From Ponticaulis sp. (GTDB lineage Bacteria; Pseudomonadota; Alphaproteobacteria; Caulobacterales; Hyphomonadaceae): a stretch of DNA of 64,000 bases. The notes under the pieces are model-generated. The model had not been told where the DNA came from, ran no database searches, and saw only the letters and a list, made by a program, of their open reading frames with translations. A program made the position numbers and the translations under genes. Where the stretch lies: contig PBNO01000006.1 in assembly GCA_002723155.1 (NCBI GenBank), positions 834,438 to 898,437 of the forward strand, in the 5' to 3' direction. Shown one piece after another: positions 1-64,000 of this stretch (position 1 is the first letter of the stretch; each line of letters begins with the position of its first letter).

Positions 1-697
1 AGGCCAGAACGTCGGTCGCCTGCGTCCGGCAAAGACGCGCCATCACGGTACGCGACTCGGCCCAGCCAACTGCGCTGATTGTATAAAAACGGTTGTCCCT
101 GTCGTTGAAGACGAGCCCTGCAGAATAGCTGGTGCCGGCATTCCGCCCCGCTGACATCTCATGATAGAGGGTCAGGTGATCAAAATGCGTAACGTAGCCG
201 CTGCGCTCAATTTTATAGAACAGCGTCATACCGCGCGTGCCAACAGCAACCACCTCACCGGTGGCCTGAATGCTTCCGGCCTCCCAGCTTGGCATGCCAA
301 TGGCAGTTGGGCAGAAGGACGTCCAGGTCAGCTCTTCCAGCGATGTCTGCGCGTTGATCGGGTCCGAGAACACCAGGAGGCCTCGACACTCATCAGCGCT
401 GGCAGAACGGCCCAGTTCGCGGGACAGGCTCAAAACGACACGCCCGGTTGCGGTCATCGTAATGCCGCGTACACGGTCGTCTGGACCAATCAGTCCGCCG
501 TCTTGTGTCGTCAGATTTTCCAGACTGGTTCGCGCCAGATTGGCTTGCGAGCCGGTCATAGCCTGAAGCTGCTGAAGCAGGTTTTCTGCTGACGGCGTAT
601 ACTCATCAGGGCCGAGTGCATGCGCAGGGCTCACGCCCATTGCGGGCATAAGGACTGCAGCACACGCCGCCATCAGGTGTTTCATTGGTGATTTCAT
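1..697 (-). CDS. secreted propeller-like protein, partial (C-terminus beyond window)
   Basis: The frame is open from an ATG at 697 to the window edge, so the 3' end is missing. A GGAGGAC Shine-Dalgarno lies about 4 nt before the start. The N-terminus (MKSPMKHLMAACAAVLMP, then a cleavage-like AHA) is a Sec signal peptide. The readable part is clearly paralogous to the N-terminal half of the next gene (782-3277): both carry GITMTA-GR-V-LSLSR, then a Cys-GLL segment, a SIQA-GEV-VGT segment, and N-DNRFY-INA-G near the end. The N-terminal halves look like repeated beta-strand/propeller units, but I do not recognise the family. It lies in tandem with its paralogue, separated by a terminator. Exported and likely extracytoplasmic; function unknown. 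Confidence 0.8.
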   Translation of the reverse strand, partial: MKSPMKHLMAACAAVLMPAMGVSPAHALGPDEYTPSAENLLQQLQAMTGSQANLARTSLENLTTQDGGLIGPDDRVRGITMTATGRVVLSLSRELGRSASADECRGLLVFSDPINAQTSLEELTWTSFCPTAIGMPSWEAGSIQATGEVVAVGTRGMTLFYKIERSGYVTHFDHLTLYHEMSAGRNAGTSYSAGLVFNDRDNRFYTISAVGWAESRTVMARLCRTQATDVLA

Positions 698-729
698 AAG
701 GTCCTCCGCGTGCGTCCCCACGCACTCGC

Positions 730-773
730 AAAAAAGGGACACCAGCCGACGTGAAGGGCGTGTCGGCTGGTGT
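730..773 (-). terminator. rho-independent terminator after the 782-3277 gene
   Basis: A perfect 12-bp inverted repeat (739-750 against 762-773) with an 11-nt loop is followed on the minus strand by six T (730-735). It lies 9 nt beyond the stop at 782 and ahead of the paralogous gene starting at 697, so the two paralogues probably have separate transcripts or only partial read-through. Confidence 0.85.
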
Positions 774-781
774 CAGTCAGG

Positions 782-3277
782 CTAAAGGTCGAATTCCCAA
801 TAGGTCCGGCAGGTGTTCTCGTAGGCGTGTCCCTGCCAGCTGCCATGCGCATCGCTTTCCTGTGTAGATAGGCACCAGCCGGAGTCGTTGCTGGCACCCA
901 GCACCTTCACCTCGACGCCATCGCGTTCAACGAAGATTTGATCGAGCATAGCGCCATCGCTACCCGCGGTATGGATCTGCAGATAACGCGGCGTACCGGT
1001 GACGATCGTATCCCACTCCATATCGCGGCAAATCGGGAGAATTGGCGCGTTCGTATCTTCCTGGAAGGAACTCCGGCCGATCTCACGGCGGTTAGAGTCG
1101 AGATACACAGCCGTCAGACGGCTACCCGTACCTTCGTTGTCGATGCCGTCCACGTCACAGTCGATATCCAGCGAATAGCGGTGGGTGGTCGTGTTCCCGC
1201 GCTGTGCGAGAATCCGGTCACGCGGGTTATCAACCGGCAGGTTTGAATAGCTCCAGGTATGTTCAGACGTACACACCCCATCAGCCGCATATTGCCATGA
1301 GCCCTGCCCATCGCTGGCCTCAGTGGACAGACACCAGCCTTTGTCGTTGTTCGCACCGAAGGTCGCGACTTCATCGCCGTTACGGTTGAGGATGATACGG
1401 TCAATCATGAAGGCATCGCCGCCATCGGTACTGATTTTCACGTATTCAGCATCACCATTGGTCGTGGCTTCGATTTCCGGATTCCGCAACATGCAGGCAC
1501 CCTGCGTGAACTGATTGCTGCTTGCCCGGCCGACTTGTTGCCAGTTGCTGTCATAGAAGGTCGCGGTGATGTTGGCACCCGTCCAGTCATTCGTAATGTT
1601 CTCGGTCGAACAGTCGATATTGACGGAATAGCGCTGCGTGGTTCTGATGTCATTCTGAGCGATAATCGCATCGCGCGGGTTCTCAACCGGCAGATTTGAA
1701 TAGCTCCAGGTGTGCTCTGACGTACAGATCCCACCCGCTGCATATTCCCAGCTTCCGCGTCCATCATCAGCGTCGGTCGACAGACACCAGCCACGGTCAT
1801 TGTTCGCACCGAAAGCAGAAATCTCTACACCCTGACGATACATCAGAATGCGGTCGATCATGAACGCGTCAGACCCGTTCGTGCTGATCTTCACATATTC
1901 GGCTTCGCCATTCAGCGTGGCCTCCAATGCCGGATTTCTGATGAAACAAGCGCCATTGGAGATGTCATCGCGTGCCGCACGGCCGAGCTCTCTCCAATTG
2001 CGATCATAGAAGGTCGCTGTGATGGTGTTACCCGTGCCTTCATTGTCGATCCCGTCAGTGGCACAGTCGATCGAGACAGAGTGTTGAACCGCACGCGCGC
2101 CTTCCGGCTCCAGAATCTGGAACGAAAACTCGAGCCCATCAGTCTGAAGCGCGACAGGCGGGTTCTGACGACCTGCCCAGAGCGCAACCATGGTTCCATC
2201 CCTGAGGGTAGACACGCCACCGGCGAAACGGAAGGACGGACGGTTCTGCACACAGGTCTGTATCTGCTGCGTGCGTCCTACATTCTCCTCATAGACAACT
2301 TGCGAAGTCGTATTGCGCCACTGGGAATAGTTGATCCGAGAAACACTCACGATATCAGTGTAGGGTGTCTCTACATCCCAGCCCCGAATAAGCGCCTGCG
2401 CGCCATCAGCCACGCAGCGGCTTTCATACCAGGCGGCTTTTTCTTCCTGACTGATATTCTGATCATCCGGCCACATCTCATCAGATGGGAAAGTATTCAC
2501 CAGATACAGCGTGCCATCATCGTTGAACATCAGGTTGGCGCCCTGTGATGAGATCACTGTATTGAACTCAGTACACTCATTGAATGATGCATTGGTCGCC
2601 AGGTTCGCATGCGGCGCGGTGCGGCACAGTTGGGCCCTGACGGAGCCAACACGTACCTGCCCGCCGGCATTGATCGCGTAGAACCGGTTGTCCGCCGGGT
2701 TAAACGCTACGCCAGATGAATCGCGACCGCCGCGAAAATCTCTCGGGTTTGGAATATATTCCATGTCGAGATGACGGATTCGCTCCATTCTTCCGTTCGG
2801 GTCGATCCGGTAGAAACGGGAACCACGGTGCGTACCGACAATGATCACCTCGCCGACAGCCTGAATGCTGCTCGGATGGTTCTCAGGTGAATCCTCTGCT
2901 GACGGGCAGTAGATTTGCCAGTTCAGGTTCAGATCGGGATTATGGGGGTCAAACGGCGAGGAATACGCCAGCAGCCCGTTGCATGTTGTTGTCGGATCAG
3001 TGCTGCGAGACAGGCTGACAACGATACGGCCAGAGGCCGTCATCGTAATCCCCTGAAGGTGATCTCCTCCGGAGAAGCCCTGTCCATATCGACTGACGAG
3101 GCCATCAATCTCGGTGTTGACCAGCGTCGATGCGCGCCCGCTTATCTGTCGCACCTGATAGAGCACGTCCCGTGATGCTGGCGTGATCTCATCCTGAAGC
3201 CAGGCATGAGCCGCCCCGCTACCTGCCATGGCTCCCAGCAGACTGCCTGCCGCGAGCGCCCAAGTTTTCCATTTCAT
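782..3277 (-). CDS. secreted protein: propeller-like N-terminus plus three ~150-residue Cys-containing repeats
   Basis: 831 residues from ATG 3277, chosen because GGAGGAT lies about 8 nt upstream and a signal peptide (MKWKTWALAAGSLLGAMAG...AHA) begins there; an in-frame start at 3307 would precede the ribosome site. Residues ~30-390 form the propeller-like region shared with the gene at 1-697. Residues ~400-831 are three tandem copies starting near Cys405, Cys556 and Cys707 (spacing 151). Each has an IDC core, a DAFMIDRI-like strand (DGAMLDQI in copy 3), and FGANND-GWCLST followed by GSW. The first two copies end in CTSEHTWSYSNLP. The layout suggests a lectin-like or PLAT-like beta-sandwich, but that is inference and no family is recognised. 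Paired Cys fit disulfides in an exported protein. Divergent from the PAN-domain regulator at 3501. Confidence 0.85.
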   Translation of the reverse strand: MKWKTWALAAGSLLGAMAGSGAAHAWLQDEITPASRDVLYQVRQISGRASTLVNTEIDGLVSRYGQGFSGGDHLQGITMTASGRIVVSLSRSTDPTTTCNGLLAYSSPFDPHNPDLNLNWQIYCPSAEDSPENHPSSIQAVGEVIIVGTHRGSRFYRIDPNGRMERIRHLDMEYIPNPRDFRGGRDSSGVAFNPADNRFYAINAGGQVRVGSVRAQLCRTAPHANLATNASFNECTEFNTVISSQGANLMFNDDGTLYLVNTFPSDEMWPDDQNISQEEKAAWYESRCVADGAQALIRGWDVETPYTDIVSVSRINYSQWRNTTSQVVYEENVGRTQQIQTCVQNRPSFRFAGGVSTLRDGTMVALWAGRQNPPVALQTDGLEFSFQILEPEGARAVQHSVSIDCATDGIDNEGTGNTITATFYDRNWRELGRAARDDISNGACFIRNPALEATLNGEAEYVKISTNGSDAFMIDRILMYRQGVEISAFGANNDRGWCLSTDADDGRGSWEYAAGGICTSEHTWSYSNLPVENPRDAIIAQNDIRTTQRYSVNIDCSTENITNDWTGANITATFYDSNWQQVGRASSNQFTQGACMLRNPEIEATTNGDAEYVKISTDGGDAFMIDRIILNRNGDEVATFGANNDKGWCLSTEASDGQGSWQYAADGVCTSEHTWSYSNLPVDNPRDRILAQRGNTTTHRYSLDIDCDVDGIDNEGTGSRLTAVYLDSNRREIGRSSFQEDTNAPILPICRDMEWDTIVTGTPRYLQIHTAGSDGAMLDQIFVERDGVEVKVLGASNDSGWCLSTQESDAHGSWQGHAYENTCRTYWEFDL

Positions 3278-3500
3278 CTGCAAATCATCCTCCGCCTGCA
3301 TCCCCACACAATGCGTTGGAAGCCTAAGAAGCAGGCAGAGCTTTCCTCAAATGGAGAAACATGAAGAGCGACTTGCAGAAAAATGAAGATGCTTAAAATC
3401 AGGGGGTTACAAACCTGACGCAAAGCCGCGATAACCTCAGTTAAAGTTGCATTGCCACGACATTCGGGTATGGCATGCGCAGCGATCGGGGACTTTTACC

Positions 3501-4220
3501 TTGCCAACCAGAGTGATCTATCAGTTTGATTCTTTCGAACTCGATCCCTCGCGCATGTCCCTTTTGCAGAACGGCGAGCCGGTAAGGCTCGAGCCGCAGG
3601 TCTTCAGGCTACTTCTGTTATTGGTCGAAAATCGTGCCCGCATTGTGCCGCGTGAAGAGATCAATTCGGTCATCTGGGATGGCCGGCTTGTCTCCGATGC
3701 GGCGCTCGCCAGCCGTTTGCGCTCAGCCCGCAGCGCTGTCGGCGATAACGGTTCGGAGCAACGGCTCATCAAGACCATTCCGAATACAGGTCTGCGCTTT
3801 GTAGGAGAGGTTACCGAGAAATCGGTCGAAACCGGCACATCCAGAGCAGTACTAGACTGGGTGAAGCGCTACGGCGTCTTCGCGGCAGGCGGCGTCGTTG
3901 CAAGCGCCGTAGTCGCGGCGGGGATATGGCTCGGTATCACCTATGCTGAAAATCAGGCACTGGAAGCCCAGTATGTGCATACGCCTGACGCGGCAATTTC
4001 CGGGTACAACAACACCCGCTTCTTCTATGTCGACCGACATGATTGCATGCGGCTCTGCATCGAGCAGACAGACTTCGTCTGCCGGTCGTTCGATTACTAT
4101 AATCTGGAAAACGCCTGCGACCTGTCAGAAGAAACCGCCGAAAGCATTGGCGGGCTGAAGACCGACTATGAGCTGCCGCAGTCATATGACCATTACGCCC
4201 GGATTATGCCGGAAGAGTAA
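3501..4220 (+). CDS. membrane-bound winged-helix regulator with periplasmic PAN/Apple domain (CadC/ToxR-like)
   Basis: About 239 residues. Residues ~5-103 are an OmpR/PhoB-type winged helix (YQFDSFELDPS, LEPQVFRLLLLLVEN, RLIKTIPNTGLRFVG), as in CadC/ToxR one-component regulators. Residues ~125-148 are one transmembrane helix. Residues ~170-235 match the PAN/Apple pattern: C-MRLC, then VCRSFDYY, then CDLSEE and a terminal YDHYARI, with four Cys at ~182, 186, 194 and 206. Topology would put DNA binding in the cytoplasm and PAN in the periplasm, where such domains bind protein or carbohydrate. TTG 3501 is preferred because GGGGA lies 8 nt upstream; TTG 3447 and GTG 3513 are alternatives. Divergent from the secreted-protein gene at 782-3277, which it may control (inference). 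Confidence 0.8.
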   Translation: MPTRVIYQFDSFELDPSRMSLLQNGEPVRLEPQVFRLLLLLVENRARIVPREEINSVIWDGRLVSDAALASRLRSARSAVGDNGSEQRLIKTIPNTGLRFVGEVTEKSVETGTSRAVLDWVKRYGVFAAGGVVASAVVAAGIWLGITYAENQALEAQYVHTPDAAISGYNNTRFFYVDRHDCMRLCIEQTDFVCRSFDYYNLENACDLSEETAESIGGLKTDYELPQSYDHYARIMPEE

Positions 4221-4264
4221 CCCGCCTCTCGACAGCAGCATCACTACGCTACCCCCATCGCATA

Positions 4265-4284
4265 CCCCGGATGAATATCCGGGG
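4265..4284. terminator. hairpin between convergent genes
   Basis: A perfect 8-bp stem (CCCCGGAT/ATCCGGGG) with a GAAT tetraloop sits in the 88-bp gap between the convergent stops of the PAN regulator (4220) and purH (4309). Neither strand has a T-run after it, so termination is probable from position rather than proven. Confidence 0.45.
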
Positions 4285-4308
4285 CAGCAGGCGGTCAATT
4301 TTAAAAGC

Positions 4309-5895
4309 CTAGTGACGGAAGTGGCGCATGCCGGTGAAGACCATAGCAAGGCCTGCTTCATCGGCAGCATCGATCACGTCCTGATCCTTGATGGAACCAC
4401 CTGGCTGGATCACGCAGGTTGCACCCGCTTCAGCCGTCTGAAGCAGACCATCCGGGAATGGGAAGAATGCGTCAGACGCAGCAACACAGCCTTTGGTGCG
4501 CGGTACTGACCAGCCAGCGATTTCCGCTGCATCTTCAGCTTTACGCGTCGCAATACGTGCTGAGTCCAGACGGTTCATCTGGCCTGCACCGACGCCCGCT
4601 GTGGAGCCGTCTTTTGCGTAGACGATTGTGTTGGATTTGACGTGTTTTGCGACACGCCATGCGAAGAACAGGTCAGCCCATTCCGCTTCGGTTGGCTGTT
4701 TCTTGGTGACGACTTTCATGTCGCTGCGAGCGACGAAACCACGGTCCTGATCCTGAACCAGAAGACCGCCTGCAACCGCCTTCATGAAGACGCCCGGTGC
4801 TTTCGGGTCTGCAAGACCGTCTGTCAAAAGGAGGCGGAGGTTTTTCTTCTTACGGAAAATCTCTTTGGCTTCATCGTCAGCGCCCGGCGCGATGACGACT
4901 TCGGTGAAGATTTCAGTGATTTTTGCGGCTGTCTCGCCAGTCAGCGGACGGTTCAACGCAACAATACCGCCAAAAGCAGAGGTGCGGTCACAGTCATACG
5001 CTTTGATGTAAGCGTCGAGCGGTGTCTCACCCAGCGCAACGCCGCACGGGTTTGCGTGCTTGATGATCGCAACAGCCGCCTGCTCGTCGCTTGGGAACTC
5101 ACTGACGAGTTCGAACGCCGCGTCCGTATCATTGATGTTGTTGTAGGAAAGCGCTTTGCCCTGCACGAGTTCTGCTGTCGCAACACCCGTACGGATTTCC
5201 GGCGTTTTGTAGAATGCCGCTTTCTGGTGCGGGTTCTCACCATAGCGCATGACTGAGATACGCTTGCCGCCGAAGGCGCGCCATTCCGGGCTCTCTTCGC
5301 CGAGTTGCTCGAAATACCAGTTTGAAATCGCCGCATCGTAAGCGCCAGTGCGCGCATATGTTTTCGCGCAGAGCTTTTTACGTGTCGCCAGCGTTGTTGC
5401 GCCGTTATTGGCTTCCATGTCCGCAATTACAGCGTCCACATCATCGCCATCTGTGCAGACGGACACGAAAGCGTAGTTCTTAGCCGCTGCACGCAGCATA
5501 GCCGGGCCGCCAATGTCGATATTCTCGATGCAGGTATGGAAGTCGGCGCCTTTGGCGACTGTCTCTTCAAACGGGTAGAGGTTCACATAGAGAAGATCGA
5601 TGCCTTCAATGCCATGCGCCTTGGCCTGCTCAACGTGCTCCGGATTGTCGCGCAGGTGCAGAAGACCGCCATGAACGACAGGGTGAAGCGTCTTCACACG
5701 GCCATCCATCATTTCCGGAAAGTTTGTGACTTCAGAAACGTCTTTCACAGGAATGCCTGCATCCGCGATGGCTTTCTTCGTGCCGCCAGTAGAGAGGAGT
5801 TCTACGCCAAGCTCGCTGAGCTTCTTAGCACGGTCAATCAGGCCGGTTTTATCGGAAACGGAAATGAGCGCGCGTTTAATTGGAAGACCAGTCAT
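4309..5895 (-). CDS. purH: bifunctional AICAR formyltransferase / IMP cyclohydrolase
   Basis: 528 residues, the normal PurH length, catalysing the last two steps of de novo IMP synthesis in the cytosol. The N-terminal IMP cyclohydrolase (MGS-like) domain starts at [13 protein letters not shown] and contains [11 protein letters not shown]. The AICAR transformylase domain contains [47 protein letters not shown] and [10 protein letters not shown], and ends MRHFRH. ATG 5895 matches the family N-terminus; the frame is open upstream to 6069, but that stretch has no PurH-like sequence. It follows the heparinase-like and rpe genes on the same strand, a gene order familiar from Caulobacter relatives. 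Confidence 0.97.
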
Positions 5896-6096
5896 TTTTG
5901 AATGAGCTTTCTTGGCTGAAGTCGTGAATTGCGCGTGGCATAGGCGGTTTCCGGACGAAAATCCAGTCGCCAGAAACGCCAATTTACGCAAGGAGACATG
6001 ATTGCAACAACGCCCCTGAATTGCGCGCACTTGTTTTTCACGTTGCACGCTAGAACGAAACTGAGGCAAGCTGTCTTCAAAGTCGGGGGAACAGTA

Positions 6097-6552
6097 ATGA
6101 AACCAGTCCTATACAGCCTGTCAGCCGCAGCGATCGCGCTTCTCGTCTCAGCGTGTACATCGCAACCGGCTTCGCAGAGTTCAGATGCCAGCGACGATGA
6201 GCTGATGCAGACACTTTTACAAGGTCGATCCAATGCCGATCAGTCGGCTCTGGAGTCTCGTATTCAGCAGGCCGGCACATATCCGCTTGGAACCCGCCAG
6301 AATCCGGTGCGAACCGACATGCCGCGCGGCCAACATGCCTATCTGCGCCGTTTGAGATGCTCAGATGGAAACGCACCGACCTATCGACGCGCAGGCAGCG
6401 GCGGCGCTGGCGCATACGGTTCAATTATCGATATTTACGAGCTGAACTGCGAGGGTGGCAGCCCGTCGGAAGCAACCGTCATCATGGATATGTATCACCG
6501 CGGATATGTAGAGACAGAGGCGGTGCCAGGCTTCACCATCGTCAATCCGTAA
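6097..6552 (+). CDS. small lipoprotein of unknown function
   Basis: 151 residues from ATG 6097, with GGGGGA 6-7 nt upstream. [20 protein letters not shown] is a type II signal peptide with lipobox VSAC, so the mature protein is lipid-anchored. The acidic Ser-rich linker [14 protein letters not shown] leads to a region with [42 protein letters not shown] and MDMYHRGY. Two further Cys (RC, NC) may pair. It lies alone on the plus strand between purH and the convergent heparinase-like gene (19-bp gap). No recognised family; probably a conserved Hyphomonadaceae hypothetical. Confidence 0.8.
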
Positions 6553-6570
6553 CCTCTGGCCTTCAGATAA

Positions 6571-8268
6571 CTAGACGACCTTCACGAAGGCCCATTGAAC
6601 GATATTTGCCGGATTGCTCGCGTCACCATTCGGATCAGCATCGCCTGAGAGGACAAGCTGCCAGCTTTTCTCGACCTTGCCACGCGCCAGATAAACGGTT
6701 CGCTCTATCGATTTACGCTCATGCTTGGTCTTGAAAACCCAGGCAGCGCCGCTCGGCAGAATGATGCGGATATGGTGCCCGTCCGGCTCTTCCGGACGCA
6801 GGGTTACAGACGGATGCATATGGAAGCGGATATCGTATGGAATCGCTTCTGTGTCTTCCGTCAGACCTGCCGATAAAGGCCGGAACAGCGTATCCTCACC
6901 TGTCAGGCGGCGACCATCTCCGTCCATGTACAGACGGCGACGATAGACAAGACCATGGGTATCCTTCCAGCCGCTATGCTGGCTATCAATCCAGATCGTG
7001 TCTTTCTCTTCCATACGCTTGGCAGACACACCCGTCGGCCCGACCGGCGCCTGAAGCCCCATCGACCTCACGGGCACGAATTGAGAAGCATCAAATCCGG
7101 TAACGGCGAGTGTTGAATGCCCGCTCGTGCGACGTGTTGCGCCGCTCCAGACGGGCGGAACATCAACATGGCTGCCGCAATTAGTGATGATACGCTCGCC
7201 CTGATCTTCAAGCTCCAGCGCCAGACAGCCAGCATGCGCGCCCGTGCCGAACTCGCCCGGCGGCGCGTGGCCGGCATCAAGCGTCATGCGCGTACCTTCA
7301 GCTTCCAGCTTGTGAATGCCCGTCTTGGTGGCGAATGAGAAAGCGCGTGTATCTGAATAAGGATAAAGCGCGTTCTTGATGTCTTCGCGATTGCCCTCAC
7401 TACTGCCATTCATAATCGGCAAACCGCCATCAGACAGGCGCAGGAATTTTAGCATGCCCGCAATACGCGGCATCATCTTGGCGACAAAGCTGAGTGTCGG
7501 ACGTCCCGTCCGCAGATAGAGATCATCTATTGTCTGCAGATCGAGAAGCACGTTGAGAACCATCTCCGGATTTCGGCTGATATGGCCGCCATCAGCGAGA
7601 ATCTGATCGTTCAGCGTGAACTCAAGCTGGGCTTCAAGCGATGCAATCCGGCGCTCGCCCTCATCCGCGGCAAACGCCATAGCGAGCTGGGTAAAAAGGG
7701 ATTTCAGAACCGCAATCGGCTCTGGGTACTCACCCGTCGAATGCTGAAGGTGGCGCATCTGGCGCATGAGCGAGTTCATCACCTCGCTGTCAGCCCCGTG
7801 GTTTTCTAGAAGGATCGGACCGGCGACCAGCCAGTTCCAGACCCGCTCGGTCGTCACCGGCAGACGCCAGACAAAGCCGTTCCATTTGCCGAAATGTGCA
7901 ACCCAGTCCGTAAGCAGCTCTCTGGCGCGGCGATGCCCTTTCGGGCCAACAGCCATCAAATGTCGCATCCATTCGAAGCGATGGAGACGGTCTGCAAAAT
8001 GACGGGACGGGTTTGGAACGCTCCACGGGGAGGCATCCGGCGCGAGTTTCAGCTCGCTCTGGCCTATATGCCAGACGCCCGCAAGAATGTCCTCGCCAAT
8101 TGCCGGATCACCATAACGAAGGCTTTGCGGATAGAGGCTGAGTTTGTGGGGTGCAGGCCCCGAAAGCTTCATCTTGTAAACCGATGTCGCGCGCGCATCC
8201 TCGCCAAGCCGGCCGAGGAAATGACGCCATTCAGACAAATCGCGTTCGGCAGATGAGCTATCAACCAC
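6571..8268 (-). CDS. heparinase II/III family protein
   Basis: 565 residues from GTG 8268. The N-terminal half is helical, (alpha/alpha)-toroid-like, with RFEWMRHLMAVG, WNGFVWRLPVTTERVWNWL and LADGGHISRNPEMVL. The C-terminal half is the beta-sandwich HepII/III module (ALELEDQGERIITNCGS, TSGHSTLAVTG, HRIRI-like strands). Members are polysaccharide lyases or relatives acting on uronate-containing glycans. This short cytosolic-looking subtype without a signal peptide sits next to rpe and purH in many alphaproteobacteria, and its substrate is unknown. The start lies 5 nt after the rpe stop, with GGAG inside the rpe 3' end, so it is probably co-transcribed and coupled. Confidence 0.85.
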   Translation of the reverse strand: MVDSSSAERDLSEWRHFLGRLGEDARATSVYKMKLSGPAPHKLSLYPQSLRYGDPAIGEDILAGVWHIGQSELKLAPDASPWSVPNPSRHFADRLHRFEWMRHLMAVGPKGHRRARELLTDWVAHFGKWNGFVWRLPVTTERVWNWLVAGPILLENHGADSEVMNSLMRQMRHLQHSTGEYPEPIAVLKSLFTQLAMAFAADEGERRIASLEAQLEFTLNDQILADGGHISRNPEMVLNVLLDLQTIDDLYLRTGRPTLSFVAKMMPRIAGMLKFLRLSDGGLPIMNGSSEGNREDIKNALYPYSDTRAFSFATKTGIHKLEAEGTRMTLDAGHAPPGEFGTGAHAGCLALELEDQGERIITNCGSHVDVPPVWSGATRRTSGHSTLAVTGFDASQFVPVRSMGLQAPVGPTGVSAKRMEEKDTIWIDSQHSGWKDTHGLVYRRRLYMDGDGRRLTGEDTLFRPLSAGLTEDTEAIPYDIRFHMHPSVTLRPEEPDGHHIRIILPSGAAWVFKTKHERKSIERTVYLARGKVEKSWQLVLSGDADPNGDASNPANIVQWAFVKVV

Positions 8269-8273
8269 TCCGA

Positions 8274-8936
8274 TCAGGCTCCGGGTCTTAGCGCTGCGAT
8301 ATTCGTTGCATAAGCATCCGGACCGCCTTTAAAGACGGCTGAGCCCGCAACAAGCGCATTCGCACCGGCTGAGATCACCGCCTGAGCATTATCCGGTTTC
8401 ACACCGCCATCGACTTCCAGAATGATGTCGCGGCCTGTGGCCTCGATCATTTTGCGAAGGGCTTCGATTTTACGCAGCTGGCTGTCGATGAAGCTTTGCC
8501 CGCCAAAGCCCGGGTTCACAGACATGACGAGGATCATGTCGATATCGTCCATGACATAATCGAGCACTTCGACAGGCGTTGCAGGGTTCATCGCAACACC
8601 CGGCTTCATACCGTGCGAGCGAATAGCCTGCAGCGTGCGGTGAAGGTGAGGCCCCGCTTCCGGGTGAACTGTCAGAATATCTGCCCCTGCATCGGCAAAA
8701 TCAGCGATGAACTGATCAACCGGCGCAATCATCAAATGCACGTCGAAAGGCTTTTTCGAGTGCGGACGCAGAGACTTGATGACAGGTGGGCCGAAAGTGA
8801 GGTTCGGCACAAAATGGCCATCCATCACATCGACGTGGATCATGTCAGCGCCAGCTTCATCAATGGCGCGCACTTCTTCTCCCAGCTTGGAAAAATCAGC
8901 AGAGAGAATAGAGGGGGAAATAAGGACTGAGCTCAT
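8274..8936 (-). CDS. rpe: ribulose-phosphate 3-epimerase
   Basis: 220 residues, family length. Interconverts D-ribulose 5-phosphate and D-xylulose 5-phosphate. A single TIM barrel is visible: [13 protein letters not shown] at the start, [12 protein letters not shown] and HLMI supplying metal and catalytic residues, [10 protein letters not shown] as the phosphate/flap loop, and EVDGGV near the end. ATG 8936 gives the family N-terminus (MSSVLISPS); GGGGA is very close to it, so the upstream in-frame ATGs at 8966/8969 cannot be excluded. Followed at 5 nt by the heparinase-like gene. Confidence 0.95.
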
Positions 8937-8999
8937 TTCCCCTGAATACCAAGGTGCGTTCTTCATCACAAGGCGAAGAACGCGCCCCAGAGATGGTTT

Positions 9000-9485
9000 T
9001 TAGTATGGTTTCGGTGTGACGCGGACAGCGTCTTCCCCGAAGGAAACATAGACCGGTGTTCCGACCGCAATGGCTGGCTCAACGCCCTGAACGATTTCCT
9101 GGATCTGGCCGTTGCCAAAATCGATTGTGTAGGCGTAGCCAGGGCGTGTATTCGCCGCTTCGCCGACTTCGTTACCAATCACGCCGCCAAGCACCGCACC
9201 GGCAACCGCGCCAGCTGCACGCTCGTCATCGCCGCCGCCAACATTAGAGCCGGCAATACCACCGAGGATCGCGCCAGTTGCCGCGCCCAGATAGTTGCGG
9301 TCCGGACGGATTGTGACCGGCTGAACGCCGATGACAACGCCTTCGCGGATAGTGGCTGTTACGCCAACGCCAGACGCCGTACGCTCGGTCGCGCTGTAAG
9401 TGTTCGCACAGCCGCCAAGAGCCACAAGACACCCGATACCGGTTGCGATAGCGAGTGAACGATAAGATTTACTCAGAATGGGCAT
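9000..9485 (-). CDS. glycine-zipper 2TM outer-membrane lipoprotein (SlyB/PCP-like)
   Basis: 161 residues. The lipobox LGGC at ~23-26 ends a type II signal peptide. The glycine zipper LGAATGAILGGIAGSNVGG plus AAGAVAGAVLGGVIGNEVG forms the two short hairpin helices of the family. The C-terminal YAYTIDFGNGQIQEIVQG strand region and VGTPVYVSFGEDAVRV match Rick_17kDa/SlyB-type proteins. Outer-membrane inner-leaflet lipoproteins of this type affect envelope integrity. It lies between rsmB and rpe on the same strand with gaps of ~64 and 128 bp, so it may have its own promoter. Confidence 0.85.
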   Translation of the reverse strand: MPILSKSYRSLAIATGIGCLVALGGCANTYSATERTASGVGVTATIREGVVIGVQPVTIRPDRNYLGAATGAILGGIAGSNVGGGDDERAAGAVAGAVLGGVIGNEVGEAANTRPGYAYTIDFGNGQIQEIVQGVEPAIAVGTPVYVSFGEDAVRVTPKPY

Positions 9486-9613
9486 AACATCAGCTCCACA
9501 TAAAATTCCCGTGCCTCAATTCTGAGACTCGTTGAATGAACTGTATATGAACTGATCGTGGCGCAAAAATGTTAGTTGATGAAATTTACGAGAGGTTCCC
9601 TCAGATTTCAGCT

Positions 9614-10897
9614 CTAACGACGCTCCAGCCTCGCGATGTAAAACACATCGCACCCGTCAGGAATGTCGGTTATCTCCGGAAGCGTAAGCACATCACCCTG
9701 TTCCGTGATGGCGTTAGCAAAATCCGGAACATCGTCGCCCGTAACCGGTGCGCGAGACCAGTCTTCATGCTCGGCCAGAAACGCCTCGACAATCTCAACA
9801 CCCTCACGCGGCAATGGCGTGCACACACAATACACCATGCGACCGCCCGGCTTTACGAGCTTTGATGCGGCCTCAATCAGGCGGGCCTGAATCTGCGGGA
9901 AACGTGCAAGATCATCTTCGGTCTTGATCCATGGGCCTTCCGGGTGGCGACGCAGCGTTCCGAGCGCAGAGCATGGCGCATCCAGAAGCACGGCGTCAAA
10001 TGGCGCAGGCGCTTCCCATTTGGTTGCATCAGCCGCGATACATTTTGCCGTGAGGCGCGTACGCTTCAAATTCTGTTCAACAAGACGCATACGCTTGGCC
10101 GCGCGATCCACCGCAGTTGTGTCCGCGCCGCTTGCCGCAATCTGCATTGTCTTACCGCCGGGGGCCGCGCACATATCAAGTACAGCTTCACCCTTTTTCG
10201 GTGACAGGATGTGAACAGGCAAAGTGGCCGCAACATCCTGCACCCACCAGGCGCCGGCTTCATAACCCATCAGATTTTCAACGACGCCCTCAGCCAGGCG
10301 AAGCGATGTCGGCCCGACAGGCTCTCCGCCCATACGCTCTGCATAAAGTTTGCGGTCTTTCGGCACGGTGAGATCAAGCGGCGGCTGATAGCGTTCAGCG
10401 CGCGCCATTTGCGCCCCCCCCTCCTCGCCGAGCGCCTTCACCATCATGTTCTGAAAATCTGCTGGCCAGACACTCATCGGATCTTCGTCGTACACGTCCA
10501 GATCATCTTCGCGCAGCTTACGCAGCACCGCATTGATGAGGCCGCCCGCTTTACGCGCGCCCTCAACGCCACGCGCTGCTTCAACCGTTTCAGAAACAGC
10601 TGCATGCGGCGGTGTTTTCAGCGCCATAATCTGAGCCGCGCCCACGCGGAGCACATTTCTTACGTCAGGGTCGAGTTGTTCGAAATTGCGCCCTGTCACT
10701 TTGGACGCGAGCACCATATCCATCTGCCCGAGCTGGCGGAGCGCCGCAGACACAATCGCACGGGCAAAGCCGCGGTCCGGACCTTCAAGCGCAGAAAACC
10801 GCTGATCCTGAGAGAGCGCTTCGTCCAGGGTCTGGCGGTGATCAAGAATACGGGTGAGCAGCGAAACGGCTGCAATACGAGGGCAATGCTTTTTCAT
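9614..10897 (-). CDS. rsmB: 16S rRNA (cytosine-967-C5)-methyltransferase
   Basis: 427 residues. The N-terminal NusB-like RNA-binding domain (~1-140; LDEALSQD, PHAAVSETVEAAR, GLINAVLRKL) and the C-terminal Rossmann methyltransferase fit RsmB. SAM-binding motif I is DMCAAPGGKT, motif IV is LLDAPCSALGTLRRHPE, and the catalytic Cys of motif VI is in YCVCTPLPREG. It methylates C967 of 16S rRNA. It starts 31 bp after the HtpX-like gene stop, so probably the same transcript. Confidence 0.94.
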   Translation of the reverse strand: MKKHCPRIAAVSLLTRILDHRQTLDEALSQDQRFSALEGPDRGFARAIVSAALRQLGQMDMVLASKVTGRNFEQLDPDVRNVLRVGAAQIMALKTPPHAAVSETVEAARGVEGARKAGGLINAVLRKLREDDLDVYDEDPMSVWPADFQNMMVKALGEEGGAQMARAERYQPPLDLTVPKDRKLYAERMGGEPVGPTSLRLAEGVVENLMGYEAGAWWVQDVAATLPVHILSPKKGEAVLDMCAAPGGKTMQIAASGADTTAVDRAAKRMRLVEQNLKRTRLTAKCIAADATKWEAPAPFDAVLLDAPCSALGTLRRHPEGPWIKTEDDLARFPQIQARLIEAASKLVKPGGRMVYCVCTPLPREGVEIVEAFLAEHEDWSRAPVTGDDVPDFANAITEQGDVLTLPEITDIPDGCDVFYIARLERR

Positions 10898-10928
10898 CGC
10901 GGCCCACTAGCACACAGCATCGAGCCTG

Positions 10929-11762
10929 TCAGGCCGCCTTTGCAAAGGAAAGCCGCTTCAGTTCAGCAACACGATGCGCCATTGGTGACTTTTCCGGATG
11001 AGACGACGCGTAGATTGCGTCGCGCGGGTTTACAGTCGCCAGACGGGCAATCATCGGCAAGCCCTCAATCGCGGACAGATTGGACGAGCGCACGCCATGT
11101 TCCAGCTTTTGAAGCGCAGACGTCATTATCGCGCTATCCTTGCAAAGCTGTGCAGCGAAAGCATCAGCGCGGCAATCCGGGCGCAATACCTTCTTGCTGA
11201 GGCGTGTGAGCTGGCTCTCCGCATCGCCGAACAACCGGCCCATGCTGACAAAGCGCAAAAGGCCACGCAGGCCCAGTTTCGTTGCCATGATGGACATGCC
11301 GAGCGACATTGCAGTGGTCACACGCTCGCCCGCTTTGATGTGCCCAAGCTCATGCGCGGTAACAGCTGCGATCTCTAGGCGTGTCAGCGTTTTGAAGAGG
11401 CCGGTCGTGACGATAACCCGCCCGCTTGAACCAGAAGCCCCCATCGAGAACGCCATAGGCAACGGCGTATCAATGATGGAGAAACGCGTGCGCGACATGC
11501 CCGCAGACATGCAAAGCCGGTTTGTGTCACCCACAAACAGTCTGTGCATCATATTTCCAGCTGAGGCTTCGGTAAGCGTATGAGCTTTAAGATGTTTCAG
11601 AACAAATTCAGGCGCAGCATTGTACCAGATCAGCACAACCAGCACGGCCAGGACTGCCAAAAGCCCCGCAATCACGGGTCCGCCGATCAGCCAGCCAAGG
11701 CCTGCGGAGAGAAAAACGGCGAAAAGGTTGACCTTGAGAAGTGCCAAGGCGTCCTCCTTCAT
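10929..11762 (-). CDS. HtpX-like M48 zinc metalloprotease
   Basis: 277 residues, with two adjacent N-terminal membrane helices (~9-50; NLFAVFLSAGLGWLIGG, GLLAVLAVLVVLIW) and the zinc motif HELGH in AAVTAHELGHIKAGE. HtpX degrades damaged membrane proteins at the inner membrane. The family's third zinc ligand is the Glu of an RE-x-x-AD signature; here the aligned residues are RPDCRADAF, so Glu appears replaced by Asp. The protein starts MKEDALALLKVN, with AAGGAGGA-type bases just upstream. First gene of the htpX-like/rsmB run, divergent from the SDHAF4-like gene. Confidence 0.85.
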   Translation of the reverse strand: MKEDALALLKVNLFAVFLSAGLGWLIGGPVIAGLLAVLAVLVVLIWYNAAPEFVLKHLKAHTLTEASAGNMMHRLFVGDTNRLCMSAGMSRTRFSIIDTPLPMAFSMGASGSSGRVIVTTGLFKTLTRLEIAAVTAHELGHIKAGERVTTAMSLGMSIMATKLGLRGLLRFVSMGRLFGDAESQLTRLSKKVLRPDCRADAFAAQLCKDSAIMTSALQKLEHGVRSSNLSAIEGLPMIARLATVNPRDAIYASSHPEKSPMAHRVAELKRLSFAKAA

Positions 11763-11884
11763 TTATCTTTTGACGGGTTTTGTTCAGAATTCGAACTAGA
11801 ATGTACAGCCAATGCTTAACAAACCCTGTGCAATTCTTTAGTGAGCGATAAAAATTCGTCACATTCTCTCAAGGCGTAAATTCC

Positions 11885-12100
11885 ATGACTGACACACCTG
11901 ATCTCCCGGAAGGCGCAGCGAAAGACAAAGTGCTCCCGCCTGACGCGATTCGCGCGTTAGAAGAGGCTGCAGAGCGTCGTCGCGCCGCTGAAGAAGCCGC
12001 CCAGAAGGCTGAAACAGAGAAAGAATTCAATGGTCCGCGCGGTCTTGAACCGACCCGGAATGGCGACTGGGAACGCAAGGGAATCGCTTACGATTTCTAG
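11885..12100 (+). CDS. succinate dehydrogenase assembly factor 4 family (DUF1674)
   Basis: 71 residues. A charged Ala/Glu-rich helix (IRALEEAAERRRAAEEA) is followed by the family signature GPRGLEPTRNGDWERKGIAYDF. DUF1674/SDHAF4 proteins bind the flavoprotein subunit of succinate dehydrogenase and aid complex II assembly. In bacteria this is inferred from the mitochondrial homologue. It stands alone between the HtpX-like gene and the Gly/His-rich secreted protein. Confidence 0.88.
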   Translation: MTDTPDLPEGAAKDKVLPPDAIRALEEAAERRRAAEEAAQKAETEKEFNGPRGLEPTRNGDWERKGIAYDF

Positions 12101-12196
12101 TGTTCGGGGAAGCAACTGGTAAACAAAACCCAGTTGGCCCATGCCTTGCACATGACTGTCGAAACTGCATTTCGGCTATGTCAGGGAGCTGAGGCC

Positions 12197-13510
12197 ATGC
12201 CAAAACTGAACACTTTCCTCGCTGCGACGCTTCTCGCGTCTACATTCGCAGCAACAGCTTATGCCGGTGAACCCGGCTATACAGGATCACGCACCCATCC
12301 GGGCCACGCGTCTTCTCAATATGGTGCCCAGACAGGCCATGTCCTTTACGGCAGCGCGCAGGCGCCAACCTACCGGACATACGGTTCAGTTCAGACATCA
12401 GCGTCCAGCCACGCTCAGGCGTCTGCATCAGCATCGACCTATGGCTCTTCGTCCAGCGCTTATTCAAGTGCGAGCGCCAGCGCCCACAGTTCTTACAGCT
12501 CTGCCGGTTCATCTTATGGTGCAGGCTATGGCTACACAGGCGCCACTCATGGCGGCCCGAACTATGTGATGAACACCGCTGGCCCTGTCGACATTTACAG
12601 CGATGAAATCATCTGCACCCTGCATGGCGAAGAAGTTCCTTGTGACGCAATCCCTGGCCTTGCCGAAGCTCTGCGTGCGCAGGGCATGAGCTCAATTGCC
12701 GATGCGCTCCCACCATATCGCGGCGGTCCGGCTGTCGATTACATGTATGATGGCAGCTATGCGTCAGGTTATGGCCAGACAAGCTATGCCCACACTGGTG
12801 CAAGCTATCAGGGCTCTTCTTATGCAAGCGCTTCCAGCTCGTCTTACGCGGCAGGATACGGGCAGACTTATACGCCTCACCACCAGTCCGGATCTTACCA
12901 TCACGGACAGCAGGAAGTGTGGGTCACGCCTTGCGGTCAGGTTATCACAACGGTTTCCGGCCATATCCCGCCATGTAATGCGCCGGTTTATTACGAGCCG
13001 GCACCAGCACCTGCTCCCGTATCTGTTCGCCTGACTGACGGTACGGTCTTTGCGATGTTTGGCGGCGTCGGCTCCGGCGTTCACGGCGAATACTATGGCG
13101 GTGGCGGCACCTATATCGAGGGCGGCGCAACCTATTCAGGCGTTCTGAACCACGCAGCTTCGAACTACACCTTCCGTCGTCGCACGCGTGAGCATAACCC
13201 ACCGAACAATCCGCCTCATAATCCGCCTTGCGGTGGTGGCGGCGGTGGCTGCGGCGGTGGCGGCCATGGCGGCGGTCACAATGGCGGTGGCCATAATGGT
13301 GGCGGCAATTACGGCGGCGGCTGCGGCGTAGGCGGTGGTTGCGGCGGTGGCGGAAGCCATGGTGGCGGCCATAATGGCGGCGGTTACCACGGCGGCGGTC
13401 ATAACGGCGGTGGTTATCACGGTGGCGGACGTGGCCGTGGTGGTCGCGGCGGCGGCCACAATGGCGGCAACCATGGCGGTGGCGGCGGTAGCTGCGGTGG
13501 CGGTTGCTAA
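12197..13510 (+). CDS. secreted Ser/Tyr- and Gly/His/Cys-rich low-complexity protein
   Basis: 437 residues from ATG 12197, with GGGAG and GAGG just upstream; the frame is open to 12134 but lacks a leader there. The signal peptide MPKLNTFLAATLLASTFA ends AYA. Residues ~30-130 are Ser/Ala/Tyr-rich. The core (~130-330) has ordered-looking segments: SDEIICTLHGEEVPC, VWVTPCGQVITTVSGHIPPC, then a Pro-Ala run and VSVRLTDGTVFAMFGGVGSG. The last ~90 residues are GGGHNGGG/GGYHGGG repeats with CGGGGGGCGGGG and CGGGC blocks. Possible roles are metal binding, surface coat or adhesive matrix, none established. It has its own terminator at 13551. Confidence 0.85.
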   Translation: MPKLNTFLAATLLASTFAATAYAGEPGYTGSRTHPGHASSQYGAQTGHVLYGSAQAPTYRTYGSVQTSASSHAQASASASTYGSSSSAYSSASASAHSSYSSAGSSYGAGYGYTGATHGGPNYVMNTAGPVDIYSDEIICTLHGEEVPCDAIPGLAEALRAQGMSSIADALPPYRGGPAVDYMYDGSYASGYGQTSYAHTGASYQGSSYASASSSSYAAGYGQTYTPHHQSGSYHHGQQEVWVTPCGQVITTVSGHIPPCNAPVYYEPAPAPAPVSVRLTDGTVFAMFGGVGSGVHGEYYGGGGTYIEGGATYSGVLNHAASNYTFRRRTREHNPPNNPPHNPPCGGGGGGCGGGGHGGGHNGGGHNGGGNYGGGCGVGGGCGGGGSHGGGHNGGGYHGGGHNGGGYHGGGRGRGGRGGGHNGGNHGGGGGSCGGGC

Positions 13511-13550
13511 CCCCGATGCAAGTTTCAGTAGATTAGAGTATTGTACGCAA

Positions 13551-13578
13551 AACCCCGGGCAGATGTTCGGGGTTTTTC
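13551..13578 (+). terminator. rho-independent terminator after the Gly/His-rich gene
   Basis: A 7-bp stem AACCCCG (13551-13557) / CGGGGTT (13568-13574) is followed by a run of T on the plus strand, 40 bp after the stop at 13510. Confidence 0.8.
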
Positions 13579-13600
13579 GCATCTGATTTCAGGGTGCCAG

Positions 13601-13637
13601 ACAAAAGAAACCCCCCACAGCCGAGGCCATGGGGGTT
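13601..13637 (-). terminator. terminator after the P-II gene
   Basis: On the minus strand AACCCCC (from 13637) pairs with GGGGGGTT (13616-13609), followed by a TCTTTTGT tract. It is 27 nt past the P-II stop (13664) and converges with the terminator of the Gly/His-rich gene. Confidence 0.75.
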
Positions 13638-13663
13638 AATTCTGTAACTATCCGAAACCGGAC

Positions 13664-14008
13664 TTAAGCTTCGATCGCCTGTGCGTCGCGCTCGCCTGTA
13701 CGGATACGCATAGCGCTTTCCAGGCCAGTGACGAAGATTTTGCCGTCGCCGATTTTGCCTGTGTTCGCTGTTTCAGAGATTGCAGAAACGATTTTGTCTA
13801 CAGCTTCAGCTGCACACGCGATTTCTACTTTCACTTTTGGCAGCAGACGGACTTCATATTCCGTACCGCGGTAAACTTCGGTTTTGCCTTGCTGACGGCC
13901 GTAACCGCGTACTTCAGTAACCGTCAGACCGGTTACGCCCAGCTCTGTGAGGGCATCAAGAACAGCATCGAGTTTCGATGGTTTAAAGACTGCAGTTACA
14001 AATTTCAT
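13664..14008 (-). CDS. P-II family nitrogen regulatory protein
   Basis: 114 residues, normal P-II length. It shows KPSKLDAVLDAL, TEVRGYGRQQGKTEVYRGTEY (T-loop with the uridylylatable Tyr of the YRG-EY motif), LLPKVKVEI, GKIGDGKIFV and RIRTGE. P-II trimers bind ATP/ADP and 2-oxoglutarate and control glutamine synthetase adenylylation, AmtB and NtrB. GlnB and GlnK cannot be told apart here. Its ATG overlaps the TGA of the upstream methyltransferase (ATGA) and AAGGAGA precedes it, so translation is probably coupled. No glnA or amtB is adjacent, which is unusual. Confidence 0.93.
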   Translation of the reverse strand: MKFVTAVFKPSKLDAVLDALTELGVTGLTVTEVRGYGRQQGKTEVYRGTEYEVRLLPKVKVEIACAAEAVDKIVSAISETANTGKIGDGKIFVTGLESAMRIRTGERDAQAIEA

Positions 14009-14796
14009 GGCGTCGTCTCCTTGCGCTGTGTTAGGTGTGTAACATATGCAGATTGCTCACGCAACTGCTTTTTTGTGATCATTGCGGGCCTCATATTTGA
14101 TGGCGCCACAACCCGCACCTTGGAAGGAGTCGAGGGATCGATCCTGACCCGTTTCACTCCCTCAACAAGGTTAACTCCCCCAATATTCGGGAGAAATAGT
14201 TCACCCACCCGTTCCCAGCCTTCACTGGCAGAAGTGAACATTTTCCAGTCAACAGGTGGTGTATACAATGCACGCGTCCAGGCCGATGGCTCGATAAGCG
14301 CATCACGTAACAGGCGCTTTGTCTGACGGCGTGAGAACGGTCGCCCGTGTCCGAACGGCGTATTATCCGAAAGCGACCAGGCACCGGAACGGTTCGGCAC
14401 GACCACCAGAATATGGGCTTCCGGCGCGGCCACACGCCAGATTTCGCGAAGAAATCGCGTGTAATTGCCGGTTTCCTCCAAAGCGTGGACGATCAGAATG
14501 CGATCGAACACAGCGTCAGGAAAGGGCAATTCTCGTTCCGCAGCGACCACGCTCGCCGATCCGCGATCTGTCGGCGTCCAGGCATGACCGCCCTGACTTG
14601 CGGGCATGAGGCTGACAAGCCGACGCGGCTCACCTTCAAGTGATTGGAGATATGGCGCAGCATAGCCGACACCCAGAACATCCAGGCCGGACAGATTACC
14701 CCAGAGACCGTTCACGCGCTCCACAATGGCACGAAGCGCGCAGGCACCCAGCGGCGTCTCGTAAAAATTAAGGAGTTCAGTTACGTCCAGTCTCAT
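14005..14796 (-). CDS. class I SAM-dependent methyltransferase (methyltransferase-11-like)
   Basis: 263 residues from ATG 14796 (MRLDVTELLNFYETPLG); GTG/TTG codons to 14817 are alternatives. The motif I-like LDVLGVGYAAPYL is a degenerate glycine motif; an acidic AAERELPFPDAVFDRILIVHALEE segment is motif II-IV-like, followed by FLREIWRVAAPEAHILVVVPN. This subtype typically sits next to gloB in alphaproteobacteria; its substrate is unknown. It is divergent from gloB (67-bp gap) and overlaps the P-II start by 4 nt. Confidence 0.82.
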   Translation of the reverse strand: MRLDVTELLNFYETPLGACALRAIVERVNGLWGNLSGLDVLGVGYAAPYLQSLEGEPRRLVSLMPASQGGHAWTPTDRGSASVVAAERELPFPDAVFDRILIVHALEETGNYTRFLREIWRVAAPEAHILVVVPNRSGAWSLSDNTPFGHGRPFSRRQTKRLLRDALIEPSAWTRALYTPPVDWKMFTSASEGWERVGELFLPNIGGVNLVEGVKRVRIDPSTPSKVRVVAPSNMRPAMITKKQLREQSAYVTHLTQRKETTP

Positions 14797-14863
14797 CTCG
14801 TCTCGCACGCCCAACACTGATAGGGTTTATCATACAAAGATATCCAAAGAGGAAAGTTCCGCC

Positions 14864-15631
14864 ATGTCAGCATTAGAAATTCATCAGTTTCCATGTCTGT
14901 CAGACAATTATGGCTATCTGGTGCACGATCCGGTCTCCGGCGAGACAGCTGTCATCGATACGCCGGACGCTGATCGCATTCTCTCAGAAGCGAAGTCTAA
15001 AGGCTGGACCATCACCCAGATCTGGAACACGCACTGGCATCCGGATCACACGGGGGGGAACCTGAAAATCAAAGACGAAACCGGCTGCGTGATTATCGGA
15101 CCGGCAGGTGAAGAAGAGAAAATTCCGGGTCTAGATCGCGCCGTAACCGAGGGCTCGCTCGTCAATCTTGGCGCGCATGCCGCCCGCGTACTGGACCTTC
15201 CCGGCCACACGCTCGGCCATTGCGCCTACTCTATGGAAGATGATGGTCTGGCATTCGTCGGCGATACGCTGTTTGCGCTCGGCTGCGGGCGCCTGTTCGA
15301 GGGCTCCGCAGAGCAGATGTGGGATAGCCTATCCAAGCTGAAAGCCCTGCCGGAAGATACGACGATTTACTGCGCGCATGAGTACACTGCAGCCAACGCC
15401 AAATTCGCCGTCACGATCGAACCGGAAAACAAAGACCTTTCCGCTTACAGCGAACGCGTCACCGAACTCCGTAGCCAGAATAAGCCGACTGTTCCCACAA
15501 CAATCTCTGCCGAACTCGCCGCAAATCCGTTCCTGCGCGCCGATGTTCCCGAATTACAGGACGCTATGGGCCATTCAGGAGACGCGGTCGCGACCTTTGC
15601 AGAAATCCGCAAGCGCAAGGACAATTTCTGA
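14864..15631 (+). CDS. gloB: hydroxyacylglutathione hydrolase (glyoxalase II)
   Basis: 255 residues. Metallo-beta-lactamase fold: zinc motif THWHPDHTGGN, further ligands in LPGHTLGHCAY and FVGDTLFALGCGRLFEG, and CAHEYTAANAKFA at the start of the C-terminal helical substrate domain with the K-R substrate residues (RKRKDNF end). Hydrolyses S-D-lactoylglutathione to glutathione and D-lactate, completing methylglyoxal detoxification. GAGGAAAG precedes the ATG. The cupin gene starts 1 nt after the stop. Confidence 0.95.
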   Translation: MSALEIHQFPCLSDNYGYLVHDPVSGETAVIDTPDADRILSEAKSKGWTITQIWNTHWHPDHTGGNLKIKDETGCVIIGPAGEEEKIPGLDRAVTEGSLVNLGAHAARVLDLPGHTLGHCAYSMEDDGLAFVGDTLFALGCGRLFEGSAEQMWDSLSKLKALPEDTTIYCAHEYTAANAKFAVTIEPENKDLSAYSERVTELRSQNKPTVPTTISAELAANPFLRADVPELQDAMGHSGDAVATFAEIRKRKDNF

Positions 15632-15632
15632 C

Positions 15633-16079
15633 ATGTTTGCACGGTCCGGCGACCTCGGCGTACGCGAAATCATACGCATGCTGAACATGCAGAAACATCC
15701 CGAAGGCGGCTGGTATGCTGAAACCTTTCGCAGCGATGCAGAAGCTGGCGAAAGAGCTGCCGGAACAGCGATTTACTATCTGCTGGAAGCCGAAGACCAT
15801 TCTCACTGGCACCGGGTGGATGCCGATGAAACCTGGCACTGGTATGCTGGCGGTCCGCTGTCTCTCACCTGGTCGTCAGACGGCACGAAAGAAAACGCTG
15901 GCACGATGACACTCGGCCCTGATCTCAGGGCGGGCCAGCGGCCACAGCACACCATTCCGCGTCATTACTGGCAGACGGCCGTATCACTTGGCGCATGGAC
16001 GCTGGTTGGCTGCACAGTCGCGCCGGGCTTTGAATTTGCAGGTTTCGAAATGGCGCCGGACGACTGGATTTTGAGCTAA
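15633..16079 (+). CDS. cupin superfamily protein, DUF985 type
   Basis: 148 residues from ATG 15633, one base after the gloB stop, so in an operon with it. Family signature: HPEGGWYAETFR, AIYYLLEAEDHSHWHRVDADETWHWYAG, PRHYWQTA and LGAWTLVGCTVAPGFEFAGFEMA. The His/Glu set HWHRVDADETWH matches a cupin metal site. Function of DUF985 proteins is not established. The reading frame extends upstream inside gloB, but no homologous sequence begins before 15633. Confidence 0.9.
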   Translation: MFARSGDLGVREIIRMLNMQKHPEGGWYAETFRSDAEAGERAAGTAIYYLLEAEDHSHWHRVDADETWHWYAGGPLSLTWSSDGTKENAGTMTLGPDLRAGQRPQHTIPRHYWQTAVSLGAWTLVGCTVAPGFEFAGFEMAPDDWILS

Positions 16080-16184
16080 AAACCAACCAGCGCGCCGTGT
16101 TATTCATATTTAAAGGATAGTCGTTGTTAATGTCGCTCAGGTGATGAGTAAGGGGTTCCGGGTTTCGGCCTGAGGATCAGAAAA

Positions 16185-18761
16185 ATGATAACGATGAGTC
16201 TCGAGAGGCGCTTCACGCAATTCCTGATCGCGTCGACAGTGCTGGCCATTCTTGCAACCGCATTTACCGCTGCCGTCAGCGTAAACTGGCATGTGCGCCA
16301 TCAACAGAGCAGCGCTCTGGCAGACTACATGTCCGAACGCGGCCTCAGAGAAGATGCATTTTTCAATACCGTTGCCGACTCCCAGAACGCTGCAATGCAA
16401 ACCTTCAACGAGTATGTTGAAGGCTTGACCGAAGCAGAAATCCAGACCGGGCTCGACACCTATTTCCCGCTACAGGAAAATGGTGCGCGCCGTGGTACAG
16501 ATGAGCTGTTCGAAGGTGTGTTTATTCCGGGCTATGGCCGTGTTTACGGCATCGCAGCGCTGGGCAGTTCCACACACGAATGGACGCCAGCGCGCGAGCG
16601 CACCTTCTACTCGGCCTTCCTGACAATCGCCCGCCACGGCGTTGCCATGAACGACACCCACGAGAGCCTCTGGTTCATGTCGCCACTGGACGATCTGATC
16701 ATTTTTGCGCCTAACCGTCCGGACCGGCTGGAATACTATCGCCATGAAGCGCCCCATGATTTCAGCGCAACAAGCATCGGCATTGGCGATGTGTCAGAGC
16801 CTGATGTGAACCCGGAAGGGCGCACACGCTGCACGCCTCTTATGAGCGCGGCTTACGACCAGACCGGCGAAACTCTTGTCACAGGTTGCCAGACCCCACT
16901 TCGCCAGTTTGGCGGCGGACAGGTCGGTATCTTTGGCACGACAATGTTCGTCAACGAGGTGTTCCAGGCGGCATTTGATTCGCTGCCGAACATGGACTCC
17001 GATATCTACTTCATTTCGGCTGAAGGGCAGCTGATCGCGCACCATGATATTGATGAGACGATTGATGTTCGCCCCGCGCTAATGCGTGAAATGGAAGAAC
17101 GTATCGATCCAGAGGAACTTCTGGAGACGTTTCAGAACACCAGCTCGGGCAGCGACGTCTTCTTCCGTAACCCTGAGCATTTTGCCTCCGAAGCCATCGC
17201 CTTTTATCACCTCGAAATTCCAGACTGGTATCTGGTCATTTCGATACCGGAACAAACTCTGCTTTACGCATCGCTCAACCAGCTCGTACCAATCTTCATC
17301 ATGTCGCTCACGGTTGGTGCCTGCGTCATTATCGGCATGACGATCTTTGTGCGCCGCGTCGCATTGAAACCGCTAGGCATTTTGACGCGATCACTCCACG
17401 CGCCTGCGGGGGCAACCGGCGACATGGATCATCAGATCGATGAACTCACAGAACGCAGAGACGAGATTGGCCAGCTTGCAAGCACGCTCGCAGATTTTCG
17501 AAATCGCACCGAAGCCTACACGTCCAAACTGGAAGACACGGTTGCACAACGTACCGAAAAGCTGCGCCGCCTGAGCGAAGCTAAGTCTACGTTCCTTGCG
17601 ACAATGAGCCATGAATTGCGCACGCCGATGAACGGCATTCTGGGCGTTTCAGGCGCACTCAATCGCACAGACCTCACGACCGAACAGTCTGAGATGGTGG
17701 AGCTCATCCAGCAGTCTACGCAAATGCTGGAGCGGCAGCTGTCGGACGTTCTGGATGTATCCAAAGTTGAAGCCGGCAAACTTGAGCTTATCAGGAACCC
17801 TACCAATCTCGCATCCTGCGTGACGGAACTATGTGATTTCCATCGCCACACAGCCAGGGAACGCGGGCTGGACCTCAATCTCAATTTTGATGTCTCGGCA
17901 CATGGATATTTCCTGGCTGATGAAGTCCGCATCCGGCAGGTGTTGAACAATCTCATCACCAACGCGATCAAGTTCACCAGCGAAGGCTCGGTCACGATCG
18001 ATGTCAGCGGCGGCGAGTATCTTGATGTCACGCGGCAGGTGGTCAGCTTCAAAGTCACAGACACTGGCGTTGGCATGAACGCAGAAAGCCTTGCGCAGAT
18101 CTTCGAGCCATATGCTCAACCGACGAAAAACGTTGCCGAAACAAACCGCGGCACGGGTCTCGGCCTGACCATCTCGAAATCGCTCGTAGAGCTGATGAAA
18201 GGCGAAATCATGGCGCGGTCCCACCCGGGACATGGCAGCGTGTTCGCGTTCGAAATCCCGCTCGTTCGTTGTCAGACACAAAACCCTTCGCTGACGCCTG
18301 TATCGGAAGAGGCTGAAGCGCTTGCCGACCATTTGTCATCCACGCGCGTCCTGCTCGCTGAAGATCACCCGGTCAACCAGCGTGTTGTACAACTCATCCT
18401 TAAACCGCTGGGTGTCGACGTTGAGATTGTCGAGAACGGTCAGGACGCTGTCGAAGCCTATAAGAATGGCAGTTATGATGTCATCCTGATGGATATGCGC
18501 ATGCCGGTGATGGATGGTCTGGTAGCCACCCGCCAGATTCGTGAAATCGAAAGCAATGAGAACCGGGGCCACACCCCAATTCTGGTACTCAGCGCAAATG
18601 CCATGCCCGAACACTGCGACCAGTCCATGATGGCCGGGGCAGATATGCATGTCGGCAAGCCGTTAACACCGGAGCGCCTGATTGATGCCGTCCGCGAAGG
18701 CCTGGAATTGAAAGCCGAAGGGAGCGGTGCCAGCGAGCGTTCAAGCTCCCAACGCGCCTGA
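16185..18761 (+). CDS. membrane hybrid sensor histidine kinase (periplasmic sensor-HAMP-HisKA-HATPase-REC)
   Basis: 858 residues; GAGGA lies 8 nt before ATG 16185. TM1 ~14-36, a large periplasmic dCACHE-like sensor ~37-370 ([33 protein letters not shown]), TM2 ~372-394 and HAMP. HisKA has His476 in [18 protein letters not shown]. HATPase motifs are [18 protein letters not shown] and GTGLGLTIS. The C-terminal receiver has Asp770 in [14 protein letters not shown]. Ligand and partner are unknown. It is not CckA, which carries PAS domains rather than a periplasmic sensor. It lies directly upstream of divL, separated by a CtrA box. Confidence 0.9.
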
Positions 18762-18776
18762 AACCGTAAACATTCA

Positions 18777-18791
18777 TTAACGGGACATTAA
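18777..18791. promoter_or_regulatory. predicted CtrA-binding site upstream of divL
   Basis: TTAA, seven bases (CGGGACA), TTAA is an exact match to the full CtrA box. It lies in the 103-bp gap between the hybrid kinase and divL, 74 bp before the divL start. Binding is inferred from the motif. Confidence 0.65.
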
Positions 18792-18864
18792 CTGAAACCG
18801 GTCATTTCGTTAAAGTGGCGGAATCTGAAAAGATTCGGCGACTTGTTCGAGACGGAGCGGCTTT

Positions 18865-21306
18865 ATGGCGTTTAGTGCAGATCAGATACCAGTCATGGTG
18901 GCTGTCGGAGCTTCAGCTCTGGCGCTGTCTTCCATGCTTTGGTCGCTACGCGTTACAGACGGCCATCGCGGCGCGGCACGCAAATTCCGCCAGCGCGCAG
19001 ATACCTCCGAAGAACAACTCATTCGCGCCGAAAGCATTTTTGACGCCCATCCGGGCATTATTCTCGTCTGGGAAGATGACGCGCTGGACGGCGACGAGGT
19101 CGGCTCCCCTGTCGTTTACGGATCGCCCGTGGCGCTAGCCGGCCTGCTCAGATTTACAGATGACTCGCTCTCAAACGATCCGGCTATCCGGATTGTCGAA
19201 GGCCTTGCTGATTTGGAGGCACGTGACGCATCCGGCAAAGACACAACACTACGCCAGCGCCTGCGGGAACTCCGCCTCTCCGGGTCACCATTTTCGCTGA
19301 CGCTGATTGGCCCATCAGGCCGTTTTCTTGAAGCTGATGGCCGCACGGCGGGTGCGCGCGCGGTCATGTGGCTGACGGACTCCACGATTAAAGGTCTTGA
19401 AGAAAGCTCGGCGCGCTTCCGCATTGAAGAAGCCCGTCAGGTCGTTGCACGTGACCCGACTGCCTTTCTCGACATGCTCTCCAAAGCGCCTTTCCCGGCG
19501 TGGCGTCTTTCCGGCACCGGCCGTCTACAATGGGCGAACAGCGCATATCTGACCGCTGTTGAAGCGCGTAACCTCGACTCCGCGCTTGAGAAGCAAATCC
19601 ACCTCGACTCGCAGGTGAATGATCAGGTCAAATCCACGCTGGAAAGCAATTCGGAAATTTCCGAAACACGCCAGATTTCAGTAAACGGCGAACGCCGTTC
19701 CATGCGCGTGCTCACCTTCCCGCTCTCTGGCGGCGCTGGCGCGATGGCGTTCGACGTTACCGACGAAGTCGATGCGCAGGAAACCCTGACCCGTCACGTG
19801 CGTGCGCACGATGAAACGCTGAACCATATCGATGAAGGTGTGGCGATTTTCGGCGGCGACCGCCGCCTCGTCTACTTCAACCGCGCTTTCTCAAAAATGT
19901 GGGATCTGAAAGACAGCTTCCTCATCGAAAAGCCGAGCCATGGTCAGGTTCTCGACGAGCTCCGCGCAGGCCGCAAACTGCCAGCCCGCGCCAATTTCGG
20001 CGAATGGCGCGCTGAAGAGCTGGCGCATTACCAGATGAAATCGTCCACCGCCGAGGATATCTGGCGTCTGCCGGATGGCCGCACGCTGAAAGTGACCCGC
20101 CAGCATCACCCGCTGGGCGGTCTGCTTATCCTGTTCAAAGACATGACGGACGAGCTGGCCCTTGAGAGCAAATACAAAATGCTTATCAAGACGCAGACAG
20201 CGACGCTCAACAATCTGCACGAGGCTGTCACCGTGTTCGGCCCGGATGGCCGCCTACGCCTGCACAACGAAGCCTTCATGCGCCTGTGGGAACTCGACGC
20301 AAAAGACCTTCAGGGCGAGGTGGATTACAACCACCTTTCAGGGCTGTGTACCAAGCTGTTCCACGATCAGGACACATGGGCCAATATTAAAGGCCATATC
20401 ACCAACCCGTCTTCCGAAGCGCGCCGCGAAACAACCGGCGAGATGAAACGCTCTGACGGCAGTGTGGTGACCTATCTCACTCAGCCTCTGCCAGATGGCG
20501 CAACTCTGGTCGCGTTTGTCGACATGACAGCTGCCCGCCGTGTGGAAGAAGCGCTCCGCGAGCGCGCAGAAGCCTTTGAAGCGGCTGACAAGCTGCGTAC
20601 AGAGTTCGTGCGCAATGTCAGCTATCAGCTACGCTCACCGCTGACGACCATTCTTGGCTACACGCAGTTCCTTGAGAGCGGTCAGGTTGGCGAGCTGAAC
20701 GAGCAGCAATCAGGCTTTGTGGATTCAATCCTCACAGCCTCCAACAACCTCTCCAAGCTGATCGACGACATTCTCGATCTGGCGATGATTGAGGCCCGCC
20801 GTCTCGACCTCGACATCTCGTCCGTCGACCTGAAAGAGGTTGTGAACGACAGCATCAACATGATGGTGTCGAACGCCGAAGACACAGAGGTCGAAGTTGT
20901 CTGCGAACTGCAGCCTGACCTTGGCACGATGATGGCCGACGAGCGCCGCCTGCGTCAGATCCTGTTCAATCTGATGACCAATGCGATGCGCTTCACGGAC
21001 TCGGGCGGCAAGATCACCATCGAAGCTCACAAACAGGACGATATGGTCTGGCTTTCTGTCTCCGATACGGGCGCTGGTATCGAATACGACCAGCAAGCCT
21101 CCGTGTTTGACAGCTTTGCATCCGGCGACCGCCGCGGCGCAGGCCTCGGCCTTGCTCTGGTCCGCTCTTTCGTAGAGCTGCATGGCGGCCAGGTGATGAT
21201 GCAATCAGCCCCTGGTGAAGGCACACGCGTTATCTGCATGATGCCAGCCGATGCCTCGGGCGCAGTACCGCAAGGCGATGACGACGAAATTCGCTCAGCT
21301 GCGTAG
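18865..21306 (+). CDS. divL: DivL, atypical tyrosine-type histidine-kinase-like cell-cycle regulator
   Basis: 813 residues. An N-terminal membrane segment (~9-27) is followed by PAS-like domains (~200-300, 310-420, 440-550), a HisKA-like helix and an HATPase domain. The phospho-acceptor position is Tyr587 in VRNVSYQLRSPLTTILGY instead of His, the hallmark of DivL. ATPase motifs NLMTNAMRFTDSGG, DTGAGIE and AGLGLALVRSFVELHGG are present. In Caulobacter, DivL binds DivK and sets CckA kinase activity and hence CtrA phosphorylation at the new pole. GACGGAG precedes ATG 18865. Probably CtrA-regulated through the box at 18777. Confidence 0.93.
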   Translation: MAFSADQIPVMVAVGASALALSSMLWSLRVTDGHRGAARKFRQRADTSEEQLIRAESIFDAHPGIILVWEDDALDGDEVGSPVVYGSPVALAGLLRFTDDSLSNDPAIRIVEGLADLEARDASGKDTTLRQRLRELRLSGSPFSLTLIGPSGRFLEADGRTAGARAVMWLTDSTIKGLEESSARFRIEEARQVVARDPTAFLDMLSKAPFPAWRLSGTGRLQWANSAYLTAVEARNLDSALEKQIHLDSQVNDQVKSTLESNSEISETRQISVNGERRSMRVLTFPLSGGAGAMAFDVTDEVDAQETLTRHVRAHDETLNHIDEGVAIFGGDRRLVYFNRAFSKMWDLKDSFLIEKPSHGQVLDELRAGRKLPARANFGEWRAEELAHYQMKSSTAEDIWRLPDGRTLKVTRQHHPLGGLLILFKDMTDELALESKYKMLIKTQTATLNNLHEAVTVFGPDGRLRLHNEAFMRLWELDAKDLQGEVDYNHLSGLCTKLFHDQDTWANIKGHITNPSSEARRETTGEMKRSDGSVVTYLTQPLPDGATLVAFVDMTAARRVEEALRERAEAFEAADKLRTEFVRNVSYQLRSPLTTILGYTQFLESGQVGELNEQQSGFVDSILTASNNLSKLIDDILDLAMIEARRLDLDISSVDLKEVVNDSINMMVSNAEDTEVEVVCELQPDLGTMMADERRLRQILFNLMTNAMRFTDSGGKITIEAHKQDDMVWLSVSDTGAGIEYDQQASVFDSFASGDRRGAGLGLALVRSFVELHGGQVMMQSAPGEGTRVICMMPADASGAVPQGDDDEIRSAA

Positions 21307-21328
21307 CTTCGCTGGCACCTACCTATCA

Positions 21329-21356
21329 AAGCCGCTCTGACAGGGCGGCTTTTTTA
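21329..21356 (+). terminator. rho-independent terminator after divL
   Basis: AAGCCGC (21329-21335) pairs with GCGGCTT (21345-21351), followed directly by TTTTT; 22 bp past the divL stop. Confidence 0.88.
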
Positions 21357-21379
21357 TTGCCGCTTGCGGAACCGCTCGA

Positions 21380-22762
21380 GTGAGCGCAAGTTTCTTTCCC
21401 ATGACATCTACATCCCTGCTTCGCCTTGGGCTTCTCACATTCTTTCTGAGCTTCCTCAGCCCGTTATCGCTGCAGGCGCAGGATGCCTCTCAAACCGATG
21501 CGCCCATTTCGCTTGAAGAAGGCGTACCCGACGATGCAGCTATCCTCGAACGGATAGACGATATCTTTGCCCAAATTGAATCGCTTCAAGGCATCGAAGC
21601 CAGTGTTCAGTCAGGGGTGGTGACGCTTTCAGGCACGACAACGAATGCTGATGCGATGGATCTTGCCGAAACCCTCTCTTCGCGCGTTGAGGGCGTCGTT
21701 GCCGTTCAGAACCAAGTCATCCGTGATGCGTCAGTTTCCAACCGCGTCACGCCGGCCATGGACGCCGCGCGCGGGCAGATCGAAGCCTTCATCCGCTATA
21801 TTCCGCTCTATGCTCTGGCGCTCGGTGTATTCGCGCTCATCCTTATGGGCGGGTGGCTTCTATCGCGCGCGCAATTCATCTGGCGCACTATTTCGCCCAA
21901 CCGGTTTGTCGCCGATCTGATTTCCACCTTCGTGTTCACGATCGCCTTCATCATCGCCATGATTTCAGCGCTGAGCCTGATCGGCGCGACAGCCTTTCTC
22001 GGCACGCTGCTCGGTGCAGCGGGCGTGGTGGGGCTCGCCATCGGTTTTGCGGTCAAAGACACGATCGAGAATTTCACCGCATCAGTCATGCTGTCTATTC
22101 GCCAGCCCTTCCAGCCGAATGACCACGTCGTGATCAATGGCGAAGAAGGCCGGGTGATCCGCCTGACATCACGCGCCACGATCCTGATGACACTGGATGG
22201 CAATCATCTTCGCATTCCGAACGCCAATGTCTTCAAAGGCGTCATTCTGAATTATTCGCGCAATCCGGACCGTCGTTTCAGCTTCATGCTTGGTATTGAT
22301 CCTGAACAGGACGAGATGGAAGCCGCATCGCTTGGGCAGGCGACACTCGAAAAGCTGGATTTTGTGCTCGCCGATCCGCCTGCGGTCGGCCTGATCAAAG
22401 AGCTAGGCGCCTCAACAACCGATCTTTCCTTCAATGGATGGGTCGATCAACGCGATACCGATTTCAACAAAGCGCGTTCGGCTGCGATCTCTGCGGTCAA
22501 AACTGCGCTGGAAGCCGCTGGCTTCAGCCTGCCGGACCCGAGCTATCGTATCTCCATTAAAGGCGGCTCAGCCCTTCCGACCCAGCCTGTTTCAGCCATT
22601 GTGGAAGAAGTGGACACACCTGAGGAAACACCTGAGCCCGAGAAGGCCCCGGACGTACCGGATACCTCGCCCGATACCTCGCTTCAGGAACGCGTCGACG
22701 CAGAGCGCCGCGCCAAAGGTGAGGATGATCTTCTAGGCAATGGCGGCGCAAGCGAGCTCTGA
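21380..22762 (+). CDS. BON-domain MscS-family mechanosensitive channel
   Basis: 460 residues from GTG 21380 (ATG 21401 is an alternative). A signal-like N-terminus ends SLQAQ. A BON domain (~50-115; ASVQSGVVTLSGTTTNADAMDLAETLSSRVEGV) is followed by three TM helices (~142-235), with the pore helix GTLLGAAGVVGLAIGFAVKD, then the MscS beta domain (PFQPNDHVVINGEEGRVIRLTSRATIL) and alpha/beta domain. The C-terminus is a Pro/Glu/Asp-rich tail. Releases solutes on osmotic downshock. The periplasmic BON fusion suggests membrane or matrix tethering. Confidence 0.9.
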   Translation: MSASFFPMTSTSLLRLGLLTFFLSFLSPLSLQAQDASQTDAPISLEEGVPDDAAILERIDDIFAQIESLQGIEASVQSGVVTLSGTTTNADAMDLAETLSSRVEGVVAVQNQVIRDASVSNRVTPAMDAARGQIEAFIRYIPLYALALGVFALILMGGWLLSRAQFIWRTISPNRFVADLISTFVFTIAFIIAMISALSLIGATAFLGTLLGAAGVVGLAIGFAVKDTIENFTASVMLSIRQPFQPNDHVVINGEEGRVIRLTSRATILMTLDGNHLRIPNANVFKGVILNYSRNPDRRFSFMLGIDPEQDEMEAASLGQATLEKLDFVLADPPAVGLIKELGASTTDLSFNGWVDQRDTDFNKARSAAISAVKTALEAAGFSLPDPSYRISIKGGSALPTQPVSAIVEEVDTPEETPEPEKAPDVPDTSPDTSLQERVDAERRAKGEDDLLGNGGASEL

Positions 22763-22836
22763 TCTTTCGTCCAGCTTGACGCCTTCGCATCCCGTCCGCA
22801 TTAGCAATATTCAGGATAAGAAGACGGGGCAAACCA

Positions 22837-23283
22837 ATGATGGGCCAGTTAGAGATTCGACCAGTACGCGCGGAAGACAAACCCGTCTGGGAGAAGCTGT
22901 GGACGGATTATCTGGTCTTCTACAAATCCGAGCTCCCACAGTCGGTTTACGACGCGACTTTTGCCCGTCTCCTCACCGACGAGCTTTATGACCCGCATGG
23001 TCTGATCTCATGGCAGGGCGACACAGCAATTGGCCTCACCCACTTCATGCGTCAGCGACATTGCTGGCGTCCTGAAGACGTCATCTATCTGCAGGACCTC
23101 TATGTGAACCCGGAGGTGCGCGGCACTGGTGCAGGCCGCGCGCTTATTCAGGCCGTTTATGACGCGGGCGACGCGATGGGCTGCCCGACTGTCTACTGGA
23201 TGACCGAGAACGACAACCACACGGCCATGAAGCTTTATGATCGCATGGCCAAGCAGACAAAGTTCATCAAATACCAGCGCTGA
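22837..23283 (+). CDS. GNAT family N-acetyltransferase
   Basis: 148 residues. GNAT fold with LEIRPVRAEDKPVWEKLW at the start, central strand VIYLQDLYVNPEVRGTGAGRALIQAV (acetyl-CoA pyrophosphate loop R-x-x-G-x-G/A), then YWMTENDNHTAMKLYDRM. The substrate is unknown; it resembles small-molecule amine or amino-acid acetyltransferases. GACGGGG lies ~8 nt upstream of ATG 22837; ATG 22840 is an adjacent alternative. Confidence 0.88.
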   Translation: MMGQLEIRPVRAEDKPVWEKLWTDYLVFYKSELPQSVYDATFARLLTDELYDPHGLISWQGDTAIGLTHFMRQRHCWRPEDVIYLQDLYVNPEVRGTGAGRALIQAVYDAGDAMGCPTVYWMTENDNHTAMKLYDRMAKQTKFIKYQR

Positions 23284-23355
23284 TCTGCTACTTCGCACTT
23301 GCCTCTGCTGCGTAATCGCCGGACAGTTTGCAAAACGCGGGGGGAGAGAAGACTC

Positions 23356-24504
23356 ATGTTGAAGGTGTTGAAGTGGATCGGGATCATCATCCTGATCGTT
23401 CTGGTTGCTGTTATCGCCGCCGTTTCCATCGGTCTTTTCGTGACGCGCCCTTCGCCCCCGCCTAAGAATTCAGAAAGCGCAGCGCGAATAGCTGATGGGC
23501 CATATGACGTCGAAACCAGTGAATACATCTGGGTTGATACGACGCGCTCCACCCCGCCAAACGGAGAATTCGAGGGCGCGCCTGATCGCACACTGCCGAC
23601 GCGCATCTGGTATCCGCAAGGCGCAGACGGCCCTGCCCCGCTTGTCATCTATAGCCACGGCTTCCGGTCCGATAATGTAGGCGGAGCCTATATCGCAGAG
23701 TTTCTGGCGAGCTATGGCTATGTCGTCGCCGCGCCCCGCTTCCCGCTTTCCAATGGTATGGCGCCAGGCGGCGCGACCATTTCAGATGTGCCGAGCCAAC
23801 CGGGCGATGTGAGTTTCGTCATAGACCAGATGCTCGCTCTTTCAGGTGACGACAAACCCTTCAGCGTTACGCTGGACGCTGATCGCATTGGCGCGATTGG
23901 CCTGTCGCTTGGCGGGCTCACAACCACGCTCACCACCTTCCACCCGGAATGGCGTGACGCGCGAATTAAGGCCGCTGTCTCTATGGCCGGTCCGGCAGAT
24001 GTTTTCGGCCCGGACTTTTTCACCACCACCGATGCCGCGTATCTGGTGATTTCCGGCACTGAGGATGCAATCGTTCCCCACCGCACAAATGCCGCACCAA
24101 TGCCGGATAAACTCTCATCGGGCGGATTGCTGGAAATTGAAGGCGGCACACATGCAGGCTTTGCCGACCTCATGTCAGGCATTCCACGCCTGTTCGGAAA
24201 TCCGGACGCACTTGTGTGCTCGATTACTGAATTCGGGACAGGCGGCCATCCGTTTGACGGCATGTTTGGCGGGCCGGAACTCGGCCTGATATCTCCGGAT
24301 GAGTTTGTACCGGCCTGCTCGTTCGAACTGGGCGAAGCCATCAGCGCCGGACGCCAGCAAATGATCGCCAAACTCGCCATTCACGCGCTTCTGGAATCGG
24401 TCTTCGCAGACACCGCGGAGACACGCAGCGAGAATGAGGACTTCGTCATCGAGACGCTTGAAAACGACTTCCCCGAGCTGACCTATCTACCAGCGACGCG
24501 CTAG
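23356..24504 (+). CDS. membrane-anchored alpha/beta hydrolase (PAF-acetylhydrolase/dienelactone-hydrolase-like)
   Basis: 382 residues from ATG 23356, after a GGGGGAGAG ribosome site. One N-terminal TM helix (MLKVLKWIGIIILIVLVAVI) puts the enzyme in the periplasm. Fold landmarks: VIYSHGFRSDNVGG (oxyanion turn), nucleophile elbow IGLSLGGLTT with catalytic Ser, Asp in GTEDAIVPH and His in EGGTHAGFADL. Four later Cys are present. Substrate unknown. Convergent with the frameshifted gene that ends at 24526. Confidence 0.85.
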   Translation: MLKVLKWIGIIILIVLVAVIAAVSIGLFVTRPSPPPKNSESAARIADGPYDVETSEYIWVDTTRSTPPNGEFEGAPDRTLPTRIWYPQGADGPAPLVIYSHGFRSDNVGGAYIAEFLASYGYVVAAPRFPLSNGMAPGGATISDVPSQPGDVSFVIDQMLALSGDDKPFSVTLDADRIGAIGLSLGGLTTTLTTFHPEWRDARIKAAVSMAGPADVFGPDFFTTTDAAYLVISGTEDAIVPHRTNAAPMPDKLSSGGLLEIEGGTHAGFADLMSGIPRLFGNPDALVCSITEFGTGGHPFDGMFGGPELGLISPDEFVPACSFELGEAISAGRQQMIAKLAIHALLESVFADTAETRSENEDFVIETLENDFPELTYLPATR

Positions 24505-24525
24505 GTTTCTGAAAAAGCTTCAATG

Positions 24526-25025
24526 CTACTTCAGGCCATCGGCGATTTTTAGAATCTCTGCCTCAACGCAGGCCATTGCCGCTTCTATTTCGGCAATGAT
24601 CTGGGCTCGCGAGAAAATGCCAATCTCGTAAAAATGGGTGCCGTCGGTTCTCTCAATGCGAGGCAGTTTCCGGCGCTGGCCCTCGAAGCAAAGCGCGAAA
24701 GTTCCGATCCTGACGAGATCACCGGTAATATTGGCAAGCCTTCAGAATAGCCACCAAGCTGAATCACAAAGTATTCTTCTGTTGCGAACATCCTCTGGTA
24801 CGCTTTCAGATCATGCCAATGCCAGACAATTTCGCCGGGATATCCTCCGAGCGGCAGGCCATCAAAATCAAAATCCATCGCAACCTGCTGACCGTCGCGC
24901 GCATCCCAAGGTATCGGATTGTTTCGAATGACGCTCTCTTCGAAATCGGGCGACGGCTTACCGGTCGACGAAGCGATGGCCGGATCAAAACGGATGGTCA
25001 GTCGTTTTTCTGTGCCGTCGCTCAC
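24526..25025 (-). pseudogene. frameshifted stand-alone copy of the C-terminal X domain of the MarR-GNAT-X protein
   Basis: GTG 25025 follows GAGGAAG and lies 13 bp after the upstream stop, so it is placed as a second operon gene. In one frame it reads MSDGTEKRLTIRFDPA to YFVIQLGGYSEG (to ~24738). A -1 shift then continues LANITGDLVRIGTFALCFEG and ends FYEIGIFSRAQIIAEIEAA...KIADGLK at stop 24526. Both segments align to the C-terminal ~165 residues of the neighbour (FAISFSPEMD; LIRFGGDAVGLAEVRGEKITL; RLGEIGVFSKKLVIDEFEA). One missing base near 24738 explains it. No slippery heptamer is visible. Either a recent pseudogene or a sequencing error. Confidence 0.75.
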
Positions 25026-25038
25026 AGCTTCTTCCTCA

Positions 25039-26565
25039 CTATAGCGCGCGGTAGACCCGCATAATCTCGGCGCGAACGCGTGTTATACATGCCTCGAACT
25101 CGTCAATGACGAGCTTTTTCGAGAACACGCCAATCTCTCCGAGGCGAATACCCTGATCTGTATAGCGCAGCTGCACAGACTTTCCGACAATCTCATCTGA
25201 TGGTGCGACCACGCTCAAAGTAATCTTCTCGCCGCGGACCTCGGCAAGCCCGACAGCGTCCCCACCAAACCGGATAAGATGCTCCCCATCATGGCGGAGT
25301 TTTTTCAGTTCACCGTCAAGGCTTTGAAGATGCTCAATGACTGTATCTGCAGAATGCGCGAGCTCTACCCCATCCGCGACGAAGGTCATGAAGCAGACAT
25401 CCTGATTGCACGCTTCGCGTAGCTCCGCCCGCTTCAGGATTTCAGACCGGTAGCCACGCGCCAACGCTAAAGGCGCATCCATTTCCGGTGAAAAGCTGAT
25501 CGCAAAGCGCTGCGATGGCGCCTCCACGGCCGGCTCAAGGACCGGCTCCGGCGCAGGCGCTTCCGCCGGAGGAGCAACCTCAACAGGCGCAGCCGCCTTC
25601 ACCGACTGCGTATTCATCGAATAGCGCATCGCAACATTAGCCCGCTCATACTTGACGGCATACTTTTCCATTATGATCGCGTCATGGCGAAAGCCGAATT
25701 TCTCATAGAGATGGATCGCCGCTTCGCATTTCTTGTTCGTGAGCAGGTGCAGCTTCTGAACACCCATCTCACGCGCCCGATTGATCAGCGCAACCAGCAG
25801 GAATTCACCTGCCTTCTCTCCCCGCTTTGTCGACGACACGCCCATTTTGGTGAACTCGAACGCACCATCTTCGCCAACAGGCTGCAATGCGCCAGCGCCG
25901 ATGATATCGCCGCTCGAATTTCGGACGAACAGAATGTCACCGCCCTTATCTATGATGTGGCTCTGAGGGTCTTGCAGGACTTCAATATCCGAGGGCTCGA
26001 GAACAAACATATCCTCAATCCACTCGGCATTCAGGCGATAAAAATCAGGCGCAAGTTCTGGCGTATAAGGCACGATCTCCAGCCCGCTTTCAGGATGAAT
26101 ACGCTCTGTCAGCGGGCGTTCTTCCAGGCGGCGTTCAATCTCAGTCAGCTGGTCAATGACATCCCCAGATACATTACGCGTTATGTTTTTAGCCGCGCAC
26201 TCGATCTGCAGCCAGGCCGTCGACTTCAGATGCGCCACAAGGCAGATGCCATCTTCTGTCAGAGCAACATTGCGGACACGCTGATCATCATCGTCGGCCG
26301 TCAGCCGGACGAGCCCTTTGTCTGCCATCCCCGCCACAGTCCGCGTAATTGCGGGCTGTGAGATACCAATCAGCTCAACAAGCTGGCCGATTGTTGCGTC
26401 TCCATGCAGGTCCAGCGCCGCCAGCACCGTATTGAACGCAGGCAGGAGCTTTCCGTGTCCGTTGGCTTCGAAGATTTTCGTCGCATCAGCCTGCATTCGC
26501 TCGGCCAGCCGCTTCATACGGCTACCCAGAAACAGATAATTCTTTTGCGAGAGGACATCCAGCAT
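25039..26565 (-). CDS. MarR-GNAT fusion protein with extra C-terminal X domain
   Basis: 508 residues from ATG 26565 (MLDVLSQKNYLFLGSRMKR). Residues ~1-150 are a MarR winged helix (TIGQLVELIGISQPAITRTVAGMADKGLV, DDDQRVRNVALTEDG). Residues ~160-310 are a GNAT acetyltransferase (AEWIEDMFVLEPSD, GALQPVGEDGAFEFTKMGV, KLHLLTNKKCEAAIHLYEKFGF). Residues ~320-345 are a Pro/Ala/Glu linker. Residues ~345-508 are domain X, unrecognised, repeated as the next gene. MarR-GNAT fusions are known; the third domain looks unusual. Probably autoregulated through the palindrome over its start. Ligand and acetylation substrate unknown. Confidence 0.85.
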   Translation of the reverse strand: MLDVLSQKNYLFLGSRMKRLAERMQADATKIFEANGHGKLLPAFNTVLAALDLHGDATIGQLVELIGISQPAITRTVAGMADKGLVRLTADDDDQRVRNVALTEDGICLVAHLKSTAWLQIECAAKNITRNVSGDVIDQLTEIERRLEERPLTERIHPESGLEIVPYTPELAPDFYRLNAEWIEDMFVLEPSDIEVLQDPQSHIIDKGGDILFVRNSSGDIIGAGALQPVGEDGAFEFTKMGVSSTKRGEKAGEFLLVALINRAREMGVQKLHLLTNKKCEAAIHLYEKFGFRHDAIIMEKYAVKYERANVAMRYSMNTQSVKAAAPVEVAPPAEAPAPEPVLEPAVEAPSQRFAISFSPEMDAPLALARGYRSEILKRAELREACNQDVCFMTFVADGVELAHSADTVIEHLQSLDGELKKLRHDGEHLIRFGGDAVGLAEVRGEKITLSVVAPSDEIVGKSVQLRYTDQGIRLGEIGVFSKKLVIDEFEACITRVRAEIMRVYRAL

Positions 26566-26600
26566 AACGCATTCCCATATCATGTTATATAATGCGTTAT
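26564..26600. promoter_or_regulatory. palindromic MarR-type operator overlapping the start of the MarR-GNAT gene
   Basis: Perfect 10-bp arms ATAACGCATT (26564-26573) and AATGCGTTAT (26591-26600) are separated by 17 bp, with AT-rich sequence between. The left arm covers the ATG, so bound protein would block transcription or initiation. Autorepression is inferred, as is usual for MarR proteins. Confidence 0.65.
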
Positions 26601-26651
26601 CTTTATGAATCTGGGAGCGCAAGCAGAATTTATACGCCCTGTGATTTTAGT

Positions 26652-27872
26652 TTAGATGATCCCCTCGGCTTCGAGCCGTTCCAGTTCGCGCTCATCCCGC
26701 CCAAGAAGCCCGCAATAGATCGCCTCATTGAACGCGCCAGGATCCGGCGCAGACCAGCGAACATTGCCGGGTGTATCCGAGAATTTCGGGAAGACATTCT
26801 GCATCGGGATGTCACCGAAATACGGGTGAGCGACCTTTGTAATCGCCTCTCGCGCCGCATAATGCGCATCCGCGAGCATTTCAGGGCCGCGATAGATCGG
26901 CCCGCAAGGCACACCATGTTCCTCGCAGGCATCCATCACCTCTTGCGAGGTCAGCTTCACGCTCCAGCGGGAAATGTGCTGATCAAGTTCCTGCTGATGC
27001 TCGCCGCGCGCATAGTGATCCTTATAGCGCGGATCGTCTGCCAGTTCCGGCTCGCCCATGGCCGCAGCAAGACGGCGCCAGACCGTGTCCTGATTGGCCC
27101 CGATAATGACCATGGCATCCGATGTCGGGTAAATGTTGGATGGCGCGACGCCGGGCAGATAGCTGCCTGTGCGTTCGCGCACATAACCGGCGACGCCCGC
27201 CTCCGGCACGAGGCTCTCCATCATAGCAAGGCACGCCTCGTAAATCGCAGAGTCGACGATCTGCCCCCGCCCTGTGACATGGCGATGATGCAGCGCGGCG
27301 AGCGCACCCAGCGCGCCAAAGGTCGCCGCGAGACTATCACCCAGAGAAATGCCCGCACGGCTCGGCATGCGATCGGGCTCACCCATCACATAACGAAGCC
27401 CGCCAAAGGCTTCACCGACGCTCGCATAGCCTGCTTTTTTAGAATGCGGCCCCGTTTGTCCGTACCCGGACACTCTCACCATGATCAGCGCCGGATTGAT
27501 CGCTGAGAGCACATCATAACCAAGCCCCCACTTTTCCATCGTGCCGGGCCGGAAGTTCTCGACGAGTATATCGGATTTGGCGACCAGCTCTTTCAGCATG
27601 GCCTGCCCTTTTGCTTCGCGAAGGTTCAGCGTGACCGTCTTCTTGTTGCGCCCGACCACGGGAAACCAGAGCGATCTTCCGTCCGGCTTGGCCTGCCCCC
27701 AGTCACGCAGAGGGTCTGGCTGGCCCGGCGGTTCAACCTTGATGACCTCCGCGCCGAGATCGCCCAGCAGCTGGCCGCAGAACGGCCCGGCCAGCAAAAC
27801 ACCAAGTTCGATTACGCGCAGGCCTTTAAGCGGGCCGGTGGCTTCGGTCACAGAGACGATTTGATCAGTCAT
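26652..27872 (-). CDS. CaiB/BaiF family III CoA-transferase
   Basis: 406 residues from ATG 27872 (MTDQIVSVTEATGPL); ATG 27881 is in frame upstream. Family features: LKGLRVIELGVLLAGPFCGQ, LGAEVIKVEPP, NLREAKGQAM, the catalytic Asp in RAGISLGDSLAATFGALGA, and the C-terminal region CGPIYRGPEMLAD. Such enzymes move CoA between carboxylic acids via an aspartyl-CoA thioester. Acceptor and donor cannot be read from sequence, and no acyl-CoA pathway genes are adjacent. Confidence 0.9.
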   Translation of the reverse strand: MTDQIVSVTEATGPLKGLRVIELGVLLAGPFCGQLLGDLGAEVIKVEPPGQPDPLRDWGQAKPDGRSLWFPVVGRNKKTVTLNLREAKGQAMLKELVAKSDILVENFRPGTMEKWGLGYDVLSAINPALIMVRVSGYGQTGPHSKKAGYASVGEAFGGLRYVMGEPDRMPSRAGISLGDSLAATFGALGALAALHHRHVTGRGQIVDSAIYEACLAMMESLVPEAGVAGYVRERTGSYLPGVAPSNIYPTSDAMVIIGANQDTVWRRLAAAMGEPELADDPRYKDHYARGEHQQELDQHISRWSVKLTSQEVMDACEEHGVPCGPIYRGPEMLADAHYAAREAITKVAHPYFGDIPMQNVFPKFSDTPGNVRWSAPDPGAFNEAIYCGLLGRDERELERLEAEGII

Positions 27873-27982
27873 GCACGGCACTTTAGCGCCGCGATTTACC
27901 CTGACAATGAGATTGTCGTGACTGCGATAGCGAACTAGTTTGACCCAAACAGAAATTCCGCCAGGCGGATGGGAGGATTATT

Positions 27983-28915
27983 TTGCGTCATCTGGTTTCA
28001 GCCTTTGCACTTGGATTGGCGATCAGCGCTGCACCTTTAACGGCGCACGCACAGACCGATGCGGTCGCGACAGAATCAGCCTCATGGGAAGACGTGACCT
28101 ACGCTCATCCTGAAGGGCTTGAGCTGCTCGCGCGGATTTACCGCCCGCAAAGCGCGGAAGGCCGGCTACCTGTCGTGATTTCAGTCCATGGCGGCGCGTG
28201 GGGCGCGTATGATCGCACATCCGGCCGGGTCTATGATCGGGCGCTTGCAGATGCCGGCTATCTGGTCGTGGCAATCGATTTTCGCCAGTCTCCCGATTAT
28301 CAGCACCCTGCCGGATCAGCCGATGTGACGGCCGCCGTTCGCTGGGTGCGCCTCAATGCAGAAGCGCTTGGTGCCGACGCTGACGAGATCGGCCTGATTG
28401 GCTCCTCCTCTGGCGGGCACCTCGCCCTGCTGGCTGCAGTTCGCCCGAATAACGAGGCCCATCTCGGCACGCCAATTGCGGGCGCGGATGACGGCTTCGC
28501 ACTACATGACGAGATTGATGCGAGTGTCGATTATGTCATCGCCATGTGGCCGGTCTCATCGCCGATTACACGCTATCGCTATGCCCAGCGCGCGGGCATT
28601 GATCAGCTCGTTACGCTAACGGAACGATATTTCGCAGATGAAGACGCGATGTGGGACGCGTCGATCCCGCGCATCGTTCAGGCGGGTGAGGCAGAGGATT
28701 TGCCGCCGATCCTCGTCATTCAGCCGGGCATGGATTCAAACATCCCGCAGGATATGACGTTTGATCTTTTGCAGGCCTGGCAGGCACGCAGCGGCAAGGT
28801 GGACTATGCCTTCTATCCCGGTGCGCCGCATGCCTTCGGACATTACCCGTCAGAGAATACCGAAGACATGCTGGCGGCGATCACCAGTTTTATAGATCGT
28901 CAGCTTGCTGACTAA
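27983..28915 (+). CDS. secreted alpha/beta hydrolase (BD-FAE / acetyl-esterase-like)
   Basis: 310 residues from a TTG start with GGGAGG 6 nt upstream. Signal peptide MRHLVSAFALGLAISAAP ends AHAQ. Hormone-sensitive-lipase-type landmarks: oxyanion motif SVHGGAWGAY, nucleophile IGSSSGGHLAL, and late Asp/His in GMDSNIP and PHAFGHYPS. It probably cleaves short-chain esters in the periplasm or outside; the substrate is unknown. Its stop abuts the convergent fghA stop. Confidence 0.87.
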   Translation: MRHLVSAFALGLAISAAPLTAHAQTDAVATESASWEDVTYAHPEGLELLARIYRPQSAEGRLPVVISVHGGAWGAYDRTSGRVYDRALADAGYLVVAIDFRQSPDYQHPAGSADVTAAVRWVRLNAEALGADADEIGLIGSSSGGHLALLAAVRPNNEAHLGTPIAGADDGFALHDEIDASVDYVIAMWPVSSPITRYRYAQRAGIDQLVTLTERYFADEDAMWDASIPRIVQAGEAEDLPPILVIQPGMDSNIPQDMTFDLLQAWQARSGKVDYAFYPGAPHAFGHYPSENTEDMLAAITSFIDRQLAD

Positions 28916-29761
28916 TTAGGCTAGACGCTCGGCATGCCATTTCAAATGCTCGGCCATAAAGGTCGAGATGAAATAGTATGAGTGGTCATAGCCGTCCTGC
29001 ATCCGGATATCGGCCGCTTGCCCCGCTGCCGAGCAGGCTTCTGCCAGAAGATGGGTTTTCAGCTGGCCTTCAAGGAAGTTGTCGCCTGTGCCCTGATCGA
29101 CCAGCAAGCCGGTTTCAACACGCGCACCATCTTCAATAAGTGCGACAGCATCGTATTCACGCCATTTAGCCTTATCCGCACCGATATATCCCGTCAGCGC
29201 CTTTTCACCCCAGGGACATTGCAGAGGCGAAACGATTGGCGCAAAGGCTGACACAGACTTGTAAACAGACGGATTTCTAAGGCCGATCGTCAGCGCGCCA
29301 TGTCCGCCCATTGAGTGGCCGGTAATGCCCTGACGCTCCATATCCGCCGGAAAGTTTGCTGCAATAATCGAAGGTAGTTCGCTCTCAATATAGTCGCGCA
29401 TGTTATAATGCTCAGCAAACGGAGCTTCTGTCGCGTTTACATAGAAGCCAGCGCCCAGTCCGAAGTCATATGCGCCTTCAGCGTCATCTGGCACGCCTTC
29501 GCCACGAGGGGATGTGTCGGGCGCCACGAAGATGAGACCAAGTTCCGCACAAGCTGCGCGAAACTCACCTTTTTCGGTGACGTTCGCATGCGTGCAGGTC
29601 AGCCCGGACAGATACCAGACCACCGGCAGTTTCGCGCCCGGCGCGTGAGGCGGCACATAAACTGAGAAGGTCATATCCGGGCCGGTTGCGCTGGAGCGAT
29701 GCTTGTATACGCCCTGCGTACCGCCAAAGGCTTTATTGGTGGAGACTGTTTCGATCGTCAT
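28916..29761 (-). CDS. fghA: S-formylglutathione hydrolase
   Basis: 281 residues. Esterase D family: YLSGLTCTHANVTEKGEFRA, APDTSPRGEGVPDD, nucleophile elbow GHSMGGHGAL, and catalytic Asp/His in GTGDNFLEGQLK and DGYDHSYYF. Converts S-formylglutathione to formate and glutathione, the second step of formaldehyde detoxification. AGGACAGGA precedes the ATG. It lies 13 bp downstream of a LysR gene and across from frmA, making a complete local pathway. Confidence 0.95.
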   Translation of the reverse strand: MTIETVSTNKAFGGTQGVYKHRSSATGPDMTFSVYVPPHAPGAKLPVVWYLSGLTCTHANVTEKGEFRAACAELGLIFVAPDTSPRGEGVPDDAEGAYDFGLGAGFYVNATEAPFAEHYNMRDYIESELPSIIAANFPADMERQGITGHSMGGHGALTIGLRNPSVYKSVSAFAPIVSPLQCPWGEKALTGYIGADKAKWREYDAVALIEDGARVETGLLVDQGTGDNFLEGQLKTHLLAEACSAAGQAADIRMQDGYDHSYYFISTFMAEHLKWHAERLA

Positions 29762-29774
29762 ATCATCCTGTCCT

Positions 29775-30674
29775 TTATTCTGTTTCGAGTGGCGCGCCGC
29801 CCATTGCAGGGCCGAGCTCGGCCCGCAAACGTTCGACGAGTTTTTGTACTTTCGGCATAAGATGTCTGCGCTGCGGATAGACCGCCCAGACAGGCTCTGC
29901 TGGTGGCAGGCTTTTCTTCAGAAGCGGCACAAGCTCGCCAGAGGCGATGCCTTCGCTCAGATAGAAGTCCGGCAGCTGGCAAATGCCGAGCCCGGCCTTC
30001 ACCGCCTCAACGACAGCGGAACCGGAATTGCATTTGAAACGCCCTTTCGGGCGGAACATGACCGGCTCACCATCAACCTCGAACTTCCAGGTCTCAGACG
30101 AGCCCATAACGCATTCATGGCTTGCCAGATCTTCCACCGTTTTCGGCTTTTTATGCTCCGCCAGATATGTGTGAGACGCACAGACCTGCCAATTACGGCG
30201 GGCAATCAGCGTCTGAATGTATCGTGGGTCATCCATAACGCCCGTTCGGATTGCCATATCGAAACCATCAGCGACCAGATCGCGGCGCTGGTTAGAGAGA
30301 TCAACTGTCACCGAAAGGCGCGGATAGTCCTGCATCAGTGAACGGACGATTGGCGCGACGAAGCGCTCACCCAGTGACACAGCGCATGTGACGCGCAGTT
30401 CCCCAACAGGCTCTCTATCGCCCCCGATCAGCGCAAAAGCCTCGTCGCGGTCCTGAACCAGCTGCTCGCAATGCTGAAAGAGAGACCGTCCCGTATCCGT
30501 CAGCGACACCTGACGCGTTGTACGGAAAAACAAGGTAGACTGAAGGCGTTCTTCAAGGCGCATCACCGCACGGCTCACATGTGAAGAGGAGAGGCCCAGA
30601 ACCTCCGCCGCACGTTTGAAACTGCCCTGCTGGGCCACGGCGACAAACTCTTCAATACCATCCCACTGACTCAA
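29775..30674 (-). CDS. LysR-type transcriptional regulator
   Basis: 299 residues from TTG 30674 (MSQWDGIEEFVAVAQQGSF), preferred over TTG 30692 because AAGGAC then lies ~8 nt upstream and the N-terminus fits the family. Helix-turn-helix is SFKRAAEVLGLSSSHVSRAVMRLEERL. The effector domain includes VTCAVSLGERFVAPIVRSL and KAGLGICQLPDFYLSEG. Co-oriented with fghA (13-bp gap) and divergent from frmA, so it likely controls the formaldehyde genes. The inducer is not known. Confidence 0.9.
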   Translation of the reverse strand: MSQWDGIEEFVAVAQQGSFKRAAEVLGLSSSHVSRAVMRLEERLQSTLFFRTTRQVSLTDTGRSLFQHCEQLVQDRDEAFALIGGDREPVGELRVTCAVSLGERFVAPIVRSLMQDYPRLSVTVDLSNQRRDLVADGFDMAIRTGVMDDPRYIQTLIARRNWQVCASHTYLAEHKKPKTVEDLASHECVMGSSETWKFEVDGEPVMFRPKGRFKCNSGSAVVEAVKAGLGICQLPDFYLSEGIASGELVPLLKKSLPPAEPVWAVYPQRRHLMPKVQKLVERLRAELGPAMGGAPLETE

Positions 30675-30771
30675 ACTATCCCGTCCTTGCAATTATGCAT
30701 ATTTAATTTAGCCCTTTATTTCATCTGGAGCATTGATTAAACGGTTATCAGCAAAATTACGGAGTGCAAAC

Positions 30772-31878
30772 ATGAAAACCCGCGCTGCAGTCGCCTTTGA
30801 AGCGAAAAAGCCACTCGAAATTGTTGAGCTGGATCTGGAAGGCCCAAAAGCCGGTGAAGTTCTGGTTGAAATTATGGCAACCGGCATCTGTCACACAGAC
30901 GCATACACACTGGACGGACTTGATTCGGAAGGTATTTTCCCGAGCGTTCTGGGCCATGAAGGCGCAGGCATTGTGCGTGAAGTCGGCGCTGGCGTAACCT
31001 CAGTGAAGCCGGGCGACCACGTTATTCCGCTCTACACACCAGAGTGTCGCCAATGTAAATCCTGCCTCTCCGGCAAAACCAATCTGTGTACGGCCATTCG
31101 CGCGACGCAGGGCAAAGGCCTGATGCCGGATGGCACGTCCCGTTTCTCTTACAAAGGCCAGACCATTTACCACTATATGGGCTGCTCCACCTTCTCCAAC
31201 TTCACAGTCCTGCCGGAAATCGCCGTTGCGAAAATCCGCGAAGACGCCCCATTCGACAAAGCCTGCTATGTCGGCTGCGGCGTGACAACGGGCGTTGGCG
31301 CAGTGACCAACACGGCCAAAGTTCAGGTCGGCGACAATGTCGTCGTCTTCGGCCTTGGCGGCATTGGTCTCAACGTCATTCAGGGTGCAAAAATGGCTGG
31401 TGCGGACAAGATTGTCGGTGTTGACCTCAATAATGCGAAAAAGGAATGGGGCGAAAAGTTCGGTATGACGCACTTCGTCAATCCGAAAGACGTCTCTGAC
31501 GTTGTCGCTCACATCGTTGAGCTGACTGATGGCGGCGCGGACTATTCCTTCGATTGTACCGGCAATACAGATGTGATGCGTCAGGCGCTGGAATGCTGCC
31601 ACCGCGGCTGGGGCACAAGCGTCATCATCGGCGTTGCAGAAGCCGGCAAGGAAATCGCAACACGTCCATTCCAGCTGGTGACGGGCCGCAACTGGCGCGG
31701 CACAGCGTTTGGCGGCGCGAAAGGCCGAACGGACGTTCCGAAAATCGTAGACTGGTACATGCAGGGCAAAATCCAGATCGACCCGATGATCACACACGTC
31801 ATGCCGCTTGAGAAAATCAACGACGCGTTCGATCTGATGCATGAAGGCAAATCGATCCGCTCTGTTGTGACATTCTAA
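30772..31878 (+). CDS. frmA: S-(hydroxymethyl)glutathione dehydrogenase / class III alcohol dehydrogenase
   Basis: 368 residues from ATG 30772, with CGGAG upstream; the in-frame ATT at 30733 lacks homology. Catalytic zinc site [14 protein letters not shown] and LGHEGAGIV; structural zinc cysteines in [20 protein letters not shown] fold [20 protein letters not shown]; class III-type [14 protein letters not shown]. Oxidises S-hydroxymethylglutathione to S-formylglutathione with NAD, feeding FghA. Followed by a clear terminator. Confidence 0.96.
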
Positions 31879-31905
31879 GGCACAGGCCGTCGGATTAGAT
31901 TAAAG

Positions 31906-31938
31906 AAAGCCGCATACTGAAAAGTGTGCGGCTTTTTT
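31906..31938 (+). terminator. rho-independent terminator after frmA
   Basis: AAAGCCGCA (31906-31914) pairs with TGCGGCTTT (31927-31935), and the T-run continues to 31938. Confidence 0.9.
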
Positions 31939-31950
31939 GCGGGGGACACT

Positions 31951-32307
31951 ATGAATCTTCTTCTACGCTTCTGCCTTGAGCTTGCGGCGCTTGCTGGTAT
32001 CGGCATGGCTGCGTTTCAGGCAGGCGAAAGCATCATTGGCTATGCATTCGCAATTGCCGCTGTACTCCTCGCGGCAGCGACATGGGGCATTTTCAATGTT
32101 CCAGATGACCCGAGCCGATCAGGCAAAGCGCCCGTGCGCGTCTCTGGTCCGGTTCGATTGATCATAGAACTCGCGATCCTGCTTGGCGGGTCGCTGGCAT
32201 TTCATCTCGCGGGGCATTCATGGATCGCGCTTGCCCATGCAGCGCTGATCGCGCTGCATTATGCCCTTTCAGGTGAGCGGCTTCGCTGGCTGTTAAAACA
32301 GAGCTAG
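31951..32307 (+). CDS. YrdB family / DUF2568 membrane protein
   Basis: 118 residues from ATG 31951 behind GGGGGA. Four hydrophobic helices: LLLRFCLELAALAGIGMAAF, IGYAFAIAAVLLAAATWGIF, LIIELAILLGGSLAFHLA and WIALAHAALIALHYAL. WGIFNVPDDPSRSGKAPVRV matches the conserved loop after helix 2 in DUF2568. Inner-membrane protein of unknown function. Its stop overlaps the stop of a convergent 54-residue gene. Confidence 0.85.
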   Translation: MNLLLRFCLELAALAGIGMAAFQAGESIIGYAFAIAAVLLAAATWGIFNVPDDPSRSGKAPVRVSGPVRLIIELAILLGGSLAFHLAGHSWIALAHAALIALHYALSGERLRWLLKQS

Positions 32308-32468
32308 GCTTTCATACCCCAGGCTAGCGCAAGGAAGCCAATACCTGTCACCAAAGGTGGCAGCATGACGTTCGGCATTGGCGCGAGGCCAAGCGCGATC
32401 ATCACAATGCCCAGCACACCAACAGTGTACATAACCGCTTTCTTCTTTTTACTTTCGATCAGTTGCAT
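32304..32468 (-). CDS. 54-residue membrane protein
   Basis: ATG 32468 with GGAG 8 nt upstream, stop at 32304. A positively charged start (MQLIESKKKKAVMYTV) leads to two hydrophobic stretches, VGVLGIVMIALGLAPMP and MLPPLVTGIGFLALAWG, with a Met-Pro-rich turn between. Good start signal, clean composition and a tail overlap with the DUF2568 stop argue for a real small gene. Function unknown. Confidence 0.65.
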   Translation of the reverse strand: MQLIESKKKKAVMYTVGVLGIVMIALGLAPMPNVMLPPLVTGIGFLALAWGMKA

Positions 32469-32635
32469 GAGGTGGCTCCGTTAAATCTGGTTTCGATCTA
32501 CCAACGCCTTCCGCCGCAAAGGGTTCAACGGAAACACCACCCCTCACCTCACGGTATGGCTGGACATTCTCTCAACACACGCGAATATCACCGCCGGAAC
32601 GAGCCGCGACCGGCCCGTAAATATAGGGAGACACC

Positions 32636-33013
32636 ATGTTCAGCCACATGATGGTCGGGTCAAACGACCTTGATAAAGCCAAAGTATTCTACGACGCACT
32701 TTTTGAGTCTCAGGGCGGTAAGCCGGGAATTCTCGATCCTAAGGGCCGCCTTGTGTACGCACACAATGGCGCTGTTTTCCTTGTCACAAAGCCAATCGAC
32801 GGCAACGCCGCAACAATCGGTAACGGATCAACCATCGGCTTTGCGATGGCCACAACCGACGCAGCCAACGCATGGCATGCGGCAGGCGAAAAAGCAGGCG
32901 GCACACCAATTGAAGACCCGCCAGGCTGGCGCGAAGGCGGCGGCATGAAGCTTTATCTCGCTTATCTGCGTGACCCTGACGGCAACAAGCTCTGCGCACT
33001 CTGCCGCGGCTAA
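32636..33013 (+). CDS. VOC family (glyoxalase/bleomycin-resistance-like) protein
   Basis: 125 residues; AGGGAG lies ~6 nt before the ATG. One vicinal-oxygen-chelate module: MFSHMMVGSNDLDKAKVFYDALF, LVYAHNGAVFLVTKP, TIGFAMATTDAANAWHAAGEKAGG and YLAYLRDPDGNKLCAL. The paired beta-alpha-beta-beta-beta pattern is visible and the His/Glu-type metal positions look partly kept. Substrate unknown. Confidence 0.87.
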   Translation: MFSHMMVGSNDLDKAKVFYDALFESQGGKPGILDPKGRLVYAHNGAVFLVTKPIDGNAATIGNGSTIGFAMATTDAANAWHAAGEKAGGTPIEDPPGWREGGGMKLYLAYLRDPDGNKLCALCRG

Positions 33014-33063
33014 CCGATTTCGGGCGGTTCGGAACCCTGCAAAGCCTCCTGCATTAGTCATGC

Positions 33064-33972
33064 ATGGAAAACTCTGCAGAATTTGAACCGCTCGCTCTTA
33101 TCTGGGGCACCATTCTTACGCTTTATCAGGGCCTGATATCCCGCCTGCCGCAGATCGGCCTTGCCCTCATCACTCTGATCGCGATCCTGATCGCCGCAAC
33201 AATCATCAGAAAAGCTGTCACGACAATAATGAAGCGCGCGAAGACCCGCAGCGCCCTCATTCGTCTGGCTGGAAATCTGATCGTGATCGCATCGTGGATC
33301 ATCGCGATTGCTGTTGCCGTGACGATTGTGTTCCCATCCATTACGCCAGCTAACCTGATTGCCGGTCTTGGTCTGACGACGGTCGCAATCGGTTTTGCGT
33401 TCAAGGATATTTTCGAAAACTTCCTTGCCGGCGTCATCATTCTGGCGCGCAAAAAAATGCGTATTGGCGATGTGATTGAAGTAGACGATGTGTTCGGCCG
33501 TATTGAAGACATCCAGATCCGCGAGACGCATGTTCGCGATACGTCTGGCGAGCTGATCATTGTGCCAAACGCGCACCTTTTCAAAAATCCTGTTGAAGTT
33601 CAGACCGACCAGCCCCTGCGCCGTCAGGATCTCGTTGTGGGTGTCGATTATGACGCTGACATGCGTCAGGTCCGCGAGGCCTTACAGAAGGCGCTGGATG
33701 GCTGCGAGACTGTAAATCGCAGCAAGGAAACAGAGGTGAAGTGTGTCGGCTTTGGTGGTTCGAGCATTGATTTCAAACTGCTCTGGTGGGCAGACAGCCA
33801 GCCTGCCAAACAACGCAACACGTATGATGAAGTCGCATTCGCTGTGAAAGACGCGCTCGACGAAGCGGGTGTCTCTATCCCATTCCCGCAATCCACGCTG
33901 TCATTTCGCGAGGAAGCATGGCCAGTGCGCATCGCAAACCGCGAAGGCCGCGATCAACCGGCAGACGCTTAA
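33064..33972 (+). CDS. MscS-family small-conductance mechanosensitive channel
   Basis: 302 residues. Three TM helices (~22-45, 68-92, 97-125), with TM3 LIAGLGLTTVAIGFAFKDIFENFLAGVIIL resembling the MscS pore. The beta domain RIGDVIEVDDVFGRIEDIQIRETHVR, then LIIVPNAHLFKNPV, and a C-terminal alpha/beta cage follow. It lacks the extra N-terminal domain of the channel at 21380. Osmotic safety valve in the inner membrane. No clear ribosome site before ATG 33064. Confidence 0.9.
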   Translation: MENSAEFEPLALIWGTILTLYQGLISRLPQIGLALITLIAILIAATIIRKAVTTIMKRAKTRSALIRLAGNLIVIASWIIAIAVAVTIVFPSITPANLIAGLGLTTVAIGFAFKDIFENFLAGVIILARKKMRIGDVIEVDDVFGRIEDIQIRETHVRDTSGELIIVPNAHLFKNPVEVQTDQPLRRQDLVVGVDYDADMRQVREALQKALDGCETVNRSKETEVKCVGFGGSSIDFKLLWWADSQPAKQRNTYDEVAFAVKDALDEAGVSIPFPQSTLSFREEAWPVRIANREGRDQPADA

Positions 33973-33996
33973 ATTTATAGAAGACTCGGTGGCGGC

Positions 33997-34356
33997 TCAG
34001 GCCGCCATAACGCGTTCCACTTCGTCGACAAGCTCGCGAAGGTGGAAAGGTTTGGAGAGGATTTTCGCGCCGGCTGGTGTGTTCGCCTTGTTAGACAGCG
34101 CCACAGCCGCAAAGCCTGTAATGAAGACAATCTTCATAGCCGGATCGAGTTCCGCGCCGCGACGCGCCAGCTCGATACCGTCAATGCCAGGCATCTGAAT
34201 ATCGGTGAGAAGCAGATCGAAGACTTCACGCTCGAGCGCGGTCAGCGCGGTATCGCCATCCTCGAACGCCTGCACTTCATGACCGGCACGGCGCAGCGCC
34301 GCAGTCAGAAAGCTGCGCAGGGAGTCATCATCTTCAGCAAGTAGGATTTTTGTCAT
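33997..34356 (-). CDS. cpdR: CpdR, single-domain response regulator of ClpXP-dependent proteolysis
   Basis: 119 residues, receiver domain only: acidic pocket ILLAEDDDSLRSFL, phospho-acceptor Asp52 in DLLLTDIQMPGIDGIELARR, then VFITGFAAVAL and LSKPFHLRELVDEVERVMAA. The ITGFAAVAL and SKPFHLR-LV-EV segments are close to Caulobacter CpdR. Unphosphorylated CpdR primes polar ClpXP for CtrA-pathway substrates; CckA/ChpT phosphorylate it. Divergent from N-formylglutamate amidohydrolase, a neighbour also seen in related genomes. With DivL here, two CtrA-pathway regulators share the window. Confidence 0.9.
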   Translation of the reverse strand: MTKILLAEDDDSLRSFLTAALRRAGHEVQAFEDGDTALTALEREVFDLLLTDIQMPGIDGIELARRGAELDPAMKIVFITGFAAVALSNKANTPAGAKILSKPFHLRELVDEVERVMAA

Positions 34357-34467
34357 TACGAGACCTGTATTCCACCGAACCCTTTTGGAGTATCCTCAAC
34401 CATTGTAAACTGACGGTGAACGTCTGTCGAAGACTGCAGGATATTTTCAGGTTAAACCCTAAACGAA

Positions 34468-35370
34468 ATGACGCAAGTGAATACATTTCCAGTCAATTCA
34501 TCCAAAGATGAGGCGCAAAAAGCAGCATTCCAGCTGTCTGCGCCTCAGGATGATTGTGCGGTTATGTTTGCATCCCCGCATAGCGGACGGCATTATCCTG
34601 ACGACTTCCAGTCTCTCCTCCGCGTACCATTAATGGATTTGCGACGGGTTGAAGATGCCTTCATGGACCAGATGATCTCACCCGTAACAGACCTTGGTGT
34701 TGGCACGCTGAGCGCCGTTTTTGCCCGCTCTTACGTAGACCTCAACCGGTCTGAGACGGAACTCGACTCGCGCATGTTTTCAGATGGCGCGCCAACGCCT
34801 GCCGGTGAAAGAAGCCCGCGCGTTGAGGCCGGGCTTGGCTGCATTCCGCGCATTGCGGCCTCAGGTCAGGACATTCACCTTCGAAAGCTCAGCCGGGATG
34901 AAGCCGAAGCACGGCTTCAGGAAGCCTACCGCCCCTATCACCGCGCGCTCACCAACTGGCTGAACCTGATCAAGCGGCGCTGCGGCCGTTCCGTGCTGAT
35001 CGACTGCCACTCCATGCCGTCACTCGTTGCGGGACGACGTATCCGCACAGACATTATTATCGGCACGCGCCATGGCGCGTCCTGCGATGAGGGTCTGGCG
35101 CGCACAGTGGAGAACCATTTCCTCGCACTCGGATATAAAGTCGCGCGGAACATGCCCTACGCAGGCGGATACTGCACGCAGCATCATGGTCGCCCGCTGG
35201 AAGACCGCCATGCGCTGCAGATCGAGATCAACCGCCGCCTCTATATGGATGAAGACACGGTGCGCCTGAAACCCGGCTTTTATAAGCTACAGTCGGATAT
35301 GAAAGCGCTCGGGCTGTCCGTTATGAACTGGGCAGAGCGCACGCGAGTGTTAAACTCAGAACGAACTTAA
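34468..35370 (+). CDS. N-formylglutamate amidohydrolase family protein
   Basis: 300 residues. Family features: VMFASPHSGRHYPDDF, DLRRVEDAFMDQMI, ARSYVDLNRSETELD, IDCHSMPS (metal site) and QIEINRRLYMDE. HutG-type enzymes hydrolyse N-formyl-L-glutamate in histidine degradation, but this cpdR-linked subtype is found outside hut operons and its substrate is uncertain. ATG 34468 has no strong ribosome site. The stop overlaps that of the convergent lipoprotein gene. Confidence 0.88.
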   Translation: MTQVNTFPVNSSKDEAQKAAFQLSAPQDDCAVMFASPHSGRHYPDDFQSLLRVPLMDLRRVEDAFMDQMISPVTDLGVGTLSAVFARSYVDLNRSETELDSRMFSDGAPTPAGERSPRVEAGLGCIPRIAASGQDIHLRKLSRDEAEARLQEAYRPYHRALTNWLNLIKRRCGRSVLIDCHSMPSLVAGRRIRTDIIIGTRHGASCDEGLARTVENHFLALGYKVARNMPYAGGYCTQHHGRPLEDRHALQIEINRRLYMDEDTVRLKPGFYKLQSDMKALGLSVMNWAERTRVLNSERT

Positions 35371-35909
35371 TCCAACGGCACAAAGGTCGGCTCGCGAACA
35401 TCCGTTAGCTCAAACCGCATTAAGTGTTCGTCTAACTTCACCAGTCGACCAGTGAACACTGCTTGCACATCAGAGGCGTAGTAACCTGAGGCGTTGACCA
35501 TTTGTTCAAACTGCAGTCCGCCGTTTGTTTCCGCCCTAGACACTTCATATGGTACGATAAAGTCCGGACAATTCTTATCACGAAGCAATGGAATTGCGTC
35601 TCGAACGAATGCTTCTATCGTCACCGCTGGCTCAACGCCTGAATCAAGCTCTCTAAGAGAACAAAGCGTCCCAACAGAGTTGGGTAGGCACCCATCCAAC
35701 ACAGCTGAGCAGACGTCAGATAGCGGTTCAGGCTCTACATAATCGACATAGTCACCCTCATCGCCCAAAAGCACGTCCTCGCCGACAGGGTCTTTCTGTG
35801 CAGTTTGTGGAGCTACGACTTCTTCAACGCCGGGCTCCGGCGTACGCGCTTCGTCTACACCGCATGCCGCGACCAGAATAAGACAAGCGAGAATGGAAAT
35901 CTGTTTCAT
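35367..35909 (-). CDS. lipoprotein of unknown function
   Basis: 180 residues from ATG 35909 behind GGGGGCA. MKQISILACLILVAACG is a type II signal peptide with lipobox VAAC. An acidic Pro/Glu/Val linker (~20-70) follows. The globular part has a Cys cluster (VCSAVLDGCLPNSVGTLC, NC) and FEQMVNASGYYASDVQAVFTG. No family recognised. It lies directly downstream of the small-RNA terminator on the same strand, so read-through is possible. Confidence 0.8.
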   Translation of the reverse strand: MKQISILACLILVAACGVDEARTPEPGVEEVVAPQTAQKDPVGEDVLLGDEGDYVDYVEPEPLSDVCSAVLDGCLPNSVGTLCSLRELDSGVEPAVTIEAFVRDAIPLLRDKNCPDFIVPYEVSRAETNGGLQFEQMVNASGYYASDVQAVFTGRLVKLDEHLMRFELTDVREPTFVPLD

Positions 35910-35957
35910 TGGTGCCCCCTGATACACCTGACGGTATATGATGCACCCGCGAAAACC

Positions 35958-36041
35958 AAAAAAAACCGCGCTGGTTAGAGCGCGGTTGTAAAGTCATAGG
36001 GAGGAAACGCCCCAAATCAGGGCGACAACGTCAAACGTTGT
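35958..36041 (-). ncRNA. probable trans-acting small RNA with anti-Shine-Dalgarno loop
   Basis: About 84 nt, minus strand, from a predicted start at ~36041 to the T-run at 35958-35965. Order: 5' hairpin with a perfect 7-bp stem and 3-nt loop (36025-36041); a 5-bp CGCCC/GGGCG hairpin (36008-36024); an unpaired pyrimidine stretch UUUCCUCCCU (~35996-36006), complementary to ribosome-binding sites; and a terminator with stem AACCGCGC/GCGCGGTT (35964-35971, 35980-35987) and eight U. A promoter fits exactly upstream. No reading frame explains these elements. The architecture matches alphaproteobacterial CCUCC-loop small RNAs, but I cannot name the family. Confidence 0.75.
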
Positions 36042-36047
36042 GAGATT

Positions 36048-36075
36048 AAAATACGCTGCACCGCAAAAAATGCAA
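36048..36075 (-). promoter_or_regulatory. sigma70-type promoter of the small RNA
   Basis: On the minus strand a -35 TTGCAT (36075-36070) and a -10 TATTTT (36053-36048) are separated by 16 bp. A start 7 nt later falls on the first base of the 5' hairpin. Confidence 0.65.
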
Positions 36076-36266
36076 GCCCCTTTTCTGCGACAATTTCGCA
36101 TATACGGCAATTTTTCGTGAGATTTTTGTCACAGAATGACCGTTTGGACATGTTTTTATTGTGCAGCGCACAAAAACCGAATCCCTACTCGCCTGTCAGT
36201 CGGCATGCGGCTTGCTCATTCCCCTCTGAACCGTCCCCAAACGGGACGATTGTTTCGGAGAGACAC

Positions 36267-36659
36267 ATGGCTACTGATATTGATCTACACGTCGGCAAAC
36301 GACTTCGCTGGCGCCGCCGCCTGCTCGGACTGACCCAGCAGGAACTTGCTTCACAAGTTGGCGTACGCTTCCAGCAAATCCAGAAATACGAGTGTGGCGC
36401 GAACCGCATCACATCCGGCCGCATCTATGAGCTCGCAAAAGCGCTCAACGTAAAAGTTCAGTACTTCTTTGATGGCCTCGAAGCTTATGAGAATGACGTG
36501 ACACCAGCCAATGACGCAGAAAAGCTCGAAGGCGACATTCTTTCCCAGAAAGAAACGCTCGAACTCGTCCGCGCATACTACCGTCTGGAAGAGCGTCCAC
36601 GCCGCCGCCTTCTCGAACTTGCAAAGTCTCTGGAGTCCACCTCTTCAGACGTTGCTTGA
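36267..36659 (+). CDS. XRE/Cro-family helix-turn-helix regulator
   Basis: 130 residues from ATG 36267 with CGGAGAG upstream; the frame runs open to 36117 without homology. The HTH_3 domain DLHVGKRLRWRRRLLGLTQQELASQVGVRFQQIQKYECGAN (residues ~5-45; shown in pieces: GLTQQELASQVGV, RFQQIQKYECGAN) is the widely conserved alphaproteobacterial subtype, with a helical C-terminus ETLELVRAYYRLEERPRRR. Target genes are unknown. It sits next to the small RNA and upstream of hisN (32-bp gap). Confidence 0.87.
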   Translation: MATDIDLHVGKRLRWRRRLLGLTQQELASQVGVRFQQIQKYECGANRITSGRIYELAKALNVKVQYFFDGLEAYENDVTPANDAEKLEGDILSQKETLELVRAYYRLEERPRRRLLELAKSLESTSSDVA

Positions 36660-36691
36660 TTGAACAGCCATGTTGAGGCAGTGGAAGGTGT

Positions 36692-37543
36692 ATGAACACG
36701 CCTTCTACTGCTTCCTCCGCGCTGTCAGCTGACATGCAATCGCGCCTTGCACTGGCTCACAAGCTGGCCGATGCGGCGCGTGACGTAACGCTTGCCCTGT
36801 TCCGCCAGCACGGCGAAACGGACAATAAGCTTGGCGAAGGCGACTTCGATCCTGTCACGAAGGCAGATCGGGACGCAGAAGCCGTTATGCGGGACATTCT
36901 CACCCGCGAAGCCCCCGATGACGCCATTAATGGCGAGGAATTCGGCGTGACCGAAGGCACATCCGGCTGGACCTGGTATCTGGATCCGGTCGATGGCACG
37001 CGCGCCTTTATTGCAGGCCTGCCGACATGGACGACGCTGATCGGCCTCGTCAGAGATGGCACCCCTGCAATCGGCATTATCGACCAGCCCTATCTGGGTG
37101 AGCGCTATACCGGCTGGACAAGCGGCGCTGAAATCAATGTGCGCGGCGCAGTCACCCCGCTCAGAGTTTCAGATGAAACCCGCCTCACCAATGCCATCCT
37201 TTCAACGACCGACCCGTTCATTCTGACACCCTCAGAACGGGGCGCGTTCGAACATTTGCGTCAGACGGCCCGCCTCACCCGCTATGGCCTTGATGCCTAC
37301 GCCTATGCGCGCCTGTCTGCAGGTGACATCCAGCTGGTGACCGAAACCGCTCTTCAGTCCCACGATATTGCCGCCCTTATTCCGGTTGTACGCGGCGCGG
37401 GCGGTCTCGCATGTGACTGGACAGGCGCGCCAGCCATGCTCGGCCCGCAGCTTGCCTGCGCAGCCACGCAGGCGATTATGGATCAGGCCGTCATCTCTCT
37501 GCGCCGTTCCGCAGGCAGCAAATCCCGCATCGGGATTGATTAA
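36692..37543 (+). CDS. hisN: histidinol-phosphatase, inositol-monophosphatase-like
   Basis: 283 residues; GGAAGG lies ~4 nt before the ATG. IMPase-fold metal sites: GEEFG, WYLDPVDGTRAFIAGLPTWTT and ESALQSHDIAALIPVVRGAGG-like (here ETALQSHDIAALIPVVRGAG). The TRAF and LQSHD forms are typical of HisN-type enzymes that complete histidinol formation, rather than SuhB. The last codons (KSRIGID) have been copied elsewhere in the adjacent island (38082 and 40098). Confidence 0.87.
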   Translation: MNTPSTASSALSADMQSRLALAHKLADAARDVTLALFRQHGETDNKLGEGDFDPVTKADRDAEAVMRDILTREAPDDAINGEEFGVTEGTSGWTWYLDPVDGTRAFIAGLPTWTTLIGLVRDGTPAIGIIDQPYLGERYTGWTSGAEINVRGAVTPLRVSDETRLTNAILSTTDPFILTPSERGAFEHLRQTARLTRYGLDAYAYARLSAGDIQLVTETALQSHDIAALIPVVRGAGGLACDWTGAPAMLGPQLACAATQAIMDQAVISLRRSAGSKSRIGID

Positions 37544-37715
37544 ACGCGCTGCGCGCAACACTTGCCTTATGATCTCTCCGGCTTACCCTCTAAAACCGAA
37601 ACAAGGGGGAGCACACACATGCGCAAACTGAAAGCACTTTTAATTGGCGGGCTCGTGACCGCTTCGTTCGCAAGTTTCTCAGCGGCTTTTGCCGATGATT
37701 GGACTTATATCCAAT
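37529..37715 (+). repeat. direct repeat unit, copy 1 (hisN tail to C1 leader)
   Basis: About 187 bp, from the last codons of hisN through the intergenic region, ribosome site (AAGGGGGAG) and signal-peptide codons of C1. It is highly similar to 38082-38268. The copies lie 553 bp apart, and similarity falls off sharply after the codons for DDWTY. Confidence 0.85.
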
Positions 37716-38011
37716 GTTATAACCAAGTTCATCCTGAAGGTGGTTATATCTACCGGTTCAATTCCAACGAGATCGACCGTTTCAATACCAACAGGCCAGA
37801 GCCTATCTGGGAAAGCCAGTGCCATGAAAACCAGTTTTCATGCACTGTGTCCCCCACCCAGATTTACTTTGGAAGAAGCAGCCGCTTCAGTGAATATCAT
37901 ATTTACATTTCAAGGCGCACCGGCCAGTATAGGTGGGTTGGCCCGGAATCTGAACTTATCGGTTCTTGCGAACCAACTACGGACCCGATGTCCGCAGCAA
38001 ATGTTTTCTAA
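37619..38011 (+). CDS. small secreted Cys-containing protein C1
   Basis: 130 residues from ATG 37619 behind AAGGGGGAG. Signal peptide MRKLKALLIGGLVTASFAS ending FADD. Mature part DDWTYIQC, RFNSNEIDRFN, WESQCHENQFSCTV, YHIYISRRTGQYRWVG, GSC. Four Cys suggest two disulfides. The paralogue C2 follows 160 bp on. The leaders are nearly identical while the mature parts agree only at scattered positions. No family recognised; function unknown. Confidence 0.78.
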   Translation: MRKLKALLIGGLVTASFASFSAAFADDWTYIQCYNQVHPEGGYIYRFNSNEIDRFNTNRPEPIWESQCHENQFSCTVSPTQIYFGRSSRFSEYHIYISRRTGQYRWVGPESELIGSCEPTTDPMSAANVF

Positions 38012-38022
38012 CCAAGCCCCAA

Positions 38023-38087
38023 TTGGCAAACGGAACATCACCCGCGAGTGAGGCCAGATTTTCCAACGTGCGCACGACGCAATCGGG
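38023..38087 (-). pseudogene. 3'-end remnant of an A-family secreted-protein gene
   Basis: Read on the minus strand, this gives NPDCVVRTLENLASLAGD then VPFAN, matching the end of A1 (NADRIVRALEHLVSLEGD, DPFAN) and A2. The rest of the gene is absent and the stop codon after FAN is lost. At its upstream side it joins the displaced hisN-tail copy at the shared bases AATC-GGGATTG. Confidence 0.72.
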
Positions 38088-38268
38088 ATTGATTGAACAC
38101 GCTGCGCGCAACACTTGCCTTATGATCTCTCTGGCTTAACCTTTGAAATCGAAACAAGGGGGAGCACACACATGCGCACTTTGAAAACACTTCTGATTGG
38201 CGGCCTCGTGACCGCTTCGTTCGCTAGCTTCTCAGCGGCGTTCGCCGATGATTGGACGTATCTCGAAT
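38082..38268 (+). repeat. direct repeat unit, copy 2 (hisN tail to C2 leader)
   Basis: Second copy of 37529-37715. It carries a fragment of the hisN 3' end (ATCGGGATTGATT) although no hisN gene precedes it, which fixes the direction: this copy derives from the hisN-adjacent one. Confidence 0.85.
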
Positions 38269-38555
38269 GCAATACCTCCGCTGAAGCAATCGGAGGCGGG
38301 ATCACACGCTTTAGAGACGCTCCAGCAGCGGTTGAGAAATACAACCCCCAATCTGGGAGCTGGGAGGACCGATGCTCAGGCGGGTTTCAATGCGAAGTTA
38401 CATCAAACATGATAGTCATTCAAAACGAGCACTTCTTGCAGGAAATCAATAGATTAACAGCCTCGAACTACTTTACGTATAAGGGTTCGAACACGGGATG
38501 GACCGGTAGATGCCACGTAACCGATCCGCCTCCTCCGCTACAGCGGCAATTCTGA
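38172..38555 (+). CDS. small secreted Cys-containing protein C2
   Basis: 127 residues from ATG 38172. Leader MRTLKTLLIGGLVTASFAS is nearly the same as in C1. The mature part keeps the C1 spacing: DDWTYLEC, ITRFRDAPAAVEKYN, WEDRCSGGFQCEV, INRLTASNYFTYKG, GRC, ending in a Pro-rich tail. The four-Cys pattern is conserved but most other residues differ. Upstream regulatory DNA is duplicated from C1, so both are likely expressed alike. Confidence 0.76.
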   Translation: MRTLKTLLIGGLVTASFASFSAAFADDWTYLECNTSAEAIGGGITRFRDAPAAVEKYNPQSGSWEDRCSGGFQCEVTSNMIVIQNEHFLQEINRLTASNYFTYKGSNTGWTGRCHVTDPPPPLQRQF

Positions 38556-38627
38556 GCGTAAATGTTGAGACGTGCTCGCTTGCGCAATACCCCGCTTATT
38601 ATCGTCTTCGTCTAAATGGAGGGCGAC

Positions 38628-38747
38628 GTGTTCAAGTTGATCAGAACAGCTTTAGTGATCTTCACCATTACTCAACGCGGCGACAGCGAGGCACAGATAA
38701 CAGAGGTTCGATTTAGCGCGAGGACTATGACAGAGCCTGAGAACTAA
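38628..38747 (+). CDS. possible 39-residue leader-like ORF
   Basis: GTG 38628 with GGAGGG 4 nt upstream, reading MFKLIRTALVIFTITQRGDS to a stop at 38747. The start resembles a signal peptide and the remainder is short and charged, as in a truncated secreted-protein gene. It lies in an otherwise featureless 235-bp gap. Weak support; could be chance. Confidence 0.25.
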   Translation: MFKLIRTALVIFTITQRGDSEAQITEVRFSARTMTEPEN

Positions 38748-38790
38748 AGCTGGCAAACGACAAGGCGCACATGCTGCGCCATAAAGCCGG

Positions 38791-39123
38791 TCATCTGCAT
38801 CGGCCCCAGCCTTGTGTCGTATGGGCGCGATACTTGTTCTCTTCCATCGTGCCATCCCAGAATTCGATATAGTCAATCGTATCCCAGAGCAGGCTGGAAT
38901 TGAATTGACTGTCGCATTCCTCAGCCAGCCGTAAGGCTACCATGTCCCGCAGAATACTGCGTGCAAGCGACTGATGCATGTAAATGTCTGTCTGCAGTCG
39001 CTCATGGCTGAACATCACCTCACGCGCCGCCGGGTCAGCGGTTAGCTCCTCGGTTTCGTGCGCAAAGGCACATAGGCTAACAGTAAACGCCGTGATGAAC
39101 GCAGAATGGAATAAGCGCCTCAT
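38791..39123 (-). CDS. small secreted protein B2
   Basis: 110 residues from ATG 39123 (AGAGGTGG upstream). Signal peptide MRRLFHSAFITAFTVSLCAFA. The C-terminal ~65 residues are shared with B1: LA-EC-SQ-NSSLLWDTI, FWDGT, YRAHTTQ and a terminal G-CR. Two Cys are shared with B1. It starts 11 bp after the A2 stop. Function unknown. Confidence 0.78.
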   Translation of the reverse strand: MRRLFHSAFITAFTVSLCAFAHETEELTADPAAREVMFSHERLQTDIYMHQSLARSILRDMVALRLAEECDSQFNSSLLWDTIDYIEFWDGTMEENKYRAHTTQGWGRCR

Positions 39124-39133
39124 CAAACCACCT

Positions 39134-39577
39134 CTAATTGGCGAACGGGTCGTCGCCCGCGAATGAGACCAGATGCTCCATAGCCCGCACGGCGCGATCT
39201 GGGTTTGGGCAAAAGAAATATATATCTGTTACGGAATTAGTGCGATTACCGCCTATGAGACGCCCCCGAGCGCTGTCAGGTCTTGTCTCAATAATAATTT
39301 CGTTTCTGTAATTCGAGATACCCACGACATCAAACATGCTCACACTATACTCTCTTCTGTTCCCCTCGTTCGACATTCTTGTGAGTTCTATCGATCCACC
39401 CTCCTCAGCATTGAACGCCAGAAGCGTACTGGATAACGTCCTCGACCCCATCGGATACTCTACAGTGTGGCCAACGCAGCGATCCTGAATGTAGGAGACC
39501 GTCTCATCAAAAGACTGCGCAAAGGCCGGAAGACTAAGTCCGGCCAATGCGACGAGTGCGAACAAAATACGGCGCAT
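39134..39577 (-). CDS. small secreted protein A2
   Basis: 147 residues from ATG 39577 (CGGAGAG upstream). Signal peptide MRRILFALVALAGLSLPAFA. Shared with A1: ETVSYIQ-RCV, STLLAFNAEEGG, EIIIETR, FFCPNPDRAVRAMEHLVS and the end GDDPFAN. Alternating strands with a C-terminal helix hint at a PH-like or small sandwich fold (inference). It starts 20 bp after the B1 stop, so B1-A2-B2 may be one transcript. Confidence 0.78.
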   Translation of the reverse strand: MRRILFALVALAGLSLPAFAQSFDETVSYIQDRCVGHTVEYPMGSRTLSSTLLAFNAEEGGSIELTRMSNEGNRREYSVSMFDVVGISNYRNEIIIETRPDSARGRLIGGNRTNSVTDIYFFCPNPDRAVRAMEHLVSFAGDDPFAN

Positions 39578-39597
39578 TATATCTCTCCGATCACATA

Positions 39598-39966
39598 CTA
39601 GCGGCACAAGCCGGAAGCTTGTGTGGTATGCGCACGGTAACGCCCCGAGCCGGTTGTTCCGTCCCAGAACGTTTGAAAGTTGATAGTGTCCCAGAGCAGG
39701 CTTGAATTATACTGGCTCTGGCATTCAGCCGCCAGGCGGTTGCCTACGATAGAGCGAAGCATGCTTTGAGCTGTGGAACGTGAGCTGTAAACGTCCGTCT
39801 GCATGCCACCATACACGTCGACGCGGCGATTGCTTTGCGCAAGAATGATCCGTTCGTCAGATGACTGAGCGGCAGGTTCACCGACCGTCGTTGCAGCGCT
39901 AGCTGTGGAAAGACTAAGCGCGCAAGCTGCCGCAGAAAAAGTTGCCAGTTTGATGAGTTTCGTCAA
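39598..39966 (-). CDS. small secreted protein B1
   Basis: 122 residues from TTG 39966 behind GGGGGA. Signal peptide MTKLIKLATFSAAACALSLS ending ASA, then a ~50-residue variable stretch and the B core: RLAAECQSQYNSSLLWDTI, FWDGTTGSGRYRAHTTQ, LCR. The B2 paralogue lies 475 bp downstream. Function unknown. Confidence 0.77.
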   Translation of the reverse strand: MTKLIKLATFSAAACALSLSTASAATTVGEPAAQSSDERIILAQSNRRVDVYGGMQTDVYSSRSTAQSMLRSIVGNRLAAECQSQYNSSLLWDTINFQTFWDGTTGSGRYRAHTTQASGLCR

Positions 39967-40022
39967 TTTCAGTCCCCCTTAATTCAGACGCTTCTGAAAA
40001 GACTAACTATTTCAAATCACAT

Positions 40023-40103
40023 GTAAACGAAGAAGCGCAGTTATAGGACAGCCACGATCGCGCTACTCGCAGAACCAGCAGGTCTCATAAGCGTCCATGC
40101 AAA
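40023..40103 (-). repeat. displaced copy of the metalloprotease 3' end and downstream spacer
   Basis: About 81 bp similar to 40651-40731. It includes an intact 11-codon tail reading MDAYETCWFCE plus stop, with no protease gene attached. At its upstream side it joins a 23-bp copy of the hisN end (40098-40120). Confidence 0.8.
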
Positions 40104-40120
40104 TCCCGCATCGGGATTGA
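40098..40120. repeat. displaced 23-bp copy of the hisN 3' end
   Basis: Identical to 37518-37540, the codons for the last residues of HisN, now 2.6 kb away between A1 and the displaced metalloprotease tail. Confidence 0.8.
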
Positions 40121-40138
40121 TGATCTGAGGGGCCGCGC

Positions 40139-40594
40139 TCAGTTGGCGAACGGGTCATCCCCCTCCAAAGACACAAGGTGCTCCAGAGCCCGAACAATGC
40201 GATCCGCGTTGGGGCAATACATAAAGCCTTCGGTATCGTAAGCTGCTCCAACGCTGTCATCGGATAAGTCCAAACCCACTGACCTGCTGTTTGAACGAAT
40301 TGTGATCTCTGTGCCGGAATGGGTTATCGACGACACGTCGGACAAAGGCACAGTGACCGTAGTTGTCCACGAACCGTTACTATAGCGCCATGACATGATA
40401 CCGTTCTGCACATTAAAAGAGAGCGCCGTGACAGGCCGAGAGCCTGTTGAGTAGTTACGAAGGACCGTCGAGTTAACGCACCTGCCCTGAATGTAAGACA
40501 CAGTTTCATTAAGTGACTGCGCATTAGCCGGACTTCCCGTGACGGCAAAAGCACCAGCGATAATGATGCTGCAGGTCAGGCTCTTTTTGAACAT
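40139..40594 (-). CDS. small secreted protein A1
   Basis: 151 residues from ATG 40594 behind GGGGATAA. Signal peptide MFKKSLTCSIIIAGAFAVTG ending ANAQ. SLNETVSYIQGRCVNSTV, LSFNVQNGIMSWRYSNGSW, EITIRSNSR and MYCPNADRIVRALEHLVS with end GDDPFAN match A2. Upstream lies the metalloprotease tail; downstream come the displaced tail copies. Function unknown. Confidence 0.78.
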   Translation of the reverse strand: MFKKSLTCSIIIAGAFAVTGSPANAQSLNETVSYIQGRCVNSTVLRNYSTGSRPVTALSFNVQNGIMSWRYSNGSWTTTVTVPLSDVSSITHSGTEITIRSNSRSVGLDLSDDSVGAAYDTEGFMYCPNADRIVRALEHLVSLEGDDPFAN

Positions 40595-40650
40595 TTTGTT
40601 ATCCCCGAAAATCTTTCGCTCGCAAAAAGCCTACCCTGTTAAAGCGCCCT

Positions 40651-40731
40651 GTAAACCAGGAAGCGCAGTTTTGGGTCAGCTCCGATCATCCTACTCGCAG
40701 AACCAGCAGGTCTCGTAAGCGTCCATGCCAA
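40651..40731 (-). repeat. original copy of the metalloprotease-tail repeat
   Basis: Counterpart of 40023-40103. It spans the last codons of the metalloprotease and ~40 bp of downstream spacer (AAGCGCAGTT core). Confidence 0.8.
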
Positions 40732-43105
40732 TCGGGCCGCCCGGCGGCAGACCGCGCGCATCCACAACCGCAGGCGCAGCTTCACGCGGACGGGTTTCAA
40801 ACGCCTCAATCTGTGCGGTCAGCCAGTCGCCATGGGCCGTATTGAGACCGGACACATCGCTCTTCAGCTCACCCAGCGCAGCAGACGCCGCCGCCTCCAC
40901 CGCAGATGATGTTTCGGCATCCACCAGATCCATCAATGCAAAGGCATAACGGGCGCGCACGGTTTCTGCGATGCCTGCAAGACGCGGCTCACGCGGCTGG
41001 GCCATGACCTGAACACGAATGGCATCGAACAGCTCAACCGCGCTCATCTGGTAACGGTCCCGACGAGAAAACTCGATCAGGCGCGCAACGCGTTGCGGAT
41101 GTAGCAGCACATCGAACGTCATCTGCGCTGAGGTATCCGCCGCAGAGGTGAGATCAAATGCCGGATATGCGCTACGCGTGAACAATTCCCGCGTTGGCGC
41201 AGCCGCCAGATAGGCATCAATGCTTGGCGTGAGAAGGTTCAGAACATCATCAGAGAGATCCAGAAACTCTGGCGTGATGCTCTCAAGGATTGCATCGACC
41301 GCTTCGCGCTGGTCAGCGGCGGGTACCATTTGCGCTGCCGGCTGGCCATCCCCGCGCACGCTGTAGTTAAAAGTCATGCCGCCAATCAGCTTACCGGCTG
41401 CTGCCGTCTGATAGCGATGGAAGAGGTAGATCGGCACAATCACCGCATTGAGATCAGAGACAGGTCGGCCCTCAGCCACACGGTCTACGCCGAAATTTTC
41501 AAGCGCAATGGCGCGCACGCCCATTGCCTGCTCCAGCCCCCAGAGCGGGTCCGGACCGTTATCCCAGATATTTCCGAGCGGATGGCCGGTGCCAATACCG
41601 CGCGCATGGCCGTCATCGACAAAGACGAGCCCATCAGCGACCGCCTCACGGACAAGCGCTTCACGGGCATCATCTGTCAGCTCGCCATAAAGCCAGGTTG
41701 CCGCGAACTCGTCCCACGCGCCAACGCCGACACCATAAGCGTTCGAGAAATCAAGCTCGCCGCCGCTCACCCGAATATCCGGCGCGGGATAGTCCATCAC
41801 CGAGCCTTTATCATACGTGCTGGCCGCAAAATTGTGCGCAAAGCCGAGCGAGTGACCAATCTCATGCGCAGACAGCTGACGAATGCGCGAAAGCGCCAGT
41901 TCAACCGGATCATCCGGCGCGCCTGTGCCCACATTCTGCGTGCCTGCAAGGCCTTCAAAAATCATCCGGTCCTGACGCACACGAAGCGAGCCGAGAATGA
42001 CATGACCTTTCAGCATTTCGCCCGTGCGCGGGTCTGCAATACCGCCGCCATATGACCAGCCGCGCGTCTGGCGGTGCACCCATTGAACCACGTTATAGCG
42101 GATATCGAGCGGGTGCGCGTCTTCCGGCAGAAGCTCTACACGGTAGCCATCAGGGAAACCTGCCGCAGCGAACGCGTCGCTCCACCAGCGCGCACCATCC
42201 ACCAGAGCAGAGCGGATCGGCTCTGGGGCGCCCGGATCGATATAGAACACAATCGGGTTGATGGTTTCGCCGTTCTCATCGCGCTGCAGACGATAACGCC
42301 GCGCATAACGTGTCTCGATCGGGTCTGTCAGCGAGGCTGAATAGTCATAATGGGTCATAGTGACAGCGCCCGTGCGTGGGTCAGCGGCCAGCGGCGTATA
42401 GCCCTCTTCCGGCAGGCGCACGAAGGAATGGTGCTGGATTAGCGTCACATCGGTGCCATTCGCCGCAGTCGTGGAAACTTCACGACCGGGATCGGCGCTG
42501 CGAAGCGTCAGATAGGCGTCGATCTCGATATTGTCGGGAAAGGCAAACGCGTTCGCGGTATCGACAAGCGAGCGGTCACCAGCGACCGTAAACCGCCCCT
42601 GCCCTGCATCTGCCAGATATTGAACCAGCCCAAGCGTATCGGCGGTGAGAAAATCCGTCATATCGACGACGAGACCATCCTCATCAGACAGGATTTCCAT
42701 GCTGGCAATGAAGGACGTCGCAAAGCTCTCGCGTACAGCGCGGGCTTCCAGAGGGTTATCCGCACTGGCGCGGTAATTGAGGTTCTCGATTTCCAGAATG
42801 AGCCGGTCACCGATGCAGCGGAAGGCCATGATCTCACCATCGCGCCACCAGCCACGGTCCAGCCCGACAGGGTTAGACCCGAGCCCGCCCGTGAGCCCTG
42901 CGGTATGGATCATGCGCAGGACGATGCCATCCTCGCCTGCCTCTGGCAGCTGCGCGTAAATCTTATTGCCTTCGGTATCGACCTGCAGCGTGAAAAAGCC
43001 GTTCCGCTCTTCAAACCGTGCTTCGGAGAAATCTGGCGCCTCAGCCATGGCAGGCATAAAACTACAGAACACAGCGGCGCAGGCGGCAATAAATTTCAGA
43101 CGCAT
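40691..43105 (-). CDS. secreted zinc-dependent metalloprotease (metzincin type, DUF5117/DUF4953-like)
   Basis: 804 residues from ATG 43105 behind GGGGAG. Signal peptide MRLKFIAACAAVFCSFMPAMA. Zinc motif at 414-424, HEIGHSLGFAH, followed by the Met-turn GSVMDYPAP. Upstream segments VGLDRGWWRDGE, MTHYDYSASLTDPIETRYARRYRL and the VFYIDPGAPEP-like IVFYIDPGAPEPIRSALVDG fit the large DUF5117-containing family. Long C-terminal domain with a conserved-looking end GPIGMDAYETCWFCE. Likely periplasmic or exported; substrate unknown. Its 3' end has been copied into the adjacent island. Confidence 0.9.
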   Translation of the reverse strand: MRLKFIAACAAVFCSFMPAMAEAPDFSEARFEERNGFFTLQVDTEGNKIYAQLPEAGEDGIVLRMIHTAGLTGGLGSNPVGLDRGWWRDGEIMAFRCIGDRLILEIENLNYRASADNPLEARAVRESFATSFIASMEILSDEDGLVVDMTDFLTADTLGLVQYLADAGQGRFTVAGDRSLVDTANAFAFPDNIEIDAYLTLRSADPGREVSTTAANGTDVTLIQHHSFVRLPEEGYTPLAADPRTGAVTMTHYDYSASLTDPIETRYARRYRLQRDENGETINPIVFYIDPGAPEPIRSALVDGARWWSDAFAAAGFPDGYRVELLPEDAHPLDIRYNVVQWVHRQTRGWSYGGGIADPRTGEMLKGHVILGSLRVRQDRMIFEGLAGTQNVGTGAPDDPVELALSRIRQLSAHEIGHSLGFAHNFAASTYDKGSVMDYPAPDIRVSGGELDFSNAYGVGVGAWDEFAATWLYGELTDDAREALVREAVADGLVFVDDGHARGIGTGHPLGNIWDNGPDPLWGLEQAMGVRAIALENFGVDRVAEGRPVSDLNAVIVPIYLFHRYQTAAAGKLIGGMTFNYSVRGDGQPAAQMVPAADQREAVDAILESITPEFLDLSDDVLNLLTPSIDAYLAAAPTRELFTRSAYPAFDLTSAADTSAQMTFDVLLHPQRVARLIEFSRRDRYQMSAVELFDAIRVQVMAQPREPRLAGIAETVRARYAFALMDLVDAETSSAVEAAASAALGELKSDVSGLNTAHGDWLTAQIEAFETRPREAAPAVVDARGLPPGGPIGMDAYETCWFCE

Positions 43106-43271
43106 AGTCACTCCCCAGACAATCGTGCCGGAAGTTAGACAGAGGCCGTTCACCCTGTCGAGAGACGGGCGTGGTCATACGCCAATTAGCCGAGGCTCGC
43201 CCATCACATGGATTTTTAGTGCACACTCCTGATCAGATGATAAGCTTCGCTGACCTGCTGGAGGGATATCG

Positions 43272-44045
43272 ATGAAACTTACTACTCTGCTGACCGCCGC
43301 GAGCGCGCTGGCCGTCGCCGCTTGCGCAACGTCCGAACCGCCACCGCCGCCGATTGACTATCAGGCTGTCTATACGGCTGCGCTGACATCGCAGGGTCGC
43401 CTTGAGGCCGACCTTGAACGAGACACCATCCGCAAGCCGGTTGAAACGCTGTCCTTCATGGAGCTCAAGATCGGTGACACAGTCGTCGAAATGGAAGCGG
43501 GCGGCGGCTATTTCACACCGTTCCTTGCCAGCGTAGTCGGCCCTGAAGGGCAGGTTTACATGCAGAATCCTGCTGCGTTCGCCAGCTTCTGGGAAGGCGA
43601 TCTGCCGCCGCGTTTCACCTCACTGCCAGCCAATGTCACCTATCTGGAATCAGATTTTGATGCCATGCGCGACGTGCCTTCCGGCTCTGTCGATGTCGTG
43701 ACCTGGTTTCAGGGGCCGCATGAGCTCTGGTACACGCCGGATAACGCGCCTGACGGGCTGGGCGATCCGTCCGGTTCATTCGCAGAAATCTACCGTATTC
43801 TGGCACCGGGTGGCCGGCTCTATGTGATTGACCATGTCGCGCCGGCTGGGGCACCGCCATCGACTGGCGGCGATACCCACCGTATCGACCCGAATATCAT
43901 TTATGAGATGGCAACGTCTGCGGGTCTTCGCCTTGGCGAAAGCTCCGACCTGTTCGCAAATCCGCTCGATAACGGCACAACAAACGTGTTCGCGCCAAAC
44001 ATTCGCGGCAATACCGACCAGTTCTTCGTCGAGTATGTGAAATAG
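43272..44045 (+). CDS. lipoprotein with class I methyltransferase fold (COG4798-like)
   Basis: 257 residues; GGAGGG lies 6 nt before the ATG. Lipobox VAAC after MKLTTLLTAASALA, then Pro-rich linker PPPPPI. The methyltransferase-like region has VVEMEAGGGYFTPFLASVVG (degenerate motif I, GGG instead of GxGxG), DVVTWFQGPHELWYTP and EIYRILAPGGRLYVIDHVAP. COG4798 'predicted methyltransferases' are often exported; how SAM would reach them is unclear, so catalysis is doubtful. A GC-rich hairpin follows. Confidence 0.85.
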   Translation: MKLTTLLTAASALAVAACATSEPPPPPIDYQAVYTAALTSQGRLEADLERDTIRKPVETLSFMELKIGDTVVEMEAGGGYFTPFLASVVGPEGQVYMQNPAAFASFWEGDLPPRFTSLPANVTYLESDFDAMRDVPSGSVDVVTWFQGPHELWYTPDNAPDGLGDPSGSFAEIYRILAPGGRLYVIDHVAPAGAPPSTGGDTHRIDPNIIYEMATSAGLRLGESSDLFANPLDNGTTNVFAPNIRGNTDQFFVEYVK

Positions 44046-44054
44046 GATGGGTAT

Positions 44055-44080
44055 CCCCCGGTGGACGCGTCCGCCGGGGG
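44055..44080. terminator. GC-rich hairpin between convergent genes
   Basis: An almost perfect 11-bp stem (CCCCCGG against CCGGGGG with inner GGAC/GTCC pairing) lies between stops at 44045 and 44089. No T-run, so a two-way terminator is only likely. Confidence 0.5.
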
Positions 44081-44088
44081 CCATTCAG

Positions 44089-44502
44089 CTAGTCATGCGC
44101 ATCAGGCGCTGACCAAACCTCATCCGTCACATTATCGACGATGACCGGTGACGTGAAATATTGAACCTGCGGCATGGCACCCAGACGCTCAGCAAGACCT
44201 TCGCGCCAGGCTGGCGTGTAAAGCGCCTCTGCTGCCGAGCGGCTCTCCCAGAGATAGACACCGCCGCCCACTGGTCCTGCCTCGTCAAAGAGATAATATT
44301 TCCGGATCAGCCCCGGCATTTCGGCAAATGTATCCACCGAGCCCATGAACAGGTCTCTTGCCTGTAGCTCTGTCATGCCGTCAGGCAGAGCAAACGTCAC
44401 GATTGCGGTCGTTGGCGTTTCAGTCTCATGCCCGTCAGCAAAAGCAGAGCTCGCAGCCAGAACGCTCGCGCCTGCGATCATCGCGGTTTTCAGAAATCTC
44501 AT
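44089..44502 (-). CDS. secreted YdhR-like dimeric alpha/beta-barrel protein
   Basis: 137 residues from ATG 44502 behind GGAGGG. Signal peptide MRFLKTAMIAGASVLAASSAFA. The rest is one ferredoxin-like module: TAIVTFALPDGMTELQARDLFMGS, MPGLIRKYYLFDEAG, GGGVYLWESRSAAEALYTPAWREGL. YdhR-type relatives are putative monooxygenases but usually cytosolic; export here is unusual. Function unknown. Confidence 0.82.
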   Translation of the reverse strand: MRFLKTAMIAGASVLAASSAFADGHETETPTTAIVTFALPDGMTELQARDLFMGSVDTFAEMPGLIRKYYLFDEAGPVGGGVYLWESRSAAEALYTPAWREGLAERLGAMPQVQYFTSPVIVDNVTDEVWSAPDAHD

Positions 44503-44576
44503 TGTGTTCCCTCCGTATGGCGGACATTTCCGCTCAGACGAGAGTGTCACCTGAAATCAGGGCAAATGTAAAACCA

Positions 44577-44612
44577 CAAAAAAGGGCGCACGAGCCGTGC
44601 CCGTACGCCCTT
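44577..44612 (-). terminator. rho-independent terminator after mscL
   Basis: AAGGGCG (44582-44588) pairs with CGCCCTT (44106+500, i.e. 44606-44612). On the minus strand a T-run follows (44578-44583). Confidence 0.8.
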
Positions 44613-44635
44613 ATGCTTTTGAAAGCAGGTCCGAC

Positions 44636-45058
44636 TTACTTCTTCAGAAGGTCGCGGATTTCCTCAAGCAGCACCTGCTCACGTGGTGGAGGTGGTGGTG
44701 CTTCCGGCTCTGCTGGCGCTTCTTCTTCTTTTTTCTTCAGTGAGTTCATCGCTTTGATGATGAAGAACAGACACGCTGCAACAATGATGAAGGAAATCAC
44801 ATTGTTGATGAACATGCCGTAATTGATAGAAACCGCCTCGGTCACGACTTCCTCGCCGTTCATCACGGCCTCTTTCAGAACGATTTTCAGGTTCGAGAAG
44901 TCAACGCCACCAAGCGCCAGCCCGATTGGCGGCATGATAACGTCGTTGACCAGAGACTTCACGATTGTAGAAAACGCGCCGCCGAGAATGAAGCCGACAG
45001 CCATGTCGACAACATTACCCTTCATCGCGAATTCTTTGAATTCTTTCATAATGCCCAT
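44636..45058 (-). CDS. mscL: large-conductance mechanosensitive channel
   Basis: 140 residues. N-terminal [25 protein letters not shown] is the TM1 pore helix, [15 protein letters not shown] its continuation, [18 protein letters not shown] is TM2, and [10 protein letters not shown] is the C-terminal bundle helix. An Ala/Pro/Glu insert precedes that helix. Homopentameric emergency valve. GGGGCA precedes ATG 45058; ATG 45049 is an alternative. Confidence 0.95.
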
Positions 45059-45162
45059 TTTAATGCCCCATATGCATATGCCCCTTTGGCATATCGCTAT
45101 GTGAAATCATGGTTACCAGTACGTCAACCATAATTGGCAGCACTGACTGCATTGAATCCAAA

Positions 45163-45193
45163 CAAAAAAGGCGACCCGCAAGGACCGCCCTTT
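45163..45193 (-). terminator. terminator after rplS
   Basis: On the minus strand AAAGGGCGG pairs imperfectly with CGCCTTTT, followed by a TTTTTTG tract; ~30 nt past the rplS stop (45223). Confidence 0.65.
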
Positions 45194-45222
45194 CAAATTC
45201 TCGCTGATGCGATGCGAAAGAT

Positions 45223-45768
45223 CTACTCTTCGCCGCCCTCAGTGTTTTCAGCCGCTGCTGCTGCCGCTGCTTCTTCAGCCGCTTTAGCTTTAGCCGCTGC
45301 TGCACGAGCTTCAGCTGCTGCTGCTTTACGCTCAGCTTTAGCTGCTTCGTTCTTACGCTTACGCTCGGTTTTGCCGAGGATGTTTTCGCGAACTTCGATG
45401 CCGTGGCCGGATGTACGCTCAGCGATACGAGCAGATTTACCGCGACGGTCACGCAGGTAGTAAAGCTTCGCACGGCGAACTTTACCCTTACGCTTCACTT
45501 CGATGCTTTCAATGTTCGGGGAGTAAAGCGGGAATACACGCTCAACGCCTTCACCGAAAGAAATCTTGCGAACCGTGAAGCTCTCGTTCAGGCCACCGCC
45601 GGAACGTGCAATGCAAACGCCTTCGTAACGCTGAACGCGCTCACGCTCGCCCTCTTTAATGCGTACGTTTACTGTCAGCGTGTCACCCGGAGAAAAGTGC
45701 GGGATCTCTTTGTCGCCAGCAACGCGGGCAATCTCTTCTGCTTCAAGCTCTGCGATGATGTTCGTCAT
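45223..45768 (-). CDS. rplS: 50S ribosomal protein L19, with Ala/Lys/Glu-rich C-terminal extension
   Basis: 181 residues, ~60 longer than the usual L19. Core: [77 protein letters not shown]. The extension from ~120 ([19 protein letters not shown]...) is helical, low-complexity and charged, and such tails occur in alphaproteobacterial L19. GGAGTAAAG precedes the ATG. 32 bp after trmD. Confidence 0.96.
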
Positions 45769-45800
45769 CTTCTTTACTCCGGCCTTTCAAACCAGGCTTC

Positions 45801-46502
45801 TCAGCCTTGCTCTTTACGTTCCATATGTGCCTTCCAGAGATCTGGTCGGCGAACCTTTGTCAGCTCTTCGGCTTTTTCGCGTCGCCATTTCTCAACAGCG
45901 CCATGATTACCCGACAGCAATACGTCCGGAATTGCCCGATCCTCCCACACGCGCGGTCGCGTATAGTGAGGATATTCGAGCAAGCCGGACTCGAAACTTT
46001 CCTCTTCGAGCGAGAGATCATTTCCCGCGACACCCGGAAGAAGCCTGACAACCGCCTCAAGAAGGACCATGGCTGCCACTTCACCGCCAGCAAGGATGTA
46101 ATCCCCGATACTGACTTCCTCAATGCCACGCGCTTCGATCACGCGCTCATCCAGGCCTTCAAAGCGTCCGCAAATCAGTATAACCCCCGGGGACTGAGAT
46201 AACTCTCGCACCCGGGCCTGAGTAAGCGTTTTACCTCTCGGGCTCAGATAAATGAGCGGTCGGTCTTCTCGATCAACCGCATCAATTGTTGCCGCCACCA
46301 CATCAGGTCTCAGTACCATACCAGCACCGCCCCCGGCAGGGGTGTCGTCAACGGAACGGTGCTTATGATCAGAAAATGCGCGAATGTCCAGTGTTTCTAG
46401 CGACCAAATGTCATTTTCCAGCGCCCGACCGATAATAGACGTGCCGAGTATACCCGGAAAGGCCTCCGGAAAGAGGGTGAGAATGGAGGTTTTAAAAGTC
46501 AT
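45801..46502 (-). CDS. trmD: tRNA (guanine-37-N1)-methyltransferase
   Basis: 233 residues. SPOUT knot features: [86 protein letters not shown] and the C-terminal [26 protein letters not shown]. Methylates G37 of tRNAs reading CNN codons, preventing frameshifts. Followed by rplS as usual, but the usual upstream rimM is missing: 596 bp without a gene precede it. Confidence 0.96.
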
Positions 46503-46563
46503 GCTCGAACGCTGTTCCTCGTTTCACTCGGGCGTTCTGCGCCTTCGCGGTGCTCGTGCAGAG

Positions 46564-46638
46564 GCTCCAACAGCCCGACCGGGCTGGGCGCAGGCGGGGT
46601 GAGCCGAATGGCGAACCTCTTAGCCGAGCACAAATAAA
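46564..46638. repeat. imperfect direct repeat, copy 1
   Basis: Contains GCTCCAACA, CCCGACCGGGC and GGGCGCAGG, and ends GCCGAGCACAAATAAA. Similar to 46717-46792; the internal GCCCGACCGGGC is self-complementary. Confidence 0.6.
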
Positions 46639-46716
46639 GAAACAACCATCACAAGCGACTGCGCGGGCGCAAGTGACCGGAGCCGCAGGCGAGGAAGCGT
46701 CACTGAGCAGTAAAGA

Positions 46717-46792
46717 GCTTCCAACACGGCCCGACCGGGCCGGGCGCAGGCCGACCGAGCCTCCGGCGAGGAGCACGGCCGAGCAATAAAAC
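46717..46792. repeat. imperfect direct repeat, copy 2
   Basis: Contains GCTTCCAACA, the self-complementary CGGCCCGACCGGGCCG and GGGCGCAGG, and ends GCCGAGCAATAAA. It lies 153 bp after copy 1. Confidence 0.6.
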
Positions 46793-46885
46793 TAAGGAGC
46801 GCGGCGTATAGCGGAGAATTTGGTTGCACGCAAAAAAGTCACAAGTGACCGAAGCCTTACGCGAAAAGATACCACGCTCTCCGCA

Positions 46886-46907
46886 GATGCCCTTGCAGAA
46901 GGGCATC
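46886..46907. other. perfect 9-bp hairpin
   Basis: GATGCCCTT and AAGGGCATC with a GCAG loop. No T-run on either strand; may be an RNA structure or protein site. Confidence 0.5.
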
Positions 46908-46991
46908 CATGCTTAGCCCCCGTTATTGCCGCAGGGATTAGCGAACTCAATGAAAGACACGGCGCCGCCTTCACTTCAATAATCTAAGCAT

Positions 46992-47015
46992 AGGTTCCCG
47001 TCTTCACGGGAACCT
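46992..47015. other. perfect 10-bp hairpin with CTTC loop
   Basis: AGGTTCCCGT and ACGGGAACCT, stable and compact, 84 bp upstream of the 47099 start. Terminator-like stem but no T-run. Confidence 0.5.
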
Positions 47016-47098
47016 GCGGCTCCTTGCAACGCGTCCCAGATGACTACACCCACACAAAAACAATCCCACCCCACCATAACCCCCCCTAACCTCTGGCC

Positions 47099-47866
47099 AT
47101 GCTTACCGGGCCGATCAGATATGCGAGCGAAACGCTCTCCGCGCTGAAACAGCGCATCGGCCATTATATTCAGCTGGCAGCCTGTTTTACCGACGACTGG
47201 GGCATTTTTGATGAGGACGGCACGCCGCGCCTGTTTCGCTATGACGTCAAAAGACTGACCAGCATGGTCGTGCGCGCCGAACACTTTCTACGGTGCGCGA
47301 TCATTCTGACGGTCTTTGAACGCCTTCGACATGGCGGAATTACCCCGCGCCCATTTGGCCTGAATGGCGCTCCTGCGCGAACCAGCCGAGCACCCGAACC
47401 ACCACTCCATCCGTTTGCGGCACTACGCGGCCTTCAAATGCGCGATCCTGCGCCGCCCAAATTTTCCGTTTCCATGCCCCGTGACGTTGGACCAGCCACA
47501 ACCACACCATCCCTGAAGGCCAAGCGAACTCCGCACCGGCGCGCAAGGAATGACGACATTCTTGCCTGCGATATCCTTATGGCACGCATTGAGAGGCTTA
47601 AAACCATCAAAGCCGAAATTGATGACCGCGCAGACAAGCTTGCCGCGATCTGGGCCGGGATGATCGCGTCCCGCAAGAAAACGTCACGCCCCAGGCCGGA
47701 TATCGCAAGACCGGCGAACCTGTTTCTGCCGTTGAAAGACTGGCGCCCGCCGCCCGAAACAACGCAAGGCGCTCCGCCTGATGAAACGGAAGACCTGATC
47801 ACCCTTCACTGGGCCGCTTATAACGCCGCAGAGGGCATTGCCGCCCTGTGCGGTCGCATGCGCTGA
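47099..47866 (+). CDS. hypothetical protein
   Basis: 255 residues. No family recognised. The N-terminal ~85 residues look helical (IRYASETLSALKQRIGHYIQLAACF, LTSMVVRAEHFLRCAIILTVFERL). The middle is Pro/Arg-rich and probably disordered, and a helix LMARIERLKTIKAEIDDRADKLAAIW precedes a Pro-rich tail. No signal peptide. No clear ribosome site before ATG 47099, but the composition is protein-like throughout. Possibly a lineage-specific conserved protein. Confidence 0.7.
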   Translation: MLTGPIRYASETLSALKQRIGHYIQLAACFTDDWGIFDEDGTPRLFRYDVKRLTSMVVRAEHFLRCAIILTVFERLRHGGITPRPFGLNGAPARTSRAPEPPLHPFAALRGLQMRDPAPPKFSVSMPRDVGPATTTPSLKAKRTPHRRARNDDILACDILMARIERLKTIKAEIDDRADKLAAIWAGMIASRKKTSRPRPDIARPANLFLPLKDWRPPPETTQGAPPDETEDLITLHWAAYNAAEGIAALCGRMR

Positions 47867-47932
47867 ATTCCGCGAAACTTGCCAAGACCGCAATCTGGCA
47901 CTTTACTCCCTTCTCTTTTGGGGAGGGACGAT

Positions 47933-48400
47933 ATGGAGATCAAACGAAAAACGCTGCCCGCGCAGACCTATCTGTATGTCGAGCGCGCACCGAAGTTTTC
48001 TCCGGAAGAGATTTCAAACGCGATGGCGACGGGCTTTGGCGAGGTCTACACCTTCCTCGGCCAGAACAATATCGCGCCGGCCAGCATGCCGATGTCTCTC
48101 TACGCCGAAATGCCAACGGGCGACACCATGCCGTTTCGCGCTGGCTTTCTGATCAACTCAGAAGACGCCTCAAAAGCTACGGGCAATATCAAGGTCGGGG
48201 TCATCCCCGTCTGTGACGTGATGATGGCGACCCATATCGGCTCTTATGCCAATCTGAACCAGACCCATAAAGACATCTGGGATGCGACCGAAAAAGAAGG
48301 GCTCACCAAGACAATGCCGGTCTGGGAAATCTATGTTGATGATCCGACAACTGTTGATCCGGAAACCTGCCGCACAGAGGTTTATCACGCGGTAAAATAG
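47933..48400 (+). CDS. GyrI-like / effector-binding-domain protein
   Basis: 155 residues from ATG 47933 behind GGGGAGGGA. The SOUL/GyrI-like fold is suggested by TYLYVERAPKFSPEEISNAMATGFGEVYTFLGQNN, MSLYAEMPTGDTMPFRAGFLI, VIPVCDVMMATHIGSYANLNQTHKDIW and PVWEIYVDDPTTVDPE. These domains bind small molecules; stand-alone copies act as inhibitors or hydrolases in some bacteria. Role here unknown. Confidence 0.83.
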   Translation: MEIKRKTLPAQTYLYVERAPKFSPEEISNAMATGFGEVYTFLGQNNIAPASMPMSLYAEMPTGDTMPFRAGFLINSEDASKATGNIKVGVIPVCDVMMATHIGSYANLNQTHKDIWDATEKEGLTKTMPVWEIYVDDPTTVDPETCRTEVYHAVK

Positions 48401-48508
48401 AGCAGCGTAAACTGACAGAACGGCTATTCTTCGTTCAGCGAACATGGCAGAAGGCGAATAAACTTCAGGCCTCTGGGCCATCGCGCTTTTCTTGCTGAAG
48501 GACCTTCC

Positions 48509-50032
48509 ATGAAACGCTTTTCGTATCTTGTCGCAGGACTGGCTTTAGCGGCAGGTCTCGTGCTTCCGGCGGCCGCTCAGGTCCGTTCAGGCCAACGCAT
48601 TGCTGTGGAAGCGACCAATCAGTTTCACGCCGAAGCCGGTGACGTTCAGCTCTGGTCCGACACAAACTATGATGCGCTCATTCTCGCGATCAACAATTTG
48701 TCTCGCCATGGGCTCAACCCGGCACATTATCATCTGGAACAACTCACCAGCCTGCGCGAAAACGAGGCCGCGCGCGAGCGGATCGCGACCAGCGCCTTCT
48801 TCATGGCGGCGACCCATCTGGCATATGGGAAGCTGGACCCCGTCTCCGTGGAGCCCGACTGGACCGTTATCAATCACCCGCACAATCCGGGCCCGGTTCT
48901 GCGTTACGCCCTGGCGCAGGAGACGATTGGTTCCACCCTGGAACAGTTCGCGCCAATTCAGCCCGGCTATCACACGCTACTGGACGAGCTTGCCCGTCTG
49001 CGAGCTCAAACATCGGGCACGCGTACAATGGTGTCGGCCGGGGCGACCTTGCGAGAAGGCAACACGGGCGACCGTGTCTCAGCGCTTCAGACCCGCTTGA
49101 AGGAGCTTGGCTTCCTGACAGAAGACTTCGATGTCTCAGGAAATTTTGATGCAGATACACGTCTTGCCGTCGAGACATTTCAGGAAAGCGAAGACCTGAC
49201 AGCGGATGGACTTGTAGGTGCAGCGTCTCTTGCTGCGCTGAACCGCGGAAATGAAGAACGCATTCGTCAGATTATGATCAATCTGGAACGCTGGCGCTGG
49301 CTGCCGGCTGATCTTGGCCGGCGTCATTTGCGCGCCAATATCGCGGGTTTTGACGTCACCGCCTATGAAAACGGCCAACCGGTGCGCACGCATCTGACCA
49401 TCGTGGGTCGGAACTACCGTCGCACGCCGGTTTTCTCCGACGAAATAGAATACATCGTCTTTAACCCGTGGTGGGAAACACCCCCAAGCCTTGCACGCGC
49501 TGACAAACTACCTGCTTTCCAGCGCGACCCGGCAACAGTCCAGCGATTGGGATTCCAGGTTCTCGACCGACAAGGCGCAGTCGTTGATCCGGCAGGTATT
49601 AATTGGAACGACTATTCATCTTCTAACTTCCCGTTCCGCCTGCGTCAGGCTCCCGGCCCTGAAAACGCACTCGGTCAAGTCAAAATCATGTTCCCGAACG
49701 TGCACAATGTTTACTTGCACGACACGCCAACAAGGGGCCTTTTCTCGCAGCGCCAGCGCGCGTTTTCTTCAGGATGTCTTCGCACCCAGAACCCTATTGA
49801 TCTGTCACGCTGGCTTCTGGAAGAAACACCCGAATGGACGTCCGAACGCGTGGACGCTGCCGTTGCAAGCGGCCGTGAGACACGCGCAACGCTTTCGGCT
49901 CGTGTGCCGGTTCATATTCTCTATTTCACTGCGGTGAGCGATGGTGAGGGCGGCGTTCGTTATCTTGATGATATCTACAACCGCGATGACCGTGTCTTCG
50001 ATGGACTGATGGTGGTTCCGCCGCGATCCTAG
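48509..50032 (+). CDS. L,D-transpeptidase with peptidoglycan-binding domain (YcbB/LdtD-like)
   Basis: 507 residues; AAGGA lies ~7 nt before the ATG. Signal peptide MKRFSYLVAGLALAAGLVLP ending AAAQ. A scaffold region has YDALILAINNLSRHGLNPAHYHLEQL; PG_binding_1 at ~180-245 has LREGNTGDRVSALQTRLKELGF. The YkuD catalytic domain has VYLHDTPTRGLFSQRQRAFS followed by SGCLR with nucleophile Cys423. Forms 3-3 peptidoglycan crosslinks in the periplasm. The capping loop region WWETPPSLARADKLPAF fits YcbB. Confidence 0.93.
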   Translation: MKRFSYLVAGLALAAGLVLPAAAQVRSGQRIAVEATNQFHAEAGDVQLWSDTNYDALILAINNLSRHGLNPAHYHLEQLTSLRENEAARERIATSAFFMAATHLAYGKLDPVSVEPDWTVINHPHNPGPVLRYALAQETIGSTLEQFAPIQPGYHTLLDELARLRAQTSGTRTMVSAGATLREGNTGDRVSALQTRLKELGFLTEDFDVSGNFDADTRLAVETFQESEDLTADGLVGAASLAALNRGNEERIRQIMINLERWRWLPADLGRRHLRANIAGFDVTAYENGQPVRTHLTIVGRNYRRTPVFSDEIEYIVFNPWWETPPSLARADKLPAFQRDPATVQRLGFQVLDRQGAVVDPAGINWNDYSSSNFPFRLRQAPGPENALGQVKIMFPNVHNVYLHDTPTRGLFSQRQRAFSSGCLRTQNPIDLSRWLLEETPEWTSERVDAAVASGRETRATLSARVPVHILYFTAVSDGEGGVRYLDDIYNRDDRVFDGLMVVPPRS

Positions 50033-50038
50033 CCGCTC

Positions 50039-50626
50039 CTAAAACCGAAAATGACGCGCAATATCTTCTGGAAGCTTGCCCATAGCCGCGAGCTGACAGG
50101 CGCGCGCGACCATCATGACAGTGAACATATCCCGGACCTCACCCGCCTCGATCATCTCCATCAAATGGCGGACAGGAATACGGCGCACCGTAAGCTCTTC
50201 GGTCTCATCCGGCGTTCCGGCCTTCGCCGACAAACCATGCGCAATAAAGGCGTGGCCGATTTCATCTGTAATACAATTGGAGACCTGAAGATTTTCAAAC
50301 AGAGGAATGAAGTCTGCCGCTGCCAGATTGCACTCCTCGGATAGCTCACGCTGCGCCGTATCCACTGGCGGTTCTCCGCGCAGCCCGCCACCTTGTGGCA
50401 GTTCCCAGGAATAGGCATCGAAGACAAATCGGGTCTGACCAACAATCCAGGTGAAGCCGTCTTCATCAATCGGGAAGATTCCGATTGCCAGATTTTTGAA
50501 ATGCACGGAGCCGTAAATGCCATCAGCGCCGGTCGGGGCGATCACCTCGCTATGGTCCACCCGAATCCACGGATTTTCGTACTCGGTATCCCGGCGCGTT
50601 ATCGTCCAGCGTTTGAAGTCGTCCAT
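50039..50626 (-). CDS. NUDIX hydrolase
   Basis: 195 residues from ATG 50626 behind AGGAG. Complete Nudix box GGGLRGEPPVDTAQRELSEE (G-x5-E-x7-REU-x-EE). N-terminal FKRWTITRRDTEYENPWIRVDHSEV and later FENLQVSNCITDEIGHAFIAHGL suggest the ADP-ribose/ADP-sugar pyrophosphatase subgroup. Substrate not proven. Its stop lies 6 bp from the transpeptidase stop. Confidence 0.9.
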   Translation of the reverse strand: MDDFKRWTITRRDTEYENPWIRVDHSEVIAPTGADGIYGSVHFKNLAIGIFPIDEDGFTWIVGQTRFVFDAYSWELPQGGGLRGEPPVDTAQRELSEECNLAAADFIPLFENLQVSNCITDEIGHAFIAHGLSAKAGTPDETEELTVRRIPVRHLMEMIEAGEVRDMFTVMMVARACQLAAMGKLPEDIARHFRF

Positions 50627-50766
50627 GCGGGTCTCCTGACTTAAAGCGGAGTAGATCACGTCTTTCCGGCGGCGCAAGGCGACATAGTTTGACTCTCAAC
50701 TGTTGTCTTCACGGATATGTGAACGCTAGACAGCGGTTCCGACGCAATCACCTCACGGGCACATTC

Positions 50767-52182
50767 ATGACGCACACTCTCGATCCGGACGACTGGCAGG
50801 CCTTTCGCGCCAGAGCCCGCGACATGCTGGAAACCGTGCTCGACGAGATGGAATCCTATCGTGAGGGACCTGTCTGGCGCCATCCGGATGAGCTGGAGTT
50901 GCCTCAGATTTCCGGCGAAGACGGCTGCACTGCTGATACTACTCTGAAATCACTTCTGCCCTATGGGGTGGGCAATACGCATCCTCGCTTTTTCGGATGG
51001 GTGCATGGTGCGGGCACGCCATCGGGTTTGCTGGCGGATATGGTCGCCTCGACGCTGAACGCAAACTGCGGCGGGCGCAATCACGCAGCGATCCGCGTTG
51101 AACGGGCCGTGATAGACTGGTGCCTGAAGCTTTTCGGTCTGCCCGAAGCAGGTTCTGGCCTCATCACAACAGGCACCAGCATGGCGACGCTGATCGGTTT
51201 GAAAACGGCGCGCGATGTCGCAACAGATTTTGCCGTTGGCGCTGAAGGCGTTCGTAACGGGCCGGAACTCGTCGGCTATGCGTCACAAGGCGTGCATGCC
51301 TGTTTTGAGCGTGCCTTCGATATGCTGGGACTTGGCAAAGCCAGCCTTCGTAAACTGCCGCAGGACGAGATGGGGCGCATTCGCACCGATGCGCTTGAAG
51401 CGGCTATCGCAGAAGATCGCGCGGCCGGCCGGCAACCATTCGTCGTCTGCGCGACGGCTGGCACCGTCAATCGCGGCGCGATTGATGACCTCCACGCGGT
51501 GGGTGAACTCGCAAAGCGCGAAGGCCTCTGGTATCACATCGATGCGGCCTTTGCCGCCGCGCTACAGCTGAGCGATAGCCATCGCGAAAAACTGGACGGC
51601 ATAGAGCTCGCAGATTCCATCGGCTTTGATTTCCATAAATGGATGCAGGTGAACTACGATGCCGGCTGCGTTCTCATCCGTGACCGCGAACATCAGTTGC
51701 GCGCATTTTCAGACCGCCCTGATTATCTGGCAGATGCTGGACGCGGGATTGGTTCGGACCTGCCATGGCCAGTCGATCTTGGCCCGGAGCTTTCCCGAGG
51801 CTTTCGCGCGCTAAAGGTCTGGACCCAGCTCATCGAACATGGCCCGGATAAACTGGGTCAGGTAGTTGATGCGAATATCGAACAGGCCGGATATCTGGCT
51901 CGCAAAGTCGAGGCATCACCAGAGTTGGAACTGCTCAGCTATATGGGCCTCAATATTTGCTGTTTCCGCTATGTGGCAGAAGGGCTGGACGAAGCGGCTC
52001 TGGATGCGCTGAACCAGGAACTCGTCATCCGGCTGCAGGAAGACGGTATCGCTGCGCCCTCTACCACCCGCATTAACGGGCATCTGGCTATACGGGTGAA
52101 TATCACCAACCACCGGACACAGCTTTCAGACCTCGACCTGCTGGTGAACGCCGTGATCGAAACCGGTAAAAAGCTAAGCTGA
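50767..52182 (+). CDS. PLP-dependent group II decarboxylase family protein
   Basis: 471 residues from ATG 50767 (MTHTLDPDDWQAFRARARD); the frame is open back to 50689 without homology. Fold type I features: HPRFFGWVHGAGTPSGLLADM, RVERAVIDWCLKLFGLPE, GLITTGTSMATLIGL, TAGTVNRGAIDDLHAV, WYHIDAAFAAALQL, and the Schiff-base Lys291 in GFDFHKWMQVNYDAGCVL. Resembles aromatic-amino-acid/tyrosine decarboxylases; substrate not predictable. Confidence 0.9.
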   Translation: MTHTLDPDDWQAFRARARDMLETVLDEMESYREGPVWRHPDELELPQISGEDGCTADTTLKSLLPYGVGNTHPRFFGWVHGAGTPSGLLADMVASTLNANCGGRNHAAIRVERAVIDWCLKLFGLPEAGSGLITTGTSMATLIGLKTARDVATDFAVGAEGVRNGPELVGYASQGVHACFERAFDMLGLGKASLRKLPQDEMGRIRTDALEAAIAEDRAAGRQPFVVCATAGTVNRGAIDDLHAVGELAKREGLWYHIDAAFAAALQLSDSHREKLDGIELADSIGFDFHKWMQVNYDAGCVLIRDREHQLRAFSDRPDYLADAGRGIGSDLPWPVDLGPELSRGFRALKVWTQLIEHGPDKLGQVVDANIEQAGYLARKVEASPELELLSYMGLNICCFRYVAEGLDEAALDALNQELVIRLQEDGIAAPSTTRINGHLAIRVNITNHRTQLSDLDLLVNAVIETGKKLS

Positions 52183-52185
52183 AAC

Positions 52186-52215
52186 AAAAAGAGCGCCGGT
52201 GATGCCCAGCGCTCT
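52186..52215 (-). terminator. rho-independent terminator after ahcY
   Basis: AGAGCGC (52190-52196) pairs with GCGCTCT (52209-52215). On the minus strand five T follow (52190-52186). Confidence 0.82.
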
Positions 52216-52237
52216 CTTCGTTAGATTCTACGTCCGC

Positions 52238-53632
52238 TTAGTAGCGGTAGTGTTCCGGCTTGAACGGACCTTCCGGCTTCACGCCGATATAAGACGCCTG
52301 AACAGGGTTCAGTTGTGTCAGCTCCACGCCAAGCTTGTCGAGGTGAAGTGCAGCCACTTTCTCGTCCAGTGTTTTTGGCAGGGTGTAGACCTTGTTCTCG
52401 TACTGGTCGCCTTTGGTCCAGAGCTCAATCTGCGCAAGCGTCTGGTTGGTGAACGATGCGGACATAACGAAAGACGGGTGACCGGTTGCGTTGCCAAGGT
52501 TCACGAGACGGCCTTCGGAGAGAAGGATGATACGCTTGCCATCAGGGAATTCGATCATGTCGACCTGCGGCTTGATGTTCGTCCACTTATAGTTCCGCAG
52601 AGCCTCGACCTGAATCTCGTTGTCGAAGTGACCGATATTACAGACAATCGCCATGTCTTTCATCTCACGCATATGGTCGATCGTGATGATGTCGCGGTTA
52701 CCTGTACAGGTGACGAAAATGTCTGCGCGGGAAAGTGAGCCTTCCAGCGTTTTGACTTCAAAACCGTCCATTGCCGCCTGAAGCGCGCAGATCGGGTCCG
52801 CTTCTGAAACGATGATACGTGCGCCCGCACCGGCCAGAGACGCAGCAGAGCCTTTGCCCACATCGCCATAGCCTGCAACGAACGCGACTTTACCGGCCAT
52901 CATCACGTCAGTGCCGCGGCGGATCGCGTCTACAAGGCTCTCTTTACAGCCGTATTTGTTATCAAACTTGGACTTGGTGACACTATCATTCACGTTGATC
53001 GCAGGGAAAGGCAGCATGCCTTTTTCAACGAGTTGGTAGAGACGGTTTACGCCCGTCGTTGTTTCCTCTGTCACGCCCTGAATGGCGTCGCGTTGTTTCG
53101 TGAAAAAGCCCGGGCTTGCCGCGAGACGCTTTTTGATTTGCGCGAAGAGAACTTCCTCTTCTTCAGAGCCCGGATTGGAGAGAACGTCTTCACCCGCCTC
53201 AGCGCGCGCACCAAGCAGAATATACATTGTCGCATCGCCGCCATCGTCGAGGATCATGTTGGCAAGCTCGCCATTCGGCCAGAAGAAGATTTTGTCTGCA
53301 AAATCCCAATACTCTTCGAGCGTTTCGCCCTTGTGCGCGAAGACAGGCGTGCCATTGGCCGCGATCGCCGCAGCAGCGTGATCCTGCGTGGAGTAAATGT
53401 TGCAGCTTGCCCAGCGTACTTCTGCGCCCAGCGCCTCAAGCGTCTGGATGAGAACAGCCGTCTGGATCGTCATGTGCAGAGACCCGGCAATGCGCGCGCC
53501 TTTCAGAGGCTGGCTTGGGCCAAACTCCTCACGCGCAGCCATCAGGCCCGGCATTTCTGTTTCAGCAATTTCGATCTCCTTGCGACCAAAGTCAGCAAGG
53601 GAAATATCGGCAACCTGATAATCGTTGGACAT
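52238..53632 (-). CDS. ahcY: S-adenosyl-L-homocysteine hydrolase
   Basis: 464 residues with the bacterial-type ~40-residue insert ([20 protein letters not shown]). Substrate domain: [71 protein letters not shown] domain: [20 protein letters not shown]. End [10 protein letters not shown]. Hydrolyses SAH to adenosine and homocysteine, relieving inhibition of methyltransferases. AAAGG precedes the ATG. A palindromic operator lies 67 bp upstream. Confidence 0.97.
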
Positions 53633-53698
53633 GGGTTCAGCCTTTCAAAAGGAAAATTTCTGGGTCGCGTATACCAGAGACGACCATAATCACCAAAC

Positions 53699-53720
53699 CA
53701 TATAAATATTCCTTTATATG
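53699..53720. promoter_or_regulatory. palindromic operator upstream of ahcY (SahR/ArsR-like candidate)
   Basis: Perfect 8-bp arms CATATAAA and TTTATATG around 6 bp. ArsR-family SahR sites before ahcY and met genes in proteobacteria are AT-rich palindromes of this kind; assignment to SahR is inference. Confidence 0.5.
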
Positions 53721-53816
53721 TTTTTTGAAGATGACAATTCAGTCAGCCACGGACAAAATGCTTTGCGCGGGAGAAATGTGAGCATAGTCTCACCGCGAAC
53801 CAGACGGAGACGATGA

Positions 53817-54380
53817 GTGAAAGCTTCAGCGAACAGCGCGTTCAAAGCCATGATCACGGCGGCAGGAGCCGGTCTCTGCCTGTCTCTCATCGGGACGTCT
53901 TTTGCCCAGGAGCGTCTGCCCGTGCGCGGCGGAAACGGCCTGAACGAAGACCGCGCTGGCGCAACATTCCTGAAGTCTGGCGCGATGATCTTTATCGCGT
54001 TCGACCGGAACCTCGATCTCGAAATCACGCATGACGAGATTGAAGCAGGCGCACGCCTTGCCTTTCGCAATGCCGATCAGGACGGAAATGGAGTTCTGAC
54101 ACCCATCGAGCAACGCAACTGGGCCGCCCGCTTTGCTGGCGAAAATGACGTAATTGCCAATCCACGCCTGTTTCCTGCTGCGACGCCCAATCAGGTGACT
54201 GAAGACGAATTTGTTCAGGGCATGCTGACCCTGTCACAGCGTTTTGAGAATGATGAAGGTCGCATCATGTTTGAAACCCTGACTCTCGGGCCGGGTCGTG
54301 AACGCGGTGATCGTGAAAATGGCGGCGCAGATCGTCTGCTTCGTCCGAATATCGCAGACCGTAGCGGCGCGAACCGCTAA
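53817..54380 (+). CDS. secreted EF-hand domain protein
   Basis: 187 residues from GTG 53817, with GGAG 7 nt upstream. Signal peptide region MKASANSAFKAMITAAGAGL...SFAQ. Two EF-hand loops: DRNLDLEITHDE (first, degenerate) and DQDGNGVLTPIE (D-x-D-x-N-G-x-L-x12E, canonical). The C-terminus is Arg/Gly/Asn-rich and probably disordered. Probable calcium-binding periplasmic protein; partner unknown. Convergent with the HPr gene. Confidence 0.8.
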   Translation: MKASANSAFKAMITAAGAGLCLSLIGTSFAQERLPVRGGNGLNEDRAGATFLKSGAMIFIAFDRNLDLEITHDEIEAGARLAFRNADQDGNGVLTPIEQRNWAARFAGENDVIANPRLFPAATPNQVTEDEFVQGMLTLSQRFENDEGRIMFETLTLGPGRERGDRENGGADRLLRPNIADRSGANR

Positions 54381-54389
54381 GCCTTCAGC

Positions 54390-54662
54390 CTAGCACTCTT
54401 CGCCAAAGCGGTTGTTCACCAGATCAATCAGAGCCTGAACAGCGGCTTCGGCGTCTTCGCCAGTGGCAGAAATTTCAATCTCATAGCCCTTACCCGCGCC
54501 AAGCGAGAGCAACTCTATGATGGATTTTCCATCGGCTTCCATACCGGCGCGTGAGACCTGAATGTTTGAAGTAAATTCCTGCGCTGTTCGCGAGAATGCC
54601 GCCGAGGCCCGTGCATGCAGGCCCTTCTGGTTACATATCTCAACAACACGCGTACAGGACAT
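54390..54662 (-). CDS. ptsH: HPr-family phosphocarrier protein
   Basis: 90 residues. Active His16 in NQKGLHARASAAF and the regulatory Ser47 in DGKSIIELLSLGAGKG. In alphaproteobacteria HPr belongs to the regulatory PTS with EI-Ntr, not sugar uptake. It lies 8 bp downstream of EIIA-Man. The HPr kinase gene that would phosphorylate the Ser is not found here. Confidence 0.93.
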   Translation of the reverse strand: MSCTRVVEICNQKGLHARASAAFSRTAQEFTSNIQVSRAGMEADGKSIIELLSLGAGKGYEIEISATGEDAEAAVQALIDLVNNRFGEEC

Positions 54663-54670
54663 TTCAAACT

Positions 54671-55075
54671 CTACTGGGATCGGACTAACACCTTCGATGC
54701 GATGGAAATATATTTGCGGGCCGCTTCCTGAGCCGCCTCGGCCGCTTCCTGCATGGACATACGTTCGCGAACTTCGGCCAGCTTGATCAGCATTGGCAGG
54801 TTCACACCGGCAATAACTTCAATCTTGCCCTGCCCCATGACGGAAATTGCAAGATTGGACGGCGTACCACCGAACATGTCTGTCAGAAGAATAACACCGT
54901 CGCCATCATCACAGGCTTCGGCTGTTTCCAGAATCTGAGTGCGACGTGCATCCATATCGTCATCTGGCTCGATTGAAATCGACCGGAAACGACGCTGCTC
55001 GCCCACGACGTGCTCTGTTGCTGCAACAAGCTCACGTGCGAGTTTTCCGTGACTGACCACCACGACACCGATCAT
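54671..55075 (-). CDS. PTS EIIA component, mannose type (regulatory PTS)
   Basis: 134 residues. IGVVVVSHGKLARELV carries the phospho-His9. GVILLTDMFGGTPSNLAIS and VIAGVNLPMLIKLAEVRE are typical EIIA-Man segments. Without IIB/C/D it acts as a regulatory acceptor from HPr, as in ChvG/ChvI-linked clusters of rhizobia and Caulobacter. Operon with ptsH. Confidence 0.92.
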   Translation of the reverse strand: MIGVVVVSHGKLARELVAATEHVVGEQRRFRSISIEPDDDMDARRTQILETAEACDDGDGVILLTDMFGGTPSNLAISVMGQGKIEVIAGVNLPMLIKLAEVRERMSMQEAAEAAQEAARKYISIASKVLVRSQ

Positions 55076-55239
55076 GGGAAACCTTTCAACCGACTAAACG
55101 ACAAGAGTGAGGTCAGACAATTCCACTTGGCAAGGGGGTTTTTGCAATTGCAGCATCGTTAATCAGAAAAACCGGCATATCGGGCGACCAGTTTTTTCAA
55201 CATGTGTCGAAATTGCGACATGGGATGATCGCGTCAGCC

Positions 55240-56808
55240 CTAAAGCTGAGCCGGCAATACCACGACAAAGCGCGCGCCCAGCACCTTGCCTTCCGAGTCT
55301 TCACGGTTTTCCGCCGTCACGGTGCCGCGATGGCTTTCTACGATCTGCGCCACGATGGACAGGCCCAGCCCTGAATTCAGGCCAAATTTCGTACCCGCGG
55401 GACGGTCCGTATAGAAACGCTCGAAAATCTTCTCGAGCTTGCCGTCCGGAATACCCGGGCCTTCATCCTCAACAGTGATTTCGACAGAGGCGCGTCCACG
55501 GACCGCCATTGTGCGACCGCGAACAATGACTTGCCCATCTTCCGGGGAGAACGACCGCGCATTCTCAATGAGGTTTCTGAACACCTGTCCAAGCGCCCCA
55601 TCACGCCCCAGGACAATCAGATCTCCGCTATCTTCGTCGCGCTCGAAACGCACACGTGGATCACCTTCATTACGGATCGCATCATAGGTTTCTGTGAGAT
55701 CGGTCAGAAGCTGACCGAGATCGACTGAGGTATTCGGGAGACGTGCCGTTTCCGCCTCAAGACGTGTCGCGTTGGAAATGTCAGTAATCAGACGATCAAG
55801 GCGGCGCACATCCGAAGCAATCACTTTGCGCAGTTTCTCGCGCGCTTCCGGGTCCGTCACACGTTCAGACGTTTCAACAGCGCTACGAATAGAGGTGAGA
55901 GGGTTTTTCAGCTCATGCGCAACGTCCGCAGCAAACGCCTCGTTGGCGACGATCCGGTCAAACAGCGCAGCCGTCATCCCTTCCAGGGAATCCGCCAGCT
56001 CGCCAATCTCGTCCTTACGGCTGGTAAGCGCTGGCAGCTCGATTTTTTCCGCTGCGCCAGACCCGACACGGTCGGCAGCAAGCGCGAGACGCCTGAGCGG
56101 ACGCGCAATCATTATGGCGAGGAGTGCAGAGGAAAGAAGCGACACAATGATCGCAACGGCAATAAAGGGCAGAAGCGCAGCGCGTTCGCGGCGCACAATT
56201 GTATCGACATCGCTGGCTTCGATCGTCAGAACCCCGACGACTGCTGACACGTGCTGGATAGGCAGCGACACAGACACAACGCGCTGGCCGTCATCGGTAA
56301 TGCGCTCGCCCGAGACGCGCTCACCAGACAAAGCCTCATTCAGCTCGTCTTCAAAAGTGCCCGGCTGCAGGAGAGACTCCCGCGCGCTCGATTGAAGCCA
56401 GCGCCCAATGCTATCCATGAAACCGGATACACCGCCGACAAAACTCTCGAACATATTGGGCTCGTCCAGCGCGCCGAGCGCGAATTCATCCACCCTGTCG
56501 GAAAGCAAGTTATAATCGCCGACCATCTCGCTATCGGCATTGTATATGCGGGCCTGAATAGTGGATGGCAGCTCCAGACGTTTCAGAATGCGTCGCGCAT
56601 TTACCTCAATCAGTTCCGGCTCCGGATCACCCACGGTCGCGCCTTCAGCCAATACCGAGACGATCAGGTCACCCTGCGTATTGAGGCTGTCTATCCGCGC
56701 CTGCACCAGACCCACACGCATCTCGTTCAGCACGAGCGCGCCAATGATCAGAACGAGCAGACCCGCGAGATTGGAGGCAAAGATCAGCCTCGCAATCCGC
56801 GAGTTCAC
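55240..56808 (-). CDS. chvG: ChvG-type sensor histidine kinase
   Basis: 522 residues from GTG 56808. TM1 ~8-30, periplasmic stimulus domain ~31-210 (LSSDRV-type ChvG region: AEGATVGDPEPELIEVNARRIL, YNLLSDRVDEF), TM2 ~212-235, HAMP, HisKA with His298 in AADVAHELKNPLTSIRSA, and HATPase with NLIENARSFSPEDG, DEGPGIPDG and SGLGLSIV. The ChvG/ExoS family senses acid or cell-wall stress. It starts 31 bp after the chvI stop. The N-terminus is shorter than in rhizobia. Confidence 0.92.
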   Translation of the reverse strand: MNSRIARLIFASNLAGLLVLIIGALVLNEMRVGLVQARIDSLNTQGDLIVSVLAEGATVGDPEPELIEVNARRILKRLELPSTIQARIYNADSEMVGDYNLLSDRVDEFALGALDEPNMFESFVGGVSGFMDSIGRWLQSSARESLLQPGTFEDELNEALSGERVSGERITDDGQRVVSVSLPIQHVSAVVGVLTIEASDVDTIVRRERAALLPFIAVAIIVSLLSSALLAIMIARPLRRLALAADRVGSGAAEKIELPALTSRKDEIGELADSLEGMTAALFDRIVANEAFAADVAHELKNPLTSIRSAVETSERVTDPEAREKLRKVIASDVRRLDRLITDISNATRLEAETARLPNTSVDLGQLLTDLTETYDAIRNEGDPRVRFERDEDSGDLIVLGRDGALGQVFRNLIENARSFSPEDGQVIVRGRTMAVRGRASVEITVEDEGPGIPDGKLEKIFERFYTDRPAGTKFGLNSGLGLSIVAQIVESHRGTVTAENREDSEGKVLGARFVVVLPAQL

Positions 56809-56839
56809 AAAAGTCCGCGATTTTCGCTGAGCCGACAGG

Positions 56840-57529
56840 CTAGCTCTCCTTATAGCGGTATCCGACGCCGTAGAGCGTTTCGATCGCGTCGAACTCGCCG
56901 TCTACTTCACGGAACTTCTTCCGCAGGCGTTTGATATGGCTATCGATTGTACGGTCATCGACATAGATCTGGTCATCATAAGCCGCATCCATGAGCTGGT
57001 CGCGGTTTTTAACAAAACCCGGACGTTGAGCCAGCGCCAGAAGGATGAGGAACTCAGTCACCGTCAGGCGGACCGGCTCACCATCCCATGAACAGACATG
57101 GCGGTTCGGATCGAGCACGAGGCGGCCACGTACGATCGGCTTCTGATCGCCCTCAACCTCAACCGCGCCGCGTGAGCGACGAAGAACGGCCTTAACGCGC
57201 TCTGACAGAAGACGGTTGGAACAAGGCTTACGCACGAAATCGTCAGCGCCGATGTTGAAACCGATTACCTCGTCGATTTCTTCATCTTTCGATGTCAGAA
57301 AAATAACCGGAATGTCCGAGGTCTGACGCAGACGACGCAGAACTTCCATACCGTCCATCTTTGGCATTTTCACATCAAGAACAACCAGATCAGGCGGTGT
57401 CTCGGTGAGAGCCGTCAACGCCGTCTGCCCGTCATGATATGTACGGACCTTATACCCTTCCGCCTCAAAAAACATTTTGAGGGATTCAACGATGTTCTCG
57501 TCATCGTCCACTAATGCCAGCGTAGCCAT
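56840..57529 (-). CDS. chvI: ChvI response regulator (OmpR family)
   Basis: 229 residues from ATG 57529 behind AAGGAG. Receiver [22 protein letters not shown] with phospho-Asp52 in [65 protein letters not shown]; winged helix [35 protein letters not shown] and the end YGVGYRYKE. Controls envelope and stress genes with ChvG. In Caulobacter it activates the sRNA ChvR; no such gene is seen here. Confidence 0.95.
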
Positions 57530-57670
57530 CCCAGCTCCTTCTCTATGCCGTCCCAGGCGCTCGTCGTTCTTTAACAAGACCATAACGGGGAAACTACAAC
57601 CTTTAAAGGCGACTTTCATGTGACCTTAAGCGGACAGGAGTATGATAATCCCTTAAAAAGCAGGTGGGTT

Positions 57671-59380
57671 ATGGGCGGTCGCGAAACACATTTCGAACTT
57701 TTTCTGAGAAAATCGCCCAAAGCGAGCTGGGCATTGGTCGATGCGATTCCGAATCGCCAGAAAGCCATTGAGCGCGCAAACGCTTTTCTTAAGAGCCATC
57801 CGCAAGGTGGCGTGAAGGTTATGAAGGAAGAGCGCAAAGGCGCAAATGGTGATTATATCGCCATTCTTGTTGCTGCGCTGGGCGACTGTGAAGAGCCGCG
57901 CAAGCGGCCATCTCGCACCTTCATTCCGCAACAGACGTCTTCATGTGTATCTGCAGGCGACCTTCGCAAAGTCTCGGCACGCAAAACCTATCTGGAAGTC
58001 ATTCCGCGCTTCCTTGAACGCCACCGCGTTCTGCCGGGCGAGCTGATCTATCGAACGGACCTTCTGGAAATTCTGGAAAGCTCCGGCTCTGAAATCACGC
58101 AAGCTATTCAGCGTGTCGCGATCGCGCGTGCGGGCGAAGAAAGCCTGCATGCGATTGCGCGCCAATTGCACGAACTGGTCAATCAGGGCGTCAACAGCAT
58201 CTTCAAAGAGAAGAAAGCCGGACGCTTTGTGAAATACGAAGGCACGCTCGACGACGTCGTGAAGAAATGCCGTCAAAAGCCAAACCTCCTGACCGCCTTC
58301 AAGTCCGCTCTGGCAGACCGGCTCATGCGTGAGACGAGCTGGCCTAAAAAGCTGACCGGCCTTGTCGAGATCTGGAAAGAGGCCGAAACGCTTGAAGAAG
58401 CTGATCGAAAATTCGTCAACGAAGTCCTGACAGATTACTTCTCCGAGTGGATCGATACCCCGGGTGCAGTGAGCGCCATTCTGGGCGAGACGCAAAACAC
58501 TGGCGAAGTTGTCGACCGCCTGATCGGCGTACTTGAGCCCCGCCCTGACAGACGTAATACACGTGACCCGCTCCATGATCTGCCTCATGCGCAAGCGCTC
58601 GCTGAGGCAGTCCAGCTGGGCCTTTTGCCGACGGCGTCACAGACAATCGTATCGCGAATTTTCGAGCATATCGGCTCAAACCACCGCCTTTATGAGAAAT
58701 GCCTGCTGACCGAATTCAACATGCTGAAGGATTTCGGTGACCGCCTTGTCAAAATCATGAAATCCAACCGCCACGCAGAAATGTATGACTCTTTCTGCGC
58801 ACGCTCCAAGCGCCTCATGTCGACGGACACGGTTGACGGCTATCTGGAGCGGTTTGAAATTCTGGATCGTCCGATGCAGCTCCTCAAATTGCAGGATAAT
58901 CTCGTTGGCTACGATGCCCGCACGAAAATGATTACACTGCTACGTGGCATGATCGGTCAGCCACGCTTCGAAGAAGCGGTCATGAACAATGACGGACGGC
59001 ATGTGCAGGTTCTAATGACGCTACGCGCGACGCAAGCCGCGCTTTTAAAATCCGACCTGCCTGAGGCAGAGCGTATTCATGGTGCGCAGGATTTAGACGC
59101 TCTCGGCGTCCGCCTGATTTCGAATGCCAAGCTGTTCCCGTCGGTCGCCCGCAAGGCTGGCTCTCCGGCTCTGGCGGCAGTTGCGCTATTCCGCCTTGCC
59201 GCCGAGGCGCTTCCGAAGGGGCAGAGCTCGACACTGGCCGCCATGTCCGCGACTAAAATGCTGAAAGAGCAGGACGCACGCGAAGCGCTGAAAACCAACC
59301 CTGACCTTAGCCGGATGCTACGCGAACTGTCTCAGGCAGCCCGCGCCGCCACGGAACTCCCTAAAGCCTCTGAAGGCTGA
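57671..59380 (+). CDS. large hypothetical protein divergent from chvI
   Basis: 569 residues from ATG 57671 (MGGRETHFELFLRKSPKASW); GTG 57620 is in frame upstream. N-terminal ~70 residues are a small alpha/beta module (ERANAFLKSHPQGGVKVMKEERKG...GDYIAILVAALGD). The remaining ~480 are almost wholly helical, with repeated LxxLLE/helix patterns. No signal peptide, no TM, no catalytic motif. Probably conserved in Caulobacterales; function unknown. Its stop abuts the TlpA-like stop. Confidence 0.78.
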   Translation: MGGRETHFELFLRKSPKASWALVDAIPNRQKAIERANAFLKSHPQGGVKVMKEERKGANGDYIAILVAALGDCEEPRKRPSRTFIPQQTSSCVSAGDLRKVSARKTYLEVIPRFLERHRVLPGELIYRTDLLEILESSGSEITQAIQRVAIARAGEESLHAIARQLHELVNQGVNSIFKEKKAGRFVKYEGTLDDVVKKCRQKPNLLTAFKSALADRLMRETSWPKKLTGLVEIWKEAETLEEADRKFVNEVLTDYFSEWIDTPGAVSAILGETQNTGEVVDRLIGVLEPRPDRRNTRDPLHDLPHAQALAEAVQLGLLPTASQTIVSRIFEHIGSNHRLYEKCLLTEFNMLKDFGDRLVKIMKSNRHAEMYDSFCARSKRLMSTDTVDGYLERFEILDRPMQLLKLQDNLVGYDARTKMITLLRGMIGQPRFEEAVMNNDGRHVQVLMTLRATQAALLKSDLPEAERIHGAQDLDALGVRLISNAKLFPSVARKAGSPALAAVALFRLAAEALPKGQSSTLAAMSATKMLKEQDAREALKTNPDLSRMLRELSQAARAATELPKASEG

Positions 59381-59965
59381 TCAGCCGACCAGCGCCCGGA
59401 ACAGTTCCAGAGCTTCGTCCGATGCCCAGTCCGTGTCGCCCTCAAAACGGGCGACTTCCCGGCCATTCCGGTCGTAAATGACTGTGCTTGGAAACCCGCC
59501 AATGTAAGAGTCGAACATAACGCCGCGCTCAGCATCGCCATAGAAATCGAGTGCGCCGTCTGTCAGCTCTTCGAGGCGCTCGCGTGCCATCGGGTAGTCA
59601 CCGACACGATCAAAAGACAGAGGCATAACAAGAAGATCGCTCTCGTCGAATTCGTTCTGCAGAGCGGCAAGCGTTGGCATTTCCAAAACACAAGGCGCAC
59701 AGGTCGTGCCCCAAAAGTTCACGACCAGAATACGCCCTGTATAGTCTGCCAGCGTCGCCGTGGATCCGTCAGGCGCCTGAAACTCGGCCTCCGAAATCGG
59801 TTCGCCTGCGCGTTGGAACTGAAGGCGGGACATCTCCCCGACCGCGTAAGACTGGATGCCTTCGCGCGTAACATTCGGTGATGCTGCGGAAAACCAGGCA
59901 TAGACAAATGCGCCAAGCCCGATCAAAAGCATTAGCGGAATTCCTATACGTGTGAGTTTTGTCAT
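59381..59965 (-). CDS. TlpA-like thiol:disulfide interchange protein
   Basis: 194 residues from ATG 59965 with GAGG upstream. N-terminal anchor IGIPLMLLIGLGAFVYAWF. Thioredoxin domain with active site WGTTCAPCVLEMP and cis-Pro in GGFPSTVIYDRNG. Redox-active periplasmic protein, for cytochrome maturation or Cys reduction. Divergent from argH, a neighbourhood common in alphaproteobacteria. Confidence 0.9.
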   Translation of the reverse strand: MTKLTRIGIPLMLLIGLGAFVYAWFSAASPNVTREGIQSYAVGEMSRLQFQRAGEPISEAEFQAPDGSTATLADYTGRILVVNFWGTTCAPCVLEMPTLAALQNEFDESDLLVMPLSFDRVGDYPMARERLEELTDGALDFYGDAERGVMFDSYIGGFPSTVIYDRNGREVARFEGDTDWASDEALELFRALVG

Positions 59966-60003
59966 TACAGGCCTCATTCGTTGCAACGTAAGAGATAGTA
60001 ATT

Positions 60004-61401
60004 ATGGCCAAAAAGCCAGCCTCCGGTCAGGAAATGTGGGGCGGACGTTTCGCCGCCAAGCCCGATGAAGTGATGGAAGCAATCAATGCGAGCATTGATG
60101 TCGACAAGCGCATGGCCGCTGAAGACATTCAGGGCTCACGCGCCCATGTGCGCATGCTGGCCGATAGCAAGATCGTCTCTGATACCGACCGCGACGCCAT
60201 TCTGGAAGGCCTTGATCAGGTGGAGCAGGAAATTGCCGGTGGCGACTTCCCATTCCGCAAAGACCTTGAAGACATTCACATGAATATCGAGGCGCGCCTG
60301 AAGGAAATTATCGGTGAGCCAGCCGGACGCCTTCACACGGCGCGTTCCCGCAATGATCAGGTCGCAACGGATTTTCGCCTCTGGACACGTCAGGCGCTGC
60401 AAACCCGCGCCGACCAGACGCGCGGCCTTATGGAAGCCCTGCTGGAACAGGCTGACCTTCACGCTGATACCGTCATGCCGGGCTTCACCCACCTTCAGAC
60501 GGCGCAGCCGGTCACATTCGGTCACCATCTTATGGCCTATGTCGAAATGTTCTCGCGCGACCGGTCCCGCTTTCTAGACTGTCAGGACCGAATGAATGAA
60601 AGCCCGCTTGGCGCAGCCGCGCTCGCTGGTACGGGCTTCCCGATCGACCGCCAGAAAACAGCCGCCGACCTTGGCTTTAAAGCACCAATGGCAAACTCTC
60701 TCGACGCCGTATCTGCGCGCGATTTTGCGGTTGAGGCGGTATCTGCATGCTCAATCTGCGCCATGCATCTTTCCCGCCTGGCAGAAGAGATTGTGATCTG
60801 GGCGTCTGCACAGTTCCACTTCGTGCGCCTGTCAGATGCCTGGTCTACTGGCTCATCCATCATGCCGCAAAAGCGTAATCCGGACGCAGCCGAGCTGGTG
60901 CGCGCGAAAACGGGCCGCATTTACGGCGCGCTTCAGGCGCTGCTGACGGTCCTGAAAGGCCTGCCGCTCGCCTATTCCAAAGACATGCAGGAAGATAAGG
61001 AACTCACCTTCCTCGCTTTTGATGCGCTGGACCTCTGCCTTGCCTCCATGACCGGCATGGTTTCCAGCTGGACGGTAGACAAACCAGCCATGCGGGCTGC
61101 GGCGGCGCACGGCTTCTCTACCGCGACAGACCTTGCAGATTACCTCGTCCGCGAGCTTGGCCTTCCGTTCCGCGAGGCACACCATGTAACCGGCGCGACC
61201 GTAAAACTGGCTGAAGACAAAGGCTGTGATCTGGCTGAGCTTTCCATTGATGATCTCAAATCGATTGAGCCGCGCCTTACTGATGCCGTATATTCGGTTC
61301 TGACTGTTGAGGCATCAGTCAATTCGCGCCAGAGTTATGGCGGAACATCGCCGGTTCGCGTGCGCGAACAGGTCAGCCGCTGGAAGGAGCTTCTCTCATG
61401 A
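60004..61401 (+). CDS. argH: argininosuccinate lyase
   Basis: 465 residues, family length. [71 protein letters not shown], and the signature [22 protein letters not shown] with the catalytic Ser. Final step of arginine synthesis: argininosuccinate to arginine and fumarate. It overlaps the next start by 4 nt (ATGA). Confidence 0.97.
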
Positions 61402-61706
61402 AACGCATCGCCCTGATCCCTGCTTTCATCGCACTTGCAGGCCTGTCTGCCTGCGGCCTTCGCGGCGAACTGGAACGTCCGGACCCGCTATGGGGTGAAC
61501 CGGAAGCGACAATCCAGGAAGAAGCAAGCGCTGAGCCTGAACTACGCCCGCGCAATGAAGAGCCACAACGCCTGGCTGGAACTTCATATGTGGACCCTGA
61601 AACCGGTCGCACAATCTGGGTTGAGAATGAAGGCGGCGGCTATGCACCGCTCGCGTCACCAACGACCACCATTCAGGAAGAAGAGCTTCCGCCTCTAGCA
61701 GAATAG
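61398..61706 (+). CDS. LptM-like short lipoprotein
   Basis: 102 residues. Lipobox LSAC with [29 protein letters not shown] matches the LptM N-terminal pattern (CG-x-G-x-L-x-P) by which LptM aids LptD maturation in enterobacteria. The rest is Pro/Glu-rich and disordered, longer than E. coli LptM. Translationally coupled to argH and 10 bp before lysA, the usual alphaproteobacterial order. Confidence 0.82.
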
Positions 61707-61716
61707 CTGATCCCAA

Positions 61717-62982
61717 ATGCACCATTTTGAATACCGCGACAGTGTTCTGCACTGTGAAGACATTTCCGTGTCTGACATCGCAGAACGCTTTGGCACACCA
61801 GTTTACATTTACTCGTCCGCGACGCTGACCCGGCACTACAAGGTGCTGGCCGATGCGTTTAAAGACCAGCCATGCCTCATCGCCTATGCGATGAAGGCCA
61901 ACAGCAATCAGGCTGTTCTGGCGACGCTGGCCGCGCTCGGCTCTGGCGCTGATGTTGTGTCTGGCGGCGAGATGAAACGCGCAATGGCCGCGGGTATTCC
62001 GGCAAACAAGATCGTATTCTCCGGTGTTGCCAAATCCCGCACGGATATTCTCGATGCGCTTGAAGCCGGCATCCACCAGTTCAACGTGGAATCCCTGCCA
62101 GAGCTTCATCGCATTTCAGAGCTGGCAAGCGCGAATGGCTACACGGCCGATATCGCGTTTCGTATCAATCCGCACGTCGAAGCGGGCGGTCACGCCAACA
62201 TCTCGACAGGCGGCGCCGAGCACAAATTCGGCATTGCATGGCATGAAGGCAAAGACTTTTATGCGCTTGCCCAGTCACTGCCGGGCATCAATGTCTGCGG
62301 CGTAGACGTCCATATTGGCAGTCAGATCACCAATCTCGCTCCACTGCGTGCCGCGTTTGAAAAAGTGGTCGGCCTTGTACGTGATCTTCGCGCGGCAGGT
62401 GTTCCGATCACACGTATGGACCTTGGCGGCGGTCTTGGCATTCCATACCGCGAAGGCGACGAACCGGCCACACCTGCAGAATATGCAGCCATGGTACGCG
62501 AAGTGCTCGGCGATCTCGATGTAGAAGTCATTCTTGAGCCGGGCCGGATGATCGCTGGCAATGCAGGTATTTTCGTCTCCCGCGTCGAATACATCAAAGA
62601 ACGCGATGGCCGACGTTTCGCCATTCTCGACGCAGGCATGAACGATTTGATGCGCCCTGCGCTCTATCAGGCTGTTCACGAGATGAAACCGGTTGTTCGC
62701 TCTGAAGAGCGCGCTACACTGGACTATGACATTGTCGGGCCCATTTGTGAGAGTACAGACCGTTTCGCAAAGAACTATCCGGCGCAGGAAATGAAAGAGG
62801 GAGACCTCGTCGCCTTCATGTCTGCTGGCGCTTACGGAGCTGTAATGTCAAATCAGTACAACACACGCCCAATGTGTGCTGAAGTGCTGGTGAACGGGGA
62901 CAAGGTCGCGCTGATCCGCACCCCGCCGACATTTGAAGAGATGATAGCGAGTGAAACTGTACCGGAGTGGCTGAAAACCTGA
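61717..62982 (+). CDS. lysA: diaminopimelate decarboxylase
   Basis: 421 residues. PLP-Lys in LIAYAMKANSNQAVL, phosphate/glycine loops SGGEMKRAMAAGI and MDLGGGLGIPYREGD, VILEPGRMIAGNAG, catalytic Cys in VGPICESTDRF. Barrel N-terminal and beta C-terminal domains of fold type III. Makes L-lysine from meso-DAP. Its 3' end overlaps the next gene by 16 nt. Confidence 0.97.
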   Translation: MHHFEYRDSVLHCEDISVSDIAERFGTPVYIYSSATLTRHYKVLADAFKDQPCLIAYAMKANSNQAVLATLAALGSGADVVSGGEMKRAMAAGIPANKIVFSGVAKSRTDILDALEAGIHQFNVESLPELHRISELASANGYTADIAFRINPHVEAGGHANISTGGAEHKFGIAWHEGKDFYALAQSLPGINVCGVDVHIGSQITNLAPLRAAFEKVVGLVRDLRAAGVPITRMDLGGGLGIPYREGDEPATPAEYAAMVREVLGDLDVEVILEPGRMIAGNAGIFVSRVEYIKERDGRRFAILDAGMNDLMRPALYQAVHEMKPVVRSEERATLDYDIVGPICESTDRFAKNYPAQEMKEGDLVAFMSAGAYGAVMSNQYNTRPMCAEVLVNGDKVALIRTPPTFEEMIASETVPEWLKT

Positions 62983-64000
62983 TCCCAACCATTCTCCGCC
63001 GCAAGATCGAGCGGACACGGGCACGCCTCGCACGGGTAAGGCTTTTCGAGGCTTTTGCTCTACCGGGCGCGCTCCTGTTTGCGGCATTGGCTCTGGTTTT
63101 CACCGGCGCGTTCGAGCGCTTTGCGCCGCCTGCGCAAGCCCTGCTCTACCTCGCCTTTTTTCCATTTTTCATCATTGCGCTCGTTCGGGGATTCAGAAAA
63201 TACAAGACGCCTGCCCTGTCTGAAGGCAGCGCCCGGCTTGATGCATCGCATCCTGATAGCCCTGCCGAAGCCTATTATGACCAGCCGGCGCGCATCACTG
63301 CAGAATCCCGCCCCTATTGGGTGAAGCACAAGGCACGCCTCGCCCGCATTATCGCAGAGATGGAGCCGCCAACGCTCAGCGAAGAATGGCGCAAATCCGA
63401 CCCGCTCTATCTGCGGATTGTTACGCCGCTCGCGCTCATCGCGATTATCGCAGCGAACTCCAATGCGGCGATGGGGCGTCTTTCATCTGCCATGGATACG
63501 GATGTCGGCGCACTCTTCGGCGCAGACAGCATGACCGTGACCGCATGGGTGACACCGCCAGACTATACCGGCGCAGCTCCAATCTTTCTCAATTCCGTCG
63601 ACCGGGATGTTGAAGTGCCAGAGGGTTCACGCCTGACCCTTCGCGCGCAAGGCGGCGGACAGCCATCCCTGCACAGAAGCGCCCTCGGCGAAGCCTCCCT
63701 TTCAGGTGAGCGTCCATCGCTGGAACGTGCGTCCGATGGCACATGGGAAACACAGGTAGAGATTAACGCCTCGCAATCCGTCAGGCTGGATTATTGGGGC
63801 GAGCGCGCGGGCTGGAATTTTTCTGCGACGCCTGACCAGCCACCGACTGTGCGTTTTGCATCAGAGCCAACGATTGGCGACAATGATGAACTGAGCTTCG
63901 TCTGGGGCGCAGAAGACGAGTATGGCGTGGTGGAGCTGCAGCTCATCATCACGCCAACCGAAGCGTCCGGCCTCGATACCAGCGAATCCGAAACGGCTCC
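62967..64000 (+). CDS. TIGR02302 (DUF4175) family membrane protein, partial (C-terminus beyond window)
   Basis: Open from GTG 62967 to the window end; an in-frame stop at 62952 makes this the first plausible start. Two early TM helices (~34-75; ALPGALLFAALALVFTGAF, ALLYLAFFPFFIIALVRGF), then ASHPDSPAEAYYDQPARI, a third TM LYLRIVTPLALIAIIAANS, and periplasmic beta domains (VTAWVTPPDYTGAAPIFL, VRLDYWGERAGWNF). The family regularly follows argH-lysA in alphaproteobacteria; function unknown. Only ~345 residues are visible. Confidence 0.88.
   Translation, partial: MAENLIPTILRRKIERTRARLARVRLFEAFALPGALLFAALALVFTGAFERFAPPAQALLYLAFFPFFIIALVRGFRKYKTPALSEGSARLDASHPDSPAEAYYDQPARITAESRPYWVKHKARLARIIAEMEPPTLSEEWRKSDPLYLRIVTPLALIAIIAANSNAAMGRLSSAMDTDVGALFGADSMTVTAWVTPPDYTGAAPIFLNSVDRDVEVPEGSRLTLRAQGGGQPSLHRSALGEASLSGERPSLERASDGTWETQVEINASQSVRLDYWGERAGWNFSATPDQPPTVRFASEPTIGDNDELSFVWGAEDEYGVVELQLIITPTEASGLDTSESETA

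What the first reader, a model, noticed from the sequence alone, without database searches (positions are those of the whole stretch)
3501..4220. One-component membrane regulator with a periplasmic PAN/Apple domain
Seen: an OmpR-type winged helix, one TM helix and a C-terminal region with the PAN cysteine pattern (C-x3-C, VCRSF, C, DHYAR). Known: CadC/ToxR regulators carry varied periplasmic sensors, and PAN domains bind proteins or glycans. Inference: the regulator senses a protein or polysaccharide and controls the divergent secreted-protein genes. This pairing is not one I know as described.
Basis: partly seen in the sequence, partly recalled or inferred. Interest (0 to 1): 0.72.

Follow-up and report, generated by a model that had tools for sequence, protein, structure and literature searches.

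The report
Membrane gene regulator with PAN sensor
A marine bacterium carries a membrane-anchored gene switch whose outer part is a PAN domain, a module best known from animal blood proteins, and it sits beside, and probably controls, secreted proteins that in one relative carry the same module.

Summary
ORF 3501-4220(+) has an OmpR-type winged helix, one TM segment and a PAN_1 domain, both domains above Pfam's cut-offs. It is PAN rather than Apple: only four cysteines.

Added evidence: (1) Of all 105 genomes held of the family, 5 have the intact regulator and one a remnant. (2) The divergent secreted-protein gene, of an undescribed family, is intact in 4 of 150 genomes searched, each time directly divergent from this regulator; G006 has the regulator alone. 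(3) In G028, another genus, the secreted protein itself begins with the same PAN domain (54% identical to its regulator's). (4) The intergenic region holds TCTTCAT direct repeats; their 16-bp core is exact once per genome in three genomes, each time at this locus. (5) PAN and wHTH are conserved, the linker-TM is not.

Best reading: a CadC/ToxR-like one-component regulator whose periplasmic PAN senses a ligand, perhaps one its targets also bind, and which acts from the repeat array on the secreted operon. Ligand, sign and DNA binding are inferred. No description of a PAN-bearing regulator was found. New variant of a known kind.

The parts
3501..4220 (+). wHTH-TM-PAN regulator, 239 aa, TTG start
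   Evidence: orthologues in four other genomes
3573..3797 (+). OmpR/PhoB-type winged helix (residues 25-99)
   Evidence: Pfam Trans_reg_C
3876..3932 (+). single hydrophobic, presumed transmembrane segment (residues 126-144)
   Evidence: hydropathy 2.11
3972..4163 (+). PAN_1 domain (residues 158-221), four cysteines; the conserved block of the subfamily runs on to about residue 234
   Evidence: Pfam PAN_1
3351..3389 (-). operator-like array of four TCTTCAT-type direct half-sites, spacing 10-12-10 bp (0, 2, 0 and 1 mismatches)
3322..3350 (-). promoter-like TTGAGG-N17-TTAGGC that abuts the array; the P. koreensis counterpart is TTGAGA-N17-TTAGGC. Weak: the consensus scan found no promoter here
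   Evidence: sequence; negative scan
782..3277 (-). secreted protein, 831 aa from ATG 3277 with a signal-peptide-like N-terminus (or 841 aa from GTG 3307); three copies of a 131-133 aa domain without a Pfam match
   Evidence: the signal peptide is judged by eye
1..742 (-). 5' part of the gene of a 562-aa secreted paralogue; it continues left of the window, followed by a 353-aa paralogue
   Evidence: L075 7492-9180 and 6367-7428

Best explanation
A CadC/ToxR-like one-component transmembrane transcription regulator whose periplasmic sensor is a PAN domain. Shown by sequence: winged helix, one TM segment, PAN; a lineage-restricted pairing with a divergent operon-like run of secreted proteins; a conserved direct-repeat array between them with a spacing that suits a tandemly bound OmpR-type winged helix (that suitability is recalled knowledge). 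Inferred: a ligand (glycan or protein) bound by PAN in the periplasm changes the dimer state, winged-helix pairs occupy the array, and the secreted genes, whose ATG lies 73 nt beyond it, are activated, with possible autoregulation. The PAN in the G028 secreted protein suggests that sensor and product recognise the same kind of ligand.
For: Domains over cut-off in 5 of 5 orthologues. Intact secreted gene in 4 of 150 genomes, all four divergent from the regulator, in two genera. Same PAN in the G028 secreted protein, PAN_1 E 2.2e-8, 54% identical to its regulator's PAN. Exact 16-mer TCTTCATATTTCTTCA once per genome in G001, G005 and G028, each at the locus; G002, G003 and G004, same genus without the regulator, have 2-mismatch hits only. 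Words of 16 and 17 bp shared across genera against a maximum of 14 in 2000 Markov pairs. PAN 90% and wHTH 87% identical against 37% for the linker-TM, window to P. koreensis; dN/dS 0.07, 0.05, 0.24. The regulator's PAN is the only one over the cut-off in its genome.
Against: No ligand, no binding data, no usable structure. G006 keeps the regulator without the secreted gene. The Ponticaulis secreted proteins have no PAN, so the shared domain rests on one locus. The window's own array is imperfect (two 2-mismatch copies), and its intergenic region shares only an 8-bp word with G028's, as chance gives. A promoter scan found nothing there, so the sign of control is open. Charge around the TM is not uniformly positive-inside.
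Confidence: 0.58

Rival explanations
1. Secretion feedback: the PAN domain binds the locus's own secreted proteins while they pass the periplasm, and the regulator adjusts their synthesis.
For: Tight pairing with the secreted genes; PAN domains can bind proteins (recalled); PAN in both partners in G028 would allow like-with-like contact.
Against: The regulator is kept without the partner in G006. No contact was tested.
Confidence: 0.17
2. Redox or folding sensor: the two presumed disulfides of PAN report the periplasmic thiol state.
For: All four cysteines are invariant in the seven PAN sequences of A3. A redox-relevant disulfide in CadC is the subject of PMC3096576 (search listing only).
Against: The same cysteines are kept in the PANs of presumed secreted proteins (G028, G105), where they fit a structural role; conservation runs over the whole domain, not only the cysteines.
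Confidence: 0.09
3. The repeat array is bound by another OmpR/PhoB-type regulator (for example as a Pho-box-like site), and the PAN regulator controls other genes or none here.
For: The direct-repeat layout resembles PhoB boxes (recalled); other winged-helix proteins exist in the genome.
Against: In the eight genomes searched, 4 of the 5 exact or 1-mismatch places lie at the PAN regulator's locus, the G006 orphan's included; the fifth (G006:C106) lies inside a reading frame; none occurs in the three genomes without the regulator. A global box should recur.
Confidence: 0.1

Closest known systems
CadC/ToxR-type transmembrane transcription regulators (TTRs)
   Same: N-terminal OmpR-type winged helix, one TM segment, C-terminal presumed periplasmic sensor. 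Single-pass TTRs are about 56% of 50,302 TTRs in PMC10269533 (Results part 1 read). The nearest winged helices in relatives that were checked carry TPR or alpha/beta-hydrolase parts instead (three checked with Pfam).
   Different: The sensor is PAN_1. PAN as a domain is not named in the main text of PMC10269533 or PMC9214523; the supplementary domain table of the former could not be read.
Clostridium thermocellum RsgI anti-sigma factors
   Same: Idea only: a membrane regulator whose outer module is related to modules of the secreted proteins it controls. RsgI6-GH10 is 57% identical to Xyn10D, and RsgI C-terminal modules bind polysaccharides (PMC4711584, passages).
   Different: RsgI acts through a sigma factor in a Gram-positive; here one chain would bind DNA itself, the sensor is PAN and the ligand is unknown. 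Not homologous as far as tested.
VtrA/VtrC and ToxR/ToxS co-component systems
   Same: OmpR-type winged helix, TM, periplasmic domain (PMC9214523, passages).
   Different: No co-transcribed membrane-tethered lipocalin-like partner follows the gene; the sensor fold differs.
Plasminogen and HGF PAN (N) domains
   Same: PAN core with the four cysteines aligned; profile hits: plasminogen E 1.3e-5, HGF E 0.058 and weaker.
   Different: Animal extracellular proteins without a regulatory role that I know.

Membership tests
CadC/ToxR-type transmembrane transcription regulator | N-terminal OmpR/PhoB-type winged helix | tested here: met
   Trans_reg_C 44.5 bits, cut-off 26.2; 5 of 5 orthologues pass
CadC/ToxR-type transmembrane transcription regulator | single TM segment between the winged helix and the sensor | tested here: met
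   One segment at that place in 5 of 5; G006 also has a hydrophobic stretch inside its winged helix
CadC/ToxR-type transmembrane transcription regulator | sensor in the periplasm | tested here: inconclusive
   Four conserved Cys fit an oxidising compartment; K/R bias around the TM is clear in 2 of 5, weak in 1, absent in 2
CadC/ToxR-type transmembrane transcription regulator | controls promoters directly from the membrane | not testable with these tools
   Only a conserved array in the divergent region
PAN_1 (PF00024) | profile score over the curated cut-off | tested here: met
   36.6 bits against 21.4; 5 of 5 orthologues pass
PAN_1 (PF00024) | four core cysteines | tested here: met
   Cys 182, 186, 194, 206, invariant in the seven sequences of A3, aligned with plasminogen's
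Apple domain | third disulfide joining the N- and C-terminal ends (recalled) | tested here: not met
   The protein has only four cysteines
VtrA/VtrC-type co-component system | membrane-tethered partner gene overlapping or directly downstream | tested here: not met
   Mechanical ORFs of 50 aa or more near the regulator stop in the five loci show no TM-like stretch (highest 1.25, threshold 1.6); in the window purH follows convergently
RsgI-type anti-sigma factor | N-terminal part that binds a sigma-I factor | tested here: not met
   The N-terminus is a DNA-binding winged helix

The most novel reading that the evidence does not exclude
A self-matched sensor-effector pair in a Gram-negative bacterium: the regulator's periplasmic PAN and the PAN of the secreted protein it controls descend from one domain and bind the same ligand, so the cell samples with a membrane-held copy what its exported copy will bind; in Ponticaulis the effector has lost, or never gained, its PAN.
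Probability: 0.3. Interest if true: 0.68.

Novelty: new variant of a known kind. Interest (0 to 1): 0.52.

Why it matters
PAN domains are studied mostly in eukaryotes (recalled). Here one appears to be the input of a one-chain signalling protein with a compact predicted operator and one predicted target operon, so the ligand of a bacterial PAN domain could be found with a reporter screen. If sensor and product share the ligand, the locus would be a Gram-negative, directly DNA-binding parallel to the RsgI principle, in which a regulator carries a relative of the module its products use.

Tried and rejected
Structure: AlphaFold2 of the regulator (2 sequences, mean pLDDT 37.3) and of the 841-aa protein (3 sequences, 42.6) are too poor to use. 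Foldseek of the second listed many beta-propeller entries and a pancreatic-lipase-related entry (1bu8), query TM-scores 0.08-0.16 in the 50 rows shown; a lead only (propeller-like N-part, sandwich-like repeats).

Function of the secreted protein: no Pfam match (841 aa), no NCBIfam match. PDB sequences: none with the whole-protein profile, two rows at E 1 and 1.1 with the repeat profile. PHROGs: weak rows, best E 0.0019. The repeat profile is found in 3 of 200 genomes of the order: own, G028 and the G034 remnant (G001 and G005 are not among its listed rows).

Other wHTH-PAN proteins: PF00024 rang in 47 of 398 genomes of the phylum, own included, and in 0 of 14 controls at E 0.001; at E 1 it rang in 4 of 14 controls, none over the cut-off. 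Of the 52 listed places I held DNA for 38 (30 loci and 8 more in stretches); 14 were not looked at. Among the fetched loci the winged-helix model hit no PAN frame but those of this regulator family. Limits: about 1.5 kb of flank, so frames of 1810-1964 aa (33 of the 52) were seen in part; the model came from close relatives of this regulator.

Regulon: of the 32 motif places within 2 mismatches in 8 genomes, 6 are at the regulator loci; of the other 26 I opened 4. Two lie inside reading frames (G006:C106, G000:C4); two in G028 (C30, C33) lie about 16-20 bp before called ORFs that by eye look like an ammonium transporter and a Nudix-type protein, neither like the secreted family. No further target is claimed.

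Plasmids: 121 records match, none over 80% of the query; the 15 shown match the winged helix only.

Papers: searches found 0 papers; one search found 6, on plants or fungi by title; two searches listed 20 of 81 and 20 of 1,312, none of the listed with the phrase 'PAN domain'. Most subscription journals are not held.

Slips: alignment A1 had a truncated G005 row; A4 replaces it. The K/R figures for G006 refer to the wrong segment; one search replaces them.

Full report
What is there. The frame 3501-4220(+) encodes 239 aa from a TTG start. Pfam finds Trans_reg_C at residues 25-99 (E 1.7e-11) and PAN_1 at 158-221 (E 4.1e-9), both above their curated cut-offs. Hydropathy shows one TM-like segment, 126-144, and all four cysteines lie in the PAN part. 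A profile of seven related PAN domains hits plasminogen's PAN in the PDB at E 1.3e-5 with the four cysteines aligned. That PAN lies in the periplasm is inferred: the K/R bias around the TM is clear in the window and G028, weak in G005 and absent in P. koreensis and G006.

Who has it. The genome is a Ponticaulis or close kin: G001, listed as same genus, has a contig of exactly the length of the P. koreensis DSM 19734 contig of L038 and carries the closest regulator. In 150 genomes (own included) the full-length protein is in the window genome, G001 (77%), G005 (65%), G006 (49%) and G028 (47%, another genus). The PAN profile matches 7 of 398 genomes of the order, 6 of 105 of the family, all that are held, and 3 of 385 of the class. 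Besides the five regulators these are the G028 secreted protein, two G105 proteins (274 aa; 1080 aa with two PANs), a 335-aa protein of G742, a short frame in G528 and a remnant in G066. The G066 remnant matches the G028 regulator's PAN over 62 residues (45%, E 4e-8) and lies between homologues of the G028 locus's neighbours; ahcY is nearby in G028, G006 and G066, whereas the window, G001 and G005 have the locus by purH. I read this as descent with losses and one relocation. The winged helices of the five PAN regulators form one clade (support 0.93), so the architecture probably arose once among those sampled. PAN_1 in a phylum sample rang in 47 of 398 genomes and 0 of 14 controls; 33 of the 52 listed places are in frames of 1810-1964 aa. 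Among the places whose DNA I held (38 of 52), none but the window's own showed a winged helix (limits in Tried and rejected).

The partner. The divergent gene encodes a secreted-looking protein of 841 aa from GTG 3307, more likely 831 aa from ATG 3277, behind GGAGGA and with a signal-peptide-like start. It has three copies of a 131-133 aa domain without a match in Pfam, NCBIfam or PDB sequences. Two paralogues (562 and 353 aa) follow on the same strand, mostly outside the window; G005 has a matching set of three. Homologues occur in 5 of 150 genomes: intact in G000, G001, G005 and G028, and a 43-residue C-terminal remnant in G034. In all four intact cases the gene is directly divergent from the regulator. 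G006 has the regulator without the partner.

The shared domain. In G028 the secreted protein carries a PAN domain at its N-terminus (residues 35-105, PAN_1 E 2.2e-8), 54% identical to its own regulator's PAN and 48-51% to the other regulators'. On a small tree it sits next to the regulators with weak support (0.39 and 0.67), so the direction of transfer cannot be told. The secreted proteins of the window, G001 and G005 have no PAN hit, and the regulator's PAN is the only one over the cut-off in the window's genome. So this link rests on one locus.

The operator. Between the two genes of P. koreensis, G005 and G028 there is an exact TCTTCATATTTCTTCA; G006 has TCTTCAGATTTCTTCA upstream of its regulator; the window has two copies with two mismatches each, 22 bp apart. 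By half-sites the window and G005 have four at spacing 10-12-10; P. koreensis has the first, second and fourth in that register; G028 and G006 have a pair at 10. The exact 16-mer occurs once per genome in G001, G005 and G028, at the locus. G006 has two 1-mismatch places, one at the regulator and one inside a reading frame. G002, G003 and G004, which lack the regulator, have 2-mismatch places only. With 2 mismatches each genome has 3-5 places, against 0-2 for the reversed pattern. In the window there are 3 places within 3 mismatches against 0.37 expected; 1 of 100 shuffles reaches 3; two of the three are these. The motif was found in these same sequences, so the fairer test is the shared word across genera: 16 bp (P. 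koreensis-G028) and 17 bp (G005-G028) against at most 14 in 2000 Markov pairs modelled on the first pair. The window itself shares only 8 bp with G028, which is chance level, and G006 11 bp, a length reached in 54 of those 2000 pairs. The array ends directly at TTGAGG-N17-TTAGGC (TTGAGA-N17-TTAGGC in P. koreensis), 73 nt before ATG 3277 and 111 nt before the regulator's TTG. That position suits activation of the secreted genes, but the promoter scan found nothing, so the sign is open.

Selection. Window against P. koreensis: PAN 90%, wHTH 87%, linker-TM 37% identical; dN/dS 0.07, 0.05, 0.24. Against G005: 82, 70 and 28%; dS is high or not computable in several cells. A sensor kept as strictly as the DNA-binding part, while the linker drifts, is what a working receptor would show.

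Mechanism. Shown: architecture, pairing, array, conservation. Inferred: topology, ligand binding, dimer control, DNA binding at the array, activation, shared ligand. Rivals: feedback from the secreted products, redox input through the disulfides, another OmpR-type protein on the array; each has a bench test.

Known or new. The class is known (CadC/ToxR-type TTRs; PMC10269533, abstract and Results part 1 seen). A PAN input was not found in print, and PAN as a domain is not named in the main texts searched; the supplement with the domain table could not be read. The nearest idea in function is RsgI of C. thermocellum (PMC4711584, passages). I file it as a new variant of a known kind: a known architecture with a new sensor.

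Noticed in passing
L071 5287-8529 (G105): A 1080-aa secreted-looking protein ends in two PAN domains of the same type, with a weak VWA7_N hit; a second G105 protein (L070 8063-8887, 274 aa) starts with one.
   Followed up: partly
L066 6227-7429 (-) and 7642-9273 (+); L061 3405-4625 (-) and 4949-6472 (+): Two winged-helix proteins related to this regulator stand divergently side by side in G037 and G040; the L066 one on the minus strand fuses the winged helix to an alpha/beta hydrolase.
   Followed up: no
window 25039-26622 (-): One 527-aa frame holds both MarR and GNAT acetyltransferase domains.
   Followed up: no
window 57620-59380 (+): 586-aa open frame without a Pfam match at E 1e-5.
   Followed up: no
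window 16185-21306 (+): Two adjacent large histidine kinases, 858 aa with a receiver domain and 813 aa with PAS folds, followed by a BON-mechanosensitive channel gene at 21380-22762.
   Followed up: no
L076 8935-9066 (G034): A remnant of the secreted protein's last repeat, in a 50-aa open frame, with no regulator found beside it.
   Followed up: partly
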